A stretch of DNA of 47,708 nt, taken from assembly GCA_947587615.1 (NCBI GenBank), contig CANPYC010000015.1, forward strand, positions 1 through 47,708, given 5' to 3'. How positions within the stretch are numbered: position 1 is the first letter of the stretch; every line of letters begins with the position of its first letter. The notes under the pieces were generated by a model. That model made no database searches. It saw nothing but the letters and a program-made list of their open reading frames with translations, and was not told the DNA's origin. The translations under genes and the position numbers were made by a program. This stretch comes from Candidatus Gastranaerophilales bacterium. Its GTDB lineage: Bacteria; Cyanobacteriota; Vampirovibrionia; Gastranaerophilales; Gastranaerophilaceae. Below are positions 1 through 47,708 of this stretch, piece by piece.

Positions 1-1179
1 GTTTCAGCAATTAACAATAACTATGATATAAAAACAGCCGCTCTTAAAATTGAGCAGGCAAATATTAACGTTTTAGCGACACGTGCGGGGCAGCTGCCTA
101 CAATTGGAATTGGTGCAAGCCCTTTTTTAAATAAAATGCCCGCAACAACAAAATCCGAAGGTTCTTTTGCTCTTCCTATAATCGCTCAATACGAGCTTGA
201 TTTATTCGGAAAAAATTGGGACAAAACAAAATCTTCAAAAAAACTTCTTCAAGGGGTAAAGTATCAGACTCAAGCTGCTGATATTTCAATTTTATCGCTT
301 GTTGCAACAACTTATTATAATGTAGTTAAATTTGATAAATTAATTGAATTGCAAGAAAAACTCGTTAAAGAAAGAAAAGATATTTACGACCTTAAAAAAG
401 TGTCAAATGAAGAAGGGATTGTTTCTACATCTGATTTAATTTTGGCTGAAAAAAATTATGTCTTAGCTCAGAATGATTTACTTGACTATCAAAAAGCAAG
501 ACAAAACGCTCTTAATGCTCTTGCTGTTTTAATCGGAGATAGCCCTAATAACATAAACGAATATCAGAGAATTTCTTATGATAATTTAGCCGATAAATTC
601 AATATCCCTGATGAAATAAGCTCTGATATAATAATTAATCGTCCTGATTATAAGTCAATCGAAAAACAACTAGAAGCGGCAGGGCTTGATGTTCGAGTTG
701 CAAAAAAAGAATTTTTACCCACATTTGATATTCTTGGCGCCATTGCATTTTTAGCAACTTCAACACTCGGTTCAATGGATTGGAAAAACGCATTTTCAAT
801 TCTTGGTATAAGCGGAGATTTACCGATATTTACAGGTTTTGTTAAAACTGCAAATTTAAAATTGAATAAAAATAAATATCAACAACTTTTAGAACAGTAT
901 CAGAAAACAAACCTTGTTGCTATTCAAGAAGTTAATGACAGTTTGTATAACTATAAAACCGATAACGAAAAGCTTGTAAATAATACTAAAGCTCTTAATA
1001 TCCAAAAGCAGGATTTCAAATTTGCAAATTCAAAATATAATAAAGGGGTAATTTCTAAGCTGGATTTACTTGAACAAAAAGAAGCACTCTTGTATATGGA
1101 AAAAATAGCGGTAAGTACAAAGATGGATTGCTATGCCGATAAAATCAGTCTGTATAAAACAACGGGTGCTCGAATATAA
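1..1179 (+). CDS. TolC-family outer-membrane efflux channel, 5'-truncated
   Basis: The reading frame is open from the first base of the window, so the gene starts upstream; the first in-frame ATG (136) is internal. The 392 visible residues have the look of the OMF/TolC family: long amphipathic helices rich in Asn, Gln, Lys and Leu, two sequence halves each with an A-x-N-D/L-x-x-Y-type helical segment (around 480-520 and 1010-1060), and a loop with the NRPDYK-type sequence at 640-660 that is typical of the family (RPD before the second helical half). Such channels form the outer-membrane exit duct of RND or ABC efflux and type I secretion machines. The partner pump genes would be expected upstream, outside the window. 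The signal peptide is not visible. The 3' end of this gene is duplicated, in decayed form, at about 2195-2379. Family call is good; the substrate cannot be judged. Confidence 0.85.
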   Translation, partial: VSAINNNYDIKTAALKIEQANINVLATRAGQLPTIGIGASPFLNKMPATTKSEGSFALPIIAQYELDLFGKNWDKTKSSKKLLQGVKYQTQAADISILSLVATTYYNVVKFDKLIELQEKLVKERKDIYDLKKVSNEEGIVSTSDLILAEKNYVLAQNDLLDYQKARQNALNALAVLIGDSPNNINEYQRISYDNLADKFNIPDEISSDIIINRPDYKSIEKQLEAAGLDVRVAKKEFLPTFDILGAIAFLATSTLGSMDWKNAFSILGISGDLPIFTGFVKTANLKLNKNKYQQLLEQYQKTNLVAIQEVNDSLYNYKTDNEKLVNNTKALNIQKQDFKFANSKYNKGVISKLDLLEQKEALLYMEKIAVSTKMDCYADKISLYKTTGARI

Positions 1180-1194
1180 TTAATAAATATTATA

Positions 1195-2166
1195 ATGATT
1201 AAATTTATAAAAAAATATTTTGTCTTTATTATATTAACAATTTTTACTTTTTATGGCTTTTTTGCGCTATATGACATACACAAAAAAGCCATGATTGTAT
1301 ACAAAGATAAACTCGAAAAAGCAAAAATAAAAAAAGAAAAATTTGATAATTGTAAAAAAATTTTTAAATTAAATAAATATGATGAAGCTCTAACCTGCTT
1401 CAACAAATTAAGCAAAGAATACAGCGATTGCGAATTAAGACACTATATCGGCTGGATTTATTTAAAGAAAAGAAAATATAAACAAGCGCTTTTAGCTTAT
1501 CAGTATATTTCAGATAACGAAAAAGAAAATCAACAATTGTTAAATACAGCCAATAAAGAAGTTAAACTTCTTAAAGCTAAAATTGCTGAGCTGAAGCGTC
1601 TAAAGCGGCATGACATAGGTAACTATTTTTCAGACATCGACAGATATGCACAGTGGGAAAATCCTGAAAATATAATTGTTTATATTGATAACAAATATCA
1701 AAAAAAGGAGCTTTTAAAAAAAGCGTTTATGGAGTGGGATAATCAAATGTATAACATGATTAATTTTTCCTATACGGATAATGAGGAAGAAGCTGATATA
1801 ACGGCAAGTGCAGAGGATTTAGGCGAACTTAGAAAAGCGGCAATAGAGTCGAAAGCCGAAAGTGCGGAAGTTGCGGTCGGCTTAACAACATCCAAAACCT
1901 ATTTTTATTATAAAAATCCCGAAAAAGAATATATTAAACACTCAAGAATAATGGTTGCATACAACGATGAAAATAATAAACCGATAGAAGACAGGGAATT
2001 TTATTCAATAGCGCTTCATGAGATTGGTCATTCAATCGGCATGATGAGCCATAGCAAACACTACGGAGATTTAATGTACGCAGGTACTTCAAGTATTGCT
2101 CAACAATTTGCTCATCTAACTAACAGGGATGTAAACACTATTAGAAAAATTTATGGCAACATATAA
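1195..2166 (+). CDS. Membrane-anchored matrixin-like zinc metalloprotease (copy 1)
   Basis: A 323-aa protein with one N-terminal membrane segment (residues 8-27), a charged helical stretch that resembles a TPR-type repeat pair (about 45-125), and a C-terminal metzincin-type protease domain. The zinc-binding sequence is HEIGHSIGMMSHS at residues 275-287: His275, Glu276 and His279 fit HExxH, the metzincin Gly is at 282 and the third His at 286. A Met-turn candidate (DLMY, 293-296) follows. The third His lies one residue later than in the textbook HExxHxxGxxH, a spacing I recall from other bacterial HELGHALGIWGHS-type proteins. The domain probably lies outside the cytoplasmic membrane. It starts 15 bp after the TolC-like gene and is probably co-transcribed. 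A paralogue follows directly. Substrate unknown. Confidence 0.8.
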   Translation: MIKFIKKYFVFIILTIFTFYGFFALYDIHKKAMIVYKDKLEKAKIKKEKFDNCKKIFKLNKYDEALTCFNKLSKEYSDCELRHYIGWIYLKKRKYKQALLAYQYISDNEKENQQLLNTANKEVKLLKAKIAELKRLKRHDIGNYFSDIDRYAQWENPENIIVYIDNKYQKKELLKKAFMEWDNQMYNMINFSYTDNEEEADITASAEDLGELRKAAIESKAESAEVAVGLTTSKTYFYYKNPEKEYIKHSRIMVAYNDENNKPIEDREFYSIALHEIGHSIGMMSHSKHYGDLMYAGTSSIAQQFAHLTNRDVNTIRKIYGNI

Positions 2167-2194
2167 TTAAGGTTAAATTATTTTTAAATAATGT

Positions 2195-2379
2195 CTGATA
2201 AATATTAAGTTTCTCAACATCTAAAAGCAGGATTTTATATTTATTAATTCAAAATATAATATAAGTAGTTTTAATTTAAAACTATGTTACTCAAAAAAGT
2301 ACCGTAAGTATAAAGATGGATTCCAAAACATATAAAAACAGCCTGTACAAATCGGCAGGTGGTTGTATATAATAAAAGT
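2195..2379 (+). pseudogene. Decayed duplicate of the TolC-like gene 3' end
   Basis: This stretch between the two protease genes aligns with the last part of the TolC-like gene (about 1003-1194). The blocks AAAAGCAGGATTT, AATTCAAAATATAAT, GTAAGTAYAAAGATGGATT and YCTGTAYAAA occur in the same order and are followed by a matching TATATAAT and then by the start codon of the downstream protease. About 30 bp is missing relative to the parent and stops interrupt the frame, so it is not translated. It shows that the duplicated unit included the channel gene's end plus the protease gene. Confidence 0.75.
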
Positions 2380-3342
2380 ATGATTGAATTTGTAAAAAGA
2401 CATCCGCTGTCTGCAATATTTATTATTATATTAATCATTATTTTCGCTGGTGTTAATCAAAGAATTGCTCAACTTGAAAAACGTGCGCAAATGGAAATGG
2501 AAAACACACGAAGACAAGTTGAATTATGCAAAAAAAATATGACATTAAAAAAATATACTGAAGCAATCTCTTGTTATTCGGATTTAGTTGAAAAATATGA
2601 AAATCTTGAATTTAGATACGGTTTAGGTATTGCATTTATTAAAAAGAAACGATACGGCGAAGCGCTTGAGGAGTTTAAATTTATAATTGCACATAAAGAC
2701 GAAGTGGAAGATGAAAAACTTTTAGAAGATTCAAAAAAGCAAATTGCGCTGATTAAAAAAAGACTTTCTCTTCAAAAACAAGCAAAAAAACAAGACATAG
2801 GGCACTACTACTCGGATACAAAAGACTTTGCAGTTTGGAAAACGCCAAAAAACATTAAAGTATATATTAATGATTCTTACGGAAAAGCAAAACTGCTAAA
2901 AAAAGCCTTTGATACTTGGGATAAAATGTTATACGGAACACTTGACTTTACTTATGTTGACTCAAGCGAAGATTGCGACATATCAGCAACCGCAATTGAT
3001 ATTGTAGATTTATTGGAGCTTGCAGCTCAGCAAAATCGTTCTGCAAATTCTATCGGCATGACATTAACCCAAACTTATTATTATAGCTTAAACAAAGATA
3101 AAGTATATATGGAAAAAGCAGAGGTAATGGTTTCTTATAACGATAAAGAAGACGTTGAACGTGATGATGTTGAATTTCTCTCAATAGCCCTTCATGAAGT
3201 AGGGCATTCAATCGGGATATTATCTCACAGCAAAAAATACGGAGATATAATGTATCCTGATGAAACAGGTGATATTCATGAATACTGCACATTGTCCAAT
3301 CGTGATATAAACACTGCAAAAAAGCTCTATGGAAATATCTGA
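2380..3342 (+). CDS. Membrane-anchored matrixin-like zinc metalloprotease (copy 2)
   Basis: Paralogue of the preceding gene along its whole length (320 aa): N-terminal membrane segment (about 10-27), helical TPR-like region with an L-E-F-R-Y-G-L-G segment, and a protease domain with HEVGHSIGILSHS at residues 272-284 followed by a DIMYP Met-turn. Both copies end in the sequence LYGNI/IYGNI. I chose the ATG at 2380, not the GTG at 2359, because it aligns exactly with the start of copy 1 (ATGATT-AATTT in both) and the bases upstream of it belong to the decayed channel-gene copy. The sequences have diverged considerably outside the active site, so the duplication is old and both copies appear to be maintained. 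The stop codon abuts the stop of the convergent gene at 3343 with no intergenic base. Confidence 0.78.
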   Translation: MIEFVKRHPLSAIFIIILIIIFAGVNQRIAQLEKRAQMEMENTRRQVELCKKNMTLKKYTEAISCYSDLVEKYENLEFRYGLGIAFIKKKRYGEALEEFKFIIAHKDEVEDEKLLEDSKKQIALIKKRLSLQKQAKKQDIGHYYSDTKDFAVWKTPKNIKVYINDSYGKAKLLKKAFDTWDKMLYGTLDFTYVDSSEDCDISATAIDIVDLLELAAQQNRSANSIGMTLTQTYYYSLNKDKVYMEKAEVMVSYNDKEDVERDDVEFLSIALHEVGHSIGILSHSKKYGDIMYPDETGDIHEYCTLSNRDINTAKKLYGNI

Positions 3343-5379
3343 TTAGATATATTTTTCAGCATTTTTTAGCGCTTTATCCGCATTTGACATCATATCGTTA
3401 TATTCTTTTTGCTGCTCTTGCGTCAGAGTTGAAGAGCTTGCAACAAAGTCGCTTGAAGGAATATAAGTTGCACTGTCAATTGAATTTGTGTTATTGGTTG
3501 GAGTTTGAGTACTGTTAGTACTTTCTTTGGTATTATTCAAAGTATTTTCTTTTTTTCTTGAAATTAAATTTTGATTTAGTGAACTAATTGTTCTTTGCTG
3601 ATTTTGAGGCTTTAGTTGTACTTGATTATTTGCTTGAGTTTGATTATTTACTTTAGTTTGAGTATTAGCTTGAGTATTTACTTGAGTTTTTGTTATATCT
3701 TTTCCATCAAGCAAATCTAATAATAATTTAGGATTTTTTTGAATAAGAGCTAAGGATTCTTGATTATTTTGCAGATTTTCAAGCGCTTTTGGATTTTTTT
3801 GAATTTTATCCATCAGCTCGCCTTGAGTTATTCCAAGCTCAGGTATAACTGTATTTTTTTGCGCTTCAAGCTGTTTTTTTTGCTCTTCTTCCTCTTTATT
3901 ATAGGGTTTTCCAAAAACTTTATGAATAGCGCCCTGTATCGGTTTAGAGAATTTAGGCGAGAATACAAACATTACAAGAGCAAACCTCAAAACACCGCCA
4001 AAGAGTTTTGTAAGTTTGTTTCCGGAATTTAGCGCAACACCGTTTGAAACTTTATCAAGACCCATGCCAAAGAATTTACCTACTTGCTTTAAAGCTTTTG
4101 TTGCAAGTGTTTCACCTTTTAAATTCTTTAAACTTGCAAGTCCGTATGTTGTTGCAAATGATAAAGGCATTGAAATTGCAAATGAGCCGAGAGTTGAAAT
4201 ATAATCATCCGCAACGGTTGCAACTTTTTGTTTTTTCGTTGGTGCGTCTTGAACATTGTTGTATAAATTCATAATAGGTATGCACAAGAATGCACCAAAG
4301 CCTGATTTATCATTAACAAAGTTTGATACGGATTCTGTTGGAACAGTAAGCGATTTTTGAACAAGTGAACCGACTTTTGTATTTGCTAAATCTCCGCTAA
4401 CAACGTTATATTTTATCAATGCGTCACCGAGGTTACCTCTGCAAAAACCTTTCTCGGACTTAATCAGACCGAGTTTTTGACCGATTGTATTAACTATATT
4501 AACGGGCCACCAAGAGCTCTGTATTCTTGAAAGACCTGTATCTTTCATATCTACATTTATAAAATTTTTAAGCTCTTTTCCTTTTTCACCTTTTTTAATT
4601 GCAAGGAGTACATCCAGTAAGTCTTGTTTACTTTGGCAGTTAAATTTTTCATAAATTCCATCGGTAATTAATTTACATAATTCTTTATTATCTAATTTAT
4701 TTTCTACATTGCTGCCAAGTATTTGGTTAGCAATTTCTTCTGCTTTATCACCAACCAGATGTTGCAAAATGTTCTTTGCTGAATTTACATCTTTTATACC
4801 ACTTTCTTTGAATGCTTTTTCAATAACATCCACGGGAGTCATTGCAAAAATTGTTTCAAAACCTTGCCCTGTACCTCTTGCAAGGTTGAGCTTCGGTTTA
4901 GCTTTATCGGTAGTCAGTGCTTGAGCTAATTCTTGTCCGATTTTTGTTTTTTTAGCAGCATTTACTAAAGTATTTTTGCCTTTTTTGAAAAATCCCGCTA
5001 TTGCACCATAAGTCTTACCTAATATGTTATTGCTATCGCTTAAAACCTTATCAACTTTAAGCCCTTGTTGAGCCATAAAATCAGAAGATTTATTACCCAA
5101 AACAGCAAGACCAACAACGGTACCAAGCGTAAGACCAACAGACTTCATCAATTTTTTAGGGTCTTCAACCCCAAAAACATTTCTTAAGGTTCTATAAATC
5201 CAATTTTCTTTTACTTTTTCCTGTGTCTTGTTTTTAAGCTCGAGTGTATCTTGTTTTAATTTTTCTTTATCAAGCGCAGCAAAATTTTGATTCTCCTCAA
5301 ATTTTTTTTGAAGCTCTTGATTTGAAACGTTGTTAACATTCGACGCTGTTGAATTATTTATAAATAAATTTGAACTCAT
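3343..5379 (-). CDS. Large lineage-specific membrane-associated protein, unknown function
   Basis: I do not recognise this 678-aa protein. The N-terminus is Asn/Ser-rich and soluble, followed by a charged helix and a hydrophobic segment (about 79-95). More hydrophobic segments lie near residues 362-375, 396-416 and 462-480, so it is probably membrane-associated in its middle and C-terminal half. Residues 560-600 are a low-complexity Thr/Gln/Asn/Val tract with an imperfect TQ-x-N repeat, then a Ser/Thr/Asn-rich tail that ends in a short charged helix. No catalytic motif or Cys pair is evident. No clear Shine-Dalgarno sequence precedes the ATG at 5379; a 33-aa ORF with a strong one lies 55 bp upstream on the same strand and may be co-transcribed. 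Likely a protein restricted to this lineage. Confidence 0.7.
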   Translation of the reverse strand: MSSNLFINNSTASNVNNVSNQELQKKFEENQNFAALDKEKLKQDTLELKNKTQEKVKENWIYRTLRNVFGVEDPKKLMKSVGLTLGTVVGLAVLGNKSSDFMAQQGLKVDKVLSDSNNILGKTYGAIAGFFKKGKNTLVNAAKKTKIGQELAQALTTDKAKPKLNLARGTGQGFETIFAMTPVDVIEKAFKESGIKDVNSAKNILQHLVGDKAEEIANQILGSNVENKLDNKELCKLITDGIYEKFNCQSKQDLLDVLLAIKKGEKGKELKNFINVDMKDTGLSRIQSSWWPVNIVNTIGQKLGLIKSEKGFCRGNLGDALIKYNVVSGDLANTKVGSLVQKSLTVPTESVSNFVNDKSGFGAFLCIPIMNLYNNVQDAPTKKQKVATVADDYISTLGSFAISMPLSFATTYGLASLKNLKGETLATKALKQVGKFFGMGLDKVSNGVALNSGNKLTKLFGGVLRFALVMFVFSPKFSKPIQGAIHKVFGKPYNKEEEEQKKQLEAQKNTVIPELGITQGELMDKIQKNPKALENLQNNQESLALIQKNPKLLLDLLDGKDITKTQVNTQANTQTKVNNQTQANNQVQLKPQNQQRTISSLNQNLISRKKENTLNNTKESTNSTQTPTNNTNSIDSATYIPSSDFVASSSTLTQEQQKEYNDMMSNADKALKNAEKYI

Positions 5380-5434
5380 AATTCTTATAAACCGGAAAAA
5401 TAATAAAAGTTGCTATATTGTTAAATAAATTTAA

Positions 5435-5536
5435 CTAAACAAGGCGATATTTTTTGTCGTATTCGCCGACTTTATTTATTATCTCACTAAAAAATTTAAT
5501 AATAGCAGTATGATTAATCGTTGTTTGTTTTGTCAT
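5435..5536 (-). CDS. Small ORF (33 aa) with strong ribosome binding site
   Basis: A 33-codon frame, MTKQTTINHTAIIKFFSEII and so on, ending in KKYRLV. It is preceded on the same strand by AAAGGAGAG four bases before ATG, one of the better Shine-Dalgarno sequences in this window. The peptide would form a short amphipathic helix with a basic C-terminus; there is no signal peptide or membrane span. It sits in the leader of the 678-aa gene, so it could be a real small protein, a leader peptide, or a start-site remnant. Not recognised; supported only by the ribosome binding site and position. Confidence 0.45.
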   Translation of the reverse strand: MTKQTTINHTAIIKFFSEIINKVGEYDKKYRLV

Positions 5537-5618
5537 TTTCTCTCCTTTAAAAACTTAAATATTCTCCGATATAAATATAAAGTTTTTATTTGAGAAAAAA
5601 TTGCCCTAAAAATTGTTT

Positions 5619-6932
5619 TTATTTAAAAGACTTAATAATATCGGATATTTCATCAAAACTATAACAATCATTAACAACAAAAATTTTCATATTTTTATTT
5701 AATTTTTTAATATCATCTAATGTTGTATTATCCAAAAACACTTCTTCATAGTTATCACCCGTTTTTTTGAGCATGACAGAGGGCAGGATTAAATTTTCAA
5801 TATTTTTATCCTTAATTGTATTAATTATATCTAACCCCGTAATTAATCCTGCAACATTAATTTTATCGCCAAAAAAGCCATTTTTAGCAACTAGCACCTC
5901 AAGCTCTAAGTTTTCAATATTAATTTGTTTGAATAATTTTTTAAAGATGTTTGAAGCTGTTTTTGCACTTAAAACGGTGAGTTTTGTTTTTGATTTAATT
6001 TTTTTTGGTAATTTTTTTAAATTTTTATAAAAACTATCTTCTAAAAGTCTTATTGCGCCCACTCCATCTTCAATTTGCAAAAAATCACCGTAATATTTTT
6101 TATCGGGTACATCAAGCCCTGCTAAAACAAAAAATTCGTCTGATGCCATAATTACCTGTTTTTTAAACATTTTATTATATTCTTCAACAATTTTTATTGT
6201 TTCAAGGGCAATTTTTTTATCAACCGGTTTAAAATCTTCCTTTCTGTATTTTGAAATCCCTAACGGTACAACTGCAACGGATTTTACTATGCTTTTAAAT
6301 TGCAATAGAGAAAAGAGTGTTTTTTTCAGCTCCTCGCCGTCGTTATAATTCGGGCATAGAACAATTTGAAGATGAAGCTTTGTTTTAATTTTTTTAAATC
6401 TTTTTAATTGTTCTAAAATATCTGCTGCTTTTGGGTTTCTTGTCATCTGCGCTCTTAGAATAGGGTTTAGAGTATGCAAAGACACAAAAAGAGGGGATAT
6501 GTGATATTTTTCAATTCTTTCCCAATCGTCTTCATTTAAGTTTGTAAGGGTAATATATGTCCCATCTAAATAAGATAATCTCCAATCGTCATCTTTTACA
6601 TAAAGACTTTCTCTTAAACCTTTGGGCTGCTGATCTACAAAACAGAAAATACAGTGATTTGCGCATTTTTTAACATTATCAAATACAGAGCTTGTAAAAA
6701 TAATTCCTAAATCTTCATCTAAATCTTTTTCAATTTCATAAAGTTCTTGTTTAGAATTTTTATGCTCAACTAAAAGATTAATTTCTTCATCATTAATAAT
6801 AAAACTGTATTCGATAATATCTTTTGGCTGTTTAGAATTTATTTCAAGAATTTTATCACCCGATTTTATGCCGATAGCATCCGCAATTGAGTTTTTTATA
6901 ACATCTTCAACAACCATGGTAATTTTTTTCAT
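5619..6932 (-). CDS. DUF512 family PDZ/radical-SAM-like iron-sulfur protein
   Basis: 437 aa. The N-terminal 60 residues form a PDZ-like domain (GIKSGDKILEIN at 21-32). Next come three cysteines in CANHCIFC (C90, C94, C97) followed by FVDQQPKGLR and a conserved LSYLDGTYITLTN stretch. A C-terminal DUF512 domain contains the VPLGISKYR and ASDEFF segments. This matches the family annotated in Cyanobacteria as a putative FeS-containing oxidoreductase (TIGR03279/DUF512), also found in Clostridia. The CxxxCxxC motif suggests a 4Fe-4S cluster and a radical-SAM-type barrel; the substrate is unknown as far as I know. Its ATG overlaps the stop of the upstream PadR gene in ATGA, so the two are translationally coupled and probably share a transcript. 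Confidence 0.9.
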   Translation of the reverse strand: MKKITMVVEDVIKNSIADAIGIKSGDKILEINSKQPKDIIEYSFIINDEEINLLVEHKNSKQELYEIEKDLDEDLGIIFTSSVFDNVKKCANHCIFCFVDQQPKGLRESLYVKDDDWRLSYLDGTYITLTNLNEDDWERIEKYHISPLFVSLHTLNPILRAQMTRNPKAADILEQLKRFKKIKTKLHLQIVLCPNYNDGEELKKTLFSLLQFKSIVKSVAVVPLGISKYRKEDFKPVDKKIALETIKIVEEYNKMFKKQVIMASDEFFVLAGLDVPDKKYYGDFLQIEDGVGAIRLLEDSFYKNLKKLPKKIKSKTKLTVLSAKTASNIFKKLFKQINIENLELEVLVAKNGFFGDKINVAGLITGLDIINTIKDKNIENLILPSVMLKKTGDNYEEVFLDNTTLDDIKKLNKNMKIFVVNDCYSFDEISDIIKSFK

Positions 6933-7420
6933 AATAATTTAATTAATTCGCTTAATTCATTTATTGTAATATTAACAGTTCTTTTTTGAATTTCATCAAG
7001 AGTTATATAATCGTTTTTTAAGCCTTTTTCAAGTTTGATTTTATATAATTCAAGATGATTTAATAAATTTTGCTTAAATTCAATTAGCTCGCTAACGCTT
7101 AAAACACTGCTGCAAAAAAGAAGAATTTTTGCTTCATTTAAGGTATGATAAGGATTTTTATTTTTATAAGAAAGCAATAAATCGCACAGGTGCTTTTTTC
7201 CAAGTTTTGTAATTGAATAGGTTTTAGATAGCATGCCGCCATCTGTCATTTTTTCGCTAAATTCAACGCAAGATATTTTTTCAAGTCTTTTAAGAGCAGG
7301 AATAATTGTACCGGAGCTTGTTTTGATGTATGCAAAAAAGTATTCGTCAATTGTTTTGGATAATCGATAAATTGTTAAGTCATATTTGTTAAGAATATAT
7401 AAGATTATTATTTCAATCAT
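6929..7420 (-). CDS. PadR-family transcriptional regulator
   Basis: 163 aa. Residues 1-85 match the PadR winged-helix domain: a hydrophobic first helix (IIILYILNKYDLTIYRLSK), the characteristic S-S-G-T-I-I-P-A-L-K-R-L-E recognition segment at about 34-48, and the wing with SKTYSITKLGKKHL. The C-terminal half is helical and would be the dimerisation arm. PadR proteins are usually repressors that respond to small molecules or stress. The gene is coupled by a 4-bp overlap to the DUF512 gene and divergent from uppS, so it may control its own operon from the 74-bp shared upstream region; no clear operator is visible there. Confidence 0.85.
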   Translation of the reverse strand: MIEIIILYILNKYDLTIYRLSKTIDEYFFAYIKTSSGTIIPALKRLEKISCVEFSEKMTDGGMLSKTYSITKLGKKHLCDLLLSYKNKNPYHTLNEAKILLFCSSVLSVSELIEFKQNLLNHLELYKIKLEKGLKNDYITLDEIQKRTVNITINELSELIKLL

Positions 7421-7494
7421 GTTTTAATCTTATCATGGTTTTTGATATATTTATATTAAAATTTAATTAATAAATTTATTAAGGAAAAAAATAA

Positions 7495-8223
7495 ATGGAA
7501 TTATTATCTGCGGATAAAGAAATAGTTGAGCTTGTTAAAAACACAAATTTAAAACACGTAGCAATCATAATGGATGGTAACAGACGCTGGGCAAAAGAGC
7601 GCATGCTTCCTACGATGATGGGGCATAAAAAAGGAGTTGAATCTCTTAAAACAATAACCGGAGCATGCGGAGATTTTAACATTAAATATCTTACTTTATA
7701 TGCTTTTTCAACGGAAAATTGGAACAGAAAACAAGAAGAAGTAGATTTTTTAATGGAACTGCTTGCAACGACCCTAAAAAACGAGCTAAGGGAATTAAAT
7801 GAAAATAATGTCAAGATGAACTATATCGGAGATTTATCCCGATTAAATCAAAATTTGCAGGATATTTTAGATAATTCAATGCAGGTTACAAAAAACAACA
7901 CAGGTGTTCATCTTAACGTTGCAATTAACTATGGCGCAAGGGACGAGATAGTCCATGCAATAAAAAACATTATAAAAGACGGAATAAGCGAAGATAAAAT
8001 TTCTCCCGAACTTGTATCAAGCTATCTTTACACAAAAAACATGCCTGACCCTGATTTATTAATCAGAACAAGCGGAGAACAAAGAATAAGCAACTACCTG
8101 CTTTGGCAGATAGCATACAGCGAGCTTTATATTACAAATACATACTGGCCCGATTTTTCAAAAGCCGAATTTATAAAAGCAATTCAAGAATTTGCAAAAA
8201 GACAAAGAAGATGGGGCAAATAA
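7495..8223 (+). CDS. uppS: Isoprenyl transferase (undecaprenyl diphosphate synthase)
   Basis: 242 aa, the usual length. All cis-prenyltransferase signatures are visible: HVAIIMDGNRRWA with the catalytic Asp27, the LTLYAFSTENWNR segment, FLMELL, INYGARDEIV, and the C-terminal DLLIRTSGEQRISNYLLWQ with YSELYIT and WPDF. The enzyme makes C55 undecaprenyl diphosphate from farnesyl and isopentenyl diphosphates at the inner face of the membrane, the lipid carrier for peptidoglycan and other envelope glycans. The AAGGA about ten bases before the ATG supports the start. The rdgB start lies one base after its stop, indicating an operon. Confidence 0.96.
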   Translation: MELLSADKEIVELVKNTNLKHVAIIMDGNRRWAKERMLPTMMGHKKGVESLKTITGACGDFNIKYLTLYAFSTENWNRKQEEVDFLMELLATTLKNELRELNENNVKMNYIGDLSRLNQNLQDILDNSMQVTKNNTGVHLNVAINYGARDEIVHAIKNIIKDGISEDKISPELVSSYLYTKNMPDPDLLIRTSGEQRISNYLLWQIAYSELYITNTYWPDFSKAEFIKAIQEFAKRQRRWGK

Positions 8224-8224
8224 A

Positions 8225-8800
8225 ATGCAAAAAATTACCCTTGCAACGGGAAATAAAAATAAAGTTGATGAAATTAATTTAATTGCAAAAGATTATGATA
8301 TTGAATTTGTTTTGCCTGATGGCGATTTTAACCCGATTGAAGACGGTAAAACCTTTTTGGATAATGCTTTTTGCAAGGCAAAATATGTTTGCAAATTTAA
8401 AAACACAGAGCTTTATTTAGCTGACGACTCGGGGTTATGTGTTGAAGCGCTAAAAGGAGCGCCCGGGATTTATAGCGCCAGATATGAAAAAACAGCTCAA
8501 AAAAGAATTGATAAGCTTTTATTAAATATGAAAGGCATTAAAAACAGAAACGCTAAATTTGTTTGCGCTATGGTAATTTGCAACAAAAAAGGCGAGAAGG
8601 TTTTTGAAGTTCAAAAAGAATGTTTAGGCTCAATTATGCTTGAACAAAAAGGCGAAGGCGGCTTTGGCTATGACCCGATATTTTTTGTTGAAGAAAAAAA
8701 TTGTTCTATGGCGGAACTTTCAAAAGAAGAAAAAGCAAAAGTTTCTCATAGAGCAAAAGCATTGAATGAAGTATTAAAGTGGCTTGTGAAGAATTGTTAA
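8225..8800 (+). CDS. rdgB: XTP/dITP pyrophosphatase (RdgB/HAM1 family)
   Basis: 191 aa from the ATG at 8225, one base after the uppS stop; the longer in-frame start at 8192 would lie inside uppS and adds a non-homologous tail. The N-terminal ITLATGNKNKVDEI, the LADDSGLCVEALKGAPGIYSARY block with its metal-binding Asp residues, GGFGYDPIF and the C-terminal SHRAKAL are family signatures. The enzyme hydrolyses non-canonical purine triphosphates such as ITP and XTP to monophosphates and so keeps them out of nucleic acids. It acts in the cytoplasm and is co-transcribed with uppS. Confidence 0.95.
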   Translation: MQKITLATGNKNKVDEINLIAKDYDIEFVLPDGDFNPIEDGKTFLDNAFCKAKYVCKFKNTELYLADDSGLCVEALKGAPGIYSARYEKTAQKRIDKLLLNMKGIKNRNAKFVCAMVICNKKGEKVFEVQKECLGSIMLEQKGEGGFGYDPIFFVEEKNCSMAELSKEEKAKVSHRAKALNEVLKWLVKNC

Positions 8801-8802
8801 AT

Positions 8803-8848
8803 AAAAGAATAATAATAGAATATTTTTAGCAACTTTTATTCTTTTTTG
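8803..8848 (+). terminator. Possible rho-independent terminator after rdgB
   Basis: AAAAGAATAA (8803-8812) pairs with TTATTCTTTT (8836-8845) and is followed by a T run. The stem is almost all A-T and the loop is 23 bases, so this is only a plausible terminator. Confidence 0.35.
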
Positions 8849-8877
8849 TTTTTCCTGAAATATATAGGAGAAAAATT

Positions 8878-10210
8878 ATGTCTGATGTTAAATTAAGTCC
8901 GGTTAGTACAAAGTTAACACAAAGCAAAGAAAATAATGCAACTCAACAAGCTGTTGATAATAAACCCGCTGAAACTGATAAAGAAACTAATAAAAAAAAT
9001 ATGTACTATTGCAGCTGCTTTAGGTACCGCTGCTTTAGCTGCGGTTGTTATTCATAAAGTTGTAAAAGGAAAAGGTACACCTGAAGCGCAAAAGACAGCA
9101 CAAGAAGTTAAGAATATTGTAAAAAAATTCACGGATACAGACGGAAACGAAGTTGCAAAAGTAGTGCATGAAAAAGGCATGATGTTATCAGGAGATAAAC
9201 CTTTTAGCGGTACAATGGAAGCTGTATCAAAGTCGGGTCAAAAGACTAAAATTATTTATGAAGACGGATATATGACCAAGTCTTATGTAAATGATAAACT
9301 TTATAAAGAGTATTATCCTGCCACAGTATTTGATCATTTAGAAGAAGACTTCACAACTCTTCCAAGAAATAAAGGTGTGACAATTTTAAAATATAATGAA
9401 GATGGTTATCAAATATCCGAGAATATACACACTTTTTATGATAACGGAAAAGTAAAACGTACTACAAAATATAAAGAAGAAGCCCGTAATAGTGAAATTA
9501 TTGCTCAAGAGTTTAGCAATGGAAAGCTTGCTGCAAAAGCAAAATATAATGGTTTAGAAACCCGACATTTAGACAAGCTTGAAGCATACGATGAGAATGG
9601 AAAAATTACAACAAAAATTTTCAAACAAGACGGAATTTGGCATGAAGAAAATTATAAAAACGGAATAAAAATAAAAGAAAGAACAAGTTCTAATTCTAAA
9701 TTTCTTTTGGGTACCAATAAATGGACACAAATAAATTTTGCAAAAAATAATCACGAAAGCAAAAGTCATTTGTTGCTCTGTGATAGTGTGAAGTATTTTA
9801 ATCAAAACGGTGAAATAAGCAGAGAACTTATAATTAATCATGCGGGCGGTACATATACAAATGAAATTAAATATAGCCTTGAAGATAAAGTATATGATAT
9901 AGTTGTTCCAACTAAAGAATACAAAGAAAACCTTGAAAAAAGTGGTATAGGTAAAAAACTTTCAATCGCCGTAACAAGCAATGATGAAGGCAGAAAAGAG
10001 CTTATAGCAACTACGGATGGCAAAATAAAACCTTTTGGAAAAAACGAATTTACTAAAAGTGAGCTTGATGATTTAGTTAAGTCCCTTAAAGCTATTGTTT
10101 TTGATGTAGAAGATAAAGAAAACGGATTTTTATTCCGTAATAATTATTACTTAAAAAATCTGATTGAAAATGTAAAAAAATTCATAGCAGAAACTTATCC
10201 CAATACATAA
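8878..10210 (+). CDS. Membrane-anchored YwqK/MORN-like repeat protein with apparent frameshift
   Basis: A perfect ribosome binding site (AGGAGA) precedes ATG at 8878 and opens a Ser/Thr/Asn-rich N-terminus (MSDVKLSPVSTK). After about 40 codons the frame meets a run of eight A (8992-8999) and then stops at 9059-9061. In the +1 frame, right after the A-run, the protein continues without a break to 10210: a membrane helix (TIAAALGTAALAAVVI) and then repeated segments of the type Y-x-D/N-G-K-x-x-x-x-x-x-Y-K. These resemble YwqK-like or MORN-variant repeats, which often face the periplasm or cell surface. Seven A instead of eight would join both parts, so this is a sequencing error, a true mutation, phase variation, or slippage. 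An unshifted start at 8936 exists in the second frame but has no ribosome binding site. Function unknown. Confidence 0.65.
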
Positions 10211-10242
10211 ACAACCTTGATTTTCCATGGTAAAATTAACTT

Positions 10243-11544
10243 ATGGAATTTAACCCTGTTTTAATATCCGTAATAAGTCTTTGTATATTATGTCTGCTTA
10301 AAATTAACGTATTATTTGCGTTAATGATTAGCGCTATCATTGCGGGTTTAGCTGCAAATATGCCGATAAGCCGCATTATGGAGCTTTTTATTTCAGGCAT
10401 GGGTTCTAACTCTGAAACTGCTTTAAGTTATATTTTACTTGGTACACTTGCTGCCGCTATGACTCATACGGGGCTTGCAGGGGTAATATCATGTAAAATT
10501 GCTCAGATAATTAAAGACAATAAATATCTTTTAATTTTGATTATTGTTTTAATTTCAATAATGTCACAAAATTTAATTCCCGTTCATATTGCTTTTATAC
10601 CGATTTTAATCCCGCCTCTTATAAAAGTTATGAACAAATTAAAGCTTGATAGAAGAATAATAGCCTGTTCTTTGGCTTTTGGTTTAAAAGCGCCTTATAT
10701 TGCAATTCCTGCGGGTTTTGGTTTAATCTTTCAAGGGCTTATTGCAGATAACATTACTCAAAACGGTATTTATGTTTCAAAGCTTGATATTTGGCATTAT
10801 AATTTGATACTTGGTTTTGCAATGTTTTTAGCTCTATTGGTTGCAATTTTTATAAGTTATCGAAAACCAAGAGAATATAAACAAAGCGCTTGTAATACGG
10901 AAGCTCAAAAAACTTGTCCTAAACTAACTAAACAGCACTATATTACTTTATTTGGTGCAATAATAACTCTTATAATACAGATTATCAGCGGTTCTCTGCC
11001 ATTAGGAGCACTAATCGGGCTTGGAATAATATTTGGTTTTAGAGCCGTTTCACATAAAAAAATGGATTTATTAATCAATGAAGGTGTTGGTTTAATGGGC
11101 TATATTGCTTTTGTTATGCTGGTTTGTGCGGGTTTTGCTCTTGTATTAAAACAAAGTGGAGGAATTGAAAGCCTGATTAGCTCGATTATACCTTATATTG
11201 AGCATTCAAAGCTTTTAGCAGCGCTTGCCATGCTCTTAATCGGGCTGATAATAACAATCGGCATAGGTTCATCTTTTGGAACAATACCGATTTTAGCGGT
11301 TTTATTTGTACCTTTGTGTCAAAAACTGGGTTTTTCAACCCCTTCAATAATTGTTCTTTTATCTGCCGCAGCTGCTTTAGGGGACGCAGGTTCACCCGCT
11401 TCCGATACAACATTAGCTCCAAGTGCAGGGTTGAATGTTGATAATCAACATAACCATATTAAAGATACTTGTATACCTACATTTATCCACTTTAATACGG
11501 CATTAATAATAGCTGCCATAGTTGCTGTTTATATTTTTAAATAG
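10243..11544 (+). CDS. NhaC/COG2056-type multi-spanning ion or amino-acid transporter
   Basis: 433 aa with roughly eleven or twelve hydrophobic segments. Two similar halves each carry small-residue-rich loops: GMGSNSETALSYILLGTLAAA near residue 50 and GIGSSFGTIPILAVLFVPL near 340, the latter followed by GDAGSPASDTTLAPSAG. This arrangement is typical of the Na+/H+ antiporter family proteins in the ion-transporter superfamily (NhaC relatives, Bacillus YuiF-like). Family members include sodium/proton antiporters and amino-acid permeases, so the substrate is uncertain. It acts in the inner membrane. It starts 32 bp after the preceding gene; no partner gene is evident. Confidence 0.8.
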   Translation: MEFNPVLISVISLCILCLLKINVLFALMISAIIAGLAANMPISRIMELFISGMGSNSETALSYILLGTLAAAMTHTGLAGVISCKIAQIIKDNKYLLILIIVLISIMSQNLIPVHIAFIPILIPPLIKVMNKLKLDRRIIACSLAFGLKAPYIAIPAGFGLIFQGLIADNITQNGIYVSKLDIWHYNLILGFAMFLALLVAIFISYRKPREYKQSACNTEAQKTCPKLTKQHYITLFGAIITLIIQIISGSLPLGALIGLGIIFGFRAVSHKKMDLLINEGVGLMGYIAFVMLVCAGFALVLKQSGGIESLISSIIPYIEHSKLLAALAMLLIGLIITIGIGSSFGTIPILAVLFVPLCQKLGFSTPSIIVLLSAAAALGDAGSPASDTTLAPSAGLNVDNQHNHIKDTCIPTFIHFNTALIIAAIVAVYIFK

Positions 11545-11573
11545 CTTTTTGAAAAAATTTAAATAACATTAAA

Positions 11574-11897
11574 CTAAGCCGCAAAGCTTCTTTGAATGCC
11601 TGATTGAACCTGTTGTTTAACCGTTTGTTCTTCTGCTTCAATCATTTGCAGTTGTGTTTGATAGCGTTGTAATTTTTGATCAAGCGCTTTTTCAGCCTGC
11701 TGCAAGCGTTCTTTTTTCTTTTCTAATGCTTTTGATTCGGGGCTATCGGGCTCCATATCGGAACTTAAACCAACCATATCGTTAATTTGAGAGGATAAAC
11801 TAATCTTGGTTGATGATATCAAATTGATTTGATATTCCAAATCCGACCTATAATTATTAATTTGTGCCAATCGCAACTGTGCGGTCAGAAGCCCCAT
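11574..11897 (-). CDS. Small coiled-coil protein, unknown function
   Basis: 107 aa, predicted almost entirely helical: an N-terminal helix (LLTAQLRLAQINNYRSDLEY), a short break around DMEPDSPES and a long Glu/Lys/Gln-rich heptad helix ending in QQVQSGIQRSFAA. No Cys, signal peptide or membrane span. Its size and layout recall small coiled-coil chaperone or stalk proteins such as FliJ/YscO types, but I see no specific match. An AGGT lies just before the ATG and the stop of the upstream 89-aa gene is two bases away, so the two are probably co-translated. Confidence 0.6.
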   Translation of the reverse strand: MGLLTAQLRLAQINNYRSDLEYQINLISSTKISLSSQINDMVGLSSDMEPDSPESKALEKKKERLQQAEKALDQKLQRYQTQLQMIEAEEQTVKQQVQSGIQRSFAA

Positions 11898-11899
11898 AC

Positions 11900-12169
11900 C
11901 TATCTCATTTCGTTAAATTTGTTACCCCTTAGAAAAGCATGCTCGTTGTTTTGAGCTATTAACTTTTCCATTTGATTTAATTGATGCATTTGGTATCTTA
12001 GTTTATACTTAACCATTTTCCTTTTTTTGTTTATGGAAAGCACATCTTTTAAACCTGCAACAAAATTATTTTTCAGTAATTTAACAGGATTATTCCTTTT
12101 TAAATAATTTCTTGAGTAATTTAAAAATGTTCTTAATCTTTTTAAATTTATTCGAATAACTTGTTGCAA
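11900..12169 (-). CDS. Small basic protein, unknown function (TTG start)
   Basis: 89 aa, very rich in Lys, Arg and Asn (INLKRLRTFLNYSRNYLKR), without a membrane span. The frame has no ATG near its beginning, but AAGGAG lies nine bases before the TTG at 12169, which supports TTG as the start. The stop is two bases before the ATG of the 107-aa coiled-coil gene. The protein could bind nucleic acid or a membrane surface; nothing more can be said. It is convergent with the NhaC-like gene and divergent from secD. Confidence 0.5.
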   Translation of the reverse strand: MQQVIRINLKRLRTFLNYSRNYLKRNNPVKLLKNNFVAGLKDVLSINKKRKMVKYKLRYQMHQLNQMEKLIAQNNEHAFLRGNKFNEMR

Positions 12170-12357
12170 TTTCAGATTCTCCTTTTGTTTTTATTAAGGA
12201 GTTTCTACCATAATAAAAACATATACACTTAATTTATTGCCTCATTGTTAACAAATATTAATAATATTGTTATATTTTATTTTTCGGCATATTCATTTTA
12301 AAACTTTAGTTAACTATACAAAACTTTACAAGTTGTAAGTTAGCTCAACATAATAAT

Positions 12358-12386
12358 TTAACTTTTAAATATTTTTTTGTTATAAT
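12358..12386 (+). promoter_or_regulatory. Predicted sigma-70-type promoter of secD
   Basis: TTAACT (12358-12363) and TATAAT (12381-12386) are separated by 17 bases and lie about 30 bases before the secD ATG. They sit in a 248-bp divergent intergenic region that otherwise shows nothing but AT-rich sequence. Confidence 0.55.
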
Positions 12387-12417
12387 TTGAACAATTATTA
12401 TTACTTGAGGACGACAA

Positions 12418-13728
12418 ATGAAAAACAAATTGATTCTTTTTTGGTTGATAATTGCCCTAACGCTGGGTAGTATCTATGTAATTTATAAAAAGAAAACAAG
12501 TTTAGGGCTTGATTTAGTGGGCGGTTCAAGACTTCTTTTAGAAGCGCAAACCTCTGAAGCCGTTCCAAAGATTACCCCCGAGATTATGGACAGTTTGCAA
12601 TATGCAATTGAAAACAGGGTAAACGCTATGGGCGTAGGTGAAACCATAGTTCAAAAAATCGGTACTAAAAGATTATTGGTTGAAATTCCAAACATAACCG
12701 ATACCAAAAAAGCAAAAGAATTTATCGGTCAAACCGCTCAGTTGGAATTTAAAAGACCCGTTACATTATTTGACGGTTCTCAAGGCTGGGAGTCGACGGG
12801 TTTAACCGGTAAAGACCTTAAAAAAGCTCTGGTCGGTTCAACCCCTTCAACGGGCGAATGGATGGTTGAGCTTGAATTTAACCTTCAAGGTGCTCAAAAG
12901 TTTTCCAACTTAACAAAAGAGTTAACAGGTAAACAGATGGCAATTTTCTTTAATGGCAAATTGCAGTCCGCTCCAAGGGTTAATGAGCAAATATCAGGCG
13001 GACATGCTCAAATAACAGGCGGTGAAGGCGGCTTTGAATATGAAGAAGCTAAAGAAATGGTGGATTTATTAAACGCAGGCGCACTCCCTGTCGGGGCTGA
13101 AATTATACAAGAAGAATCGGTAGGCCCGACACTCGGTCAAGATAGTATCAATAAATCCAAAATCGCAGGTCTTGTTGGAATTGGCGCCGTTATGCTCTTT
13201 ATGATAATTTATTATAGAGCGCTCGGTGTAATATCATGCCTTGCATTATTAATTTATACTTTAATTAACTTTGCAATTTATAAGCTTGTCCCTGTAACTC
13301 TTACCCTAACAGGCATTGCAGGTTTTATACTTTCAATCGGTATGGCAATAGACGCTAATATCTTAATTTTTGAAAGAACAAAAGAAGAACTGAGAATGGG
13401 TAGAAGTCTGTTTACGGCAATTAACTCAGGATTTGACAGAGCATTTACAAGCATCTTTGATTCAAACGTTTCAACGATTATGACATGCTTAATTCTTTAT
13501 TGCCTCGGTGCTTCAATGGTTAAAGGGTTTGCTTTAACGTTAATAATCGGTGTTTGCTTATCAATGTTCAGCGCAATTACGGTTACTAAAAACTTTATGC
13601 ACCTTGCATTCGGAACAAGCGAGCTTAAATATCCGCAGTTATTCGGTTTGAAAAAAGAAGAAATTGAAAACGCATATAAAGCACAAGAAACTAAAAGAGA
13701 AAAAGCAAAGTTCGGTGTTTTGGATTAA
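12418..13728 (+). CDS. secD: Protein translocase subunit SecD
   Basis: 436 aa. N-terminal membrane helix (5-22), then GLDLVGGSRLLLEA (about 31-44), the large periplasmic region (P1) with the N-A-M-G-V-G-E segment and QISGGHAQITGG, and five C-terminal membrane helices including the SecD signature SIGMAIDANILIFERTKEEL. SecD works with SecF in the inner membrane and uses the proton motive force to pull exported proteins across after SecYEG. A GAGG six bases or so before the ATG supports the start. secF follows after 27 bp, so they form an operon. Confidence 0.96.
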   Translation: MKNKLILFWLIIALTLGSIYVIYKKKTSLGLDLVGGSRLLLEAQTSEAVPKITPEIMDSLQYAIENRVNAMGVGETIVQKIGTKRLLVEIPNITDTKKAKEFIGQTAQLEFKRPVTLFDGSQGWESTGLTGKDLKKALVGSTPSTGEWMVELEFNLQGAQKFSNLTKELTGKQMAIFFNGKLQSAPRVNEQISGGHAQITGGEGGFEYEEAKEMVDLLNAGALPVGAEIIQEESVGPTLGQDSINKSKIAGLVGIGAVMLFMIIYYRALGVISCLALLIYTLINFAIYKLVPVTLTLTGIAGFILSIGMAIDANILIFERTKEELRMGRSLFTAINSGFDRAFTSIFDSNVSTIMTCLILYCLGASMVKGFALTLIIGVCLSMFSAITVTKNFMHLAFGTSELKYPQLFGLKKEEIENAYKAQETKREKAKFGVLD

Positions 13729-13755
13729 TAAAACTACAATCGGGAGAATTTAATA

Positions 13756-14754
13756 ATGGCAAATACAAATTTAATTAAAGATAAATATAAAATAGACATT
13801 ATAAAATACAGATATTTTTGGCTTACTTTTACGGGAATAATACTCATCCCCTGCATAGTTGCAATTATTTATCTTATGGTGACGCAGCCAAACCATGCCC
13901 CCTTAAAACTTGGTATTGATTTTACGGGCGGTACAATTTTACAATATGACGTTGATAAAAAAGCAACAACGGGTGATATCGCAAATATCAGACAAAGCCT
14001 TGAAAAAATCGGCGTTAAAAACCCTGTTATTCAAACAACCGCAATAAACGGCACAAACGAAGAGAATAAAGAAGCCGTTAATCACTTGCTTTCAATTCGG
14101 ACAACTTTTTTAGGCGACAAAGAAAGCGCTCAAAAAGTTGAAGAAATTACCAACACCGTTTCAAACAGTTTTAATAAAACCGAGCTTGTTGCAGTTAACT
14201 CCGTCGGTCCGACACTTGGAAGCGAATTACTTAAAAACACCATGGCAGCATTAATTCTTGCTTTTATTTTAATGGTTGTATATATCTCATTTCGATTTCG
14301 TTTTGAATACGGTTGGATTGCTCTTTTAACCTTATTCCATGACGCAATAATAGTGCTCGGCGTTTTTGCAATTAAAGGAATATTCCAAGATACAACGGTA
14401 GATAGCCTATTCATTACTGCTATATTAACCGTTATCGGTTATTCAATTAATGATACAATCGTTGTGTTTGACAGAATAAGAGAAAACATGCGCTTTTTGG
14501 CAAAAAAATATTCCTCTGATGAAATTATCAACGCTTCAATTAATCAAACAATAGCCCGCTCGATTAATACATCTTTAACAACTTTATTTACGTTGTTTGC
14601 GCTATATTTCTTTGGCGGCTCAACGATTAAAGATTTTGTTTTAGCAATCATCATAGGGGTTATTGCAGGAACATACTCTTCAATATTTGTTGCAGGCGTT
14701 ATTCTTGCGATTGTTAAAGAAAACATGGAAAAAAAGAACAAGAAAAATGCCTAA
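13756..14754 (+). CDS. secF: Protein translocase subunit SecF
   Basis: 332 aa. N-terminal membrane helix (about 18-40), the GIDFTGGTILQYD motif, a short periplasmic domain, then five membrane helices with the SecF signatures VNSVGPTLGSELL and GYSINDTIVVFDRIRENM. It is the partner of SecD in the accessory translocase. GGGAGAA lies about ten bases before the ATG. The next gene's ATG (14747) overlaps its last codons by eight bases. Confidence 0.96.
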   Translation: MANTNLIKDKYKIDIIKYRYFWLTFTGIILIPCIVAIIYLMVTQPNHAPLKLGIDFTGGTILQYDVDKKATTGDIANIRQSLEKIGVKNPVIQTTAINGTNEENKEAVNHLLSIRTTFLGDKESAQKVEEITNTVSNSFNKTELVAVNSVGPTLGSELLKNTMAALILAFILMVVYISFRFRFEYGWIALLTLFHDAIIVLGVFAIKGIFQDTTVDSLFITAILTVIGYSINDTIVVFDRIRENMRFLAKKYSSDEIINASINQTIARSINTSLTTLFTLFALYFFGGSTIKDFVLAIIIGVIAGTYSSIFVAGVILAIVKENMEKKNKKNA

Positions 14755-15190
14755 AAAAATAGTTAAAAAGCAAGATATTTCTTTAGCACAATTTGTTGCA
14801 CAAAAAAGAGAAGAGCTCGGGCTTTCACAGGAAGATTTGGCGTATCAATCAAGTTTATCAATAGAACAAATCCGATCAATTGAACAAGGGTTGGATTTGT
14901 TCTTGGCAACTACAACAAGACAAAAACTTGCTAAAGGTTTAAAAATTGAAAATAAAGAGCTAAAGCTCTATGAAACAAAAACAAACTTCAACCTCACCTC
15001 TCAATCAACAATGGATAGTATAAGAGAAGAAATATTGCTAAATTCAACTAACCCTAACCATGAAATAAAATGCCCGCTCTGTGGAGAAAAATTAATAACA
15101 AGAATAGCTAAACTCTACGACCTTGAAGATAATTTAATTCTAAGACCAAAGGCAAGATGCTCAAAATGCCCCTTTCAATTATCGGATTAG
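14747..15190 (+). CDS. HTH (XRE-like) plus zinc-ribbon protein
   Basis: 147 aa from the ATG at 14747, which lies inside the end of secF; the longer start at 14663 would read through secF in another frame and is unlikely. Residues 15-70 form an XRE-type helix-turn-helix: FVAQKREELGLSQEDLAYQS with SIEQIRSIEQG. The C-terminus carries a zinc ribbon with CPLC (about 112-115) and CSKC (about 139-142). This looks like a DNA-binding regulator with a metal-stabilised tail. Target unknown. Translational overlap with secF is unusual for a regulator and suggests that the gene is expressed with the translocase. Confidence 0.75.
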   Translation: MPKKIVKKQDISLAQFVAQKREELGLSQEDLAYQSSLSIEQIRSIEQGLDLFLATTTRQKLAKGLKIENKELKLYETKTNFNLTSQSTMDSIREEILLNSTNPNHEIKCPLCGEKLITRIAKLYDLEDNLILRPKARCSKCPFQLSD

Positions 15191-15320
15191 ATTACACTTT
15201 TAATTTTTACAAATTATGCTTTTAGAGTCTTTGTTTGGTTAATTTAAATTAATATAAATCTTTAGCTATTTGCATTATTTATTTTATTAAAGTAAAATTT
15301 TAATATAGATTAGTATTTAA

Positions 15321-16004
15321 TTGGTAGCAAAATTGCAAGCTAAATTAAAAGATTATATTGATATAGTGCAAAAAGTTGCAAGGGTAGAATACAAAAGAAT
15401 CCCCTCACACATGCTTGATTGCGAAGAACTTGTTTCAATCGGAATTATTGCGCTTCAAGCTCTGTTTAAAAACAAAACGGAAGAACAGCTAAAAAACTAC
15501 AATTCCTCCTATATTGCAACGGCTGTTCGCTGGGCAATCAGAAACGAGCTTAGAAACAGATACAAATGGTATACCCTAAAACACAAAAAAGATGACGAAG
15601 AAGCAGGTTTTGATAACGTTGATGAATACAGCGAAAATCAAACTACGCTTGATGTTTCACCTAATAAAATCAGAGAAGCGGTTTATGAAACAATACTGTC
15701 AATTGACTCAATTATGGCAGCAAGCTCTGATAACGATTCACCCTTTGATTTTATTAAAGACACATCTGCTATGCCTGATGAAAAAGCGGAAATTTCAGAA
15801 TTAAGCAAGCTTATAAAAGAAGCGATTGCAAAACTGCCCCAAAAAGACAGAACAATTGTTGAATACAGATTTTACAGAAATATGCAGGTTAAGCAAATTG
15901 CAACAATGGTCGGTCTGTCCAGTTCTCGAATTACAAGAATTGTTCAGGCTTCCTTAAATCAAGTAAGAGAATATTTAAACAAAAGAGGCTTAACAAATTA
16001 TTAA
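15321..16004 (+). CDS. Alternative sigma-70 family factor (FliA/SigF-like)
   Basis: 227 aa. Region 2 is visible near the N-terminus: EYKRIPSHMLDCEELVSIG and YIATAVRWAIRNELRNR, the latter the core-binding and -10 recognition part. Region 4 is at the C-terminus: LPQKDRTIVEYRFYRNMQVKQ followed by the helix-turn-helix VGLSSSRITRIVQASLNQV. There is no region 1.1, and a flexible acidic linker replaces much of region 3. This is the layout of group 3 factors of the FliA/WhiG/SigF type. The frame begins with TTG at 15321; no ATG is available before region 2 and no strong ribosome binding site is seen, so the start is uncertain. Regulon unknown; the flagellin remnant at 27.6-27.9 kb would fit a motility sigma factor but is weak evidence. 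Confidence 0.82.
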   Translation: MVAKLQAKLKDYIDIVQKVARVEYKRIPSHMLDCEELVSIGIIALQALFKNKTEEQLKNYNSSYIATAVRWAIRNELRNRYKWYTLKHKKDDEEAGFDNVDEYSENQTTLDVSPNKIREAVYETILSIDSIMAASSDNDSPFDFIKDTSAMPDEKAEISELSKLIKEAIAKLPQKDRTIVEYRFYRNMQVKQIATMVGLSSSRITRIVQASLNQVREYLNKRGLTNY

Positions 16005-16034
16005 TTGATTAGTACAAAGACATAGGAGAGGAAC

Positions 16035-17951
16035 ATGCTTTTAGAAAAAACAAAACTTTTTAGCGACGAATATAAAAAAACAATTAAAGAAGCCCTCAGC
16101 GCACTTGGTAAAAAAAATTTGGCTTTAATTTTACAGGGTGTGAGTTTTCCTTCCAAAGACAATGAAAATACAGGCTTTGGAACATACAACTCTCAAGGTG
16201 CTAAAGAATTGTTTAATTTTCTTCAAGGCATGTTTAGCGCAGTTCAACTCGGTCCTTGCGGTAAAACAAAATTAAGCGATTCATCCCCATATACGGGTAC
16301 TGTTTTTTCAAAAAACCCTCTGTTTATCAACTTAAAAGAATTAACAGAAGAAAAATGGGATAAAATTCTCTCTCAAAAAACTCTTAATAATATAATAAAA
16401 TCAAACCCGAATAAGAATACAAATAAAGCAGCTTACGTTTATGCAATTGAAAATCTTGAAATTGCAGCAGGCGAATTTTACAAAAATTTCAAAAAAAATG
16501 CTTCTAAGAACTTAAAAAAAGAATTTGAAAAATTCAAAGAAGATAATGCTTTTTGGCTTGATAAAGACGCTTTATATGAAGCTTTAACAATTGAAAACAA
16601 CTCGGATTACTGGCCGCAGTGGCAAAATGAGCTTGATAAAACTTTATTTAATGCAAAAGACCCTAAGAAAGCTCAAAAAAGAACAAAAGATATTGAAAAA
16701 AAATATTCTGATGTAATTGAAAAATATAAACTTGAGCAATTTATTGTTCAAAAACAGAGTGATGAAACTCTTGAATATACTAAAAAACTCGGTTTAAAAC
16801 TTATCGCAGACAGACAAGTTGCTTTCTCCGACCGTGACAACTGGGCTTATCAATCACTCTTTTTAGAAGGCTGGTGCTTGGGTTGTCCTCCTGATTATTT
16901 TTCAAAAGACGGTCAGGCATGGGGTTTTAGCGTTGTTAATCCTGAAAAACTGTTTAATAAAGACGGGTCTTTAGGTGAAGCAGGGGAATTGCTTAAAAAA
17001 CTATACTTAAAAATGTTTAAAGAAAACCCCGGCGGCGTTAGAATTGACCACACCGTAGGTTTAATTGACCCTTGGGTATATAAAAAAGGAGCACTGCCAA
17101 AAGTTGAAGAAGGTGCAGGAAGATTGTATTCTTCTCCAAACCACCCCGAGCTTAAAAAGTATGCAATAGCAACTGTTGATAACATCAACAAAACGCCGAT
17201 TGATGGTAAATACCCGACACCTGACGATGAAAAATGGATTGATAATTTATCCGATGAACAAGTAAGTTTATACGGCAGAATGATTGAAAAAATCGTAATT
17301 GCAGCAGCACTTGAAGCAGGGCTCGATAAAAATTCAATTATAGCCGAAGATTTAGGAACTCTAACTTATCCTGTTGTTCAGGTAATGAAAAAATATGCTC
17401 TTCAAGGAATGAAGCTTGTTCAATTTGTTGTACCTTATGAAGAACAACATCCTTACAGATGTAAAAATATCACTCCAAATTCCTGGGTGATGGTTGGTAC
17501 TCACGATAATGAACCTATTAGAATGTGGGCTTCAAAACTCGTTAACACAGAAGCTGCTAACCCCTACATCAAAAACCTGATTGAAGATTTATGCTTTGAA
17601 TTTGGAAATAAGGATGAGATGTGGCATAAAATGTACAGCGATGAAAAATTCTTCGCATTTATGAAACTTGTTGAATGTTTTGCTTCAAAAGCAGAAAATA
17701 TTCAAATCTTCTTTACGGATTTCTTTGGAATTAATGAGGTATATAATACCCCCGGAACTTCGGGCGACCCGAATTGGACTTTAAGGTTAAACAACAACTT
17801 TGTTGATTTTTATAAAGAAAAATTGAAATCAAACGAAGCGCTAAACATCCCCTTGGCTTTAATTTACGCTTTTAAAGCAAGAGGCTGGGAATTTTATAAA
17901 AACTATCAGGATATATTAGACAAGCTGGAACAAATTGTAAATGAAAAATAA
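16035..17951 (+). CDS. malQ: 4-alpha-glucanotransferase (GH77)
   Basis: 638 aa, longer than common MalQ (about 500-530). GH77 landmarks: KLIADRQVAFSDRDNWAYQ, RIDHTVGLIDPW with nucleophile candidate Asp338, IIAEDLGTLTYPVV with acid/base Glu438, and VGTHDNEPIRMWA with Asp491. The N-terminal 250 residues hold an expanded, Lys-rich helical region. The enzyme transfers maltodextrin segments between alpha-1,4-glucans (disproportionation) and works with glycogen synthase and phosphorylase; a glgA gene lies at 31.3 kb. AGGAGAGG eight bases or so before the ATG supports the start. The next gene's ATG overlaps its end by 11 bp. Confidence 0.92.
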   Translation: MLLEKTKLFSDEYKKTIKEALSALGKKNLALILQGVSFPSKDNENTGFGTYNSQGAKELFNFLQGMFSAVQLGPCGKTKLSDSSPYTGTVFSKNPLFINLKELTEEKWDKILSQKTLNNIIKSNPNKNTNKAAYVYAIENLEIAAGEFYKNFKKNASKNLKKEFEKFKEDNAFWLDKDALYEALTIENNSDYWPQWQNELDKTLFNAKDPKKAQKRTKDIEKKYSDVIEKYKLEQFIVQKQSDETLEYTKKLGLKLIADRQVAFSDRDNWAYQSLFLEGWCLGCPPDYFSKDGQAWGFSVVNPEKLFNKDGSLGEAGELLKKLYLKMFKENPGGVRIDHTVGLIDPWVYKKGALPKVEEGAGRLYSSPNHPELKKYAIATVDNINKTPIDGKYPTPDDEKWIDNLSDEQVSLYGRMIEKIVIAAALEAGLDKNSIIAEDLGTLTYPVVQVMKKYALQGMKLVQFVVPYEEQHPYRCKNITPNSWVMVGTHDNEPIRMWASKLVNTEAANPYIKNLIEDLCFEFGNKDEMWHKMYSDEKFFAFMKLVECFASKAENIQIFFTDFFGINEVYNTPGTSGDPNWTLRLNNNFVDFYKEKLKSNEALNIPLALIYAFKARGWEFYKNYQDILDKLEQIVNEK

Positions 17952-19080
17952 AATCAAAAAAATAATGTTAATATTATGCTTTATGGTGCTTTCTATAACA
18001 GGAAGCACCTGGGCATTTTCTTTCAGAAATATGACACTTGATTTTGTTCATATTTCAGATACCCATATCACAACAAGAGATGATACTTCTTATAAAGCAT
18101 TATCTTCTTCAAGACTTCTTTTAAAAGATGCTATTGAGCAGATTAACAATATCATAGGGCTTGATTTTGTACTGTTTAGCGGTGATTTAGTCGACTACGG
18201 CACACCCGATAATTATTATGATTATTATTATCTTTTAACAAAATTAAAATATCCTTCTTTAAATGCTTTTGGAAATCACGATTTTTCAAGCAGCATGGAT
18301 GAAAATGAAGTAATAAAAACGGTTAAAAAGTATAATCCGAATTATATTTTTAATAAGACTTATTATGCAATTACTCCTAAGACAGATTTTAGAATTATTG
18401 TTTTAGATTCAACAATTAAAGATGAAAATTCCGCTAACGGCAGGTTATCTGAAGAACAGCTTGAATTTTTGGACAACGAGTTGTTACAAAATCAGGATAA
18501 AATTGTTGTAATTGCAATGCACCATCCGAGTGTTGAGCCGTTTGTCGCTCAAGAGCACACTCTTTTAAATGCTAATGAATTTAATGAAATATTGTTAAAA
18601 TATAAAAACCCGATAGTTGTTTTATCCGGACACTATCATGCAGCTAAAATTCGTCATTTCGGCAACCTTGTTTTTGTTTCAACTCCCGCTATGGTTACTT
18701 ATCCGATGGCTTTTCGTCATATAAAAATAGTTAACTATAAAGACAGGGTTCAATATAGTTTTGAATTTATGCCCACAAAGCTTGACGATATCAAAGAAAA
18801 AAACAGACAAAACGTAATTTCCTACGGAACTTTAGCGGGTTGGGAAAAAGACAGAAATTTAACTTTTACATACCATAAAAGATACCCGAGATCTGTAGCT
18901 TACAAAAGAAACAAAATAAAAAATGCGCTAAAAACAGCTAAAACAAAGAAAAGCGAAATTAAAAAACTTACACAAAAGCCAAAACAACCGAAAGTTAAAA
19001 AGCAGAAAGTTAAAAAAGAAAGAAAATTTTTCAACTTTAAAAAGAAACAACAGCAGACTGTCACACCACAAGGAATATAA
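17941..19080 (+). CDS. Exported calcineurin-like metallophosphoesterase
   Basis: 379 aa. A signal peptide or membrane anchor covers residues 1-25 (LILCFMVLSITGSTWA). The full set of metallophosphoesterase motifs follows: HISDTHIT, LFSGDLVDYG, NAFGNHDFS, MHHPSV and LSGHYHAAK, which together bind two metal ions. The C-terminal 70 residues are a Lys-rich tail (about 315-379), which may bind envelope polyanions or nucleic acid. It probably works outside the cytoplasmic membrane on a phosphodiester or phosphomonoester that cannot be named from sequence. It overlaps malQ by 11 bp and is followed by an MBL-fold gene after 8 bp. Confidence 0.88.
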   Translation: MKNKIKKIMLILCFMVLSITGSTWAFSFRNMTLDFVHISDTHITTRDDTSYKALSSSRLLLKDAIEQINNIIGLDFVLFSGDLVDYGTPDNYYDYYYLLTKLKYPSLNAFGNHDFSSSMDENEVIKTVKKYNPNYIFNKTYYAITPKTDFRIIVLDSTIKDENSANGRLSEEQLEFLDNELLQNQDKIVVIAMHHPSVEPFVAQEHTLLNANEFNEILLKYKNPIVVLSGHYHAAKIRHFGNLVFVSTPAMVTYPMAFRHIKIVNYKDRVQYSFEFMPTKLDDIKEKNRQNVISYGTLAGWEKDRNLTFTYHKRYPRSVAYKRNKIKNALKTAKTKKSEIKKLTQKPKQPKVKKQKVKKERKFFNFKKKQQQTVTPQGI

Positions 19081-19088
19081 AAAATATT

Positions 19089-20012
19089 ATGAAATCTAAA
19101 AAAGAGTTTAGTGTTAAATTTAGAGGCACAAGAGGTTCTTATCCCAGCGCCAAAATAAATTATTTAAAATACGGAGGAAATACTGCAAGTGTTGAAGTAC
19201 ACTGCGGAGAGCAGCTCATAATACTTGATGCGGGAACGGGAATTATAGATATCGGAATAGATGAAATTAAAAATTCAATTATCGCACAGGAAAAAAAGCC
19301 TCATCAGGCAACGATAATTCTGAGTCATATTCATCAAGACCATATTCAAGGCTTGCAGTTTTATAAACCCTTATTTATTGAAAGCTCAACAATAAATCTT
19401 TACGGACTGAACGCAGGCGAAGGAGAACTTAAAGACACTCTTAAAACAATACTTTTTGACAAGGTATTTCCCTTAGGGCTTGAAGAAATCAGAAGCAAAT
19501 TTACAATCAGCAATCTAACTCAGAATGATGTAATAATCATCAAACAAAACGGAACAACAAATAAATATGATACATCGGATAAAATCCCCGAAACTACGGA
19601 GGATGATATTATAATCACTGCGCACAAAACCGCAGCACACCCAAAGAACGGCTGTATGTGTATAAAAATCAGCTATAAATCAAAAACGCTTGTGTATGCT
19701 ACCGATAAAGAAAGCTATATTGGGGCAGATAAAAAATTTATTCAATTTGCGCATAATTGCGATTGCCTTATCCATGACGCTCAATATACGTATCATGATT
19801 ATATTAACCCAATTCAGCCCAAGCAGGGTTTTGGGCATTCGACTTTTGAAATGGCTATTGAAACAGCTAATCTTGCAAAAGCAAAAAAGCTTTTCTTCTT
19901 CCACTATGACCCTGATTACGACGACGAAAAGCTTACAATCTTAGAAGAAGAATTTTCAAAAAATTCAAAAACGATTTTATTTGCTAAAGAGAATTATGAA
20001 GTTATTTTATAA
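19089..20012 (+). CDS. MBL-fold metallo-hydrolase (RNase Z/PhnP-like)
   Basis: 307 aa. The N-terminal VKFRGTRGSYPS, the YGGNTASVEV segment, LDAGTGI, the metal site LSHIHQDHIQGL (HxHxDH), IHDAQYTYHDY and GHSTFEMAI with a terminal FFHYDPDYDD are typical of the beta-lactamase superfamily branch that includes RNase Z, AtsA and cyclic phosphodiesterases. It has no signal peptide, so it is cytoplasmic. The substrate could be a cyclic nucleotide or a phosphodiester. The next gene starts inside its last six codons. Confidence 0.85.
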   Translation: MKSKKEFSVKFRGTRGSYPSAKINYLKYGGNTASVEVHCGEQLIILDAGTGIIDIGIDEIKNSIIAQEKKPHQATIILSHIHQDHIQGLQFYKPLFIESSTINLYGLNAGEGELKDTLKTILFDKVFPLGLEEIRSKFTISNLTQNDVIIIKQNGTTNKYDTSDKIPETTEDDIIITAHKTAAHPKNGCMCIKISYKSKTLVYATDKESYIGADKKFIQFAHNCDCLIHDAQYTYHDYINPIQPKQGFGHSTFEMAIETANLAKAKKLFFFHYDPDYDDEKLTILEEEFSKNSKTILFAKENYEVIL

Positions 20013-20559
20013 AATATTATTCACTGTATTGCTGATAACCGTAAATTCAGTTTATAGCGCAGACCATGGCATGGCAGGATTTGAGTTTGGAGCAATTGAC
20101 GCAGTAAAAAATGCCTATCTGCATAACAACATGGGTAATATTTATCTTAATGAAAAAAACTATAATGCCGCACTAAAAGAATATGAAATAGCTTTTAAAT
20201 TGACTGCGGACACCAATTCAAGCTCAACATACGCTTATAACATCGCAAGATGTCATATTTTGCTGAATAATTATGAAGTAGCAAAATATTTTATCGAAGA
20301 AGCAATAAAAAAAGATTGTATCAATATGACGTATTATGAAGCGCTTGTTGACTGCTATATTAAGCTAAAGGTTGAAGAGCAAGAGCTGATTAAATGCTTA
20401 AATGACGATATAAACCCTTACAGCCGAATAATAGCAGGATTAATTTATCTAAAAACAGGTCAAAAACTAAACGCTAAAATAATATTTGACGAATTTAGCG
20501 CCAATAATCCGGATATGATAATAACTAATGACGTCAGGATGATACTGAAAAATTTATAA
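19996..20559 (+). CDS. Exported TPR-containing protein
   Basis: 187 aa from the ATG at 19996 (a TTG at 19981 would add five residues before the signal peptide). Residues 1-22 form a signal peptide (KLFYKILFTVLLITVNSVYS), and the rest is helical with TPR-like pairs: LHNNMGNIYLNEKNYNAALKE and YNIARCHILLNNYEVAKYF. Such proteins serve as scaffolds for protein complexes in the periplasm. The gene overlaps the MBL gene by 17 bp and precedes dnaE by 57 bp. No specific role can be given. Confidence 0.78.
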   Translation: MKLFYKILFTVLLITVNSVYSADHGMAGFEFGAIDAVKNAYLHNNMGNIYLNEKNYNAALKEYEIAFKLTADTNSSSTYAYNIARCHILLNNYEVAKYFIEEAIKKDCINMTYYEALVDCYIKLKVEEQELIKCLNDDINPYSRIIAGLIYLKTGQKLNAKIIFDEFSANNPDMIITNDVRMILKNL

Positions 20560-20616
20560 ATTAACATAAGTTTAAATAATAACCAACAAGCAAAATGTTA
20601 TGATAAAATAATAATT

Positions 20617-23600
20617 ATGAAATATGTTCCACTACACATACACACGGAGTATTCGCTTTTAGACGGAGCAATAAAAATACCCGATTTTTATAAATTTGCC
20701 GCACAAAACGACATGCCTGCAATTGCAATAACAGACCATGGTGTTATGTTTGGCTGTGCTGATATGTTTATTGCAAAAAACGAAATGCTATCGCACATGC
20801 TTGATGAAAAAGAGCAGGAATTTAAAAAGCAAATTGAAGCGGTAAAACCAATTCTAGGCTGTGAGTTTTACATTTGCGACGGAGATGTACTTGAGGACAG
20901 AACCAAAAAAACAATGTATCACCTTGTTTTGTTAGCTAAAAATCAAAACGGTTATCATAACCTCTGTAAACTTGACTCAATTGCCACAACAAAAGCTTTT
21001 CACTACAAACCAAGAATAAACCATAAAATTTTAGAACAATATAAAGATGATATAATTTGTTTATCTGCCTGTATCCAAGGCGAAGTTGCAAGATTTTACC
21101 TAAACGGAGACGAAAAAGAAGCAAGAGCAAGGGCAAAATATTATAAAGACTTGTTTGGAGATGATTACTATATTGAGCTTCAAGATCATGGACTTGAAGA
21201 ACAAAAAAAATCTAACCCGTTTTTAATGGAAGTTGCAAAAGAGCTAAATATTAAAACGGTTATAACAAATGACTCGCATTATCTAAGAGCGCAAGATGCC
21301 CTGTGGCATGATACGCTTTTATGCGAGCAAACAAAGAGATTAAAATCCGACCCTAACCGCTTCAAGTTTTCAGTTAACGAGTTTTATGTAAAAACCGTTG
21401 ATGAATTAAGAAAAGCATTCTCTTGGATGGATGAAGATTACTTCAATAAATGTATTGAAACAACCGTTGAAGTTGCTGATAAATGCGAATTTCAAATGGA
21501 TAAATTGGAGTTTGGAAAAACAAAAGAATTATTGCCGCACTACCCATGCCCAAATGGGATGAGTGAAGAAGAATATTTTCACGAACTCTGTATAAAAGGC
21601 TTAAAAAGAAGATACGGCGACCCTATACCTGAATCAATTATGGAGCGCTATGAATACGAAAAAGGCGTAATTTTTAAAATGGGTTTTCCTGCATACTTCC
21701 TTTTAACCTGGGATTTTATTAACTGGGCAAAAGAAAATAAAATCCCCGTAGGTCCGGGGCGTGGTTCAGCTGCAGGCAGTATCGTTGCTTACGCACTCGC
21801 CATAACGGAACTTGACCCAATCAGACACAACCTTTTATTTGAAAGATTTTTAAATCCTGAGCGTATTTCTATGCCTGATATAGATATTGACTTCTGCCAA
21901 AGAAGAAGAGGAGAAGTTATTGACTATGTTTCAAGTAAATGGGGGCAGGATCACGTTTGTCAAATTATAACGTTTGGTACACTGGCAGCAAAAGCAGCAC
22001 TAAAAGCAGTGTGCAGGGTTTATGACATTCCTTTTTCGCAAGCAAATACATGGGCAAGCATGGTTCCATCAACCCCGGGTACAAAATTAAAAGAAGCGCT
22101 TGAACCCGGAATGGAGTTAAAAAAGCTGTGTGATGAAAATGCGCAGGTACAAAGCCTCGTTGATGAAGCGCTTCACATGGAAGGGCTTAAAAACCAAACA
22201 GGAACACACGCAGCAGGTGTTATTATCGCTCCAAAGCCAATGGAAGATATTATCCCTGTTTCTCTTTCAAAAGATAAAGAAAAACCCGGCGCCATTCAAA
22301 CACAATACCCGATGGCAGGAATTGAAAAAATCGGGCTTTTGAAGATGGACTTTCTGGGGCTTGAAACTTTAACCATTATTCAAGACGCACTTGATCTCAT
22401 CAAAGATAGAACAGGTAAAGATATAGATATTAATAACATTCCTCTTGATGATAAACTAACTTTTGAAATGCTTTCAAAAGGGGATACTGACGCTGTATTT
22501 CAGCTTGAATCAAGCGGAATGAAAAAATATATTAAACGATTAAAACCAACAGTGTTTGAGGATTTAGGCGCTATGGTAGCCTTATACCGACCGGGGCCGT
22601 TAGGGGCAGGCATGGTTGATAAATTTATAGACAGAAAACACGGTCGCCAAAAAATTGAATACGCCCATCCGCTCTTAGAAGGTATTTTAAAAGAAACCTA
22701 CGGGACAATACTTTATCAAGAACAGATTATGGCAATTTTCCAAACATTAGCCGATTATTCACTGGGCGGAGCCGATATGGTTCGCCGTATGATGGGTAAA
22801 AAGAAAATTCAACAAATGCAAGAGCAAAAAGGAATTTTTGTTGAAAAAACAGCTAATAAAGGAATGAGCGAACAAGCCGCAATCAATCTGTTTGAAGAAA
22901 TTGAAAATTTTGCAACTTATTGCTTCAACAAAGCCCACTCTTCCGCTTATGCTTTTGTTGCTTATCAAACAGCATATTTAAAAGCGCATTACCCCGTTGA
23001 ATATATGTGCGCAATGTTAACATCGGTTGCAGACAACAAAGACAAGACTCAGCAATACATTCTCCAATGTCAATCGCAAGGTATTGAAGTACTTGCGCCA
23101 GATATAAATAAATCTAATTCACAATTTACACCTGACGGCAACAATATCCGCTTTGGACTTGCTTCAATAAAAAACGTCGGAGAAGCAGTAATTGAGCAAA
23201 TCGAACTTGAGCGCAAAAACAAACCTTTTGAAAGTTTTTACGATTTTTGTTCACGTGTTGATATGAAATGTTTAAATAAACGTACTCTTGAAAGTTTAAT
23301 CAAAGCGGGAGCATTTTCCTGCATTGAAAAATCAAGAAAACAACTGCTTGAAAATATTGACTATGCTGTTGAATTTGTTCAAAATTCGCAAAAATCCGCT
23401 TCATCAGGTCAGGTTAGTCTGTTTTCAACTTTGAGCGGCGACAGCCAAAAAGAACTTAACATTCCGACTTTTAAACTTCAAGGCAGCAGCGAGGATGAAT
23501 TTAGTGATAGTCAAATTCAACTTTTTGAAAAAGAATTGATGGGTATTTATGTAACTTCTCATCCTTTAGCTTCAATTAAGGACACTCTTAAATACCTTAC

Positions 23601-24156
23601 AACAATAACCATAGAGGAAATTTTAGAAAACCCTAAACCTGATGAAAACGTTACAATTTGCGGGTTGTTATCTCAAATTGTTCAAAAACCGACAAAAAAA
23701 GACCCGGCAAAATATATAAAAACGGGTACAATCGAGGACTTGACGGGCAGAATCGGCATAGTTACTTATCCTAAGGTAACGGAAGTTTATGGGGATTTGG
23801 TTGAGTCTGAAAAAAAAGTAATAATTAAAGCAAAAGTTAACGTAAGGGATGAAGAAATAAACCTTGCAATCAATGAAGTTAAGCCGATTGAGTCTGTTAA
23901 TCTTTTCAAAATTGAATATTTGGATGATGTTAGAGAAGAAGAAAATATTCTCCTAAAAGAAATCTTAACAAAATATAAAGGTGAATCTCCCGTTGTAATT
24001 GGTTTTGACGCTTGGGACGACATCACTGAAAAATATGAAAAATATCAAATTCTTACAAGTTCGCTTTTATGGGTCAATGTAAATTCAAATATTGAAAATG
24101 AAATCAATGCAACATTTAAAAATAAAATGGAAGTAGAAATACAAAAGTTAGGATAA
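20617..24156 (+). CDS. dnaE: DNA polymerase III subunit alpha
   Basis: 1179 aa, the usual size. The N-terminal PHP domain begins PLHIHTEYSLLDG. The polymerase palm is marked by VGPGRGSAAGS and PDIDIDF with Asp421 and Asp423 as metal-ligand candidates, followed by TFGTLAAKAALK and EGLKNQTGTHAAGVII. The fingers (LYRPGPLGAG, YGTILYQEQIM, RRMMGKK), helix-hairpin-helix region (LASIKNVGEAVI), LFEKELMGIYVTSHPL, and a C-terminal OB fold (VTICGLLSQI) are all present. This is the replicative polymerase. It ends in a 9-bp overlap with the convergent zinc-ribbon gene. Confidence 0.97.
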   Translation: MKYVPLHIHTEYSLLDGAIKIPDFYKFAAQNDMPAIAITDHGVMFGCADMFIAKNEMLSHMLDEKEQEFKKQIEAVKPILGCEFYICDGDVLEDRTKKTMYHLVLLAKNQNGYHNLCKLDSIATTKAFHYKPRINHKILEQYKDDIICLSACIQGEVARFYLNGDEKEARARAKYYKDLFGDDYYIELQDHGLEEQKKSNPFLMEVAKELNIKTVITNDSHYLRAQDALWHDTLLCEQTKRLKSDPNRFKFSVNEFYVKTVDELRKAFSWMDEDYFNKCIETTVEVADKCEFQMDKLEFGKTKELLPHYPCPNGMSEEEYFHELCIKGLKRRYGDPIPESIMERYEYEKGVIFKMGFPAYFLLTWDFINWAKENKIPVGPGRGSAAGSIVAYALAITELDPIRHNLLFERFLNPERISMPDIDIDFCQRRRGEVIDYVSSKWGQDHVCQIITFGTLAAKAALKAVCRVYDIPFSQANTWASMVPSTPGTKLKEALEPGMELKKLCDENAQVQSLVDEALHMEGLKNQTGTHAAGVIIAPKPMEDIIPVSLSKDKEKPGAIQTQYPMAGIEKIGLLKMDFLGLETLTIIQDALDLIKDRTGKDIDINNIPLDDKLTFEMLSKGDTDAVFQLESSGMKKYIKRLKPTVFEDLGAMVALYRPGPLGAGMVDKFIDRKHGRQKIEYAHPLLEGILKETYGTILYQEQIMAIFQTLADYSLGGADMVRRMMGKKKIQQMQEQKGIFVEKTANKGMSEQAAINLFEEIENFATYCFNKAHSSAYAFVAYQTAYLKAHYPVEYMCAMLTSVADNKDKTQQYILQCQSQGIEVLAPDINKSNSQFTPDGNNIRFGLASIKNVGEAVIEQIELERKNKPFESFYDFCSRVDMKCLNKRTLESLIKAGAFSCIEKSRKQLLENIDYAVEFVQNSQKSASSGQVSLFSTLSGDSQKELNIPTFKLQGSSEDEFSDSQIQLFEKELMGIYVTSHPLASIKDTLKYLTTITIEEILENPKPDENVTICGLLSQIVQKPTKKDPAKYIKTGTIEDLTGRIGIVTYPKVTEVYGDLVESEKKVIIKAKVNVRDEEINLAINEVKPIESVNLFKIEYLDDVREEENILLKEILTKYKGESPVVIGFDAWDDITEKYEKYQILTSSLLWVNVNSNIENEINATFKNKMEVEIQKLG

Positions 24157-24537
24157 TTTATTCATCTCAATTTGCTTAATTTTATCATTGTTTTCATCTA
24201 CCCAAATTTGCACTTGCGGGTCTTTTGAGTGCGTTTCTTCTGCCGTTTCTTTAAGATAAATTGCATATTTTGCGTCTATAAAGTTTATTGAATCTATTTT
24301 TTCAATATAATATTCACTGCTTCCGCAATTTGAGCAAAACCTTTCCGAAGGGACTATTTCGCCCCAAAAAAGCCTTGCTTGCCTTTTAATATCGCACCTT
24401 GAACATCTCACCATGTAATAATTTTTTATAAGGTACTCTCCGCAATCAGGGCAATAGCCGCTATTAGAGTTTATCAGAGCATTTTTATGAGTACATTTAT
24501 TTTTATTTTTTAATATTGAAAACAGTATATTTTTCAT
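24148..24537 (-). CDS. Small multi-zinc-ribbon protein, unknown function
   Basis: 129 aa with three CxxC pairs: YCPDCGEYL (about 28-36), VRCSRCDIK (about 45-53) and RFCSNCGSS (about 71-79), plus a Cys/His at 15-17, suggesting one or two structural zinc ribbons. The C-terminal third is acidic and helical. No membrane span. Proteins of this make-up often bind nucleic acid or a polymerase. It is transcribed towards dnaE and shares its last 9 bp with it. Not recognised beyond the zinc ribbons. Confidence 0.65.
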   Translation of the reverse strand: MKNILFSILKNKNKCTHKNALINSNSGYCPDCGEYLIKNYYMVRCSRCDIKRQARLFWGEIVPSERFCSNCGSSEYYIEKIDSINFIDAKYAIYLKETAEETHSKDPQVQIWVDENNDKIKQIEMNKLS

Positions 24538-24642
24538 ACTCTTTTTTTAATGAAGCCAAAAAATATTTCATTGTTTTTTGTAAAATATTAAGAAATATTA
24601 CATATACAGTATTTAAATAAAAGAATTATAGCAATTATTTTC

Positions 24643-24669
24643 TTTACATATACTTTATATATATGTAAA
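24643..24669. promoter_or_regulatory. Perfect inverted repeat upstream of the ribbon-helix-helix gene
   Basis: TTTACATATA (24643-24652) is repeated in inverted form as TATATGTAAA (24660-24669) with a 7-base spacer, about 38 bp before the regulator's ATG. A further copy of TTACATATAC lies at 24598-24607. Position and symmetry fit an operator for the adjacent regulator. Confidence 0.5.
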
Positions 24670-24707
24670 TACAATAAAGCATAGTAAGGAAAGAACAGGA
24701 GCGCAAG

Positions 24708-24896
24708 ATGGCGAGAGTTTTGATTTCCATGCCTGAAAAATTCTTAACGCAAATTGACTCGGTTGCTCAAGGTGAAAATCGCACAAGAAGCGAATTAATT
24801 CGTGAAGCTTTAAGAACGTATATTAACCGTTCTAAATTAAGAGAAAGTACAACAGCATCAAAGAATGCGGCAATTCTGGAAGCATTGTTGGATTAA
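24708..24896 (+). CDS. Ribbon-helix-helix (CopG/Arc-type) regulator
   Basis: 62 aa. The N-terminal strand ARVLISMPEKFLTQIDSVA and the helices with NRTRSELIREALRTYINR are the classical ribbon-helix-helix fold that binds DNA as a dimer. The tail (SKNAAILEALLD) is too short for a second domain. No toxin gene follows; the gene stands alone between a convergent terminator and the zinc-ribbon gene. An AGGAGC lies seven bases or so before the ATG. The palindrome at 24643-24669 suggests autoregulation. Confidence 0.85.
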   Translation: MARVLISMPEKFLTQIDSVAQGENRTRSELIREALRTYINRSKLRESTTASKNAAILEALLD

Positions 24897-24968
24897 CGCT
24901 TAAAAATTAAGAGGAAGCAAAAGAGAGAGAACAACTTTAAGAGTATTTGAATTAAGTTTTTTTAATTA

Positions 24969-24999
24969 AAAAACCGCATTAATAAATAATGCGGTTTTT
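24969..24999. terminator. Bidirectional rho-independent terminator
   Basis: A perfect 13-bp stem (AAAAACCGCATTA with TAATGCGGTTTTT) around a 5-base loop, with A and T runs on both sides. It separates the ribbon-helix-helix gene from the convergent rplT and can work for both. Confidence 0.88.
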
Positions 25000-25063
25000 A
25001 TTTTTGTATGTAATAAATTTTTTGTTATTTATTTTACTATTTCATTTGGCTGTTGTCTAGCTG

Positions 25064-25414
25064 TTATTTAGCACTTTGTGCTGTTTCAACCAAAACTTTA
25101 AAAGCTTCGGGTTCATTTGCTGCAAGTTCTGCAAGCATTTTTCTGTTAACTTGAATATCAGCTTTTTTAAGCATATTCATAAATTTTGAATAACTTAAAC
25201 CAAGTTCTCTAACAGCCGCATTAATTCTTATTATCCACAAAGAACGCATGTTTCTTTTAAGAACTCGTCTATCTCTGTATTGATATTTAAGTTTTTTCAT
25301 TACGGCAATATTTGCAACTTTAAATATTCTGCTTCTTGCGCCTAAAAAACCTTTAGCCAGTTTTAATATTTTTTTATGTCTTTTTCTTAGTACGTTACCA
25401 CGTTTAACTCTCAT
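25064..25414 (-). CDS. rplT: 50S ribosomal protein L20
   Basis: 116 aa, the usual length. [48 protein letters not shown] and the C-terminal [16 protein letters not shown] are diagnostic. L20 is an early 23S rRNA-binding assembly protein and, in several phyla, represses its own operon. It lies 13 bp downstream of rpmI. infC, often first in this operon, is not adjacent. Confidence 0.97.
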
Positions 25415-25427
25415 AGTTCAGCCTTCC

Positions 25428-25640
25428 TTATCTTGTAAATTTCTTCTTGTAGGGTAATTCTTTTGAAATCATTTTAAGATTTCCTTCAAAAACTTCTGTC
25501 GTACCCGTTAATCTGTTTTTTCTGGCAGAACTTTTGTGAGCCAGCAAATGTCCTTTGCCTGCTTTTTGACGTAAAACTTTGCCGCTTCCCGTAATTTTAT
25601 AACGCTTTGCAGCAGAGCGATGAGTCTTCATTTTTGGCAT
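25428..25640 (-). CDS. rpmI: 50S ribosomal protein L35
   Basis: 70 aa from the ATG at 25640, which AAAGGAG precedes by nine bases; the in-frame start at 25682 would add 14 residues foreign to the family. PKMKTHRSAAKRYKITGSG, RQKAGKGHLLAHKSS and KRLTGT-like segments are typical, with the LPYKK end. It is the first gene of the rpmI-rplT operon. Confidence 0.96.
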   Translation of the reverse strand: MPKMKTHRSAAKRYKITGSGKVLRQKAGKGHLLAHKSSARKNRLTGTTEVFEGNLKMISKELPYKKKFTR

Positions 25641-25689
25641 TTTCAATTCTCCTTTATTTTTAACTTTTGTATTTTTATACAAAACCCTT

Positions 25690-25714
25690 GTGGTATACCT
25701 AAGACCACTTTAGG
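25690..25714 (-). promoter_or_regulatory. Possible H-type pseudoknot leader of rpmI-rplT
   Basis: On the transcript, CCUAA pairs with UUAGG (5 bp), and the GUGGU in its loop can pair with the ACCAC three bases downstream (5 bp). This is exactly the arrangement of an H-type pseudoknot. It lies at the very 5' end of the predicted transcript and about 50 nt before the rpmI start. L20-binding leaders of other bacteria also use pseudoknots or paired helices, so autoregulation is plausible. Confidence 0.45.
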
Positions 25715-25721
25715 CTTAATA

Positions 25722-25750
25722 ATTGTATTTTAAACAAAGTAAAAAATCAA
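25722..25750 (-). promoter_or_regulatory. Predicted sigma-70 promoter of rpmI-rplT
   Basis: On the minus strand TTGATT (25750-25745) and TACAAT (25727-25722) are separated by exactly 17 bases. Transcription would start at about 25715, directly before the leader structure. Confidence 0.6.
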
Positions 25751-25815
25751 GAAAAATCAAAAAAATATACTAAATTGTTAAAAATTATAAAGTTTTACTG
25801 TGCAAATTTCACTCT

Positions 25816-25844
25816 TTGACCAAAATAAAGTATTGTGTTATAAC
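25816..25844 (+). promoter_or_regulatory. Predicted sigma-70 promoter upstream of tRNA-Arg
   Basis: TTGACC (25816-25821), 17-base spacer, TATAAC (25839-25844). The match is strong, but it lies about 125 bp before the tRNA, so it implies a long precursor leader or a separate short transcript. Confidence 0.55.
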
Positions 25845-25974
25845 TAAAATATTGTAAGAATCTTTACTATCCGAGATGAGCTACAAATATCCAAACATAA
25901 TACCTTTAACAGCAATATTTCATTAATCAGTTAAAAAAATGAACTTATAAATTTGAAAACCCAAACATATACCT

Positions 25975-26048
25975 GTCCACGTAGTTCAGATGGATAGAAC
26001 GTCACCCTCCTAAGGTGAATGTCGGCGGTTCGAATCCGCCCGCGGACA
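25975..26048 (+). tRNA. tRNA-Arg (anticodon CCT)
   Basis: A 74-nt cloverleaf can be folded: 7-bp acceptor, D arm GTTC/GAAC, anticodon stem TCACC/GGTGA with loop CTCCTAA, and T arm GGCGG/CCGCC with loop TTCGAAT. The discriminator is A and CCA is not encoded. Position 5 of the acceptor stem has an A opposite C (A5-C68), so the stem has one mismatch. The tRNA reads AGG codons. Confidence 0.95.
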
Positions 26049-26169
26049 ATTTTTATTAATTTTTTATTTAAAAATTTGCCAAAATACAGTTTAATTAATG
26101 CAAATTTACATCTTTTGAATAGTGAAAAAGCATATTTTAAGTGCTAACATAAAACTAAAAAGGTGATAA

Positions 26170-26490
26170 ATGATAAACGAAAAAGAGAAAGCTCAAAATA
26201 TTACATTTAGTGATGTTCAAAATTCTCCGTTTGTATTTGATTTTTACGGTATGATAAACGATATCAAAAAAAATAACGGAATTGACAGCATATATCTGAA
26301 TTATGCCAATAATAAGCTTGAAATTTATATCTATTACAATAAAGAAAATTTTGAACTTGAAGATAAAATTACAAAAAGCATTACTGATTTTGAAGAAAAT
26401 TATAAATTTTTCCCCGAAGTTTTTATCTATCCTCTTGATATGATAGAATCCAAAGAATTGACACTTCCTAAAACCGCAAGGGAAATATAA
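26170..26490 (+). CDS. Small alpha/beta protein, possible partner of the HEPN-like protein
   Basis: 106 aa; not recognised. The middle has a beta hairpin (about 38-56, IYLNYANNKLEIYIYY), a helix (60-80, FELEDKITKSITDFEENYKF) and another strand (PEVFIYPLD). This order weakly recalls the second half of minimal nucleotidyltransferases, but the GS and D-x-D catalytic residues are absent. AAGGTG lies six bases before the ATG. The next gene begins 3 bp after the stop, so both are made from one message. The gene has no relation to its other neighbours. Confidence 0.6.
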   Translation: MINEKEKAQNITFSDVQNSPFVFDFYGMINDIKKNNGIDSIYLNYANNKLEIYIYYNKENFELEDKITKSITDFEENYKFFPEVFIYPLDMIESKELTLPKTAREI

Positions 26491-26493
26491 AGA

Positions 26494-26859
26494 ATGGATA
26501 TATATTCTAAAACATATTTAGAAAAAGCTTCCGTTAATTACGACTTATATAAATATCTTTCCAAAGCGGAAAGATTTAAAGAATGGGAACTTACGGCAAT
26601 ATTCTATAGCGCTTTATGTTTAGCAAAAGCTTATTTATACCACAAAGGAATTAAAGAAAATTCTATTAACTCGCATGATAGTATAAAAAATTGGCTTGCA
26701 ACGGAAACTGAAGCCAAACGAAATAATGTTTTGTATTATTACGAACAACTTTATTTTGATAGTAGAGACGCAAGATATTCTATTAAAAAAATTAGTCAAG
26801 GAAGAATAAATAATGCTTTAAAAAATTATGAAATTGTTGCCAAATTGTTAAAAATATAA
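26494..26859 (+). CDS. HEPN-like helical protein
   Basis: 121 aa, all helical. The segment WELTAIFYSALCLAKAYLYH (31-50) followed by KGIKENSINSHDSI (His61) and, after a gap, LYFDSRDARYSI (86-97) resembles HEPN-domain proteins: a small-residue-rich second helix, a loop with a conserved His, and an R-x-A-D/R-Y motif in the last helix. The R-x(4-6)-H RNase motif of toxin-type HEPN proteins is not seen, so it may be a non-catalytic or binding member. Its partner is the 106-aa protein 3 bp upstream. HEPN proteins commonly occur as two-gene units with a small antitoxin. Confidence 0.55.
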   Translation: MDIYSKTYLEKASVNYDLYKYLSKAERFKEWELTAIFYSALCLAKAYLYHKGIKENSINSHDSIKNWLATETEAKRNNVLYYYEQLYFDSRDARYSIKKISQGRINNALKNYEIVAKLLKI

Positions 26860-27038
26860 ACAATCTGCTCTATATAATTTTTAAAATTATTCTTTATTAA
26901 TTATGTTTTATTCTTTAATGTTACCCTATATTTTTATTATAAAATAATACCATTCGTACATTAAAAACTTAAAACAAATACAAACAAGCCGCAGGGTGGA
27001 TTTTAGTCCACTATGCTCTAAGTTAAAAACTAAAAGGG

Positions 27039-27147
27039 TTTTAGGATGGTAGACTAAAGTCTACCCTACAATTATAATTCTCCATCGTATCAATTTTAGG
27101 ATGGTAGACTAAAGTCTACCCTACAATTATAATTCTCCATCGTATCA
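27039..27147 (+). repeat. Perfect 54-bp tandem repeat, two units
   Basis: 27039-27092 and 27094-27147 are identical over 54 bp with a period of 55. Each unit consists of TTTTAGGAT, one orientation-B palindrome and a 27-bp tail CTACAATTATAATTC followed by TCCATCGTATCA. Perfect identity indicates a recent duplication. Confidence 0.92.
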
Positions 27148-27289
27148 GTTTGGTATCCGCAGGGTGGATTTTAGTCCACCATTTATAACTTCAGCCCTTA
27201 GAGAAGTTATGAATTTTGATAGTCGCAGGGTGGACTTCAGTCCACCGTTTATAACTAATGTTTTCTTTTCCATGTCGTTATAGGAAAAC

Positions 27290-27388
27290 AGGGTAGACTT
27301 TAGTTTATCATTACGCTTGAAACATGTACCCATTCGTCAAAATTGCCATGGGCTAAGCATTAAAAAGGTGGACTAAAGCCACCCTACA
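27290..27388. mobile_element. MITE-like unit 1: palindrome pair around a 45-bp centre
   Basis: An orientation-A palindrome, a centre (27319-27362) containing CCATGGGCTAAGCATT, and an orientation-B palindrome, so the ends are inverted repeats. The centre recurs at 27978-28022 in the same arrangement and, inverted, at 27404-27446. No transposase is present; this would be a non-autonomous element. Confidence 0.5.
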
Positions 27389-27579
27389 GCTGCCGTTTTA
27401 TCAAGGGTTAACCCGTGGTAATCATGCTAAACGGGTACTTGTTCCAAGTGTAATATGGCAGACTGAAGTCTACCCTGCAACTACTACTTTAATGATAGAA
27501 TTTAAACCTGTTAACTACGATTTTGGCAATTGGCAGTTAGCAGGTTAAAAAAGTTATTGGCAGACTAAAGTCCACCTAC

Positions 27580-27945
27580 GGCTTGATAAGTTTTCTTGTT
27601 GAATAGTCAATGTTTCTAATGCTGAAGATAATCTGTTTTGTGCAGCACCAATTATTGATTTTCTGTCTGTAATGTTATCAATTGCACTATCAAGTTTATC
27701 TAATGCGTCTGAAAAGTCTTTTACTTTATCTTTACCTTCACCTTTTGCAATATTTACAAGGCTAAAACCGCTATCTTCTATTTTTGTTAATGCAGAAAAA
27801 GATATTTTTTTAAATAATTCAGAGTTAGCTGTAATTGTGTTATCTTCAGATGAATTTGCACCAACTTGGAATGTAGCGCCATCTTCTGCTAAGCCTGTTG
27901 GTTTTCCATCTTTATCTCCTTCACCAAACAATGTTAATGAAGAAA
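27580..27945 (-). pseudogene. Flagellin gene fragment bounded by repeats
   Basis: An open frame on the minus strand codes for a typical flagellin segment: FQVGANSSEDNTIT, a short variable part, and the C-terminal helix LDKLDSAIDNITDRKSIIGA with AQNRLSSALETLTIQQENLS. In flagellin this helix would continue with a SRIRDAD-type sequence and the D0 domain; here the sequence changes at LSS into palindrome-derived codons and stops. Upstream it starts directly out of another palindrome (27946-27967), without ribosome binding site or D0/D1 N-terminus. The fragment covers about 122 codons and is still open. Either it is a remnant left by repeat insertion or a stored cassette. Confidence 0.8.
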
Positions 27946-28055
27946 GCAGGGTAGACTTTAGTCTACCATCTTATTTAAAACAAGTAAATATTCACCAAAA
28001 TTACCATGGGTTAAACATTGATAAATTTGATAAAATGATGAACTGAAGTCCACCA
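27946..28055. mobile_element. MITE-like unit 2: palindrome pair around a 45-bp centre
   Basis: Same organisation as the unit at 27290-27388: orientation-A palindrome, centre (27978-28022, CCAAAATTACCATGGGTTAA), decayed orientation-B palindrome (28037-28054). It abuts the 5' edge of the flagellin fragment. Confidence 0.5.
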
Positions 28056-28189
28056 TGTATTTTTATTCCCATCCTTTTATTTTTATAGCAACCCTTACAA
28101 TAACACTTAGCTAAAATACCGCTTTATCTTGCACATATACAAAATTTAGCTTAACCGACTTAACAACTTCTCATCTTTCATATTTAAAT

Positions 28190-28735
28190 TTATTCCGCAG
28201 CATTAGCGCAAATTTTTGTTTCTTCTTTTTTGTTTTTAAAGCAAGAAAATTGATTGCCTTTTGTTATTGCAACTCTGCCTGAGCGGACAAATTCTTTTAT
28301 GCCATAGGGGCGGATGAGCTCCGCAAAAGTTTGCACCTGTTTTTCATCTCCGTCAATTTTTACGGTATATATTTTATCTGATACATCCATAATTTTAGCA
28401 TTTGCTTGAGCAACAATATTCATAAATTCAGCCCTGTTTTCATCACTCACGTTTACTTTTATAAGGCCGATTTCATATTCAATTGCTTCTCCAATTGATA
28501 AATTAGCAACTTTAATAACAGGAATTAATCTGTTTAATTGTTTACAAATTTGCTCAATTACATCATCATCCCCGGGAGTTACAATTGTAACTCTTGAATA
28601 AATATCATCTAATGTTGGTGCAACAGTAAGGCTTTCAATGTTATAGCCCCGACCCGAGAATAAATCCACAATACGGGATAGTACCCCTACTTCATTTGAA
28701 ACTAAAACAGATATTGTATGATTATTAACAGCCAT
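28190..28735 (-). CDS. ilvN: Acetolactate synthase small subunit
   Basis: 181 aa from the ATG at 28735; the frame extends to 28831 but that part lies inside ilvB. The ACT domain is clear: NHTISVLVSNEVGVLSRIVD, FSGRGYNIESLTVAP and RVTIVTPGDD, followed by the second domain with LIKV and GRVAITKG. It binds valine and regulates and activates the large subunit in branched-chain amino-acid synthesis. GAGGTG lies twelve bases before the ATG. ilvB ends 7 bp upstream. Confidence 0.95.
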   Translation of the reverse strand: MAVNNHTISVLVSNEVGVLSRIVDLFSGRGYNIESLTVAPTLDDIYSRVTIVTPGDDDVIEQICKQLNRLIPVIKVANLSIGEAIEYEIGLIKVNVSDENRAEFMNIVAQANAKIMDVSDKIYTVKIDGDEKQVQTFAELIRPYGIKEFVRSGRVAITKGNQFSCFKNKKEETKICANAAE

Positions 28736-28742
28736 ATTAATA

Positions 28743-30452
28743 TTACACCTCATCTCTAGATAATAAAACCTTGTCAATAGGTTCACCCGCCAAAACCCAA
28801 GGATAAACCATTTCAAAATTTTCACAAACAAAATCTATTATAACAGGACCTCTAAAGTCAATTGCTTGTTTTAGAGCGGGGATTATCTCAGATTCTTTTT
28901 CAACTCTTAAACCTAAAGCACCGTAACTTTGAGCGAGTTTTACAAAATCGGGAGATGTGATTTTTGTTTGAGAATAATGTTTGTTGTAAATTTTTTCCTG
29001 CCATTGGCGCACCATACCAAGATAACCGTTATTTATAACGCAGTTTATAACTCTGAATTTATAATCAACAGCGCTCATCAGCTCTTGAATATTCATTTGA
29101 ATTGAGCCATCCCCTGCAATATTCAATACATATTTATCTTTTTGAGCAACGCAAGCGCCCAATGCAGCAGGAAAACCAAAGCCCATAGTACCTAAACCGC
29201 CTGATGTTATAAGTTTTCTTGGCTGATTAAATTTGAAGTTTTGAGCCGTCCACATTTGATGTTGTCCGACTTCCGTCGTAACGATAGGTTCATCATTTTT
29301 TGTATAGTCATATATTGTCTGAAGAACGGTAATTGCACTTAATCTATCCGATAATTTTTGAGGAGTTGCAACTTTTTTCTTCCATTCAACAATGTCATTA
29401 AACCATTTATCTTTAAGCTCAAAATTAATTTTATGATGAGATTTAGCCAAAAATTCAAGCATTGTTTGAAGAACGTTTTTAATATCTCCAACAATCGGAA
29501 TTGTTGCTTTAACATTTTTAGAAATTGAACAAGGGTCAATATCAACGTGAATTACCTGTGAATCTCTTGCAAATCTTTTAAGACAGCCCGTAATTCTATC
29601 AGAAAACCTTGTTCCTATTGCAAAAATAACATCCGCATTTGAAACCGTTAAATTAGCGCAATAATTTCCATGCATTCCCATCATACCAAGGCTTGTTTCA
29701 AGGTTATCAGGAAATGTTCCGGTACCCATTAAAGTATGTACAACGGGAATATGTAATTTAGTTGCGATTTCTTTAAGTTCTCTATGAGCATCCGATGCTA
29801 CAACTCCGCCGCCTGAAATTATTACGGGGCGTTTTGCTTCAAAAAGCGCTTGAAGTGCACGCTGAATTTGCAAGGGATGACCTTTATAAGTCGGGTTATA
29901 GCCAACGAGCTCAACTTGCTTGGGATAGATAAACTCGCATTTAGCGTTAAATATATCAACAGGTATATCAATAACAACAGGGCCTTTTTTACCTGTCGTT
30001 GCAATATAGAAAGCTTCTTTTATAATTCTTGCTAAATCCTTAACATCTTTAACCAAATAGTTGTGTTTGCAGCATGAGCGGGTAATTCCAACAATATCTG
30101 CTTCTTGAAAGGCATCGCCTCCGATTAATTTTGAATTAACCTGCCCTGTTATAAGTATTAAAGGAGTTCCGTCATAATAAGCATTGGCAAGACCCGTTAT
30201 TGTGTTACATGCCCCGGGACCTGATGTAACAATTGCAACACCGGCTTTACCTGATACTCTTGCATAACCCTCGGCGGCATGAACTGCCGCTTGCTCGTGG
30301 CGAACAAGATAATGCTTAATTTCATCTTGCAAATATAAAGCGTCATATAGAGGTAAGACAACACCGCCCGGGTAGCCGAAAATTTCTTCAACACCTTCTT
30401 TAACCAATGATTTTAAAAGGATTTGAGCACCGCTATACAATACTTTATTCAT
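28743..30452 (-). CDS. ilvB: Acetolactate synthase large subunit
   Basis: 569 aa. Thiamine diphosphate enzyme with EEIFGYPGGVVLPLYDAL (catalytic Glu in the N-terminal domain), RHEQAAVHAAEGYARVSGK, GPGACNTITGLANAYYDGTP, a central FAD-binding domain (MGMHGNYCANL), and the metal/ThDP motif GDGSIQMNIQELMSAV. It condenses two pyruvates to acetolactate, or pyruvate and 2-oxobutyrate, as the first common step to valine, leucine and isoleucine. AAAGGAG lies six bases before the ATG. A TATAAT (minus strand, 30493-30488) could serve as its -10 box. It is divergent from ruvA. Confidence 0.97.
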   Translation of the reverse strand: MNKVLYSGAQILLKSLVKEGVEEIFGYPGGVVLPLYDALYLQDEIKHYLVRHEQAAVHAAEGYARVSGKAGVAIVTSGPGACNTITGLANAYYDGTPLILITGQVNSKLIGGDAFQEADIVGITRSCCKHNYLVKDVKDLARIIKEAFYIATTGKKGPVVIDIPVDIFNAKCEFIYPKQVELVGYNPTYKGHPLQIQRALQALFEAKRPVIISGGGVVASDAHRELKEIATKLHIPVVHTLMGTGTFPDNLETSLGMMGMHGNYCANLTVSNADVIFAIGTRFSDRITGCLKRFARDSQVIHVDIDPCSISKNVKATIPIVGDIKNVLQTMLEFLAKSHHKINFELKDKWFNDIVEWKKKVATPQKLSDRLSAITVLQTIYDYTKNDEPIVTTEVGQHQMWTAQNFKFNQPRKLITSGGLGTMGFGFPAALGACVAQKDKYVLNIAGDGSIQMNIQELMSAVDYKFRVINCVINNGYLGMVRQWQEKIYNKHYSQTKITSPDFVKLAQSYGALGLRVEKESEIIPALKQAIDFRGPVIIDFVCENFEMVYPWVLAGEPIDKVLLSRDEV

Positions 30453-30588
30453 CTTGCTCCTTTCTTTAAAAAGAATTATATGAATATATTATAGCAATAA
30501 AAAGTTCTATTTCCTAAATGTAAAATTTTTTTTAACATTAAACTAAACAAATTTTTTTTATTTATAATTAGTTTTGGAGTTAAATTTT

Positions 30589-31200
30589 ATGTTTGATTAT
30601 ATTAAAGGTGTTTTAGTTTCAAAAAATTTTCCTTATTGCTCAATCGAGTGCAATAATATTGCTTATCTGCTTTTGGTAAATTCAAGAACGCTCAATTCTC
30701 TTGATGAAATTAATTCGGAAGTTAAAATTTATACTAAATTAATTCATAAAGAAGACTCAATGACCCTTTGCGGATTTAAAAACAGACAGGATAGAACAAT
30801 ATTTGATATTTTAACAAGTGTTTCAGGGATTGGCGTTAAAGTTGCTTTTGCTCTTTTGGATGAATTTGAAACAAATGATTTAATTAATGCAGTAATCGAA
30901 GAAAATCATAAACTAATCTCTAAAACAAAAGGGGTAGGGGCTAAAATGGCACAAAAAATTGTGCTTGAGCTTAAAGATAAATTAACAAAGCTTGATACTC
31001 AAACTCAAATTATATCTTCAAAAGTTAATAATTCAAAAGTCAGCTCGGATACAATTAATCAAACAACAACAATACTTCAATCGCTTGGTTATAACCAAAG
31101 CGAATACCAGAGCGCTTTAGAAACCGTTTTATCAAAACTTGAAAAAGATGACCCGCAAGAGCTTTTAAAAGAAACGCTTACAATACTTTCGGTCTTTTAA
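30589..31200 (+). CDS. ruvA: Holliday junction branch migration protein RuvA
   Basis: 203 aa from ATG 30589, with GGAG nine bases upstream; the earlier in-frame start at 30574 lacks support. N-terminal OB fold (FDYIKGVLVSKN), two helix-hairpin-helix motifs (LTSVSGIGVKVAFALLDE and SKTKGVGAKMAQKIVLELKDKL), a flexible linker and the C-terminal RuvB-contacting domain (TTTILQSLGYNQSEYQSAL). RuvA tetramers bind four-way junctions and load RuvB. ruvB is not next to it. Confidence 0.95.
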   Translation: MFDYIKGVLVSKNFPYCSIECNNIAYLLLVNSRTLNSLDEINSEVKIYTKLIHKEDSMTLCGFKNRQDRTIFDILTSVSGIGVKVAFALLDEFETNDLINAVIEENHKLISKTKGVGAKMAQKIVLELKDKLTKLDTQTQIISSKVNNSKVSSDTINQTTTILQSLGYNQSEYQSALETVLSKLEKDDPQELLKETLTILSVF

Positions 31201-31254
31201 GGTAAGATAAATAAAAAACAAGAATTAAAAAAAACAAATTGCAAAGGATAGAAT

Positions 31255-32712
31255 ATGTTATTGGAAAAATTCAAAAAACAAAAAAGAGAATTAAGAGTAT
31301 TATTTGCTTCATCCGAAGTTGCGCCTTATTCTAAAGTGGGAGGGCTTGCGGATGTTGTGGGGGAATTGCCTTTATATCTTGATAAACAGGATGTCGAATG
31401 CGCTATATTTACACCGTTATATGGTTGTATAGACCAGAAAAAATTTAATATAGTTGAGCTTGAAAATTCCGATTTAAAAATTAATATGGGGCATAGTCAG
31501 CATATTTTTAAATTAAAGATGTGCGAAGTTCCAAACACAAAAATAAAAGTGTTTTTTGTTGATAATCCAAAATATTATTCTTGCTTCAATGTTGTTTATC
31601 CGAAATGGTGCGATGAAATGTATGAAATGCAAAGATATGTTGCTTTCTCACTTGCTGTTTTGGAGTATGCCAAATTATTAAACTTTAAACCTGATATAAT
31701 CCACGCAAATGATTGGCATACTGCAATGCTTCCCGTTTATTTAAAATCAAATTATAAGTATGATGAATTTTATAAAGATACAAAATCCGTTTTTACTATA
31801 CACAATCTTGCTTATCAGGGTTCATGCGATAAATCGATAATAGATTTTGCAAACATGAGATGGGATAATGTTTATCGTGATAATTGCTTAGAACACTATG
31901 GAAGGGTTAATTGGCTTAAAGGGGCGCTATATTGCGCTGATAAAATCACAACGGTATCCCCAAGATACGCACAAGAAATTCTAGGGGGTGATTTTGGAGA
32001 AGGTATGGATTATACCTTAAGGGGTCAAACATACAAGCTCTGCGGTATTTTAAACGGTACAAAATACGATAAAAAACCTTTTGATATTAAAGAAAAACCA
32101 AAATTTAAAGAAGAAATACAGCGTGCGTTCGGTTTACCTCAAAATCCCCATAGACCGCTTGTAGCTATGATATCAAGACTTGTATATCAAAAAGGTCTTG
32201 ATTTGGTTGATTTTTGTAAGTTTGATATGATGAACCTGCCTTGCGATTTTGTTTTTTTAGGAACAGGGGATGAAGGCTATCAAAATATGCTTATTTGGGC
32301 TTCAAATAATTCACCCAACATTAGAGCATGGATAGATTTTAAAGCCGAGTTATCGGATAAAATTTATAAAGCTGCCGATTTATTTTTAATGCCAAGCTTA
32401 TTTGAACCTTGCGGAATATCTCAAATGATAGCAATGAAATACGCTGCACCTCCGATTGTAAGAGCTGTTGGCGGACTTGATGATACCGTTATTGCTTATC
32501 CGAACACAAAAGCAAACGGCTTTAAATTTTTGGGTTATGACGCTCAATCTATGATAAATGAAATTAAAAACGCAATCTGGACATATTATGACAGAAAAGA
32601 CGATTTTAAAAATATCATGAAAAATTGTCTGAATACAAAATTCTCCTGGGAAGAGTCAGCTCAAAAATATAAATTTTTATATTTGGATGTTTTAAATAAG
32701 AAAAACTTTTAA
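31255..32712 (+). CDS. glgA: Glycogen synthase (ADP-glucose type, GT5)
   Basis: 485 aa. RVLFASSEVAPYSKVGGLAD with the ADP-glucose-binding Lys27, IHANDWHTAMLPVYL, VFTIHNLAYQG, TTVSPRYAQEI, MISRLVYQKGLDL and PSLFEPCGISQMIAMKYAAP with AVGGLDDTV are all GT5 landmarks. It elongates alpha-1,4-glucan from ADP-glucose. An AAAGGA lies eight bases before the ATG. Together with malQ it shows glycogen metabolism; no other glg genes are adjacent. A strong terminator follows. Confidence 0.96.
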   Translation: MLLEKFKKQKRELRVLFASSEVAPYSKVGGLADVVGELPLYLDKQDVECAIFTPLYGCIDQKKFNIVELENSDLKINMGHSQHIFKLKMCEVPNTKIKVFFVDNPKYYSCFNVVYPKWCDEMYEMQRYVAFSLAVLEYAKLLNFKPDIIHANDWHTAMLPVYLKSNYKYDEFYKDTKSVFTIHNLAYQGSCDKSIIDFANMRWDNVYRDNCLEHYGRVNWLKGALYCADKITTVSPRYAQEILGGDFGEGMDYTLRGQTYKLCGILNGTKYDKKPFDIKEKPKFKEEIQRAFGLPQNPHRPLVAMISRLVYQKGLDLVDFCKFDMMNLPCDFVFLGTGDEGYQNMLIWASNNSPNIRAWIDFKAELSDKIYKAADLFLMPSLFEPCGISQMIAMKYAAPPIVRAVGGLDDTVIAYPNTKANGFKFLGYDAQSMINEIKNAIWTYYDRKDDFKNIMKNCLNTKFSWEESAQKYKFLYLDVLNKKNF

Positions 32713-32746
32713 TGTGCTTTTAAATAAATTTATGAATTTTAAATAG

Positions 32747-32780
32747 AATTACCGCTTAAATTTAATTAAGCGGTAATTTT
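32747..32780 (+). terminator. Rho-independent terminator of glgA
   Basis: A perfect 13-bp stem (AATTACCGCTTAA with TTAAGCGGTAATT), 6-base loop and trailing T run. It is symmetric enough to act on the opposite strand as well, where it would end the short-ORF transcript. Confidence 0.88.
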
Positions 32781-32845
32781 ACACTCCTTACATTGGCAGT
32801 TTAGATTGTAGTGAAGTTTGCCGGATTTTTATACATTAATTTTTT

Positions 32846-32986
32846 TTATGCGTTGAATGCTGAAATTGTGGTTGCAGGTTTTGTCATATCAGAATCGGTT
32901 ATATAATTTATTGTCCATATTGATAATGTACATAGAATTAATGTAAGTATACCCAGCAAGCAATTTGTTAATTTTTTGTCCGTCAT
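32846..32986 (-). CDS. Small single-span membrane peptide (46 aa)
   Basis: MTDKKLTNCLLGILTLILCT and so on, with a hydrophobic span at residues 9-27 and a short polar tail ending in ISAFNA. AAGGAG lies seven bases before the ATG. It is 32 bp downstream of another short ORF on the same strand, so both may come from one message that ends at the terminator 32747-32780. I do not recognise the sequence. Topology would be a cytoplasmic N-terminus of about eight residues with the C-terminus outside. Confidence 0.6.
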   Translation of the reverse strand: MTDKKLTNCLLGILTLILCTLSIWTINYITDSDMTKPATTISAFNA

Positions 32987-33018
32987 TTTTAACTCCTTAA
33001 CTTTCTTGGGTATTAATA

Positions 33019-33156
33019 CTATGCAGTAAATATACTACCCGATGATGCAGATGAACCGCTTGATGCAATTGAACCTGCGGTTTCAGTTGAGCCGCCTGTG
33101 TAAACTCCGCCATAAGTTGAAGTAGTTGAACAAGTTGAAACTGATGTTGTACCCAT
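33019..33156 (-). CDS. Ser/Thr/Gly-rich small peptide (45 aa)
   Basis: Starts MGTTSVSTCSTTSTYGGVYT and ends SSGSIFTA; more than half of the residues are Ser, Thr or Gly, with a single Cys at position 9 and no charged residue apart from one Glu. AAAGGAG precedes the ATG by eight bases. Neither a signal peptide nor a membrane span is seen. The composition recalls peptide precursors or surface-adhesive peptides but no known precursor motif is visible. It lies 111 bp downstream of the helicase/HNH operon and upstream of the 46-aa membrane peptide. Confidence 0.55.
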   Translation of the reverse strand: MGTTSVSTCSTTSTYGGVYTGGSTETAGSIASSGSSASSGSIFTA

Positions 33157-33267
33157 ATTTTTATCTCCTTTATTGTTTAATTTTTTCGTGCTTACTCTTA
33201 TATAAAAACGATATAAAAAATATAATTTCAGTATTTCATCATTTTTTTACAAAACTTAACAAAAAAA

Positions 33268-35433
33268 CTACAAAGTCCGCACCATCTCAGCTATTTCATC
33301 ATCAGTCAAATCTTGCGTTTTAATTTTATCAAGCACTTTTTGAATTTTTGCTATTATTTCTTTATGGAATTCAATCTTAGAATCATTACTAACCGCTCTA
33401 AAACGCTCTTGAGCGGTTTTTAAAAGTTCGTTTTGTTCGTTAATTTTAACTCTTACATTTGCAATTTGAATATCCGCTTGTTCAACAGAAAAACTATAAC
33501 TTGTTTTAGCAAGTTCGTCTTGTTTTTGTTTTATTAAAAGGTACAATTGCTCGATTTCTTCTTTTAAACTTTGCTCTTTTTCAATATTTAGCTTGTGTTT
33601 TATTATGGGAGAAGTTTTTGATAAATTCTCCAATTTTTCTTCAACGGCTATTTTGGCAAATTCAAAAACCGATAAATCTTCATCCGTTAGATTTTTCTTT
33701 GACGTTTGAAGGGTATACAGTAAAAATGCTTGGCTTATTTTGTTTTTAATTGTTTGCAGTTTTTCATATTCTTTTAAATCAGCAACATCTTGATATTCAC
33801 TCCTGCCTACAAAATTTTTGTTTAGGTAAATTAACTCTTCAAGTTTTTCTTTTTTGGACTTTATTTCTTTATTCAAATTATCAATTTCAAGCAAAAGCGC
33901 TTGTCTTGTATAAGCTTGTGCTCTTTTTGAAATCAGCGTATCAAGCTTTTTATTCAATTTTTCAATATTTTTCTTGCAATCTTGAGGAAAGATTATTTGC
34001 TTTTTAACTTTTATAAACTGCATTTGCAATTTTGAAAGATTTTTTTTGAGTATTTCAAGATGCTGATTTTCATTTACATACTCTTCTTCAAGTTTTGTAA
34101 TTGGAGTTTTGGAAAGATATTTTTTAGCTTTAATTATATTTCTTCTGGTTTTTGCAAAAGCCTCCGACCCCTTAGGAAGTCCTTTTATAAAATCTCTTTG
34201 TTGGTCTAATTTTTTCTGCCATTTATAGTATTTATTTACATGCTGATGAAAATTTGTTTTTCTTTTTTCACAATTGGAAATCTTTTTCTCAAGGTTTTCA
34301 ATTTCATCTTTTAATTCATTGTAGTGAATAATTAGTAAATATTGCTCGTCATCTTTATATTTTTCTTTTATTTCCAATAATTCAGCCAATTCGCTTGTGT
34401 GAGAATTTAATCTTTTTTCAAGCCTCTTAATAGTTTCATCTGCGCTTGTTTTACTTTTTTGCTCGGATAGTATTTCTTTACAGCTCAGCTCTATTTGACC
34501 TTTGGTTTCTTTTTTAATTGTTTTTGCGATATCGGGCAAATAATCACAATATTTTGCCGGAATTTCACCTGTTTTTAATTTTTGTGCAATAACATCAAAA
34601 TATCTTCTTAAATTAAAAATTAAATCAGGTCTTGAAAGCCATTCCCAAAAAGGTCTTTGCTCTCTTTTTGAATTATCTTCTTCACACTCAACAAGATAGT
34701 TTGAAGTGTTATTTAAACCTCCTTGAGATTTTGGTCTTATATGCTCGCAAGTAGCAAGCGACGGGGTTAAAAGCCTTGATAAAAATTCGGCTTGCGTTTT
34801 ATCTTTATATTTAATCAAAAACATTACAGCGCCTTCATTATCATCAGGAACTTTATTTGCAAGCTTAAAGATTTTCTTTGCCTCATGGGAAGAGCGTGCA
34901 CATTTTTCCAAATTTGCTAAAAATTGCTTTTTAACAAATTTTCTATCCCCATGGGAATTGATAATATCAATATTTTCATTGATTAATTCAAGAATTGAAG
35001 CTTTATTTGTTTCTTTTTGAGATATCAGAAGTTTTTTAATTTTCTCAAGTGCACAAATTTGCCTTTCTTCAATTAAAGGTAGGGTTCTTTTTAAATAATC
35101 ATTTGCCAGAGTTAAAACATTTGCGCTATTGTTATTTGAAGCTTCTTGAATAAGTATATTTATAACTTCTCTTTCAGTATCGTGATAATATTTTTGATAT
35201 TTGTTTAGAATTTTTATAAGCTCCGCTCCTTTTTTATTCAAAGCGGAATTTACAAAACTATCAATCTGATTTTTTTGTATCATCGGAATTGAACAGATAG
35301 GACAGGGGATATCATAAAGTCTTTTAAGTTCAAAATTATCCTCGCTGCAATCAAAACCTCTAAAAACGATTTTAGGAGAATTTAAGCCGGTTTTATACAA
35401 CTTATTATTTAATACATTGAGCGATATTTTCAT
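33268..35433 (-). CDS. Split HNH/zinc domain plus long coiled-coil protein (A)
   Basis: 721 aa. An N-terminal VFRGFDCS motif (about 23-30), then CPIC (Cys44, Cys47), then a helical insert of about 180 residues, then an HNH-like core TCEHIRPKSQGGLNNTSNY (about 228-246) with LVECEEDNSKR (Cys250, Asp253, Asn254). In ordinary HNH nucleases the two CxxC pairs and the E-H-x-x-P lie close together; here the last Cys is replaced by Asp253. Residues 320-720 form a very long charged coiled coil with a few breaks. No membrane span. Its ATG overlaps the end of gene B by 4 bp. A nuclease function is an inference; the loss of one zinc ligand may weaken it. Confidence 0.7.
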   Translation of the reverse strand: MKISLNVLNNKLYKTGLNSPKIVFRGFDCSEDNFELKRLYDIPCPICSIPMIQKNQIDSFVNSALNKKGAELIKILNKYQKYYHDTEREVINILIQEASNNNSANVLTLANDYLKRTLPLIEERQICALEKIKKLLISQKETNKASILELINENIDIINSHGDRKFVKKQFLANLEKCARSSHEAKKIFKLANKVPDDNEGAVMFLIKYKDKTQAEFLSRLLTPSLATCEHIRPKSQGGLNNTSNYLVECEEDNSKREQRPFWEWLSRPDLIFNLRRYFDVIAQKLKTGEIPAKYCDYLPDIAKTIKKETKGQIELSCKEILSEQKSKTSADETIKRLEKRLNSHTSELAELLEIKEKYKDDEQYLLIIHYNELKDEIENLEKKISNCEKRKTNFHQHVNKYYKWQKKLDQQRDFIKGLPKGSEAFAKTRRNIIKAKKYLSKTPITKLEEEYVNENQHLEILKKNLSKLQMQFIKVKKQIIFPQDCKKNIEKLNKKLDTLISKRAQAYTRQALLLEIDNLNKEIKSKKEKLEELIYLNKNFVGRSEYQDVADLKEYEKLQTIKNKISQAFLLYTLQTSKKNLTDEDLSVFEFAKIAVEEKLENLSKTSPIIKHKLNIEKEQSLKEEIEQLYLLIKQKQDELAKTSYSFSVEQADIQIANVRVKINEQNELLKTAQERFRAVSNDSKIEFHKEIIAKIQKVLDKIKTQDLTDDEIAEMVRTL

Positions 35434-37613
35434 TTTATATAAAACTGTCCGATTAAATTTTCAAACTCTTCCCTTGATAGCCTTTTGTATACTTTTAACT
35501 CATTTAATAGCATATTATTATAATTAATCAAATCTGCAAGTGCTTCATACTCAGTTCTTAACTGCTGAATATTTTTAATTTTTTCAACTTGAGAAAGCTC
35601 ATCTTGAAGCATTATGACATCATTTTGCATATCAGAGATTGTTGTTCCCGCACTCAGCAAATTAATTTGAGTAAATAAAAGATTTATTTGTTTTTCAACT
35701 TCTTCAATTTCTTTCAGTCTTTGTTTTTCTTTTTCTTCTTCATCCGTTATTTGTTTAACGGTTTTATTATTTTGATATTTTTTAACTTCATTATCTTCTA
35801 AGAGTTCTTTAATTTGTTTTTGTATTGCAACTTGAGCAATTGTTAAAATATCTTTGTCGATTTTTTCACTTGTGCTCTGTTTTTCGCCTAATTCTTCATA
35901 TATTTCCGCACTTCTTTGAGCCATCTCAAGTAAATAGTTATATCTTGCAATATTACCATGGCTTAAAGACGGGTTTTTTTCATCCTCAAGAGCTTGAAGT
36001 TCTTCAATTATACGTGTCTTTTCGCTTTGCAGCATTCTCATTCTTTGAATAATTGAAATTTTATCGGAAATTGAATTTTTTAACTTTGTAATTTTTTCGT
36101 CAAACTCTTTAATCTTACTTATTGTTTGTTGTTTTTCTTTTATTTGTTCTTTAATTTTGTTTTCTGAAGGAATTACCGCCTCAAGTATTCTGATTGTATT
36201 TTTTAAACTTGCATGTTCATGAGATAAATTTTCAATTTCTTCATTATTGCTTGATGATTTTTCTTTTTGCAGCTTGGCAAGTCTTGCTTCAACCGTTTCT
36301 AATCTTTCCGATAAAGTTTGATGTTGAATTATTCTTTTGAATTGCGGATAAGCTTCAAGCGCTTCAATTTGAGCTAATAATTCGCTTTTTTTAGCCGATA
36401 AATCGTTCAATTTTTCTCTCAGGGAAGCAAGAAGCTTTGTTCTTGAAGCAATTTCAGAGTCTTTAAGATACATATTTTCGCTCTTTGGTGCAATTAAAAC
36501 AATTTGCCCGTTACTTAATTTATATATTTTTTTAATAAATTCGGAAATGTAGTCATAATATTTTTCATCTAAAAGACCTTTATCAAGGGCTTGCTGAACT
36601 TCATTAACATATTCTTGCAAATTTTGAGAAAAATCCGGAATATTTTCCATCCACTCGCTAAAAGGAGTTGTGCCTCTTGAAGTATTACATTCGCTGCAAT
36701 CACACATATAATTTGAGCTACTGTTAATAAAAAGAATGTTATAGCCGTTATCTCTGCCTGTTGATTGAGGAATTATATGTTCTGTTGTAGGAATTGTATT
36801 TGAAACAAACCTTTTTGCAATTTCTTGGGAGGAATAATTTTTTGAATATTTTACAAAAAATGAATTTATATCATTGCTTGAATTTGGCAGCTTTTGAACA
36901 ATTTTATTAATTTCCTGCTGTTTATCCTTATCTTCAATTACGTTAACAAGAGCATATATAAACTTTTTTCTTGCAAATTCTTCTTCGCCCTGTCCTAAAA
37001 TTTGTTTTTTATGTTTGTCGATAATATTTTTAATTGCGCAGAGTTCGTCAAAAGAAGTTATGTTTTCTATTACATAATTTTCAAGCTCTTTTATAACCCC
37101 CAATTGAATTTCAATCAGATTGTTTAAATATACCTTTGCCTGAAGCTGAACAATGCCTGCTAAATCAAGCTTGGGGTTTTCAAGCGCCAATTTTTTTATT
37201 ATGTTGATTATTTCCTGCTTTTGCGCTCTGTATATGCCTCTTTTTTTACCGTCTTTTGGTTTTTTTGAATCATCCTCCAAAAAACAGGAATCATCCTCAT
37301 ATTTTTCAAGAGCGGAAGCTAAAGCCTTGCCTTTTTTATTTGAAACATCGTCAATAAAAGCTTTTATTTGAGAAGAATCAAGCATAATCAAACCGCAAAC
37401 CGGGCAGCGCAAATTTTTAATCTCTTTTACCCGAAAAGAAGAAGGGGCGCAGGAAAAACCCTTGAAATTGATTGAATTTTTATAATGCGGAATGTGGTTT
37501 AAATTAAGCACATTTGATACTTGTTTTGAATTTTTTTCAGGCTTTGCATATTTATTTTTATTGAATACACTTATTTTTTTATTGATTAAATTTGCGCTAA
37601 AATTTATCTTCAT
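35430..37613 (-). CDS. Split HNH/zinc domain plus long coiled-coil protein (B)
   Basis: 727 aa, paralogue of the next gene downstream with the same architecture: INFKGFSCAPSSF (48-60), CPVC (Cys70, Cys73), helical insert, HNH core TTEHIIPQSTGRDNGYN (276-292; Glu278, His279), then CDCSECNTSRG with the pair Cys306/Cys309 and Asn310, and FSEWM. In contrast to paralogue A the zinc ligands and the C-x-x-C-N-x-x-R pattern are intact, so this copy is the better candidate for an active HNH nuclease. Residues 380-720 are a long coiled coil. It overlaps the helicase gene by 4 bp (ATGA) upstream and gene A by 4 bp downstream. Confidence 0.72.
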   Translation of the reverse strand: MKINFSANLINKKISVFNKNKYAKPEKNSKQVSNVLNLNHIPHYKNSINFKGFSCAPSSFRVKEIKNLRCPVCGLIMLDSSQIKAFIDDVSNKKGKALASALEKYEDDSCFLEDDSKKPKDGKKRGIYRAQKQEIINIIKKLALENPKLDLAGIVQLQAKVYLNNLIEIQLGVIKELENYVIENITSFDELCAIKNIIDKHKKQILGQGEEEFARKKFIYALVNVIEDKDKQQEINKIVQKLPNSSNDINSFFVKYSKNYSSQEIAKRFVSNTIPTTEHIIPQSTGRDNGYNILFINSSSNYMCDCSECNTSRGTTPFSEWMENIPDFSQNLQEYVNEVQQALDKGLLDEKYYDYISEFIKKIYKLSNGQIVLIAPKSENMYLKDSEIASRTKLLASLREKLNDLSAKKSELLAQIEALEAYPQFKRIIQHQTLSERLETVEARLAKLQKEKSSSNNEEIENLSHEHASLKNTIRILEAVIPSENKIKEQIKEKQQTISKIKEFDEKITKLKNSISDKISIIQRMRMLQSEKTRIIEELQALEDEKNPSLSHGNIARYNYLLEMAQRSAEIYEELGEKQSTSEKIDKDILTIAQVAIQKQIKELLEDNEVKKYQNNKTVKQITDEEEKEKQRLKEIEEVEKQINLLFTQINLLSAGTTISDMQNDVIMLQDELSQVEKIKNIQQLRTEYEALADLINYNNMLLNELKVYKRLSREEFENLIGQFYIK

Positions 37614-40405
37614 ACTTCCACCAAATCATTAACGGGTTTTTGAACCAAAAGCAGTAAAGCAAGCTCGGAATTTTCTTTTAAATTTTCATAGTAGCTTGTA
37701 TTAGGGAACTTTTCAGGATTCATCAATGCGAAGTCGCAAATTCTTGCAATTGTTTTAAGGGTTGAAACGCTTTGCGAGATTATCTTATAAACACTTCCTT
37801 GCTTAATTTTTCTTAAATATTCGCTTCTTGCTTCAATCAAATAATCATCAGTATCTTCATCCGTCATAGGTTCTTTTGTTAATCTGATAAAATTATCAAC
37901 GGAATTTTGATTGTTATCGTTTAAAATTGCCCACGCATAGCTAATATAAGAAGAAAAAGCATTTCCATACATTATATCTTCTTTTTGAGCTTTACTTTCT
38001 TTTGTTGCTTTAATTATTCGCATTTCTTTTTTGGAGATATTTTGAATTATTTTATTAAAATTTACAATTTTTTCATCATCCGATGAACAATTTAAAACTT
38101 TCTCCATTTGAGGATTTAAAATTTCTCCTATAAATTCGCTTTCTTTTTGTTCGTTTGAACCTGCAATATAGCCTGCAATTTGAATTAGAGAAAAAACATC
38201 AAGGTCTTTAAATTTTTCATTATATATTAAATCCGATAATAACAGAGGGTTTACTCCTCTCGCAAGTCTTAAAAGCTCTCCCTTGGGGGTTAAATTAACT
38301 TTTTTGTTATGATTAATTTCAACAAAACCAAGTTTTTTAAGAGTATTTTTATAATTTTCAAATTTATTTAAAAGTCTTTGAGCTTCTTTTTCTTTATTTT
38401 TGGTTAAAAAAACCTTAAAACTGTTATCAATATGAGTTTTTAGAGCTTCAAAATCACTATTATTTGTGTAATAATCACTAAGCATACACCAATCGGGCTT
38501 ATAGTGGCTTCTTAGCGGATTGGATGGGCTTTCCAAAAGTTCATAGGCAAGCGCCAATTCATCAATTTTTATCTCGTCGTCGTTTGCCGCAATCGGCTTT
38601 CTAAAACTCGAAGGGCTTAATTCATCTCTAAAACCGTCTTTTGGGGTTTTTAAGTTGTATAATACAACATTTCCGATTTTATCAATTCCCCTTCTGCCTG
38701 CCCTGCCTGCCATCTGGTGAAATTCACTTGCATTTAGAGGCTTTTGCTCAATGGAATTAAGCTCGGGATTATATTTTCTATATGCCATATCGGACATAAC
38801 AACCGTTCTTGCGGGCATATTAATACCTAAAGACAAAGTAGAGGTTGCAACAACGACTTTTAAAAGTTTTTTTTGGAATAATTCTTCAATCAGTTTTCTA
38901 TATTGAGGCAAAGTTCCTGCATGATGATAGCTGAAACCCTTTAAAATTGTTTGTTCATCAAAATCCGAGCCTAAGTATATTTTATCTTTTTTATATTTTT
39001 CAAATATTTTTTTAATTTCTTCCTTTTCTTCATCTGTCGTTAAATCAATCGAGGATTCAGCAAAAGAATTTACGCTAAACTCGCATTCTCCCTGCGACAG
39101 CTTGAAAAATATTGCAGGAAGCATATCATTATCTTTAAGAGAGTTAATCAGTTGATTGTTGAATTTTTTAATTCTTCTCGGGTCAAAATTTTCCAAATGA
39201 ATTTTATCAATGCTTTTTTCTTTATCATCCGCTAAAAGGCAGGAAATTTCCTTAAGAGTTATTTTATCAATATTGGGATAAATTTTTTCAAGGATTTTTT
39301 GAAAATCTTTTAAATCAAGGCTTTCTTCTCTTTCAAAATTAGCCAAAAAGAGGTTCATTGTTTTTTGAAGCTCATCTAAATCAGGCTTATAGTATTCATT
39401 TTTGTTGTTTGTTTCCCTAAAAAGATATTCAAAAGCACGCCTTTGAGAAGGGTTTAATTTTTCAACATCCGAAGGAATTTTAGATAAATTAACATTTTGA
39501 TTTATTATCGGTATAAATTCGCCGTCTTTTGCCCCTTCTTTGTTCCATTTATAAATTGAATATACAAGAGGTACAAACCTGTCTTTTGCTTCTACTTCAA
39601 TATTTGATACAGCTCTTTTAGGGCTTAAGGATTGAATCCAGCTTGCAAAATCAGAACTGTTACCGATAGTTGCCGATAAAAACAAAAGCTGAATTTTATC
39701 CTGAGGAGTGTTTATGATTGAATTTTCCCAAACAACCCCTCTTTGCTCGTCATTTATATAATGAGCTTCATCAAAAATTACACTTCCGATTTTGGCTGCA
39801 TTTTGAAGCCCGCAAGCTGCCATATTGTCATATATTTCAGTCGTCATTATAACAATCGGGGCATTGGGATTATGTTTAATATCCCCCGTTAAAAGCCCTA
39901 TGTTTTCATTTCCGTAAATTTTGCAAAATTCATTGTATTTATCGTTTGCAAGCGCTATTTGAGGAGATGTGTATATTGTTTTTTTATTGTTTTCAAGATT
40001 TTTATTGATTGCGTAATGAGCAAGTGCGGTTTTACCCGTTCCTGTCGGGGCGCTGAAAATTACGCTGTCACCTTCGTAGATTTTTTTAGCGGCTCTTATT
40101 TGCGCTTCGTCAGGTTGAAACCTGTAAATCGTACCGTCATCTAAAGTTATTTGCGGAAGTTTGAAAAAGTTTTTATCAATTGTTTTTTCAAAATCGTTTT
40201 TCTTGCGCAAATCAATATAAGCGCAAAAATTAATGTTATTATTATAAATTGAAGCCGTTAACGCACTCTTTTCACCGATTTTTGCTTTTTTTAAATCTGC
40301 CTTGCAAGTAAGCGTATTTGTATTTATTTTATTCTTGTTTTTGCCCTTGCCTTTGTTTTTATATACAGCGCTTGAATAACCAAAACAATTAATCGGTGAA
40401 AGCAT
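37610..40405 (-). CDS. Ski2/HelY-like DExH-box helicase
   Basis: 931 aa. Lineage-type N-terminus of 80 residues with INFCAYID, then an SF2 core: Q-like motif FQPDEAQIRAA, Walker A SAPTGTGKTA (118-127), Walker B DEAH (212-215), SAT (244-246), SYHHAGTLPQYR, VVVATSTLSLGINMPARTVV and the motif VI HQMAGRAGRRGID. The GINMPA and GRAGRRG motifs and the helical C-terminal domain place it with Ski2/Mtr4/HelY RNA helicases. A 200-residue insert lies between the two RecA domains. Its stop overlaps the start of coiled-coil protein B by 4 bp, so helicase, B and A form one coupled operon. Substrate, RNA or DNA, unknown. Confidence 0.85.
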   Translation of the reverse strand: MLSPINCFGYSSAVYKNKGKGKNKNKINTNTLTCKADLKKAKIGEKSALTASIYNNNINFCAYIDLRKKNDFEKTIDKNFFKLPQITLDDGTIYRFQPDEAQIRAAKKIYEGDSVIFSAPTGTGKTALAHYAINKNLENNKKTIYTSPQIALANDKYNEFCKIYGNENIGLLTGDIKHNPNAPIVIMTTEIYDNMAACGLQNAAKIGSVIFDEAHYINDEQRGVVWENSIINTPQDKIQLLFLSATIGNSSDFASWIQSLSPKRAVSNIEVEAKDRFVPLVYSIYKWNKEGAKDGEFIPIINQNVNLSKIPSDVEKLNPSQRRAFEYLFRETNNKNEYYKPDLDELQKTMNLFLANFEREESLDLKDFQKILEKIYPNIDKITLKEISCLLADDKEKSIDKIHLENFDPRRIKKFNNQLINSLKDNDMLPAIFFKLSQGECEFSVNSFAESSIDLTTDEEKEEIKKIFEKYKKDKIYLGSDFDEQTILKGFSYHHAGTLPQYRKLIEELFQKKLLKVVVATSTLSLGINMPARTVVMSDMAYRKYNPELNSIEQKPLNASEFHQMAGRAGRRGIDKIGNVVLYNLKTPKDGFRDELSPSSFRKPIAANDDEIKIDELALAYELLESPSNPLRSHYKPDWCMLSDYYTNNSDFEALKTHIDNSFKVFLTKNKEKEAQRLLNKFENYKNTLKKLGFVEINHNKKVNLTPKGELLRLARGVNPLLLSDLIYNEKFKDLDVFSLIQIAGYIAGSNEQKESEFIGEILNPQMEKVLNCSSDDEKIVNFNKIIQNISKKEMRIIKATKESKAQKEDIMYGNAFSSYISYAWAILNDNNQNSVDNFIRLTKEPMTDEDTDDYLIEARSEYLRKIKQGSVYKIISQSVSTLKTIARICDFALMNPEKFPNTSYYENLKENSELALLLLVQKPVNDLVEV

Positions 40406-40584
40406 AATCTTGAAACCTCTTTTTAAATATTATAGTTAGCTAAAACATGTAAAGATATTATTTTGTTTTATAAATTAATAAAATTTAACATACCCTGTGG
40501 CAATATTGTTGTCGAAGTACAAGCAACCCAACACAAGCGGAGTGCATTAAATTACAAATTTTTACAACAACAAAACTTTAGAGG

Positions 40585-40612
40585 TTGAAAAATAATAAAT
40601 TGGGTATATAAT
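40585..40612 (+). promoter_or_regulatory. Predicted sigma-70 promoter of a candidate small RNA
   Basis: TTGAAA (40585-40590) and TATAAT (40607-40612) with a 16-base spacer. The start would be at about 40619, just before a GGGC-led hairpin. Confidence 0.7.
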
Positions 40613-40618
40613 AATAGA

Positions 40619-40713
40619 AAGGGCGGATAGGTCGGCTCCTATCCTTTGAATGCCCTAATGTTTTTTAACTTTAAGCGCTATGATTATCAACAAGATAATG
40701 AATAGCGCTTTTT
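40619..40713 (+). ncRNA. Candidate small RNA with two hairpins and terminator
   Basis: After the promoter the first hairpin has an outer stem GGGC (40621-40624)/GCCC (40652-40655) and an inner stem GGATAGG (40625-40631)/CCTATCC (40638-40644). A single-stranded, U-rich stretch follows. The second hairpin pairs AAGCGCTAT (40673-40681) with ATAGCGCTT (40702-40710) and ATTAT with ATAAT inside it, followed by a T run, and is a rho-independent terminator. The transcript would be about 95 nt without a long ORF. I do not recognise it as 6S, SRP or tmRNA. The rest of 40406-40933 shows nothing else. Confidence 0.6.
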
Positions 40714-40899
40714 CAGTGATAAACACTATTCTCACCCCCCTTCTTTCATCTCAAACATTTGGTCTATTAATTAATTTGTTCCAAGATGAGCAAGCGAAGC
40801 GAGCTCTAGGGCTACCACACTCATTATACATCAAGCATGCCCTACTGCAAATATTTATTACTACAAAAACCAACATAAACAATTTGAAAATAATTTAAT

Positions 40900-40928
40900 T
40901 TGTTGTAAACTAAAAATATACTTAAAAT
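40900..40928 (+). promoter_or_regulatory. Predicted promoter of tRNA-Thr
   Basis: TTGTTG (40900-40905), 17-base spacer, TAAAAT (40923-40928); the tRNA begins 6 bp downstream. Confidence 0.5.
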
Positions 40929-40933
40929 ATTTT

Positions 40934-41006
40934 GCCGATGTAGCTCAGTTGGTAGAGCAGCTGATTCGTAATCAGCAGGTCGTGCGTTCAAGTCGCATCA
41001 TCGGCA
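40934..41006 (+). tRNA. tRNA-Thr (anticodon CGT)
   Basis: A 73-nt cloverleaf: acceptor GCCGATG/CATCGGC, D arm GCTC/GAGC, anticodon stem GCTGA/TCAGC with loop TTCGTAA, and T arm GTGCG/CGCAT with loop TTCAAGT. Discriminator A; CCA is not encoded. It reads ACG codons. Confidence 0.97.
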
Positions 41007-41010
41007 TTTT

Positions 41011-41568
41011 TTATTTTAAAAAATATGAAGCCGCCCCTATAACTGCACAAAAAGCTATATAAATCAAAGGATTGCGACTGAATTTAAAAGTTAAAACAAA
41101 TAAAAATAAAACCAAAGCTAAGGCTCTAAAGTTAACATGAGCAAACGATATATCATTATTCAAAACAAGGCCGTAAAAGAGTTTTAGCGCAACAAAACAA
41201 ATTAAAGCACATGATGTGGGTCTTAAAACATATAAAATTGTCTTAACAAATTTATTCTCGCTAAACTTTTTATAAAGCCGAAAAACTTGACTTGCAATTA
41301 TTATCATAGGCAGAATAAGAGCAAAGCTTGATATAATTGAACCAAAAAGCCCTGCTGTTTTAAATCCCGCAAATGTAGCCATATTAAGACCTATTGGTCC
41401 GGGGGTTAAGCCCGATATTGCTATCATTTGAGTAAGCTCATCAACACTAAACCAACCGTATCCCTCGCTCATTTGATATAAAAAAGGTAAAGAAGCGTAA
41501 CCACCGCCAAAGGTAAATAATCCTACCTTTACAAATTCAAAAAATAAAGAAAAATATTGTTCAAGCAT
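41011..41568 (-). CDS. Chromate transporter family protein, half-size (second)
   Basis: 185 aa with about five or six membrane segments. FVKVGLFTFGGGYASLPFLY and ISGLTPGPIGLNMATFAG are the signature of the CHR family half-proteins. Full-length ChrA has two such halves; many bacteria encode them as two genes, as here. Chromate export is known for some members, but half-size pairs often have untested substrates. Its ATG overlaps the end of the first half gene by 8 bp. Confidence 0.9.
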   Translation of the reverse strand: MLEQYFSLFFEFVKVGLFTFGGGYASLPFLYQMSEGYGWFSVDELTQMIAISGLTPGPIGLNMATFAGFKTAGLFGSIISSFALILPMIIIASQVFRLYKKFSENKFVKTILYVLRPTSCALICFVALKLFYGLVLNNDISFAHVNFRALALVLFLFVLTFKFSRNPLIYIAFCAVIGAASYFLK

Positions 41569-42109
41569 TCTTCTTATCCTTTATAATTTGTAAAATTAAC
41601 CCGACAAAAATTGAAAGTATAATAAGCAAAGCAGGGTTAACTTTCAATATTGATAAAGCCAAAATTAAAACAAACCAAAAAGCGCTGAATTTATCAACAA
41701 TGCTTTTAAGCCACATCTCTTTAAGTGTTAAATAAATTAAAATTATTACACATAAATTAACACCCCAAAACACCCCTTCAATAAAAGGAATTGAAATAAT
41801 TTTATTTAAAACATCAGCTATTATTATGATTGAGACAAAAGGCGATAAGCACATTCCCAAAACACCCGCCAAAACCCCTTTAAATTTAGCCAGTTTATAG
41901 CCGACCAAAATTGACATATTTATTGCAATAATTCCGCACAAACATTGACTTACGCAATAATAATCACAAATTTCATCATCACTGAGCCAGCCTCTTTTTT
42001 CCGTCAATTCCTGTTTCATTATTGGCACAATAACATAACCGCCCCCAAGCAGTATCAAACCGATTTTAAAAAAAGCTTTAAAGATATTTAAGAAACTGAT
42101 TTTTTGCAT
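41561..42109 (-). CDS. Chromate transporter family protein, half-size (first)
   Basis: 182 aa, CHR family: FFKIGLILLGGGYVIVPIM and LTEKRGWLSDDEICDYYCVS, then IIAINMSILVGYKLA. Partner of the next half gene, with which it would form the complete inner-membrane transporter. The start is 2 bp after the stop of the membrane-anchored protein gene, which suggests a three-gene operon. Confidence 0.9.
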   Translation of the reverse strand: MQKISFLNIFKAFFKIGLILLGGGYVIVPIMKQELTEKRGWLSDDEICDYYCVSQCLCGIIAINMSILVGYKLAKFKGVLAGVLGMCLSPFVSIIIIADVLNKIISIPFIEGVFWGVNLCVIILIYLTLKEMWLKSIVDKFSAFWFVLILALSILKVNPALLIILSIFVGLILQIIKDKKNA

Positions 42110-42111
42110 GA

Positions 42112-42729
42112 TTAAAATTTAATTGCCTGAATAAAACTCTTAGCAATAACGGGGTTAAAGGCTTTTGTATCCGTCATTGTAACAATAAGTTTTGTTGAGG
42201 GGTTTTTTGCCTTGGCGTTTGTTGTTGAATAAGCTGCAACAATTCCCACTACATCTTTAAAGGGAATATTTTTAACATGAGCAGTATATCTTATGTATGG
42301 GATTTTTTTATTCTGTGCAATATAGCTATTTTTTTCGACAATTTTAAAATCTTCAAAAGTAATTATAGAATCTTTAAAAGTATCTAACAGAGTATTGATT
42401 TTATTATCAATTTCCCCTGTTTCAAAATCTGTTGGAGAAACCTTATTTTCATTTTTTAAATCATAAATCGTAATTTTTTGTCCCGTGGGAAGATATTTTG
42501 CATAAATCTTTTTATAGCCAAACAAATTGTAGCTTCGACAAAGCTGATAATCACCGGAAACGGAGGAAAAATCGCCATAGTTTGTTTCACTTTTAACAAA
42601 TTCATCTCTTGTCGGGTTTTGGTATTTATGAATTTTTTCTTTAACAAAAGCCCAGCCTCCAAGCGCAAAGAAAGCTATTATTATAAGAATTATGATTATT
42701 TTTTTAATTAAACTTTTTAAACAACCCAT
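42112..42729 (-). CDS. Membrane-anchored protein, unknown function
   Basis: 205 aa with one N-terminal membrane span (about 8-27) and an extracytoplasmic domain of beta-rich character (YGDFSSVSGDYQLC and later FKDVVGIVAAYS). No family recognised and no catalytic motif. AGGAGG lies seven bases or so before the ATG, a strong start. It is followed after 2 bp by the chromate transporter pair, with which it is probably expressed. Confidence 0.7.
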   Translation of the reverse strand: MGCLKSLIKKIIIILIIIAFFALGGWAFVKEKIHKYQNPTRDEFVKSETNYGDFSSVSGDYQLCRSYNLFGYKKIYAKYLPTGQKITIYDLKNENKVSPTDFETGEIDNKINTLLDTFKDSIITFEDFKIVEKNSYIAQNKKIPYIRYTAHVKNIPFKDVVGIVAAYSTTNAKAKNPSTKLIVTMTDTKAFNPVIAKSFIQAIKF

Positions 42730-42836
42730 TGATAATTCCTCCTGTGAGTTACTTTACTATAAATTTTGCAAAACTGCAAAACTGTAAAGGTTTATAATAT
42801 TTTGAAGACTTTAAAAAAATTATAGAGGAAGGGATA

Positions 42837-42862
42837 TTTACCCTGGCAGCTATAAGGGTAAA
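42837..42862. other. Inverted repeat in a 350-bp gene-free stretch
   Basis: TTTACCCT (42837-42844) pairs with AGGGTAAA (42855-42862) around 10 bases. It lies about 110 bp upstream of the membrane-anchored protein gene start and has no T run, so it could be an operator or a weak hairpin. In the rest of 42730-43079 I see nothing. Confidence 0.3.
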
Positions 42863-43079
42863 GAAGTATTTATCTACCCAAAACATCAACAAAGATAATT
42901 TAAATATTTAAATCTTGAAATTATCACAGATTAAACAATCTATAATAAATATTCTTCCTATCTCAACACCTGCGCCGCATCTTACAAGTATATCTTTAAA
43001 CTCATATTACCCGTATCTTGGCAAAAACAACCGTTTTATATGCAATAAAATTTACTCTTATTACAAAGCTAAACTTTTA

Positions 43080-43841
43080 CTACTGTTGATAAATCCAAAC
43101 GTCGTAACCTTCAGATTTTAACAATTGAGCCTGATTTTTTGCAACCGAAAAATCTTGATATGAACCCATTTGTATACTATACACATCTCCAATCTTTTTA
43201 ACAAAGGGGCTCAGAGAATCGTTTTGTTCTTTAATTTTTATTTGAACTTTTTGCGCCTCTTCAAAAGTTTCATACCTTCCGATTAAAACTTTTGACATAA
43301 TTGTTATATTATTGTTTTGAAATTCATCTTCAAGGCTGTTTTCTTTTGCATCGTCCATTCCGGGAAGGATGATTCCTTGATTTTTTTCTTTAGACGAGAG
43401 AAGTTCTTTTCTCTTTTCAATTTTTTCTAACTTATCCATTCTTAGACTTTCTTCAATATGAATTGGGTCTATAATTTCATAGTCGGAGTCTTTCGGTCTG
43501 TTTGTTATTCTTGCTTCACAAGGGGCATTTTCTTCTTGTTGAATAAGCATTAGTCTTTTGTCAATTTTTCTGGGTTCATCATCTAAAACAGCGCCATAGT
43601 GCCTGAAAGGGCTTTGCTCGTTTGCTTCTCTTAAGGCAAGGTCGCCTTTTGTATATTCAATATCCATTTTTGACGAATACTTCATAATACCGACAACAAT
43701 TATAATAAACATTATAATAAAAGTTGCTATAAAAAGTTGAAAAATAAAGTTTGCTTTGGAGATTTGCCCTTTTGGTTTTTGGGCTTCCAATTGAACTTTG
43801 TTTTTCTTATATGCAAAGTAGTCTGAAGTATCAAAATTCAT
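43080..43841 (-). CDS. SPOR-domain membrane protein
   Basis: 253 aa: cytoplasmic N-terminus of about 30 residues, one membrane span (32-53), an acidic and Lys-rich linker, and a C-terminal SPOR domain (about 178-253) with VLIGRYETFEEAQKVQIKIK and VYSIQMGSYQDFSVAKNQAQ. SPOR domains bind denuded glycan strands of peptidoglycan, often at division sites. It is the last gene of the HEAT-queC-DUF366-SPOR unit, one base after DUF366. Confidence 0.85.
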   Translation of the reverse strand: MNFDTSDYFAYKKNKVQLEAQKPKGQISKANFIFQLFIATFIIMFIIIVVGIMKYSSKMDIEYTKGDLALREANEQSPFRHYGAVLDDEPRKIDKRLMLIQQEENAPCEARITNRPKDSDYEIIDPIHIEESLRMDKLEKIEKRKELLSSKEKNQGIILPGMDDAKENSLEDEFQNNNITIMSKVLIGRYETFEEAQKVQIKIKEQNDSLSPFVKKIGDVYSIQMGSYQDFSVAKNQAQLLKSEGYDVWIYQQ

Positions 43842-43842
43842 T

Positions 43843-44400
43843 TTATTCTACTACACCTCTGACTTTGTATGTTGCCTTTTTTATGCTGTTTACTTCCCGT
43901 GTATATTTTAACATGACTTTGGAGGCAAATTCCTTAACGTCTTTTATTCCCAATTCGGAAATATCCGCTGCCGAAACAGGCGCTCCTTCTTTTATTATAT
44001 TCAAAGCGGTATGAATTAGGCAAGAAGTTATCGATTTTGTTGCAATCGAAACGGATAATTTTCTTTCGTTATAGTATAAATCATCGCCCCGTCTTGAAAT
44101 TTTGACGTTATATTCTTCTAAAACTTCCTTAATAATCGAAACAAACAACCTCTGAGCAAAGACCATGCCCAAAAGCGTTATGTCATATTGTTCAATGATA
44201 AAATTTATCATGCTTTTTGAATAAATCGGTTCATTATTAATAACATCTTCAATATCAACCATTTCATCAAGTTTAACTTCAACTTCGCCAACAAAAGCAA
44301 CAATTGCGTCACCTTCAAGGTTGAAATTTTTATAAATCCAATGAGGAGAAAGCTCTTTACCCGTATATTTCAGCTCTTTATCAATAAATAAACTTTGCAT
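43843..44400 (-). CDS. DUF366 family protein
   Basis: 185 aa. FIDKELKYTGKELSPHWIYK, GDAIVAFVGEVEV and EMVDIEDVIN are the conserved segments of DUF366, a family of unknown function. No membrane span. Next to queC (15 bp downstream), a neighbourhood that I recall for this family elsewhere, so a link to deazaguanine or tRNA modification is possible but unproven. Confidence 0.82.
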   Translation of the reverse strand: MQSLFIDKELKYTGKELSPHWIYKNFNLEGDAIVAFVGEVEVKLDEMVDIEDVINNEPIYSKSMINFIIEQYDITLLGMVFAQRLFVSIIKEVLEEYNVKISRRGDDLYYNERKLSVSIATKSITSCLIHTALNIIKEGAPVSAADISELGIKDVKEFASKVMLKYTREVNSIKKATYKVRGVVE

Positions 44401-44415
44401 TTTTAAACTGACTCC

Positions 44416-45075
44416 TTAGAATATCTTTTTTATAAGTTCCGGTTTTTTACTTTTTTCAATGGCATTTTTTAACAATTTACATGACATACATTTTCCGCAG
44501 TGTTTTTTGTTTGTGTTTTCTTTTGAATTGTAGCAGCTTTTTAATAAAGACAAGTTAATAGAATTATCTATCGCATAGTTAATTATGTCAATTTTATCCA
44601 TGTCAATACAGGGTGCTATTACTTCAACTTTATTCAGGGTTGAATATTTAAAAAAGTTTTTTGCTTCTTTTATAAAGTTTTTTGTATTGTCGGGAAAGTC
44701 CCTTGCTTCTTCTTTATTTGCTCCAAAAATTATATAATCCCACCTGTTTTTGTCGCAAAAACTAGCGGCAATGTTTAAAAATAACCCGTTGCGATTTGGT
44801 ATCCAAACGGAGTTAAAATCATCAAAATTATTATTATCATTATTTGTCAGAGCATTGTTTGAAAGGCTTGCCAAAAAATACAGATCAATAACTTTATGTT
44901 TAATATTATAAAGCTCGCAAATTTTAGCCGCCGCTTCTTTTTCTTCATAGAAAGCTTTTTGATTATAGTTAAACGTTAAAGCGAGCTTAATATCGCAAAA
45001 GTTTTTTGCGATGTCAACGGAAATCAAACTGTCCAGCCCGCCCGAGAGCAGAACAACCCCTTTTTTATCTTTCAT
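44416..45075 (-). CDS. queC: 7-cyano-7-deazaguanine synthase
   Basis: 219 aa. PP-loop SGGLDS (11-16), FNYNQKAFYEEKEAA, VWIPNRNGLFLNIAASF, IIFGANKEEARDFPDN and a C-terminal zinc site with Cys181, Cys193, Cys196 and Cys199 (HCGKCMSC). It converts 7-carboxy-7-deazaguanine to preQ0 with ATP and ammonia, for queuosine in tRNA. queD, queE and queF are not adjacent. It overlaps the HEAT-repeat gene by 11 bp. Confidence 0.93.
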   Translation of the reverse strand: MKDKKGVVLLSGGLDSLISVDIAKNFCDIKLALTFNYNQKAFYEEKEAAAKICELYNIKHKVIDLYFLASLSNNALTNNDNNNFDDFNSVWIPNRNGLFLNIAASFCDKNRWDYIIFGANKEEARDFPDNTKNFIKEAKNFFKYSTLNKVEVIAPCIDMDKIDIINYAIDNSINLSLLKSCYNSKENTNKKHCGKCMSCKLLKNAIEKSKKPELIKKIF

Positions 45076-45979
45076 ATTCTTTTATTATTTCCTTTGCATA
45101 TTCTTTCAACTCTGCTTCAAATTCCCCTTCAATAACTTCATGAAGTATTCTTTCATCCGTTAAATTATAAAGAGCAACTAAAGCATTTTTTTTAACTTCA
45201 ATATTATCATCAAATTTTAATCTTTCGTAAATTAAATTGTAACTTCCTTCGATGTTTGAGTTCATAAGCGTTTCAATTGTTGCTATTCTTAAATCTTTGG
45301 AAGAATCCAAAAGAGAATTTTTTAAAATATCAAGAGCTTTTTGATTTTTTGAAATTTCAAGCTTGTTCATGGCTTCAACGATTTTTTCTTTCAGATATGT
45401 AAATTTGTCAAGAAACATTTGCTTTGTGTTTATTATAGAGCTGAAAACATCAACCGCTCTGTTGTCTCCAAGCATACCGAGCGCCAAAACAGCCGACTCT
45501 TTAACGTATGTTGATTTTTCTTTTTCGTCAACCGCAATACTCTTTAAAGCTTCAAAAGCGTTTTTATCCCCGATTTTTCCGAGCGCCTCGGCTGCCGCCA
45601 GTTTAATTTTATAGTTTGAATTTTTATCGTTCAAACAAAAAAGCAAAGAAGGAACAGCCTGTGTATCTTTATAATTTGAAATTGTTTTAATGGCTAAAAC
45701 TTTTAAATTTAAAAATTTGCCATCCTTTGGCCGTACAATAAAATCTATTAATGAAGGTAAAATTTCTTTATGTTTTTCTTTGTTTAAAAACCTTAAAAGC
45801 TCGTCCAAGAGCTTAATATCGCTACAATTGCGAAGATAAAAGTCAAAACAGTTTATTATATCTTCTTTTTTAAAATTATTTTTCAGCTCTTTAAAAGTAT
45901 CGGCATAATTTGAATTATGTGCAAGTTTTTCTTCGATGTGTTTAATTATATCTTTGGAAAAATTGTCCATATTAGCCAC
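45065..45979 (-). CDS. HEAT-repeat protein
   Basis: 304 aa, helical throughout with HEAT or PBS-lyase-like repeats: TQAVPSLLFCLNDKNSNYKI, LAAAEALGKIGDKNAFEAL and SAVLALGMLGDNRAVDVF at about 30-35-residue spacing. No catalytic motif, signal peptide or membrane span. In Cyanobacteria related repeats occur in phycobilin lyases, but here the protein is likely only a scaffold. First gene of the operon with queC (11-bp overlap); divergent from dnaG. Confidence 0.8.
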   Translation of the reverse strand: MANMDNFSKDIIKHIEEKLAHNSNYADTFKELKNNFKKEDIINCFDFYLRNCSDIKLLDELLRFLNKEKHKEILPSLIDFIVRPKDGKFLNLKVLAIKTISNYKDTQAVPSLLFCLNDKNSNYKIKLAAAEALGKIGDKNAFEALKSIAVDEKEKSTYVKESAVLALGMLGDNRAVDVFSSIINTKQMFLDKFTYLKEKIVEAMNKLEISKNQKALDILKNSLLDSSKDLRIATIETLMNSNIEGSYNLIYERLKFDDNIEVKKNALVALYNLTDERILHEVIEGEFEAELKEYAKEIIKEYER

Positions 45980-46119
45980 ACTAACAACAAAATTTAAACA
46001 TAAAACAATTCGGTTGTAAACTTTTTTTAAAATTTTGCTTTTTATCTCTTTAAAGCATGGTGTTTTAATGATAAAACCTATAAAGAATAAAAAGTTAAAT
46101 TTCGAGTTTATATTAAAGC

Positions 46120-47708
46120 ATGGCGGAAGTTACCTATCAACAAGCAATTGAACAAATAAAAAATTCGCTGGATATAGTTGAAACTATATCAAAATATGTT
46201 GTCCTTAAAAAAGCGGGGCGCAGCTATCAGGGGCTTTGTCCTTTTCATAACGAAAAAACGCCTTCTTTTGTCGTTACTCCGGACAAACAAATATTTAAAT
46301 GTTTCGGCTGCGGAGTTGCGGGAGATGTTTTAACTTTTTTAATGAAAATTGAAAACAAACAATTTTCCGAAGTTATTGAAGAACAGGCAACAATTCTGGG
46401 AATAGAGCTTCCAAAACACAACCTCCAAAATGCGAAGCGTGCAAAAGCAGAGCGAGAGCGGCTTTATGATGCAATGGATTTAGCTTGCAAATTTTTTAAA
46501 AAAAATCTCGAATCAAACGAAAAAGCTCTTGAATACCTTGAAAAAAGAGGAATAAACGAAGTTGCAATTTCAAAGTTTTCTTTGGGATTAGCTCCAAAGG
46601 GACATTTTGAACTTAAGGAATATTTGCTTAATCTTGGTTTTACGGTTGATGAAATGTTAAAAGCGGGAATTACCTACGAAAAAGACGGGGTAATTTACGA
46701 CAGATTTAAAAACAGAATAATTATTCCGATTAAAGACATCAATTCAAACACAATCGCTTTTGGCGCCCGTGCAATTGTGGAAGGGCAAATGCCAAAGTAT
46801 ATCAACTCGCCCGAAAGCTCGATTTACAATAAAAGCTCCGTTTTGTTCGGTTTAAACAGGGCAAAACAAGCGATAATCGATAACGACAGTATTATTTTTA
46901 TGGAAGGATATTTTGACGTTATATCCGCACACTTAGGGGGAGTTGAAAATGCCGTCGCAACTTGCGGAACGGCGCTAACTGCGCAGCATATTAAATTAAT
47001 AAGCCGTTTTAGTCCTTCAAGAAGAATTTATCTTGCTTTTGATACGGACTCGGCAGGAAAAAAAGCTATTGAACACGGCGCTGAAGTAATTAAAAATATT
47101 TTCAGCTCTTTGGGTGATATAAAGCAATATGACTCAAATTTCAGAGAAAATTCAACAAACGTTTGTGAAATTCGAGTTGTGCAGGAAATACAAGGGAAAG
47201 ACCCCGATGAATATATAAGAGAATTTGGAGGTGAAGAATATCTTAAAAAAGTAAAAAATGCTCCTCTTTTGCTTGACTACCAATTAAATCAAGTGTATTC
47301 GGATATCAAAGGGAAGCTGTCTCCTCAGGAAAAAAGCAAATATGTACATCAAACGGTTGAAATTTTGTATCAAATTAAAAATTCCGTAATTTTGGACGAT
47401 TATATTAAAGTCGCATCTTTTAAACTTGATGTATCCGAAACAATTATAAAAACTCAAATTCAACAAAGACAAAGCGAAGAGTTCGGAGTTTTAAAAATTG
47501 AAAATGATGTCATGACAAGTCCTTCAAGAGCTTCAAGCAAAAATTCATCCGACAGATATGAATTAATGGAAGAAAACTTGATAAAATTGGCATTTGCAGC
47601 TAATGACAACGACAAAAGAAGCTATTTCAGAGAAAAATTATCAACGTATAATTTTTCCGATGATGAAAATTCTAAAATACTTGATTCTATTGACAAAAAA
47701 ATGTACGA
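46120..47708 (+). CDS. dnaG: DNA primase, 3'-truncated by the window end
   Basis: The frame opens with ATG at 46120 and runs without a stop to the end (529 codons visible). Zinc-binding domain CPFH at 40-43 and CFGC at 61-64, with LCPFHNEKTPSF and VVTPDKQIFKCFGCG. Core domain GRAIIPI-type segment (NRIIIPIKD, IAFGARAI), PKYINSPES, TOPRIM Glu in IIFMEGYFDV and the Asp pair FDTDSAG. A C-terminal helicase-binding part begins near 47500 and is cut. Primase makes RNA primers with DnaB. No strong ribosome binding site is visible. The 140-bp divergent region to the HEAT gene shows nothing specific. Confidence 0.95.
   Translation, partial: MAEVTYQQAIEQIKNSLDIVETISKYVVLKKAGRSYQGLCPFHNEKTPSFVVTPDKQIFKCFGCGVAGDVLTFLMKIENKQFSEVIEEQATILGIELPKHNLQNAKRAKAERERLYDAMDLACKFFKKNLESNEKALEYLEKRGINEVAISKFSLGLAPKGHFELKEYLLNLGFTVDEMLKAGITYEKDGVIYDRFKNRIIIPIKDINSNTIAFGARAIVEGQMPKYINSPESSIYNKSSVLFGLNRAKQAIIDNDSIIFMEGYFDVISAHLGGVENAVATCGTALTAQHIKLISRFSPSRRIYLAFDTDSAGKKAIEHGAEVIKNIFSSLGDIKQYDSNFRENSTNVCEIRVVQEIQGKDPDEYIREFGGEEYLKKVKNAPLLLDYQLNQVYSDIKGKLSPQEKSKYVHQTVEILYQIKNSVILDDYIKVASFKLDVSETIIKTQIQQRQSEEFGVLKIENDVMTSPSRASSKNSSDRYELMEENLIKLAFAANDNDKRSYFREKLSTYNFSDDENSKILDSIDKKMY

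What the first reader, a model, noticed from the sequence alone, without database searches (positions are those of the whole stretch)
32846..33156. Two untracked short ORFs with strong ribosome binding sites behind the helicase/HNH operon
Seen: a 45-aa peptide, mostly Ser, Thr and Gly, and a 46-aa single-span membrane peptide, each preceded by AAGGAG at good spacing, 32 bp apart, on the strand of the operon and ended by a strong terminator. Such short genes are generally missed. Inference: peptide and membrane partner; the Ser/Thr/Gly-rich one may be a precursor, adhesive or effector-like peptide.
Basis: partly seen in the sequence, partly recalled or inferred. Interest (0 to 1): 0.58.

Follow-up and report, generated by a model that had tools for sequence, protein, structure and literature searches.

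The report
Conserved small-peptide pair in a regulon
Two tiny overlooked genes in a gut bacterium of the order Gastranaerophilales are real and conserved, and share a distinctive genetic switch with other scattered genes of unknown function that may feed a protein-export machine.

Summary
In detail: peptide A (45 aa; 31 Ser/Thr/Gly) and B (46 aa, one membrane span) are real genes. B recurs in 46 of 383 family genomes (E<1e-6) under purifying selection (median dN/dS 0.19). In 45 of these 46 an A-type ORF lies just upstream; the other is cut by a contig end. A's signature is a repeated ETAG[ST][ILMV]A motif (221 of 383 family genomes, 5 reversed-control hits). B's is a C-terminal [IV]SAF[ND][AG] tail, found with an ETAG peptide even in another family of the order.

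A/B is its own unit, not the tail of the helicase/HNH operon. Upstream lies a fixed-geometry box (window 33184-33265, minus): TGTAAC..TGAAAT..TTTATATA. It occurs in 372 of 383 genomes, usually several per genome, before dispersed genes without signal peptides or Pfam families. The host genome also holds a second, divergent type III export set besides the flagellar one.

Best reading: A and probably B belong to an undescribed regulon of candidate type III-type export substrates. Conservation, box and regulon are shown; export is inferred and untested. RiPP (thiazole) and phage origins were not supported.

The parts
33184..33265 (-). Promoter-like box, consensus TtAAg..TGTAACnAAA-N11-TGAAnT-N18-TTTATATAnnnGTAAG; the window copy has one mismatch (TGTAAA)
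33165..33170 (-). Shine-Dalgarno AAGGAG of A
   Evidence: sequence
33019..33156 (-). Gene A: 45-aa Ser/Thr/Gly-rich peptide with one ETAGSIA motif (minus-strand DNA 33084-33065)
32993..32998 (-). Shine-Dalgarno AAGGAG of B
   Evidence: sequence
32846..32986 (-). Gene B: 46-aa single-span membrane peptide with C-terminal tail TISAFNA
32744..32781 (.). Hairpin between B and the convergent glgA; possible two-way terminator with poor T-runs
   Evidence: no terminator called; z -4.4 and -6.5

Best explanation
A and B are two genuine small-protein genes, co-transcribed from a dedicated box. Shown: conservation as coding sequence, pairing, the ETAG motif, the B tail, the box, and sharing of the box with dispersed genes for signal-less proteins. 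Inferred: the box is the promoter of a regulon whose products are substrates of the second, divergent type III-type export apparatus that the host genome holds besides its flagellar set. A would be a small disordered substrate whose repeated ETAG motif is a docking or recognition module. B would sit N-in/C-out in the membrane with its conserved tail outside, acting as A's membrane partner or exit/anchor factor in the lineages that have it.
For: Coding. Pairing in 45 of 46 strong B loci; the 46th (G022) is cut at a contig end with ETAG codons still visible. Pairing in a second family, f2, with tail HIISAFDG. Motif: 221 of 383 family genomes against 5 reversed-pattern hits; at background outside the order. 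Box: fixed 44-nt spacing; every non-training scan hit over 18 bits lay upstream of an A-type or ETAG-bearing ORF except L111:2122, a 98-aa protein with relatives behind other boxes; 372 of 383 genomes and 41 of 41 genera, own genome 6 hits against 1 control. Own-genome box genes: A/B, a 141-aa coiled coil (2 copies), a 58-aa protein (2 copies). 15 hand-picked non-ETAG box proteins: none has a hydrophobic N-terminus (genome 19.5%); N-terminal Ser/Thr/Asn/Gln 0.347 against 0.230, 0 of 20,000 random sets. Second export set: FliP-, FliQ-, FliR-, FlhB- and FlhA-like paralogues, FliE and FliF-like; its FlhA-like and FliF-like proteins miss the flagellar cut-offs while the L292 FlhA passes. Three variant boxes lie within about 13 kb upstream of that FlhA-like gene on the same contig.
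Against: No export was shown for any member. The second apparatus was examined in this genome only. Literature reads partial flagellar gene sets in this order as non-functional. A stands without B in many genera (g41, g7, g14, g18, g29 and others), so B is not needed everywhere. A is weakly constrained in this genus (median dN/dS 0.62). Composition bias is a weak export signal, and the 15 proteins come from several genera while the background is one genome. The variant boxes near the export locus precede RNA-like units without ORFs, not export genes. No signal-sequence or effector predictor was run. The second FlhB passes the flagellar flhB cut-off (353.6 against 349.25), so 'non-flagellar' is not proven.
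Confidence: 0.38

Rival explanations
1. A and B work inside the cell or at the inner membrane: A is a disordered multivalent scaffold whose ETAG motifs bind one conserved protein, and B anchors the complex. No export is involved.
For: Motif copy number varies from 1 to about 9 with variable spacers, as in multivalent linear motifs; A has no signal peptide; in g24 the motif is fused to a membrane protein.
Against: Does not explain why the shared box marks so many signal-less orphans; no partner protein was found.
Confidence: 0.3
2. Peptide signalling: B is a membrane-tethered precursor whose conserved C-terminal ISAF[ND][AG] is released as a signal, or A is a multi-copy precursor of ETAG heptapeptides.
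For: In B the tail is conserved while the linker varies; variable copy number of an invariant core in A is typical of multi-copy precursors.
Against: No receptor or processing protease found; the tail is nearly uniform across genera, unlike most strain-specific pheromones (recalled); A lacks an export signal.
Confidence: 0.13
3. A is the precursor of a modified peptide natural product (RiPP), its Ser/Thr/Cys/Gly-rich C-terminus being the core.
For: Cys/Ser/Gly-rich C-termini in several genera.
Against: No modification enzyme noticed beside A in the loci read; YcaO in only 2 of 24 tested genomes and absent in the host. Other enzyme classes were not tested.
Confidence: 0.06
4. Toxin-antitoxin pair with B as the membrane toxin.
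For: Small hydrophobic B in a two-gene unit.
Against: A often stands alone; mostly one locus per genome; no relatives confirmed in viral contigs; shared regulon box.
Confidence: 0.04
5. Chance ORFs without function.
For: Short ORFs are common in AT-rich DNA.
Against: Family-wide conservation, purifying selection, conserved ribosome binding sites and box.
Confidence: 0.01

Closest known systems
Effector-type regulons with a dispersed promoter box (hrp box, PIP box, tts box; recalled, not from a call)
   Same: One conserved promoter element before scattered genes for signal-peptide-less proteins, in a genome with a type III-type export apparatus
   Different: Different box and geometry (TGTAAC/TGAAAT/TTTATATA); regulator unknown; export not shown; bacterium is a gut-associated Gastranaerophilales
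Flagellar / type III export apparatus (NCBIfam FlhA, SctV, FlhB, FliP, SctR, FliE, FliF models)
   Same: The host genome has a second set of the core export proteins
   Different: The second set's FlhA-like and FliF-like proteins score below the flagellar and the injectisome cut-offs; it is split over three contigs
PatS/PatX- or SHP-type small signalling peptides (recalled)
   Same: B: short N-terminus, membrane span, variable linker, conserved C-terminal tail
   Different: No receptor or protease known; tail uniform across genera; paired with A
DUF378 (PF04070) small membrane proteins
   Same: In three g1 genomes an ETAG peptide paralogue precedes a DUF378-type gene
   Different: B is not DUF378; that operon lacks the box

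Membership tests
ETAG-peptide / SAF-tail pair (defined here) | ETAG[ST][ILMV]A motif in the upstream ORF | tested here: met
   Window A holds ETAGSIA; single match in its genome; 221 of 383 family genomes
ETAG-peptide / SAF-tail pair (defined here) | B: one membrane span with C-terminal [IV]SAF[ND][AG] | tested here: met
   Window B ends TISAFNA; f2 family B ends HIISAFDG
ETAG-peptide / SAF-tail pair (defined here) | Upstream box with 44-nt spacing | tested here: met
   Window copy with one mismatch
Type III secretion substrates | No Sec/Tat signal sequence | tested here: met
   15 of 15 hand-picked non-ETAG box proteins without a hydrophobic N-terminus (hydropathy only, no signal predictor); A has none by sequence. 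B is a membrane protein and was not in this set
Type III secretion substrates | Secreted in an apparatus-dependent way | not testable with these tools
   Needs secretome proteomics or an export assay
Type III secretion substrates | Genome encodes a type III export apparatus other than the flagellum | tested here: inconclusive
   Second export set found but intermediate between flagellar and injectisome models; no secretin or needle gene was sought
YcaO-dependent RiPP (LAP/TOMM) | YcaO cyclodehydratase in the genome | tested here: not met
   Absent in the host; 2 of 24 genomes
Phage-encoded small protein | Relatives in phage families or viral contigs | tested here: not met
   No PHROGs match; none confirmed among 12 pattern-matching stretches of viral contigs
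Known Pfam or NCBIfam family | Match at the curated cut-off | tested here: not met
   only sub-threshold matches

The most novel reading that the evidence does not exclude
The order Gastranaerophilales carries a previously unrecognised type III-type export system, so far read as a degenerate flagellum, with its own regulon: a fixed-spacing promoter box controls dispersed exported proteins. The ETAG peptides, with or without the SAF-tail membrane peptide, are its most widespread class of member.
Probability: 0.3. Interest if true: 0.85.

Novelty: new variant of a known kind. Interest (0 to 1): 0.62.

Why it matters
Gastranaerophilales are widespread gut bacteria, and their interaction with hosts is little known. 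A regulon present in 372 of 383 genomes examined, made of unannotated small or orphan proteins, gives a concrete list of genes to test for export and host contact, and a reason to revisit the 'partial flagellum' described for these genomes. It also shows that two 45-46 aa ORFs of the kind annotation tends to skip can be markers of a whole regulon.

Tried and rejected
RiPP (thiazole/oxazole): YcaO searched in 24 genomes, found in 2, not in the host. Phage origin: viral contigs and PHROGs negative. Operon partnership with helicase/HNH: linkage only within this genus. SsrA-like degron: the host tmRNA tag is ANNVVKADFAPRAIAA, with only a loose resemblance to the C-termini of A; not pursued. Lipoprotein reading of B: the LISC stretch is not kept in the window copy (LILC) or in L019, L020 and L029. 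Known-family searches of regulon proteins gave only weak sub-threshold matches. A quick regex for a second type III ATPase matched only an F1-like ATPase; the pattern was too strict to mean anything, since it also missed any flagellar ATPase. An early narrower box pattern gave 5 hits in 8 genomes and made the box look nearly unique; the proper fixed-spacing pattern corrected this. Literature: no paper in the held library contains ETAGSIA, ETAGTLA, ETAGSVA or ETAGTIA; searches combining Gastranaerophilales, Vampirovibrionia or Melainabacteria with type III secretion, secretion system, small proteins or promoter motif listed no description of this regulon. I saw search listings, and 'find' passages of PMC4040986, PMC3787301 and PMC5877343; no paper was read in full.

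Rows dropped before counts: the B dN/dS median leaves out 22 of 153 pairs with unusable dS, and L019 was not picked up by that script (18 of 19 genus loci); the 86 A-type ORFs include one non-member (L149, a cyclase-like protein by eye), three DUF378-associated paralogues (L145-L147) and four g24 membrane proteins (L108, L111, L112, L130), all among the 12 without the box, the other four being two truncated upstreams (L093, L141), L132 and L143 (the last does reach the matrix threshold); the 15 regulon proteins were hand-picked plus L178 (which itself holds an ETAGSMA stretch) and leave out ETAG-type short ones, two 2-mismatch candidates (L189, L211) and likely chance hits (L196, L218, L225).

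Full report
OBSERVATION. The two ORFs are as described: A (33156-33019, minus, 45 aa) and B (32986-32846, minus, 46 aa), with AAGGAG 8 and 6 nt before the ATG and a 32-nt gap. A is 31 of 45 Ser/Thr/Gly. B has one hydrophobic span, a short N-terminus with two Lys and a tail TISAFNA; N-in/C-out is my inference from charge. The hairpin downstream is real, but no terminator was called.

CONSERVATION. A single-sequence search with B (146 genomes) and a profile search (383 family genomes) find B at E<1e-6 in 46 of 383: 21 of 28 genomes of this genus (own included), 8 of g26, 14 of g36, 2 of g37 and 1 of g3. Weaker rows in that table mostly contain stops and I do not count them, except that G043 (1.9e-4) shows a clear pair when its locus is read. 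Among 18 genus loci, codon-position divergence is 0.25/0.18/0.47 and median dN/dS 0.19 (131 usable of 153 pairs). A is looser: median dN/dS 0.62 (this genus, 16 ORFs), 0.34 (g26, 8), 0.33 (g36, 13), 0.52 (g41, 24).

PAIRING AND MOTIFS. In 45 of the 46 strong B loci a Ser/Thr-rich or ETAG-type ORF lies upstream; the 46th (G022) is cut by a contig end. In this genus the gap is 16-36 nt. A few A copies have degenerate motifs (L013, L019; g37 has DTTG[VI]AA). The codon pattern for ETAG[ST][ILMV]A occurs in 221 of 383 family genomes (28 of 41 genera) against 5 hits of the reversed control by my reading of the table, usually 1-7 copies per genome, clustered in one ORF in the loci read. Outside the order it is at background. 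Many genera (for example g41, g7, g14, g18, g29) have A alone. In family f2, two genomes pair an ETAG peptide with a 49-aa membrane peptide unlike B except for its tail HIISAFDG, and a genus genome missed by the profile (G027) has one ending SITAYNG. So the tail, not the span, defines B. Genus g3 has a 756-aa relative with repeated EEAGATIA.

THE BOX. Of 86 A-type ORFs, 74 have upstream a TGTAA element and a TTTATA element; with 38-50 nt allowed, the spacing is 44 nt in 73 and 45 in one. The 12 without are listed under Tried and rejected. The aligned consensus adds TGAA.T between them and a downstream TGtaa. The window copy spans 33184-33265, wholly inside the 111-nt gap between the HNH gene and A. 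A matrix scan of all loci then held (2.09 Mb counting both strands) found further boxes only upstream of A-type or ETAG-bearing ORFs and one other gene, L111:2122.

THE REGULON. The fixed-spacing pattern with up to 2 mismatches occurs in 372 of 383 genomes and all 41 genera, commonly several times per genome, while the reversed control is rare; g41 has few. Reading listed sites from g41 and g24 and their genes shows dispersed genes for proteins of 52-628 aa, several with coiled coils, without Pfam families (8 tested). In the host, 1.54 Mb contained 6 hits and 1 control hit: A/B, two identical copies of a 141-aa coiled coil, two identical copies of a 58-aa protein, and one spurious. For 15 hand-picked non-ETAG proteins none has a hydrophobic N-terminus and their first 25 residues are rich in Ser/Thr/Asn/Gln (0.347 against 0.230; 0 of 20,000 random draws). 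That set mixes genera and is my selection.

A POSSIBLE ROUTE. The host has a flagellar export operon (L292; FlhA 852 bits, above its cut-off of 772) and a second set: FliE, FliF-like, FliH-like (by eye) and FlhA-like in L299; FliN/SctQ-like, FliP/SctR, FliQ and FliR in L270; FlhB/SctU-like in L319. The second FlhA scores 684 against 772 (flagellar) and 593 against 692 (injectisome). Three variant boxes driving short RNA-like units lie upstream of the L299 locus (no Rfam match for the two in L299). Published passages describe partial flagellar gene sets in this order as non-functional (PMC4040986) and a gut genome lacking filament, cap, and L and P rings (PMC3787301). I suggest that such sets could be a type III-type export system; this is inference.

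MECHANISM AND LIMITS. Shown: real genes, pairing, motif, tail, box, shared box. Inferred: promoter function, export, role of ETAG as a docking module, role of B as membrane partner. The main alternative is an intracellular multivalent scaffold with a membrane anchor. Nothing here identifies the partner, the regulator or a phenotype.

NEIGHBOURHOOD. 16 of 19 genus loci have an HNH-type gene upstream, but loci of other genera showed no HNH or helicase homologue, so this is local synteny.

Noticed in passing
L299:5732-11654, L270:7502-11154, L319:2960-4165 (host contigs C14, C3, C52); flagellar set L292:2044-7133: A second, divergent type III-type export gene set besides the flagellar one, split over three contigs.
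   Followed up: partly
L298:18760 (+), L299:389 (+), L299 minus strand at scan offset 10854 (about plus 3140-3200): Three short units under a variant box, each starting GTAAGACATAAATA with CCTCCCCC and followed by a terminator-like hairpin; they look like small RNAs with an anti-Shine-Dalgarno stretch. No Rfam match (L299 only).
   Followed up: partly
window 33268-40405 (-): Ski2-like helicase and two HNH/coiled-coil proteins; the helicase matches PADLOC HamB models at 2.3e-32, but the HNH proteins match no defence model.
   Followed up: partly
L145, L146, L147 (g1 genomes); host DUF378 gene L319:4247-4471 (-): An ETAG peptide paralogue precedes a DUF378-type gene in three g1 genomes, after a GtrA-like gene (by eye); in the host the DUF378-type gene has no ETAG ORF and lies beside the FlhB/SctU-like gene.
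   Followed up: partly
L244:2071-2496 and 14351-14776; L289 and L310: Two box-driven genes (141 aa and 58 aa) exist as identical protein copies about 12 kb apart and on different contigs, suggesting recent duplication.
   Followed up: no
window 33268-37613 (-); L108, L111, L112, L130: Recurrent N-terminal [IV].F[KRSC]G motif (INFKG, IVFRG, ISFSG) in otherwise unrelated proteins, in g24 directly followed by ETAG.
   Followed up: no
L193, L197 (g41): Box-driven peptides made of DLDRDLDF-type repeats, ending DLVA or YALA.
   Followed up: no

What the first reader, a model, noticed from the sequence alone, without database searches (positions are those of the whole stretch)
33268..40405. Coupled operon of a Ski2-like helicase and two split-HNH coiled-coil paralogues
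Seen: three genes in one direction, each overlapping the next by exactly 4 bp (37610-37613 and 35430-35433). The helicase carries complete SF2 motifs of the Ski2/HelY type; the two others share an N-terminal CxxC, an HNH-like core and 350-400 residues of coiled coil. Known: Ski2-type helicases feed RNA or remodel nucleoprotein; HNH domains cut DNA or RNA; coiled coils give long-range assembly, as in SMC-like and several defence systems. Inference: a nucleic-acid-processing machine with coupled stoichiometry, possibly defence or RNA turnover. I know of no described system with this composition.
Basis: partly seen in the sequence, partly recalled or inferred. Interest (0 to 1): 0.78.

Follow-up and report, generated by a model that had tools for sequence, protein, structure and literature searches.

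The report
Leader-tagged helicase with split Cas9-type HNH nucleases
In one family of non-photosynthetic gut relatives of cyanobacteria, an RNA/DNA-unwinding motor and one or two cutting enzymes, whose blade resembles that of Cas9 but is split in two in the sequence, evolve, travel and are once even fused as one unit, which suggests an undescribed nucleic-acid-cutting machine of still unknown purpose.

Summary
Observation confirmed: three genes, same strand, exact 4-bp overlaps. H is a Ski2/Mtr4-type SF2 helicase with all motifs. A and B are paralogues with a genuine split HNH: an N-terminal CxxC, ~150 residues of helical insertion, then the bba-metal core. AlphaFold (core pLDDT>95) plus structural alignment reassembles the two pieces onto contiguous type II-C Cas9 HNH domains (Z 9.8); AceCas9 is also the best PDB profile hit (E 7e-7). 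The catalytic E/D-H, N and N are conserved. The genes belong together: H adjoins an HNH gene in all 17 checkable genomes of the genus and in three further genera. Helicase and HNH trees both put one of those pairings (g135) on a separate branch. One genome (G007) has an in-frame helicase-HNH fusion. H and B co-diverge beyond species divergence. B loses its coiled coil in three genomes that lack any such helicase. Genes are under purifying selection but diverge far faster than neighbours. Defence is unproven: no defence islands, no phage or plasmid homologues. Confined to Gastranaerophilales. H, A and B share a disordered N-terminal leader (…[IVL]xFxG) absent from the housekeeping Ski2 paralogue (0/32). 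Best reading: a helicase-gated nuclease, functionally like Hachiman but not a member. Substrate and purpose unknown.

The parts
37610..40405 (-). H: Ski2/Mtr4-type SF2 helicase, 931 aa
   Evidence: Pfam DEAD + Helicase_C; PDB phmmer Ski2 E 6e-66; invariant motifs in 14 orthologues
40220..40405 (-). H N-terminal leader, residues 1-62, ending in INFCA
   Evidence: the housekeeping Ski2 paralogue (G000:C6:6763-9093) starts directly with the helicase (0/32 carry the motif)
39596..40126 (-). H RecA1 domain (residues 94-270: GTGKT, DEAH, SAT)
38642..39169 (-). H RecA2 domain (residues 413-588: GINMPA, QMAGRAGRRG)
37610..37613 (-). 4-bp overlap of H stop and B start
35430..37613 (-). B: split-HNH nuclease with coiled-coil arm, 727 aa
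37461..37613 (-). B leader, residues 1-51, ending in INFKG; predicted disordered
   Evidence: pLDDT <50 for residues 1-50
37395..37406 (-). B first zinc-type knuckle CPVC (C70, C73)
   Evidence: C70 49/49, C73 45/49
36843..37301 (-). B helical insertion (about residues 105-257) that splits the HNH domain
   Evidence: models; structural alignment 56..358 onto contiguous Cas9 559..673
36675..36791 (-). B bba-metal core (residues 275-313: EH, N301, CxxCN)
   Evidence: strands 275-279, 302-306, helix 307-313; conservation
35448..36479 (-). B coiled-coil arm, residues 379-722
   Evidence: helices at pLDDT mostly >90
35430..35433 (-). 4-bp overlap of B stop and A start
33268..35433 (-). A: paralogous split-HNH protein with coiled coil, 721 aa
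35356..35433 (-). A leader, residues 1-26, containing IVFRG
35293..35304 (-). A first knuckle CPIC (C44, C47)
34672..34746 (-). A HNH core (E230, H231, N245, C250, D253 in place of Cys, N254)

Best explanation
H and the HNH proteins form one helicase-nuclease machine. Shown: a leader-bearing Ski2-type helicase is genetically tied to split-HNH proteins by an operon recurring in four genera, pairings on separate branches, one in-frame fusion, co-divergence, and loss of the coil in genomes lacking such a helicase. Shown by model: the HNH folds like the HNH of type II-C Cas9, its first zinc knuckle moved ~200 residues upstream of the core by a helical insertion. Inferred: H translocates on or unwinds nucleic acid, and the HNH, held to it by the coiled-coil arm, cuts the exposed strand. 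Most probably this is a helicase-gated DNA nuclease that works like Hachiman or AbpAB, directed at aberrant or foreign nucleic acid. The leader probably brings H, B and A to the same cellular place. Target, trigger and biological role are not shown.
For: Operon: H next to A or B on the same contig in 17 of 18 H-bearing genomes of the genus, the 18th (G007) carrying the fusion, and in g3, g144 and g135. HNH-adjacent helicases lie in two separate clades (starred branches force 2 changes); the g135 HNH also lies apart from A/B. Fusion: G007 helicase runs in frame, without a second leader, into the HNH-family N-terminal half (E 4e-22). Co-divergence: H-B rho 0.75, partial 0.64 given species markers, Mantel p 0.0005; H-A 0.87. 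Replacement: genomes lacking H keep B at the same chromosomal site and have a different leader-bearing helicase H2 elsewhere, on two separate branches. B is 360-579 aa in the three genomes with neither helicase, 657-773 aa in 20 of 21 with one. HNH fold and catalytic residues. dN/dS 0.08-0.28. Much faster divergence than neighbours (mean identity H 0.46, B 0.40, markers 0.71-0.72) fits a conflict role.
Against: No defence islands: among 85 neighbours of 17 loci only one locus (G010) has a clear restriction-modification gene. No full-length phage, plasmid or viral-contig homologues. Near-universal presence of the HNH family in Gastranaerophilaceae is unlike most defence systems. H is closer to RNA helicases (Ski2/Mtr4) than to Hel308 or HamB, so the substrate may be RNA. 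No complex was modelled. G008 keeps H with a B lacking the coil and g135 HNHs lack it too, so the coil is not indispensable. The H2-replacement and coil-loss arguments rest on draft metagenome assemblies.
Confidence: 0.5

Rival explanations
1. A housekeeping-like RNA or DNA turnover or repair machine: a Ski2/Mtr4-like motor feeding a dedicated nuclease, at a particular cellular site, with no role in defence.
For: H is closest to Ski2/Mtr4; strong purifying selection; mainly vertical inheritance, H and B distances correlate with species markers (rho 0.56 each); neighbours are DnaJ, fatty-acid and metabolic genes; in g3 the operon also holds an AAA+ M41-type protease.
Against: Repeated loss of H, A or B, replacement by H2 and fast divergence are unusual for a core turnover enzyme; the genomes keep a separate, conserved Ski2-type helicase.
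Confidence: 0.28
2. The leader is an export or translocation signal and H, B, A are effectors that act in another cell or outside this one.
For: Disordered N-terminal leader with a [IVL]xFx[GA] end shared with otherwise unrelated proteins, including ankyrin, amylase and peptidase-like proteins, absent from the cytosolic Ski2 paralogue.
Against: A helicase needs ATP; no secretion genes seen in the neighbourhoods examined; no immunity-like partners; no classical signal peptide; the genome-wide enrichment of the leader is modest.
Confidence: 0.13
3. Neighbours by descent only: an HNH multigene family inserted beside a helicase, with no shared mechanism.
For: The HNH family is mostly solo, and in six genomes of the genus the leader helicase (H2) and B are unlinked.
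Against: Pairings on separate branches, in-frame fusion, co-divergence, loss of the coil without a helicase.
Confidence: 0.09

Closest known systems
Hachiman (HamA-HamB) and AbpAB antiphage systems
   Same: Two-part locus of a Ski2-like SF2 helicase and a nuclease; HamB restrains the HamA nuclease and frees it on DNA damage (PMC12278908).
   Different: No HamA (DUF1837); the nuclease is HNH with a coiled-coil arm; H is nearer to Ski2/Mtr4 than to HamB; no defence-island context; H begins with a leader, and whether it has anything like the HamB N-terminal bundle was not modelled.
HNH domain of type II-C Cas9 (and IscB)
   Same: bba-metal fold, E/D-H, N, N and CxxC pairs; Z 9.8 and 9.7 to AceCas9 and AnaCas9; profile E 7e-7; three of the four plasmid hits are annotated IscB.
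   Different: Split by a ~150-residue helical insertion; no RuvC domain or guide-RNA parts detected; partner is a helicase.
Septu (PtuA ATPase + PtuB HNH) and ATPase-HNH retrons
   Same: A motor or ATPase paired with an HNH nuclease (from general knowledge).
   Different: No PADLOC match of A or B to PtuB or any other model; the partner is an SF2 helicase, not an ABC/SMC-like ATPase.
ZRANB3
   Same: Helicase-type ATPase plus HNH making an ATP-dependent endonuclease (PMC5481773); compare the G007 fusion.
   Different: SNF2-type eukaryotic protein; not shown to be homologous beyond the domain superfamilies.
Ski complex / Mtr4
   Same: Closest solved helicases to H.
   Different: No Ski3, Ski8 or exosome partner in the locus; a nuclease of another class instead.

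Membership tests
Hachiman (HamAB) | HamA nuclease (DUF1837) | tested here: not met
   A and B hit only HNH models; no HamA in Pfam, NCBIfam or PADLOC
Hachiman (HamAB) | Ski2-like SF2 helicase HamB | tested here: inconclusive
   PADLOC HamB E 2e-32, but Ski2/Mtr4 much better among solved chains (6e-66 against 1.5e-14 for HamB)
Hachiman (HamAB) | N-terminal helical bundle of HamB that binds HamA | tested here: inconclusive
   H has only ~90 residues before RecA1, much of it leader; H was not modelled
Cas9/IscB RNA-guided nucleases | HNH domain of Cas9 type | tested here: met
   Z 9.8, 3.1 A over 109 residues; E 7e-7
Cas9/IscB RNA-guided nucleases | RuvC domain and guide-RNA binding | tested here: not met
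   No RuvC or Cas9 family match in A, B or H
HNH superfamily | bba-metal core with conserved His-Asn-His/Asn | tested here: met
   H279 49/49, N301 49/49, N310 49/49; strands and helix in both models
HNH superfamily | Metal-dependent nuclease activity | not testable with these tools
   Needs biochemistry
Ski2-like SF2 helicases | SF2 motifs I-VI | tested here: met
Septu | PtuA ATPase and PtuB | tested here: not met
   No PADLOC match of A or B; H is SF2
Known antiphage systems in general | Location in defence islands | tested here: not met
   85 neighbours at 17 loci: one clear R-M neighbour; window flanks are ilvB, ruvA, glgA, chrA, queC
Known antiphage systems in general | Protection against phage | not testable with these tools
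   Needs an assay
SMC / Rad50 | ABC-type ATPase heads on the coil | tested here: not met
   No ABC/SMC ATPase match in A or B above chance; only coils match

The most novel reading that the evidence does not exclude
The N-terminal leader (M[KRI][IV]…, Asn/Lys-rich disordered stretch, [IVL]xFx[GA]) is an undescribed targeting presequence of Gastranaerophilales. It sends paralogues of housekeeping enzymes (Ski2 helicase, AAA+ M41-type protease, glucanotransferase and others) and lineage-specific nucleases to one cellular place, where a helicase-HNH-protease machine processes nucleic acid.
Probability: 0.2. Interest if true: 0.88.

Novelty: new variant of a known kind. Interest (0 to 1): 0.62.

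Why it matters
It would add a helicase-gated nuclease of new composition to a class (Hachiman, AbpAB, Septu, ZRANB3) in which motor-nuclease coupling is being worked out, and it offers a natural fusion and natural helicase swaps to test that coupling. It shows a Cas9-type HNH domain broken in sequence by a folded insertion and used outside Cas9/IscB. The shared leader makes a concrete, cheap test of whether this little-studied gut lineage has its own protein-targeting signal.

Tried and rejected
Defence-island reading: rejected as unsupported. The 8 'mads_2' hits are probably DnaJ/chaperone matches, since 7 DnaJ proteins are among the neighbours; this was not traced protein by protein. Horizontal transfer argued from G013 against G003/G009 (general helicase 99% identical but different operons): rejected, because five other markers give only 72% identity, so the G013 general helicase is misplaced or contaminating. 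Fold searches with full-length B returned only coiled coils or chance matches until VIA-align showed AceCas9; solved by folding the natural 385-aa B of G008. Foldseek itself gave no E<0.001 match for either model; the fold claim rests on VIA-align plus the independent profile hit. The search for related loci with alignment A3 failed for lack of conserved blocks. HNH fusion in the long g39/g134 helicases: tested, none. Simple regular-expression census of the leader: noisy (start-signature test p 0.057). Positive selection: not seen. Literature: no described system found.

Full report
WHAT IS THERE. The three ORFs, strands and both 4-bp overlaps are exactly as reported. The window is one contig of a draft genome (G000). 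Records of its relatives are titled Candidatus Gastranaerophilales or uncultured gut bacteria, so the host is a non-photosynthetic relative of Cyanobacteria. Flanking genes are acetolactate synthase, RuvA and glycogen synthase on one side and chromate transporter halves and QueC on the other.

HELICASE. H is an SF2 helicase with every motif conserved in 14 orthologues. Its best solved relatives are Ski2 and Mtr4 (E 6e-66), ahead of Hel308 (best 8e-37) and HamB (1.5e-14). The genomes of the genus, except one incomplete assembly (G006) in which it was not found, also have a conserved ~776-aa Ski2-type helicase elsewhere (G000:C6:6763-9093 in this one), with 80% mean identity among the H-bearing genomes against 45% for H.

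SPLIT HNH. Pfam sees A and B only at the noise edge, but 49 homologues share C70, C73, E278, H279, N301, C306, C309 and N310 (B numbering), the His and both Asn without exception. In four solo homologues both CxxC pairs are lost together (CPY[RY]G with an xxSGN- or STNAN-type second knuckle), which supports the two distant CxxC pairs serving one zinc site; this is an inference. AlphaFold of B gives disordered residues 1-50, a compact HNH domain and long helices at 379-722. The natural 385-aa B of G008, which lacks the coil, was modelled with core pLDDT mostly above 95, pTM 0.79. VIA-align places its residues 56-358 on the contiguous residues 559-673 of AceCas9 (Z 9.8, 3.1 A over 109 residues) and on AnaCas9 (Z 9.7); Nme, Geo, Sa and SpCas9 HNH domains also appear (Z 5.8-7.4). 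Independently, the family profile's best PDB hit is AceCas9 (E 7e-7), covering EH…N…CxxCN…pFxxW. So the HNH is of Cas9 type, cut in two in sequence by a helical insertion. No RuvC or guide-RNA part was detected, so it is not a Cas9.

DISTRIBUTION. The HNH family occurs in 1-5 copies in nearly all Gastranaerophilaceae genomes searched, usually alone and usually 320-550 aa, and more weakly in other families of the order. Matches in phages, plasmids and other Cyanobacteria are short, covering the HNH core alone, or weak; none was confirmed in viral contigs. In the window's genus (28 genomes), 18 have H. In 17 of these H lies next to A, B or both on the same contig; in the 18th (G007) the helicase frame runs at a contig end into an HNH-family domain. 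Nine of the other ten have B without H; G019 has neither. Outside the genus the pair is found in g3 (with an upstream leader-bearing AAA+ M41-type protease), g144 and g135.

WHY IT IS A UNIT. (i) In the helicase tree the HNH-adjacent rows need two changes forced by starred branches, and the g135 HNH lies on a different starred branch from A and B. Two separate pairings, or one ancient pairing with losses, both point to function. g144 helicases are missing from that tree. (ii) The G007 fusion has the helicase in frame with CPVC and the helical insertion, without a second leader (E 4e-22), then the contig ends; the end of an HNH domain opens contig C33, directly upstream of B. (iii) H-B and H-A distances correlate more with each other (0.75, 0.87) than with species markers (0.56 for H and for B, 0.76 for A); partial H-B 0.64; Mantel p 0.0005. 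(iv) In G016, G018, G021 and G025 B sits alone at the very site (between clusters c2 and c13, on the DnaJ side) where G013 and G023 carry H-B(-A); in G003 and G009 B sits between SDR gene c8 and c28 where G011 carries H-B. All six have another leader-bearing helicase, H2, at another locus; their H2s fall on two branches near genus g37. G027 has the empty c2-c13 junction. (v) In the three genomes with B but neither helicase, B is 362, 360 and 579 aa; in the 21 with one it is 657-773 aa, except G008 (385). Ignoring phylogeny the chance is 4/2024; the three lie on different branches of the B tree, not all well supported. So the coil goes with the helicase, though not strictly.

SELECTION. dN/dS is 0.08-0.28 over whole genes, lowest in H; no sign of positive selection. 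Yet H and B are far more diverged (mean identity 0.46 and 0.40) than neighbouring marker genes (0.71-0.72) in the same genomes.

LEADER. H, H2, B and A begin with M-[KRI]-[IVT] or similar, an Asn/Lys-rich stretch of 20-45 residues that is disordered in both models, and end in [IVL]xFx[GA] just before the folded domain. The strict motif is found in 12/18 H, 5/10 H2, 20/24 B, 5/11 A and 0/32 housekeeping Ski2 paralogues; most of the rest keep a looser xFx[GAH] form. Elsewhere 8/594 family representatives carry a leader at their start against 2/1862 at internal methionines (Fisher p 3e-4; the A/B and helicase families are included). A second test was marginal (p 0.057). Carriers include AAA+ M41-type proteases, an amylase, a nucleotidyltransferase and an ankyrin protein; a 4-alpha-glucanotransferase begins similarly (MKISALNSNLNF) but fits only a loosened pattern.

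HOW IT MOST LIKELY WORKS. A leader-directed complex in which H moves along nucleic acid and the HNH cuts, the coil tethering or positioning them. The Cas9-type HNH suggests DNA; the Ski2/Mtr4 kinship of H leaves RNA open. Hachiman is the nearest worked-out analogue: HamB holds the HamA nuclease in check and releases it on DNA damage (PMC12278908). Defence or genome-integrity sensing fits the rapid divergence and turnover, but the neighbourhoods are not defence islands (85 neighbours at 17 loci, one clear R-M case).

LIMITS. The genomes compared are mostly draft metagenome assemblies; structures are predicted; no complex was modelled; no activity is known. The leader census is regular-expression based. 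I did not model A or H.

Noticed in passing
window 40220-40405, 37461-37613, 35356-35433; L085:11177-14116, L198:4729-6480, L087:3123-5189, L117:18788-19996, L120:6919-7932, L290:5273-8332: A disordered Asn-rich N-terminal leader ending in [IVL]xFx[GA] recurs on unrelated proteins across Gastranaerophilales, while the housekeeping Ski2 paralogue lacks it (0/32); it may be an undescribed targeting signal.
   Followed up: partly
L085:11177-14116 (G029) and L325:3286-6258 (G348): In genus g3 a ~980-990-aa leader-bearing protein (AAA + peptidase M41 by Pfam in G029) is the first gene of the operon, overlapping the helicase gene.
   Followed up: partly
L203:3-3371 (G007 contig C18) and L072:3-245 (contig C33): In-frame helicase-HNH fusion ending at a contig end; the HNH end opens another contig, directly upstream of B.
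   Followed up: yes
L095:7529-8626, L096:1974-3008, L097:7895-8983, L098:6830-7876: A solo HNH subfamily has lost both CxxC pairs together while keeping His, Asn, Asn.
   Followed up: no
L222 (G013:C16): The G013 general helicase is 99% identical to that of G003 although other markers are only 72% identical; likely bin contamination or recombination.
   Followed up: partly
window 45065-45979: A protein with weak CpcE/NblB-type phycobilin-lyase matches (E 7e-14, probably HEAT-like repeats) in a non-photosynthetic lineage.
   Followed up: no
window 41011-42109: Chromate-transporter-like gene split into two overlapping half-size ORFs.
   Followed up: no
L117:18788-19996; G008:C1:219239-220930: Two leader proteins without Pfam match: by eye one has deaminase-like CGE…CADC motifs, the other a NUMOD3-like stretch (LSEAHKKKISDSLK).
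   Followed up: no
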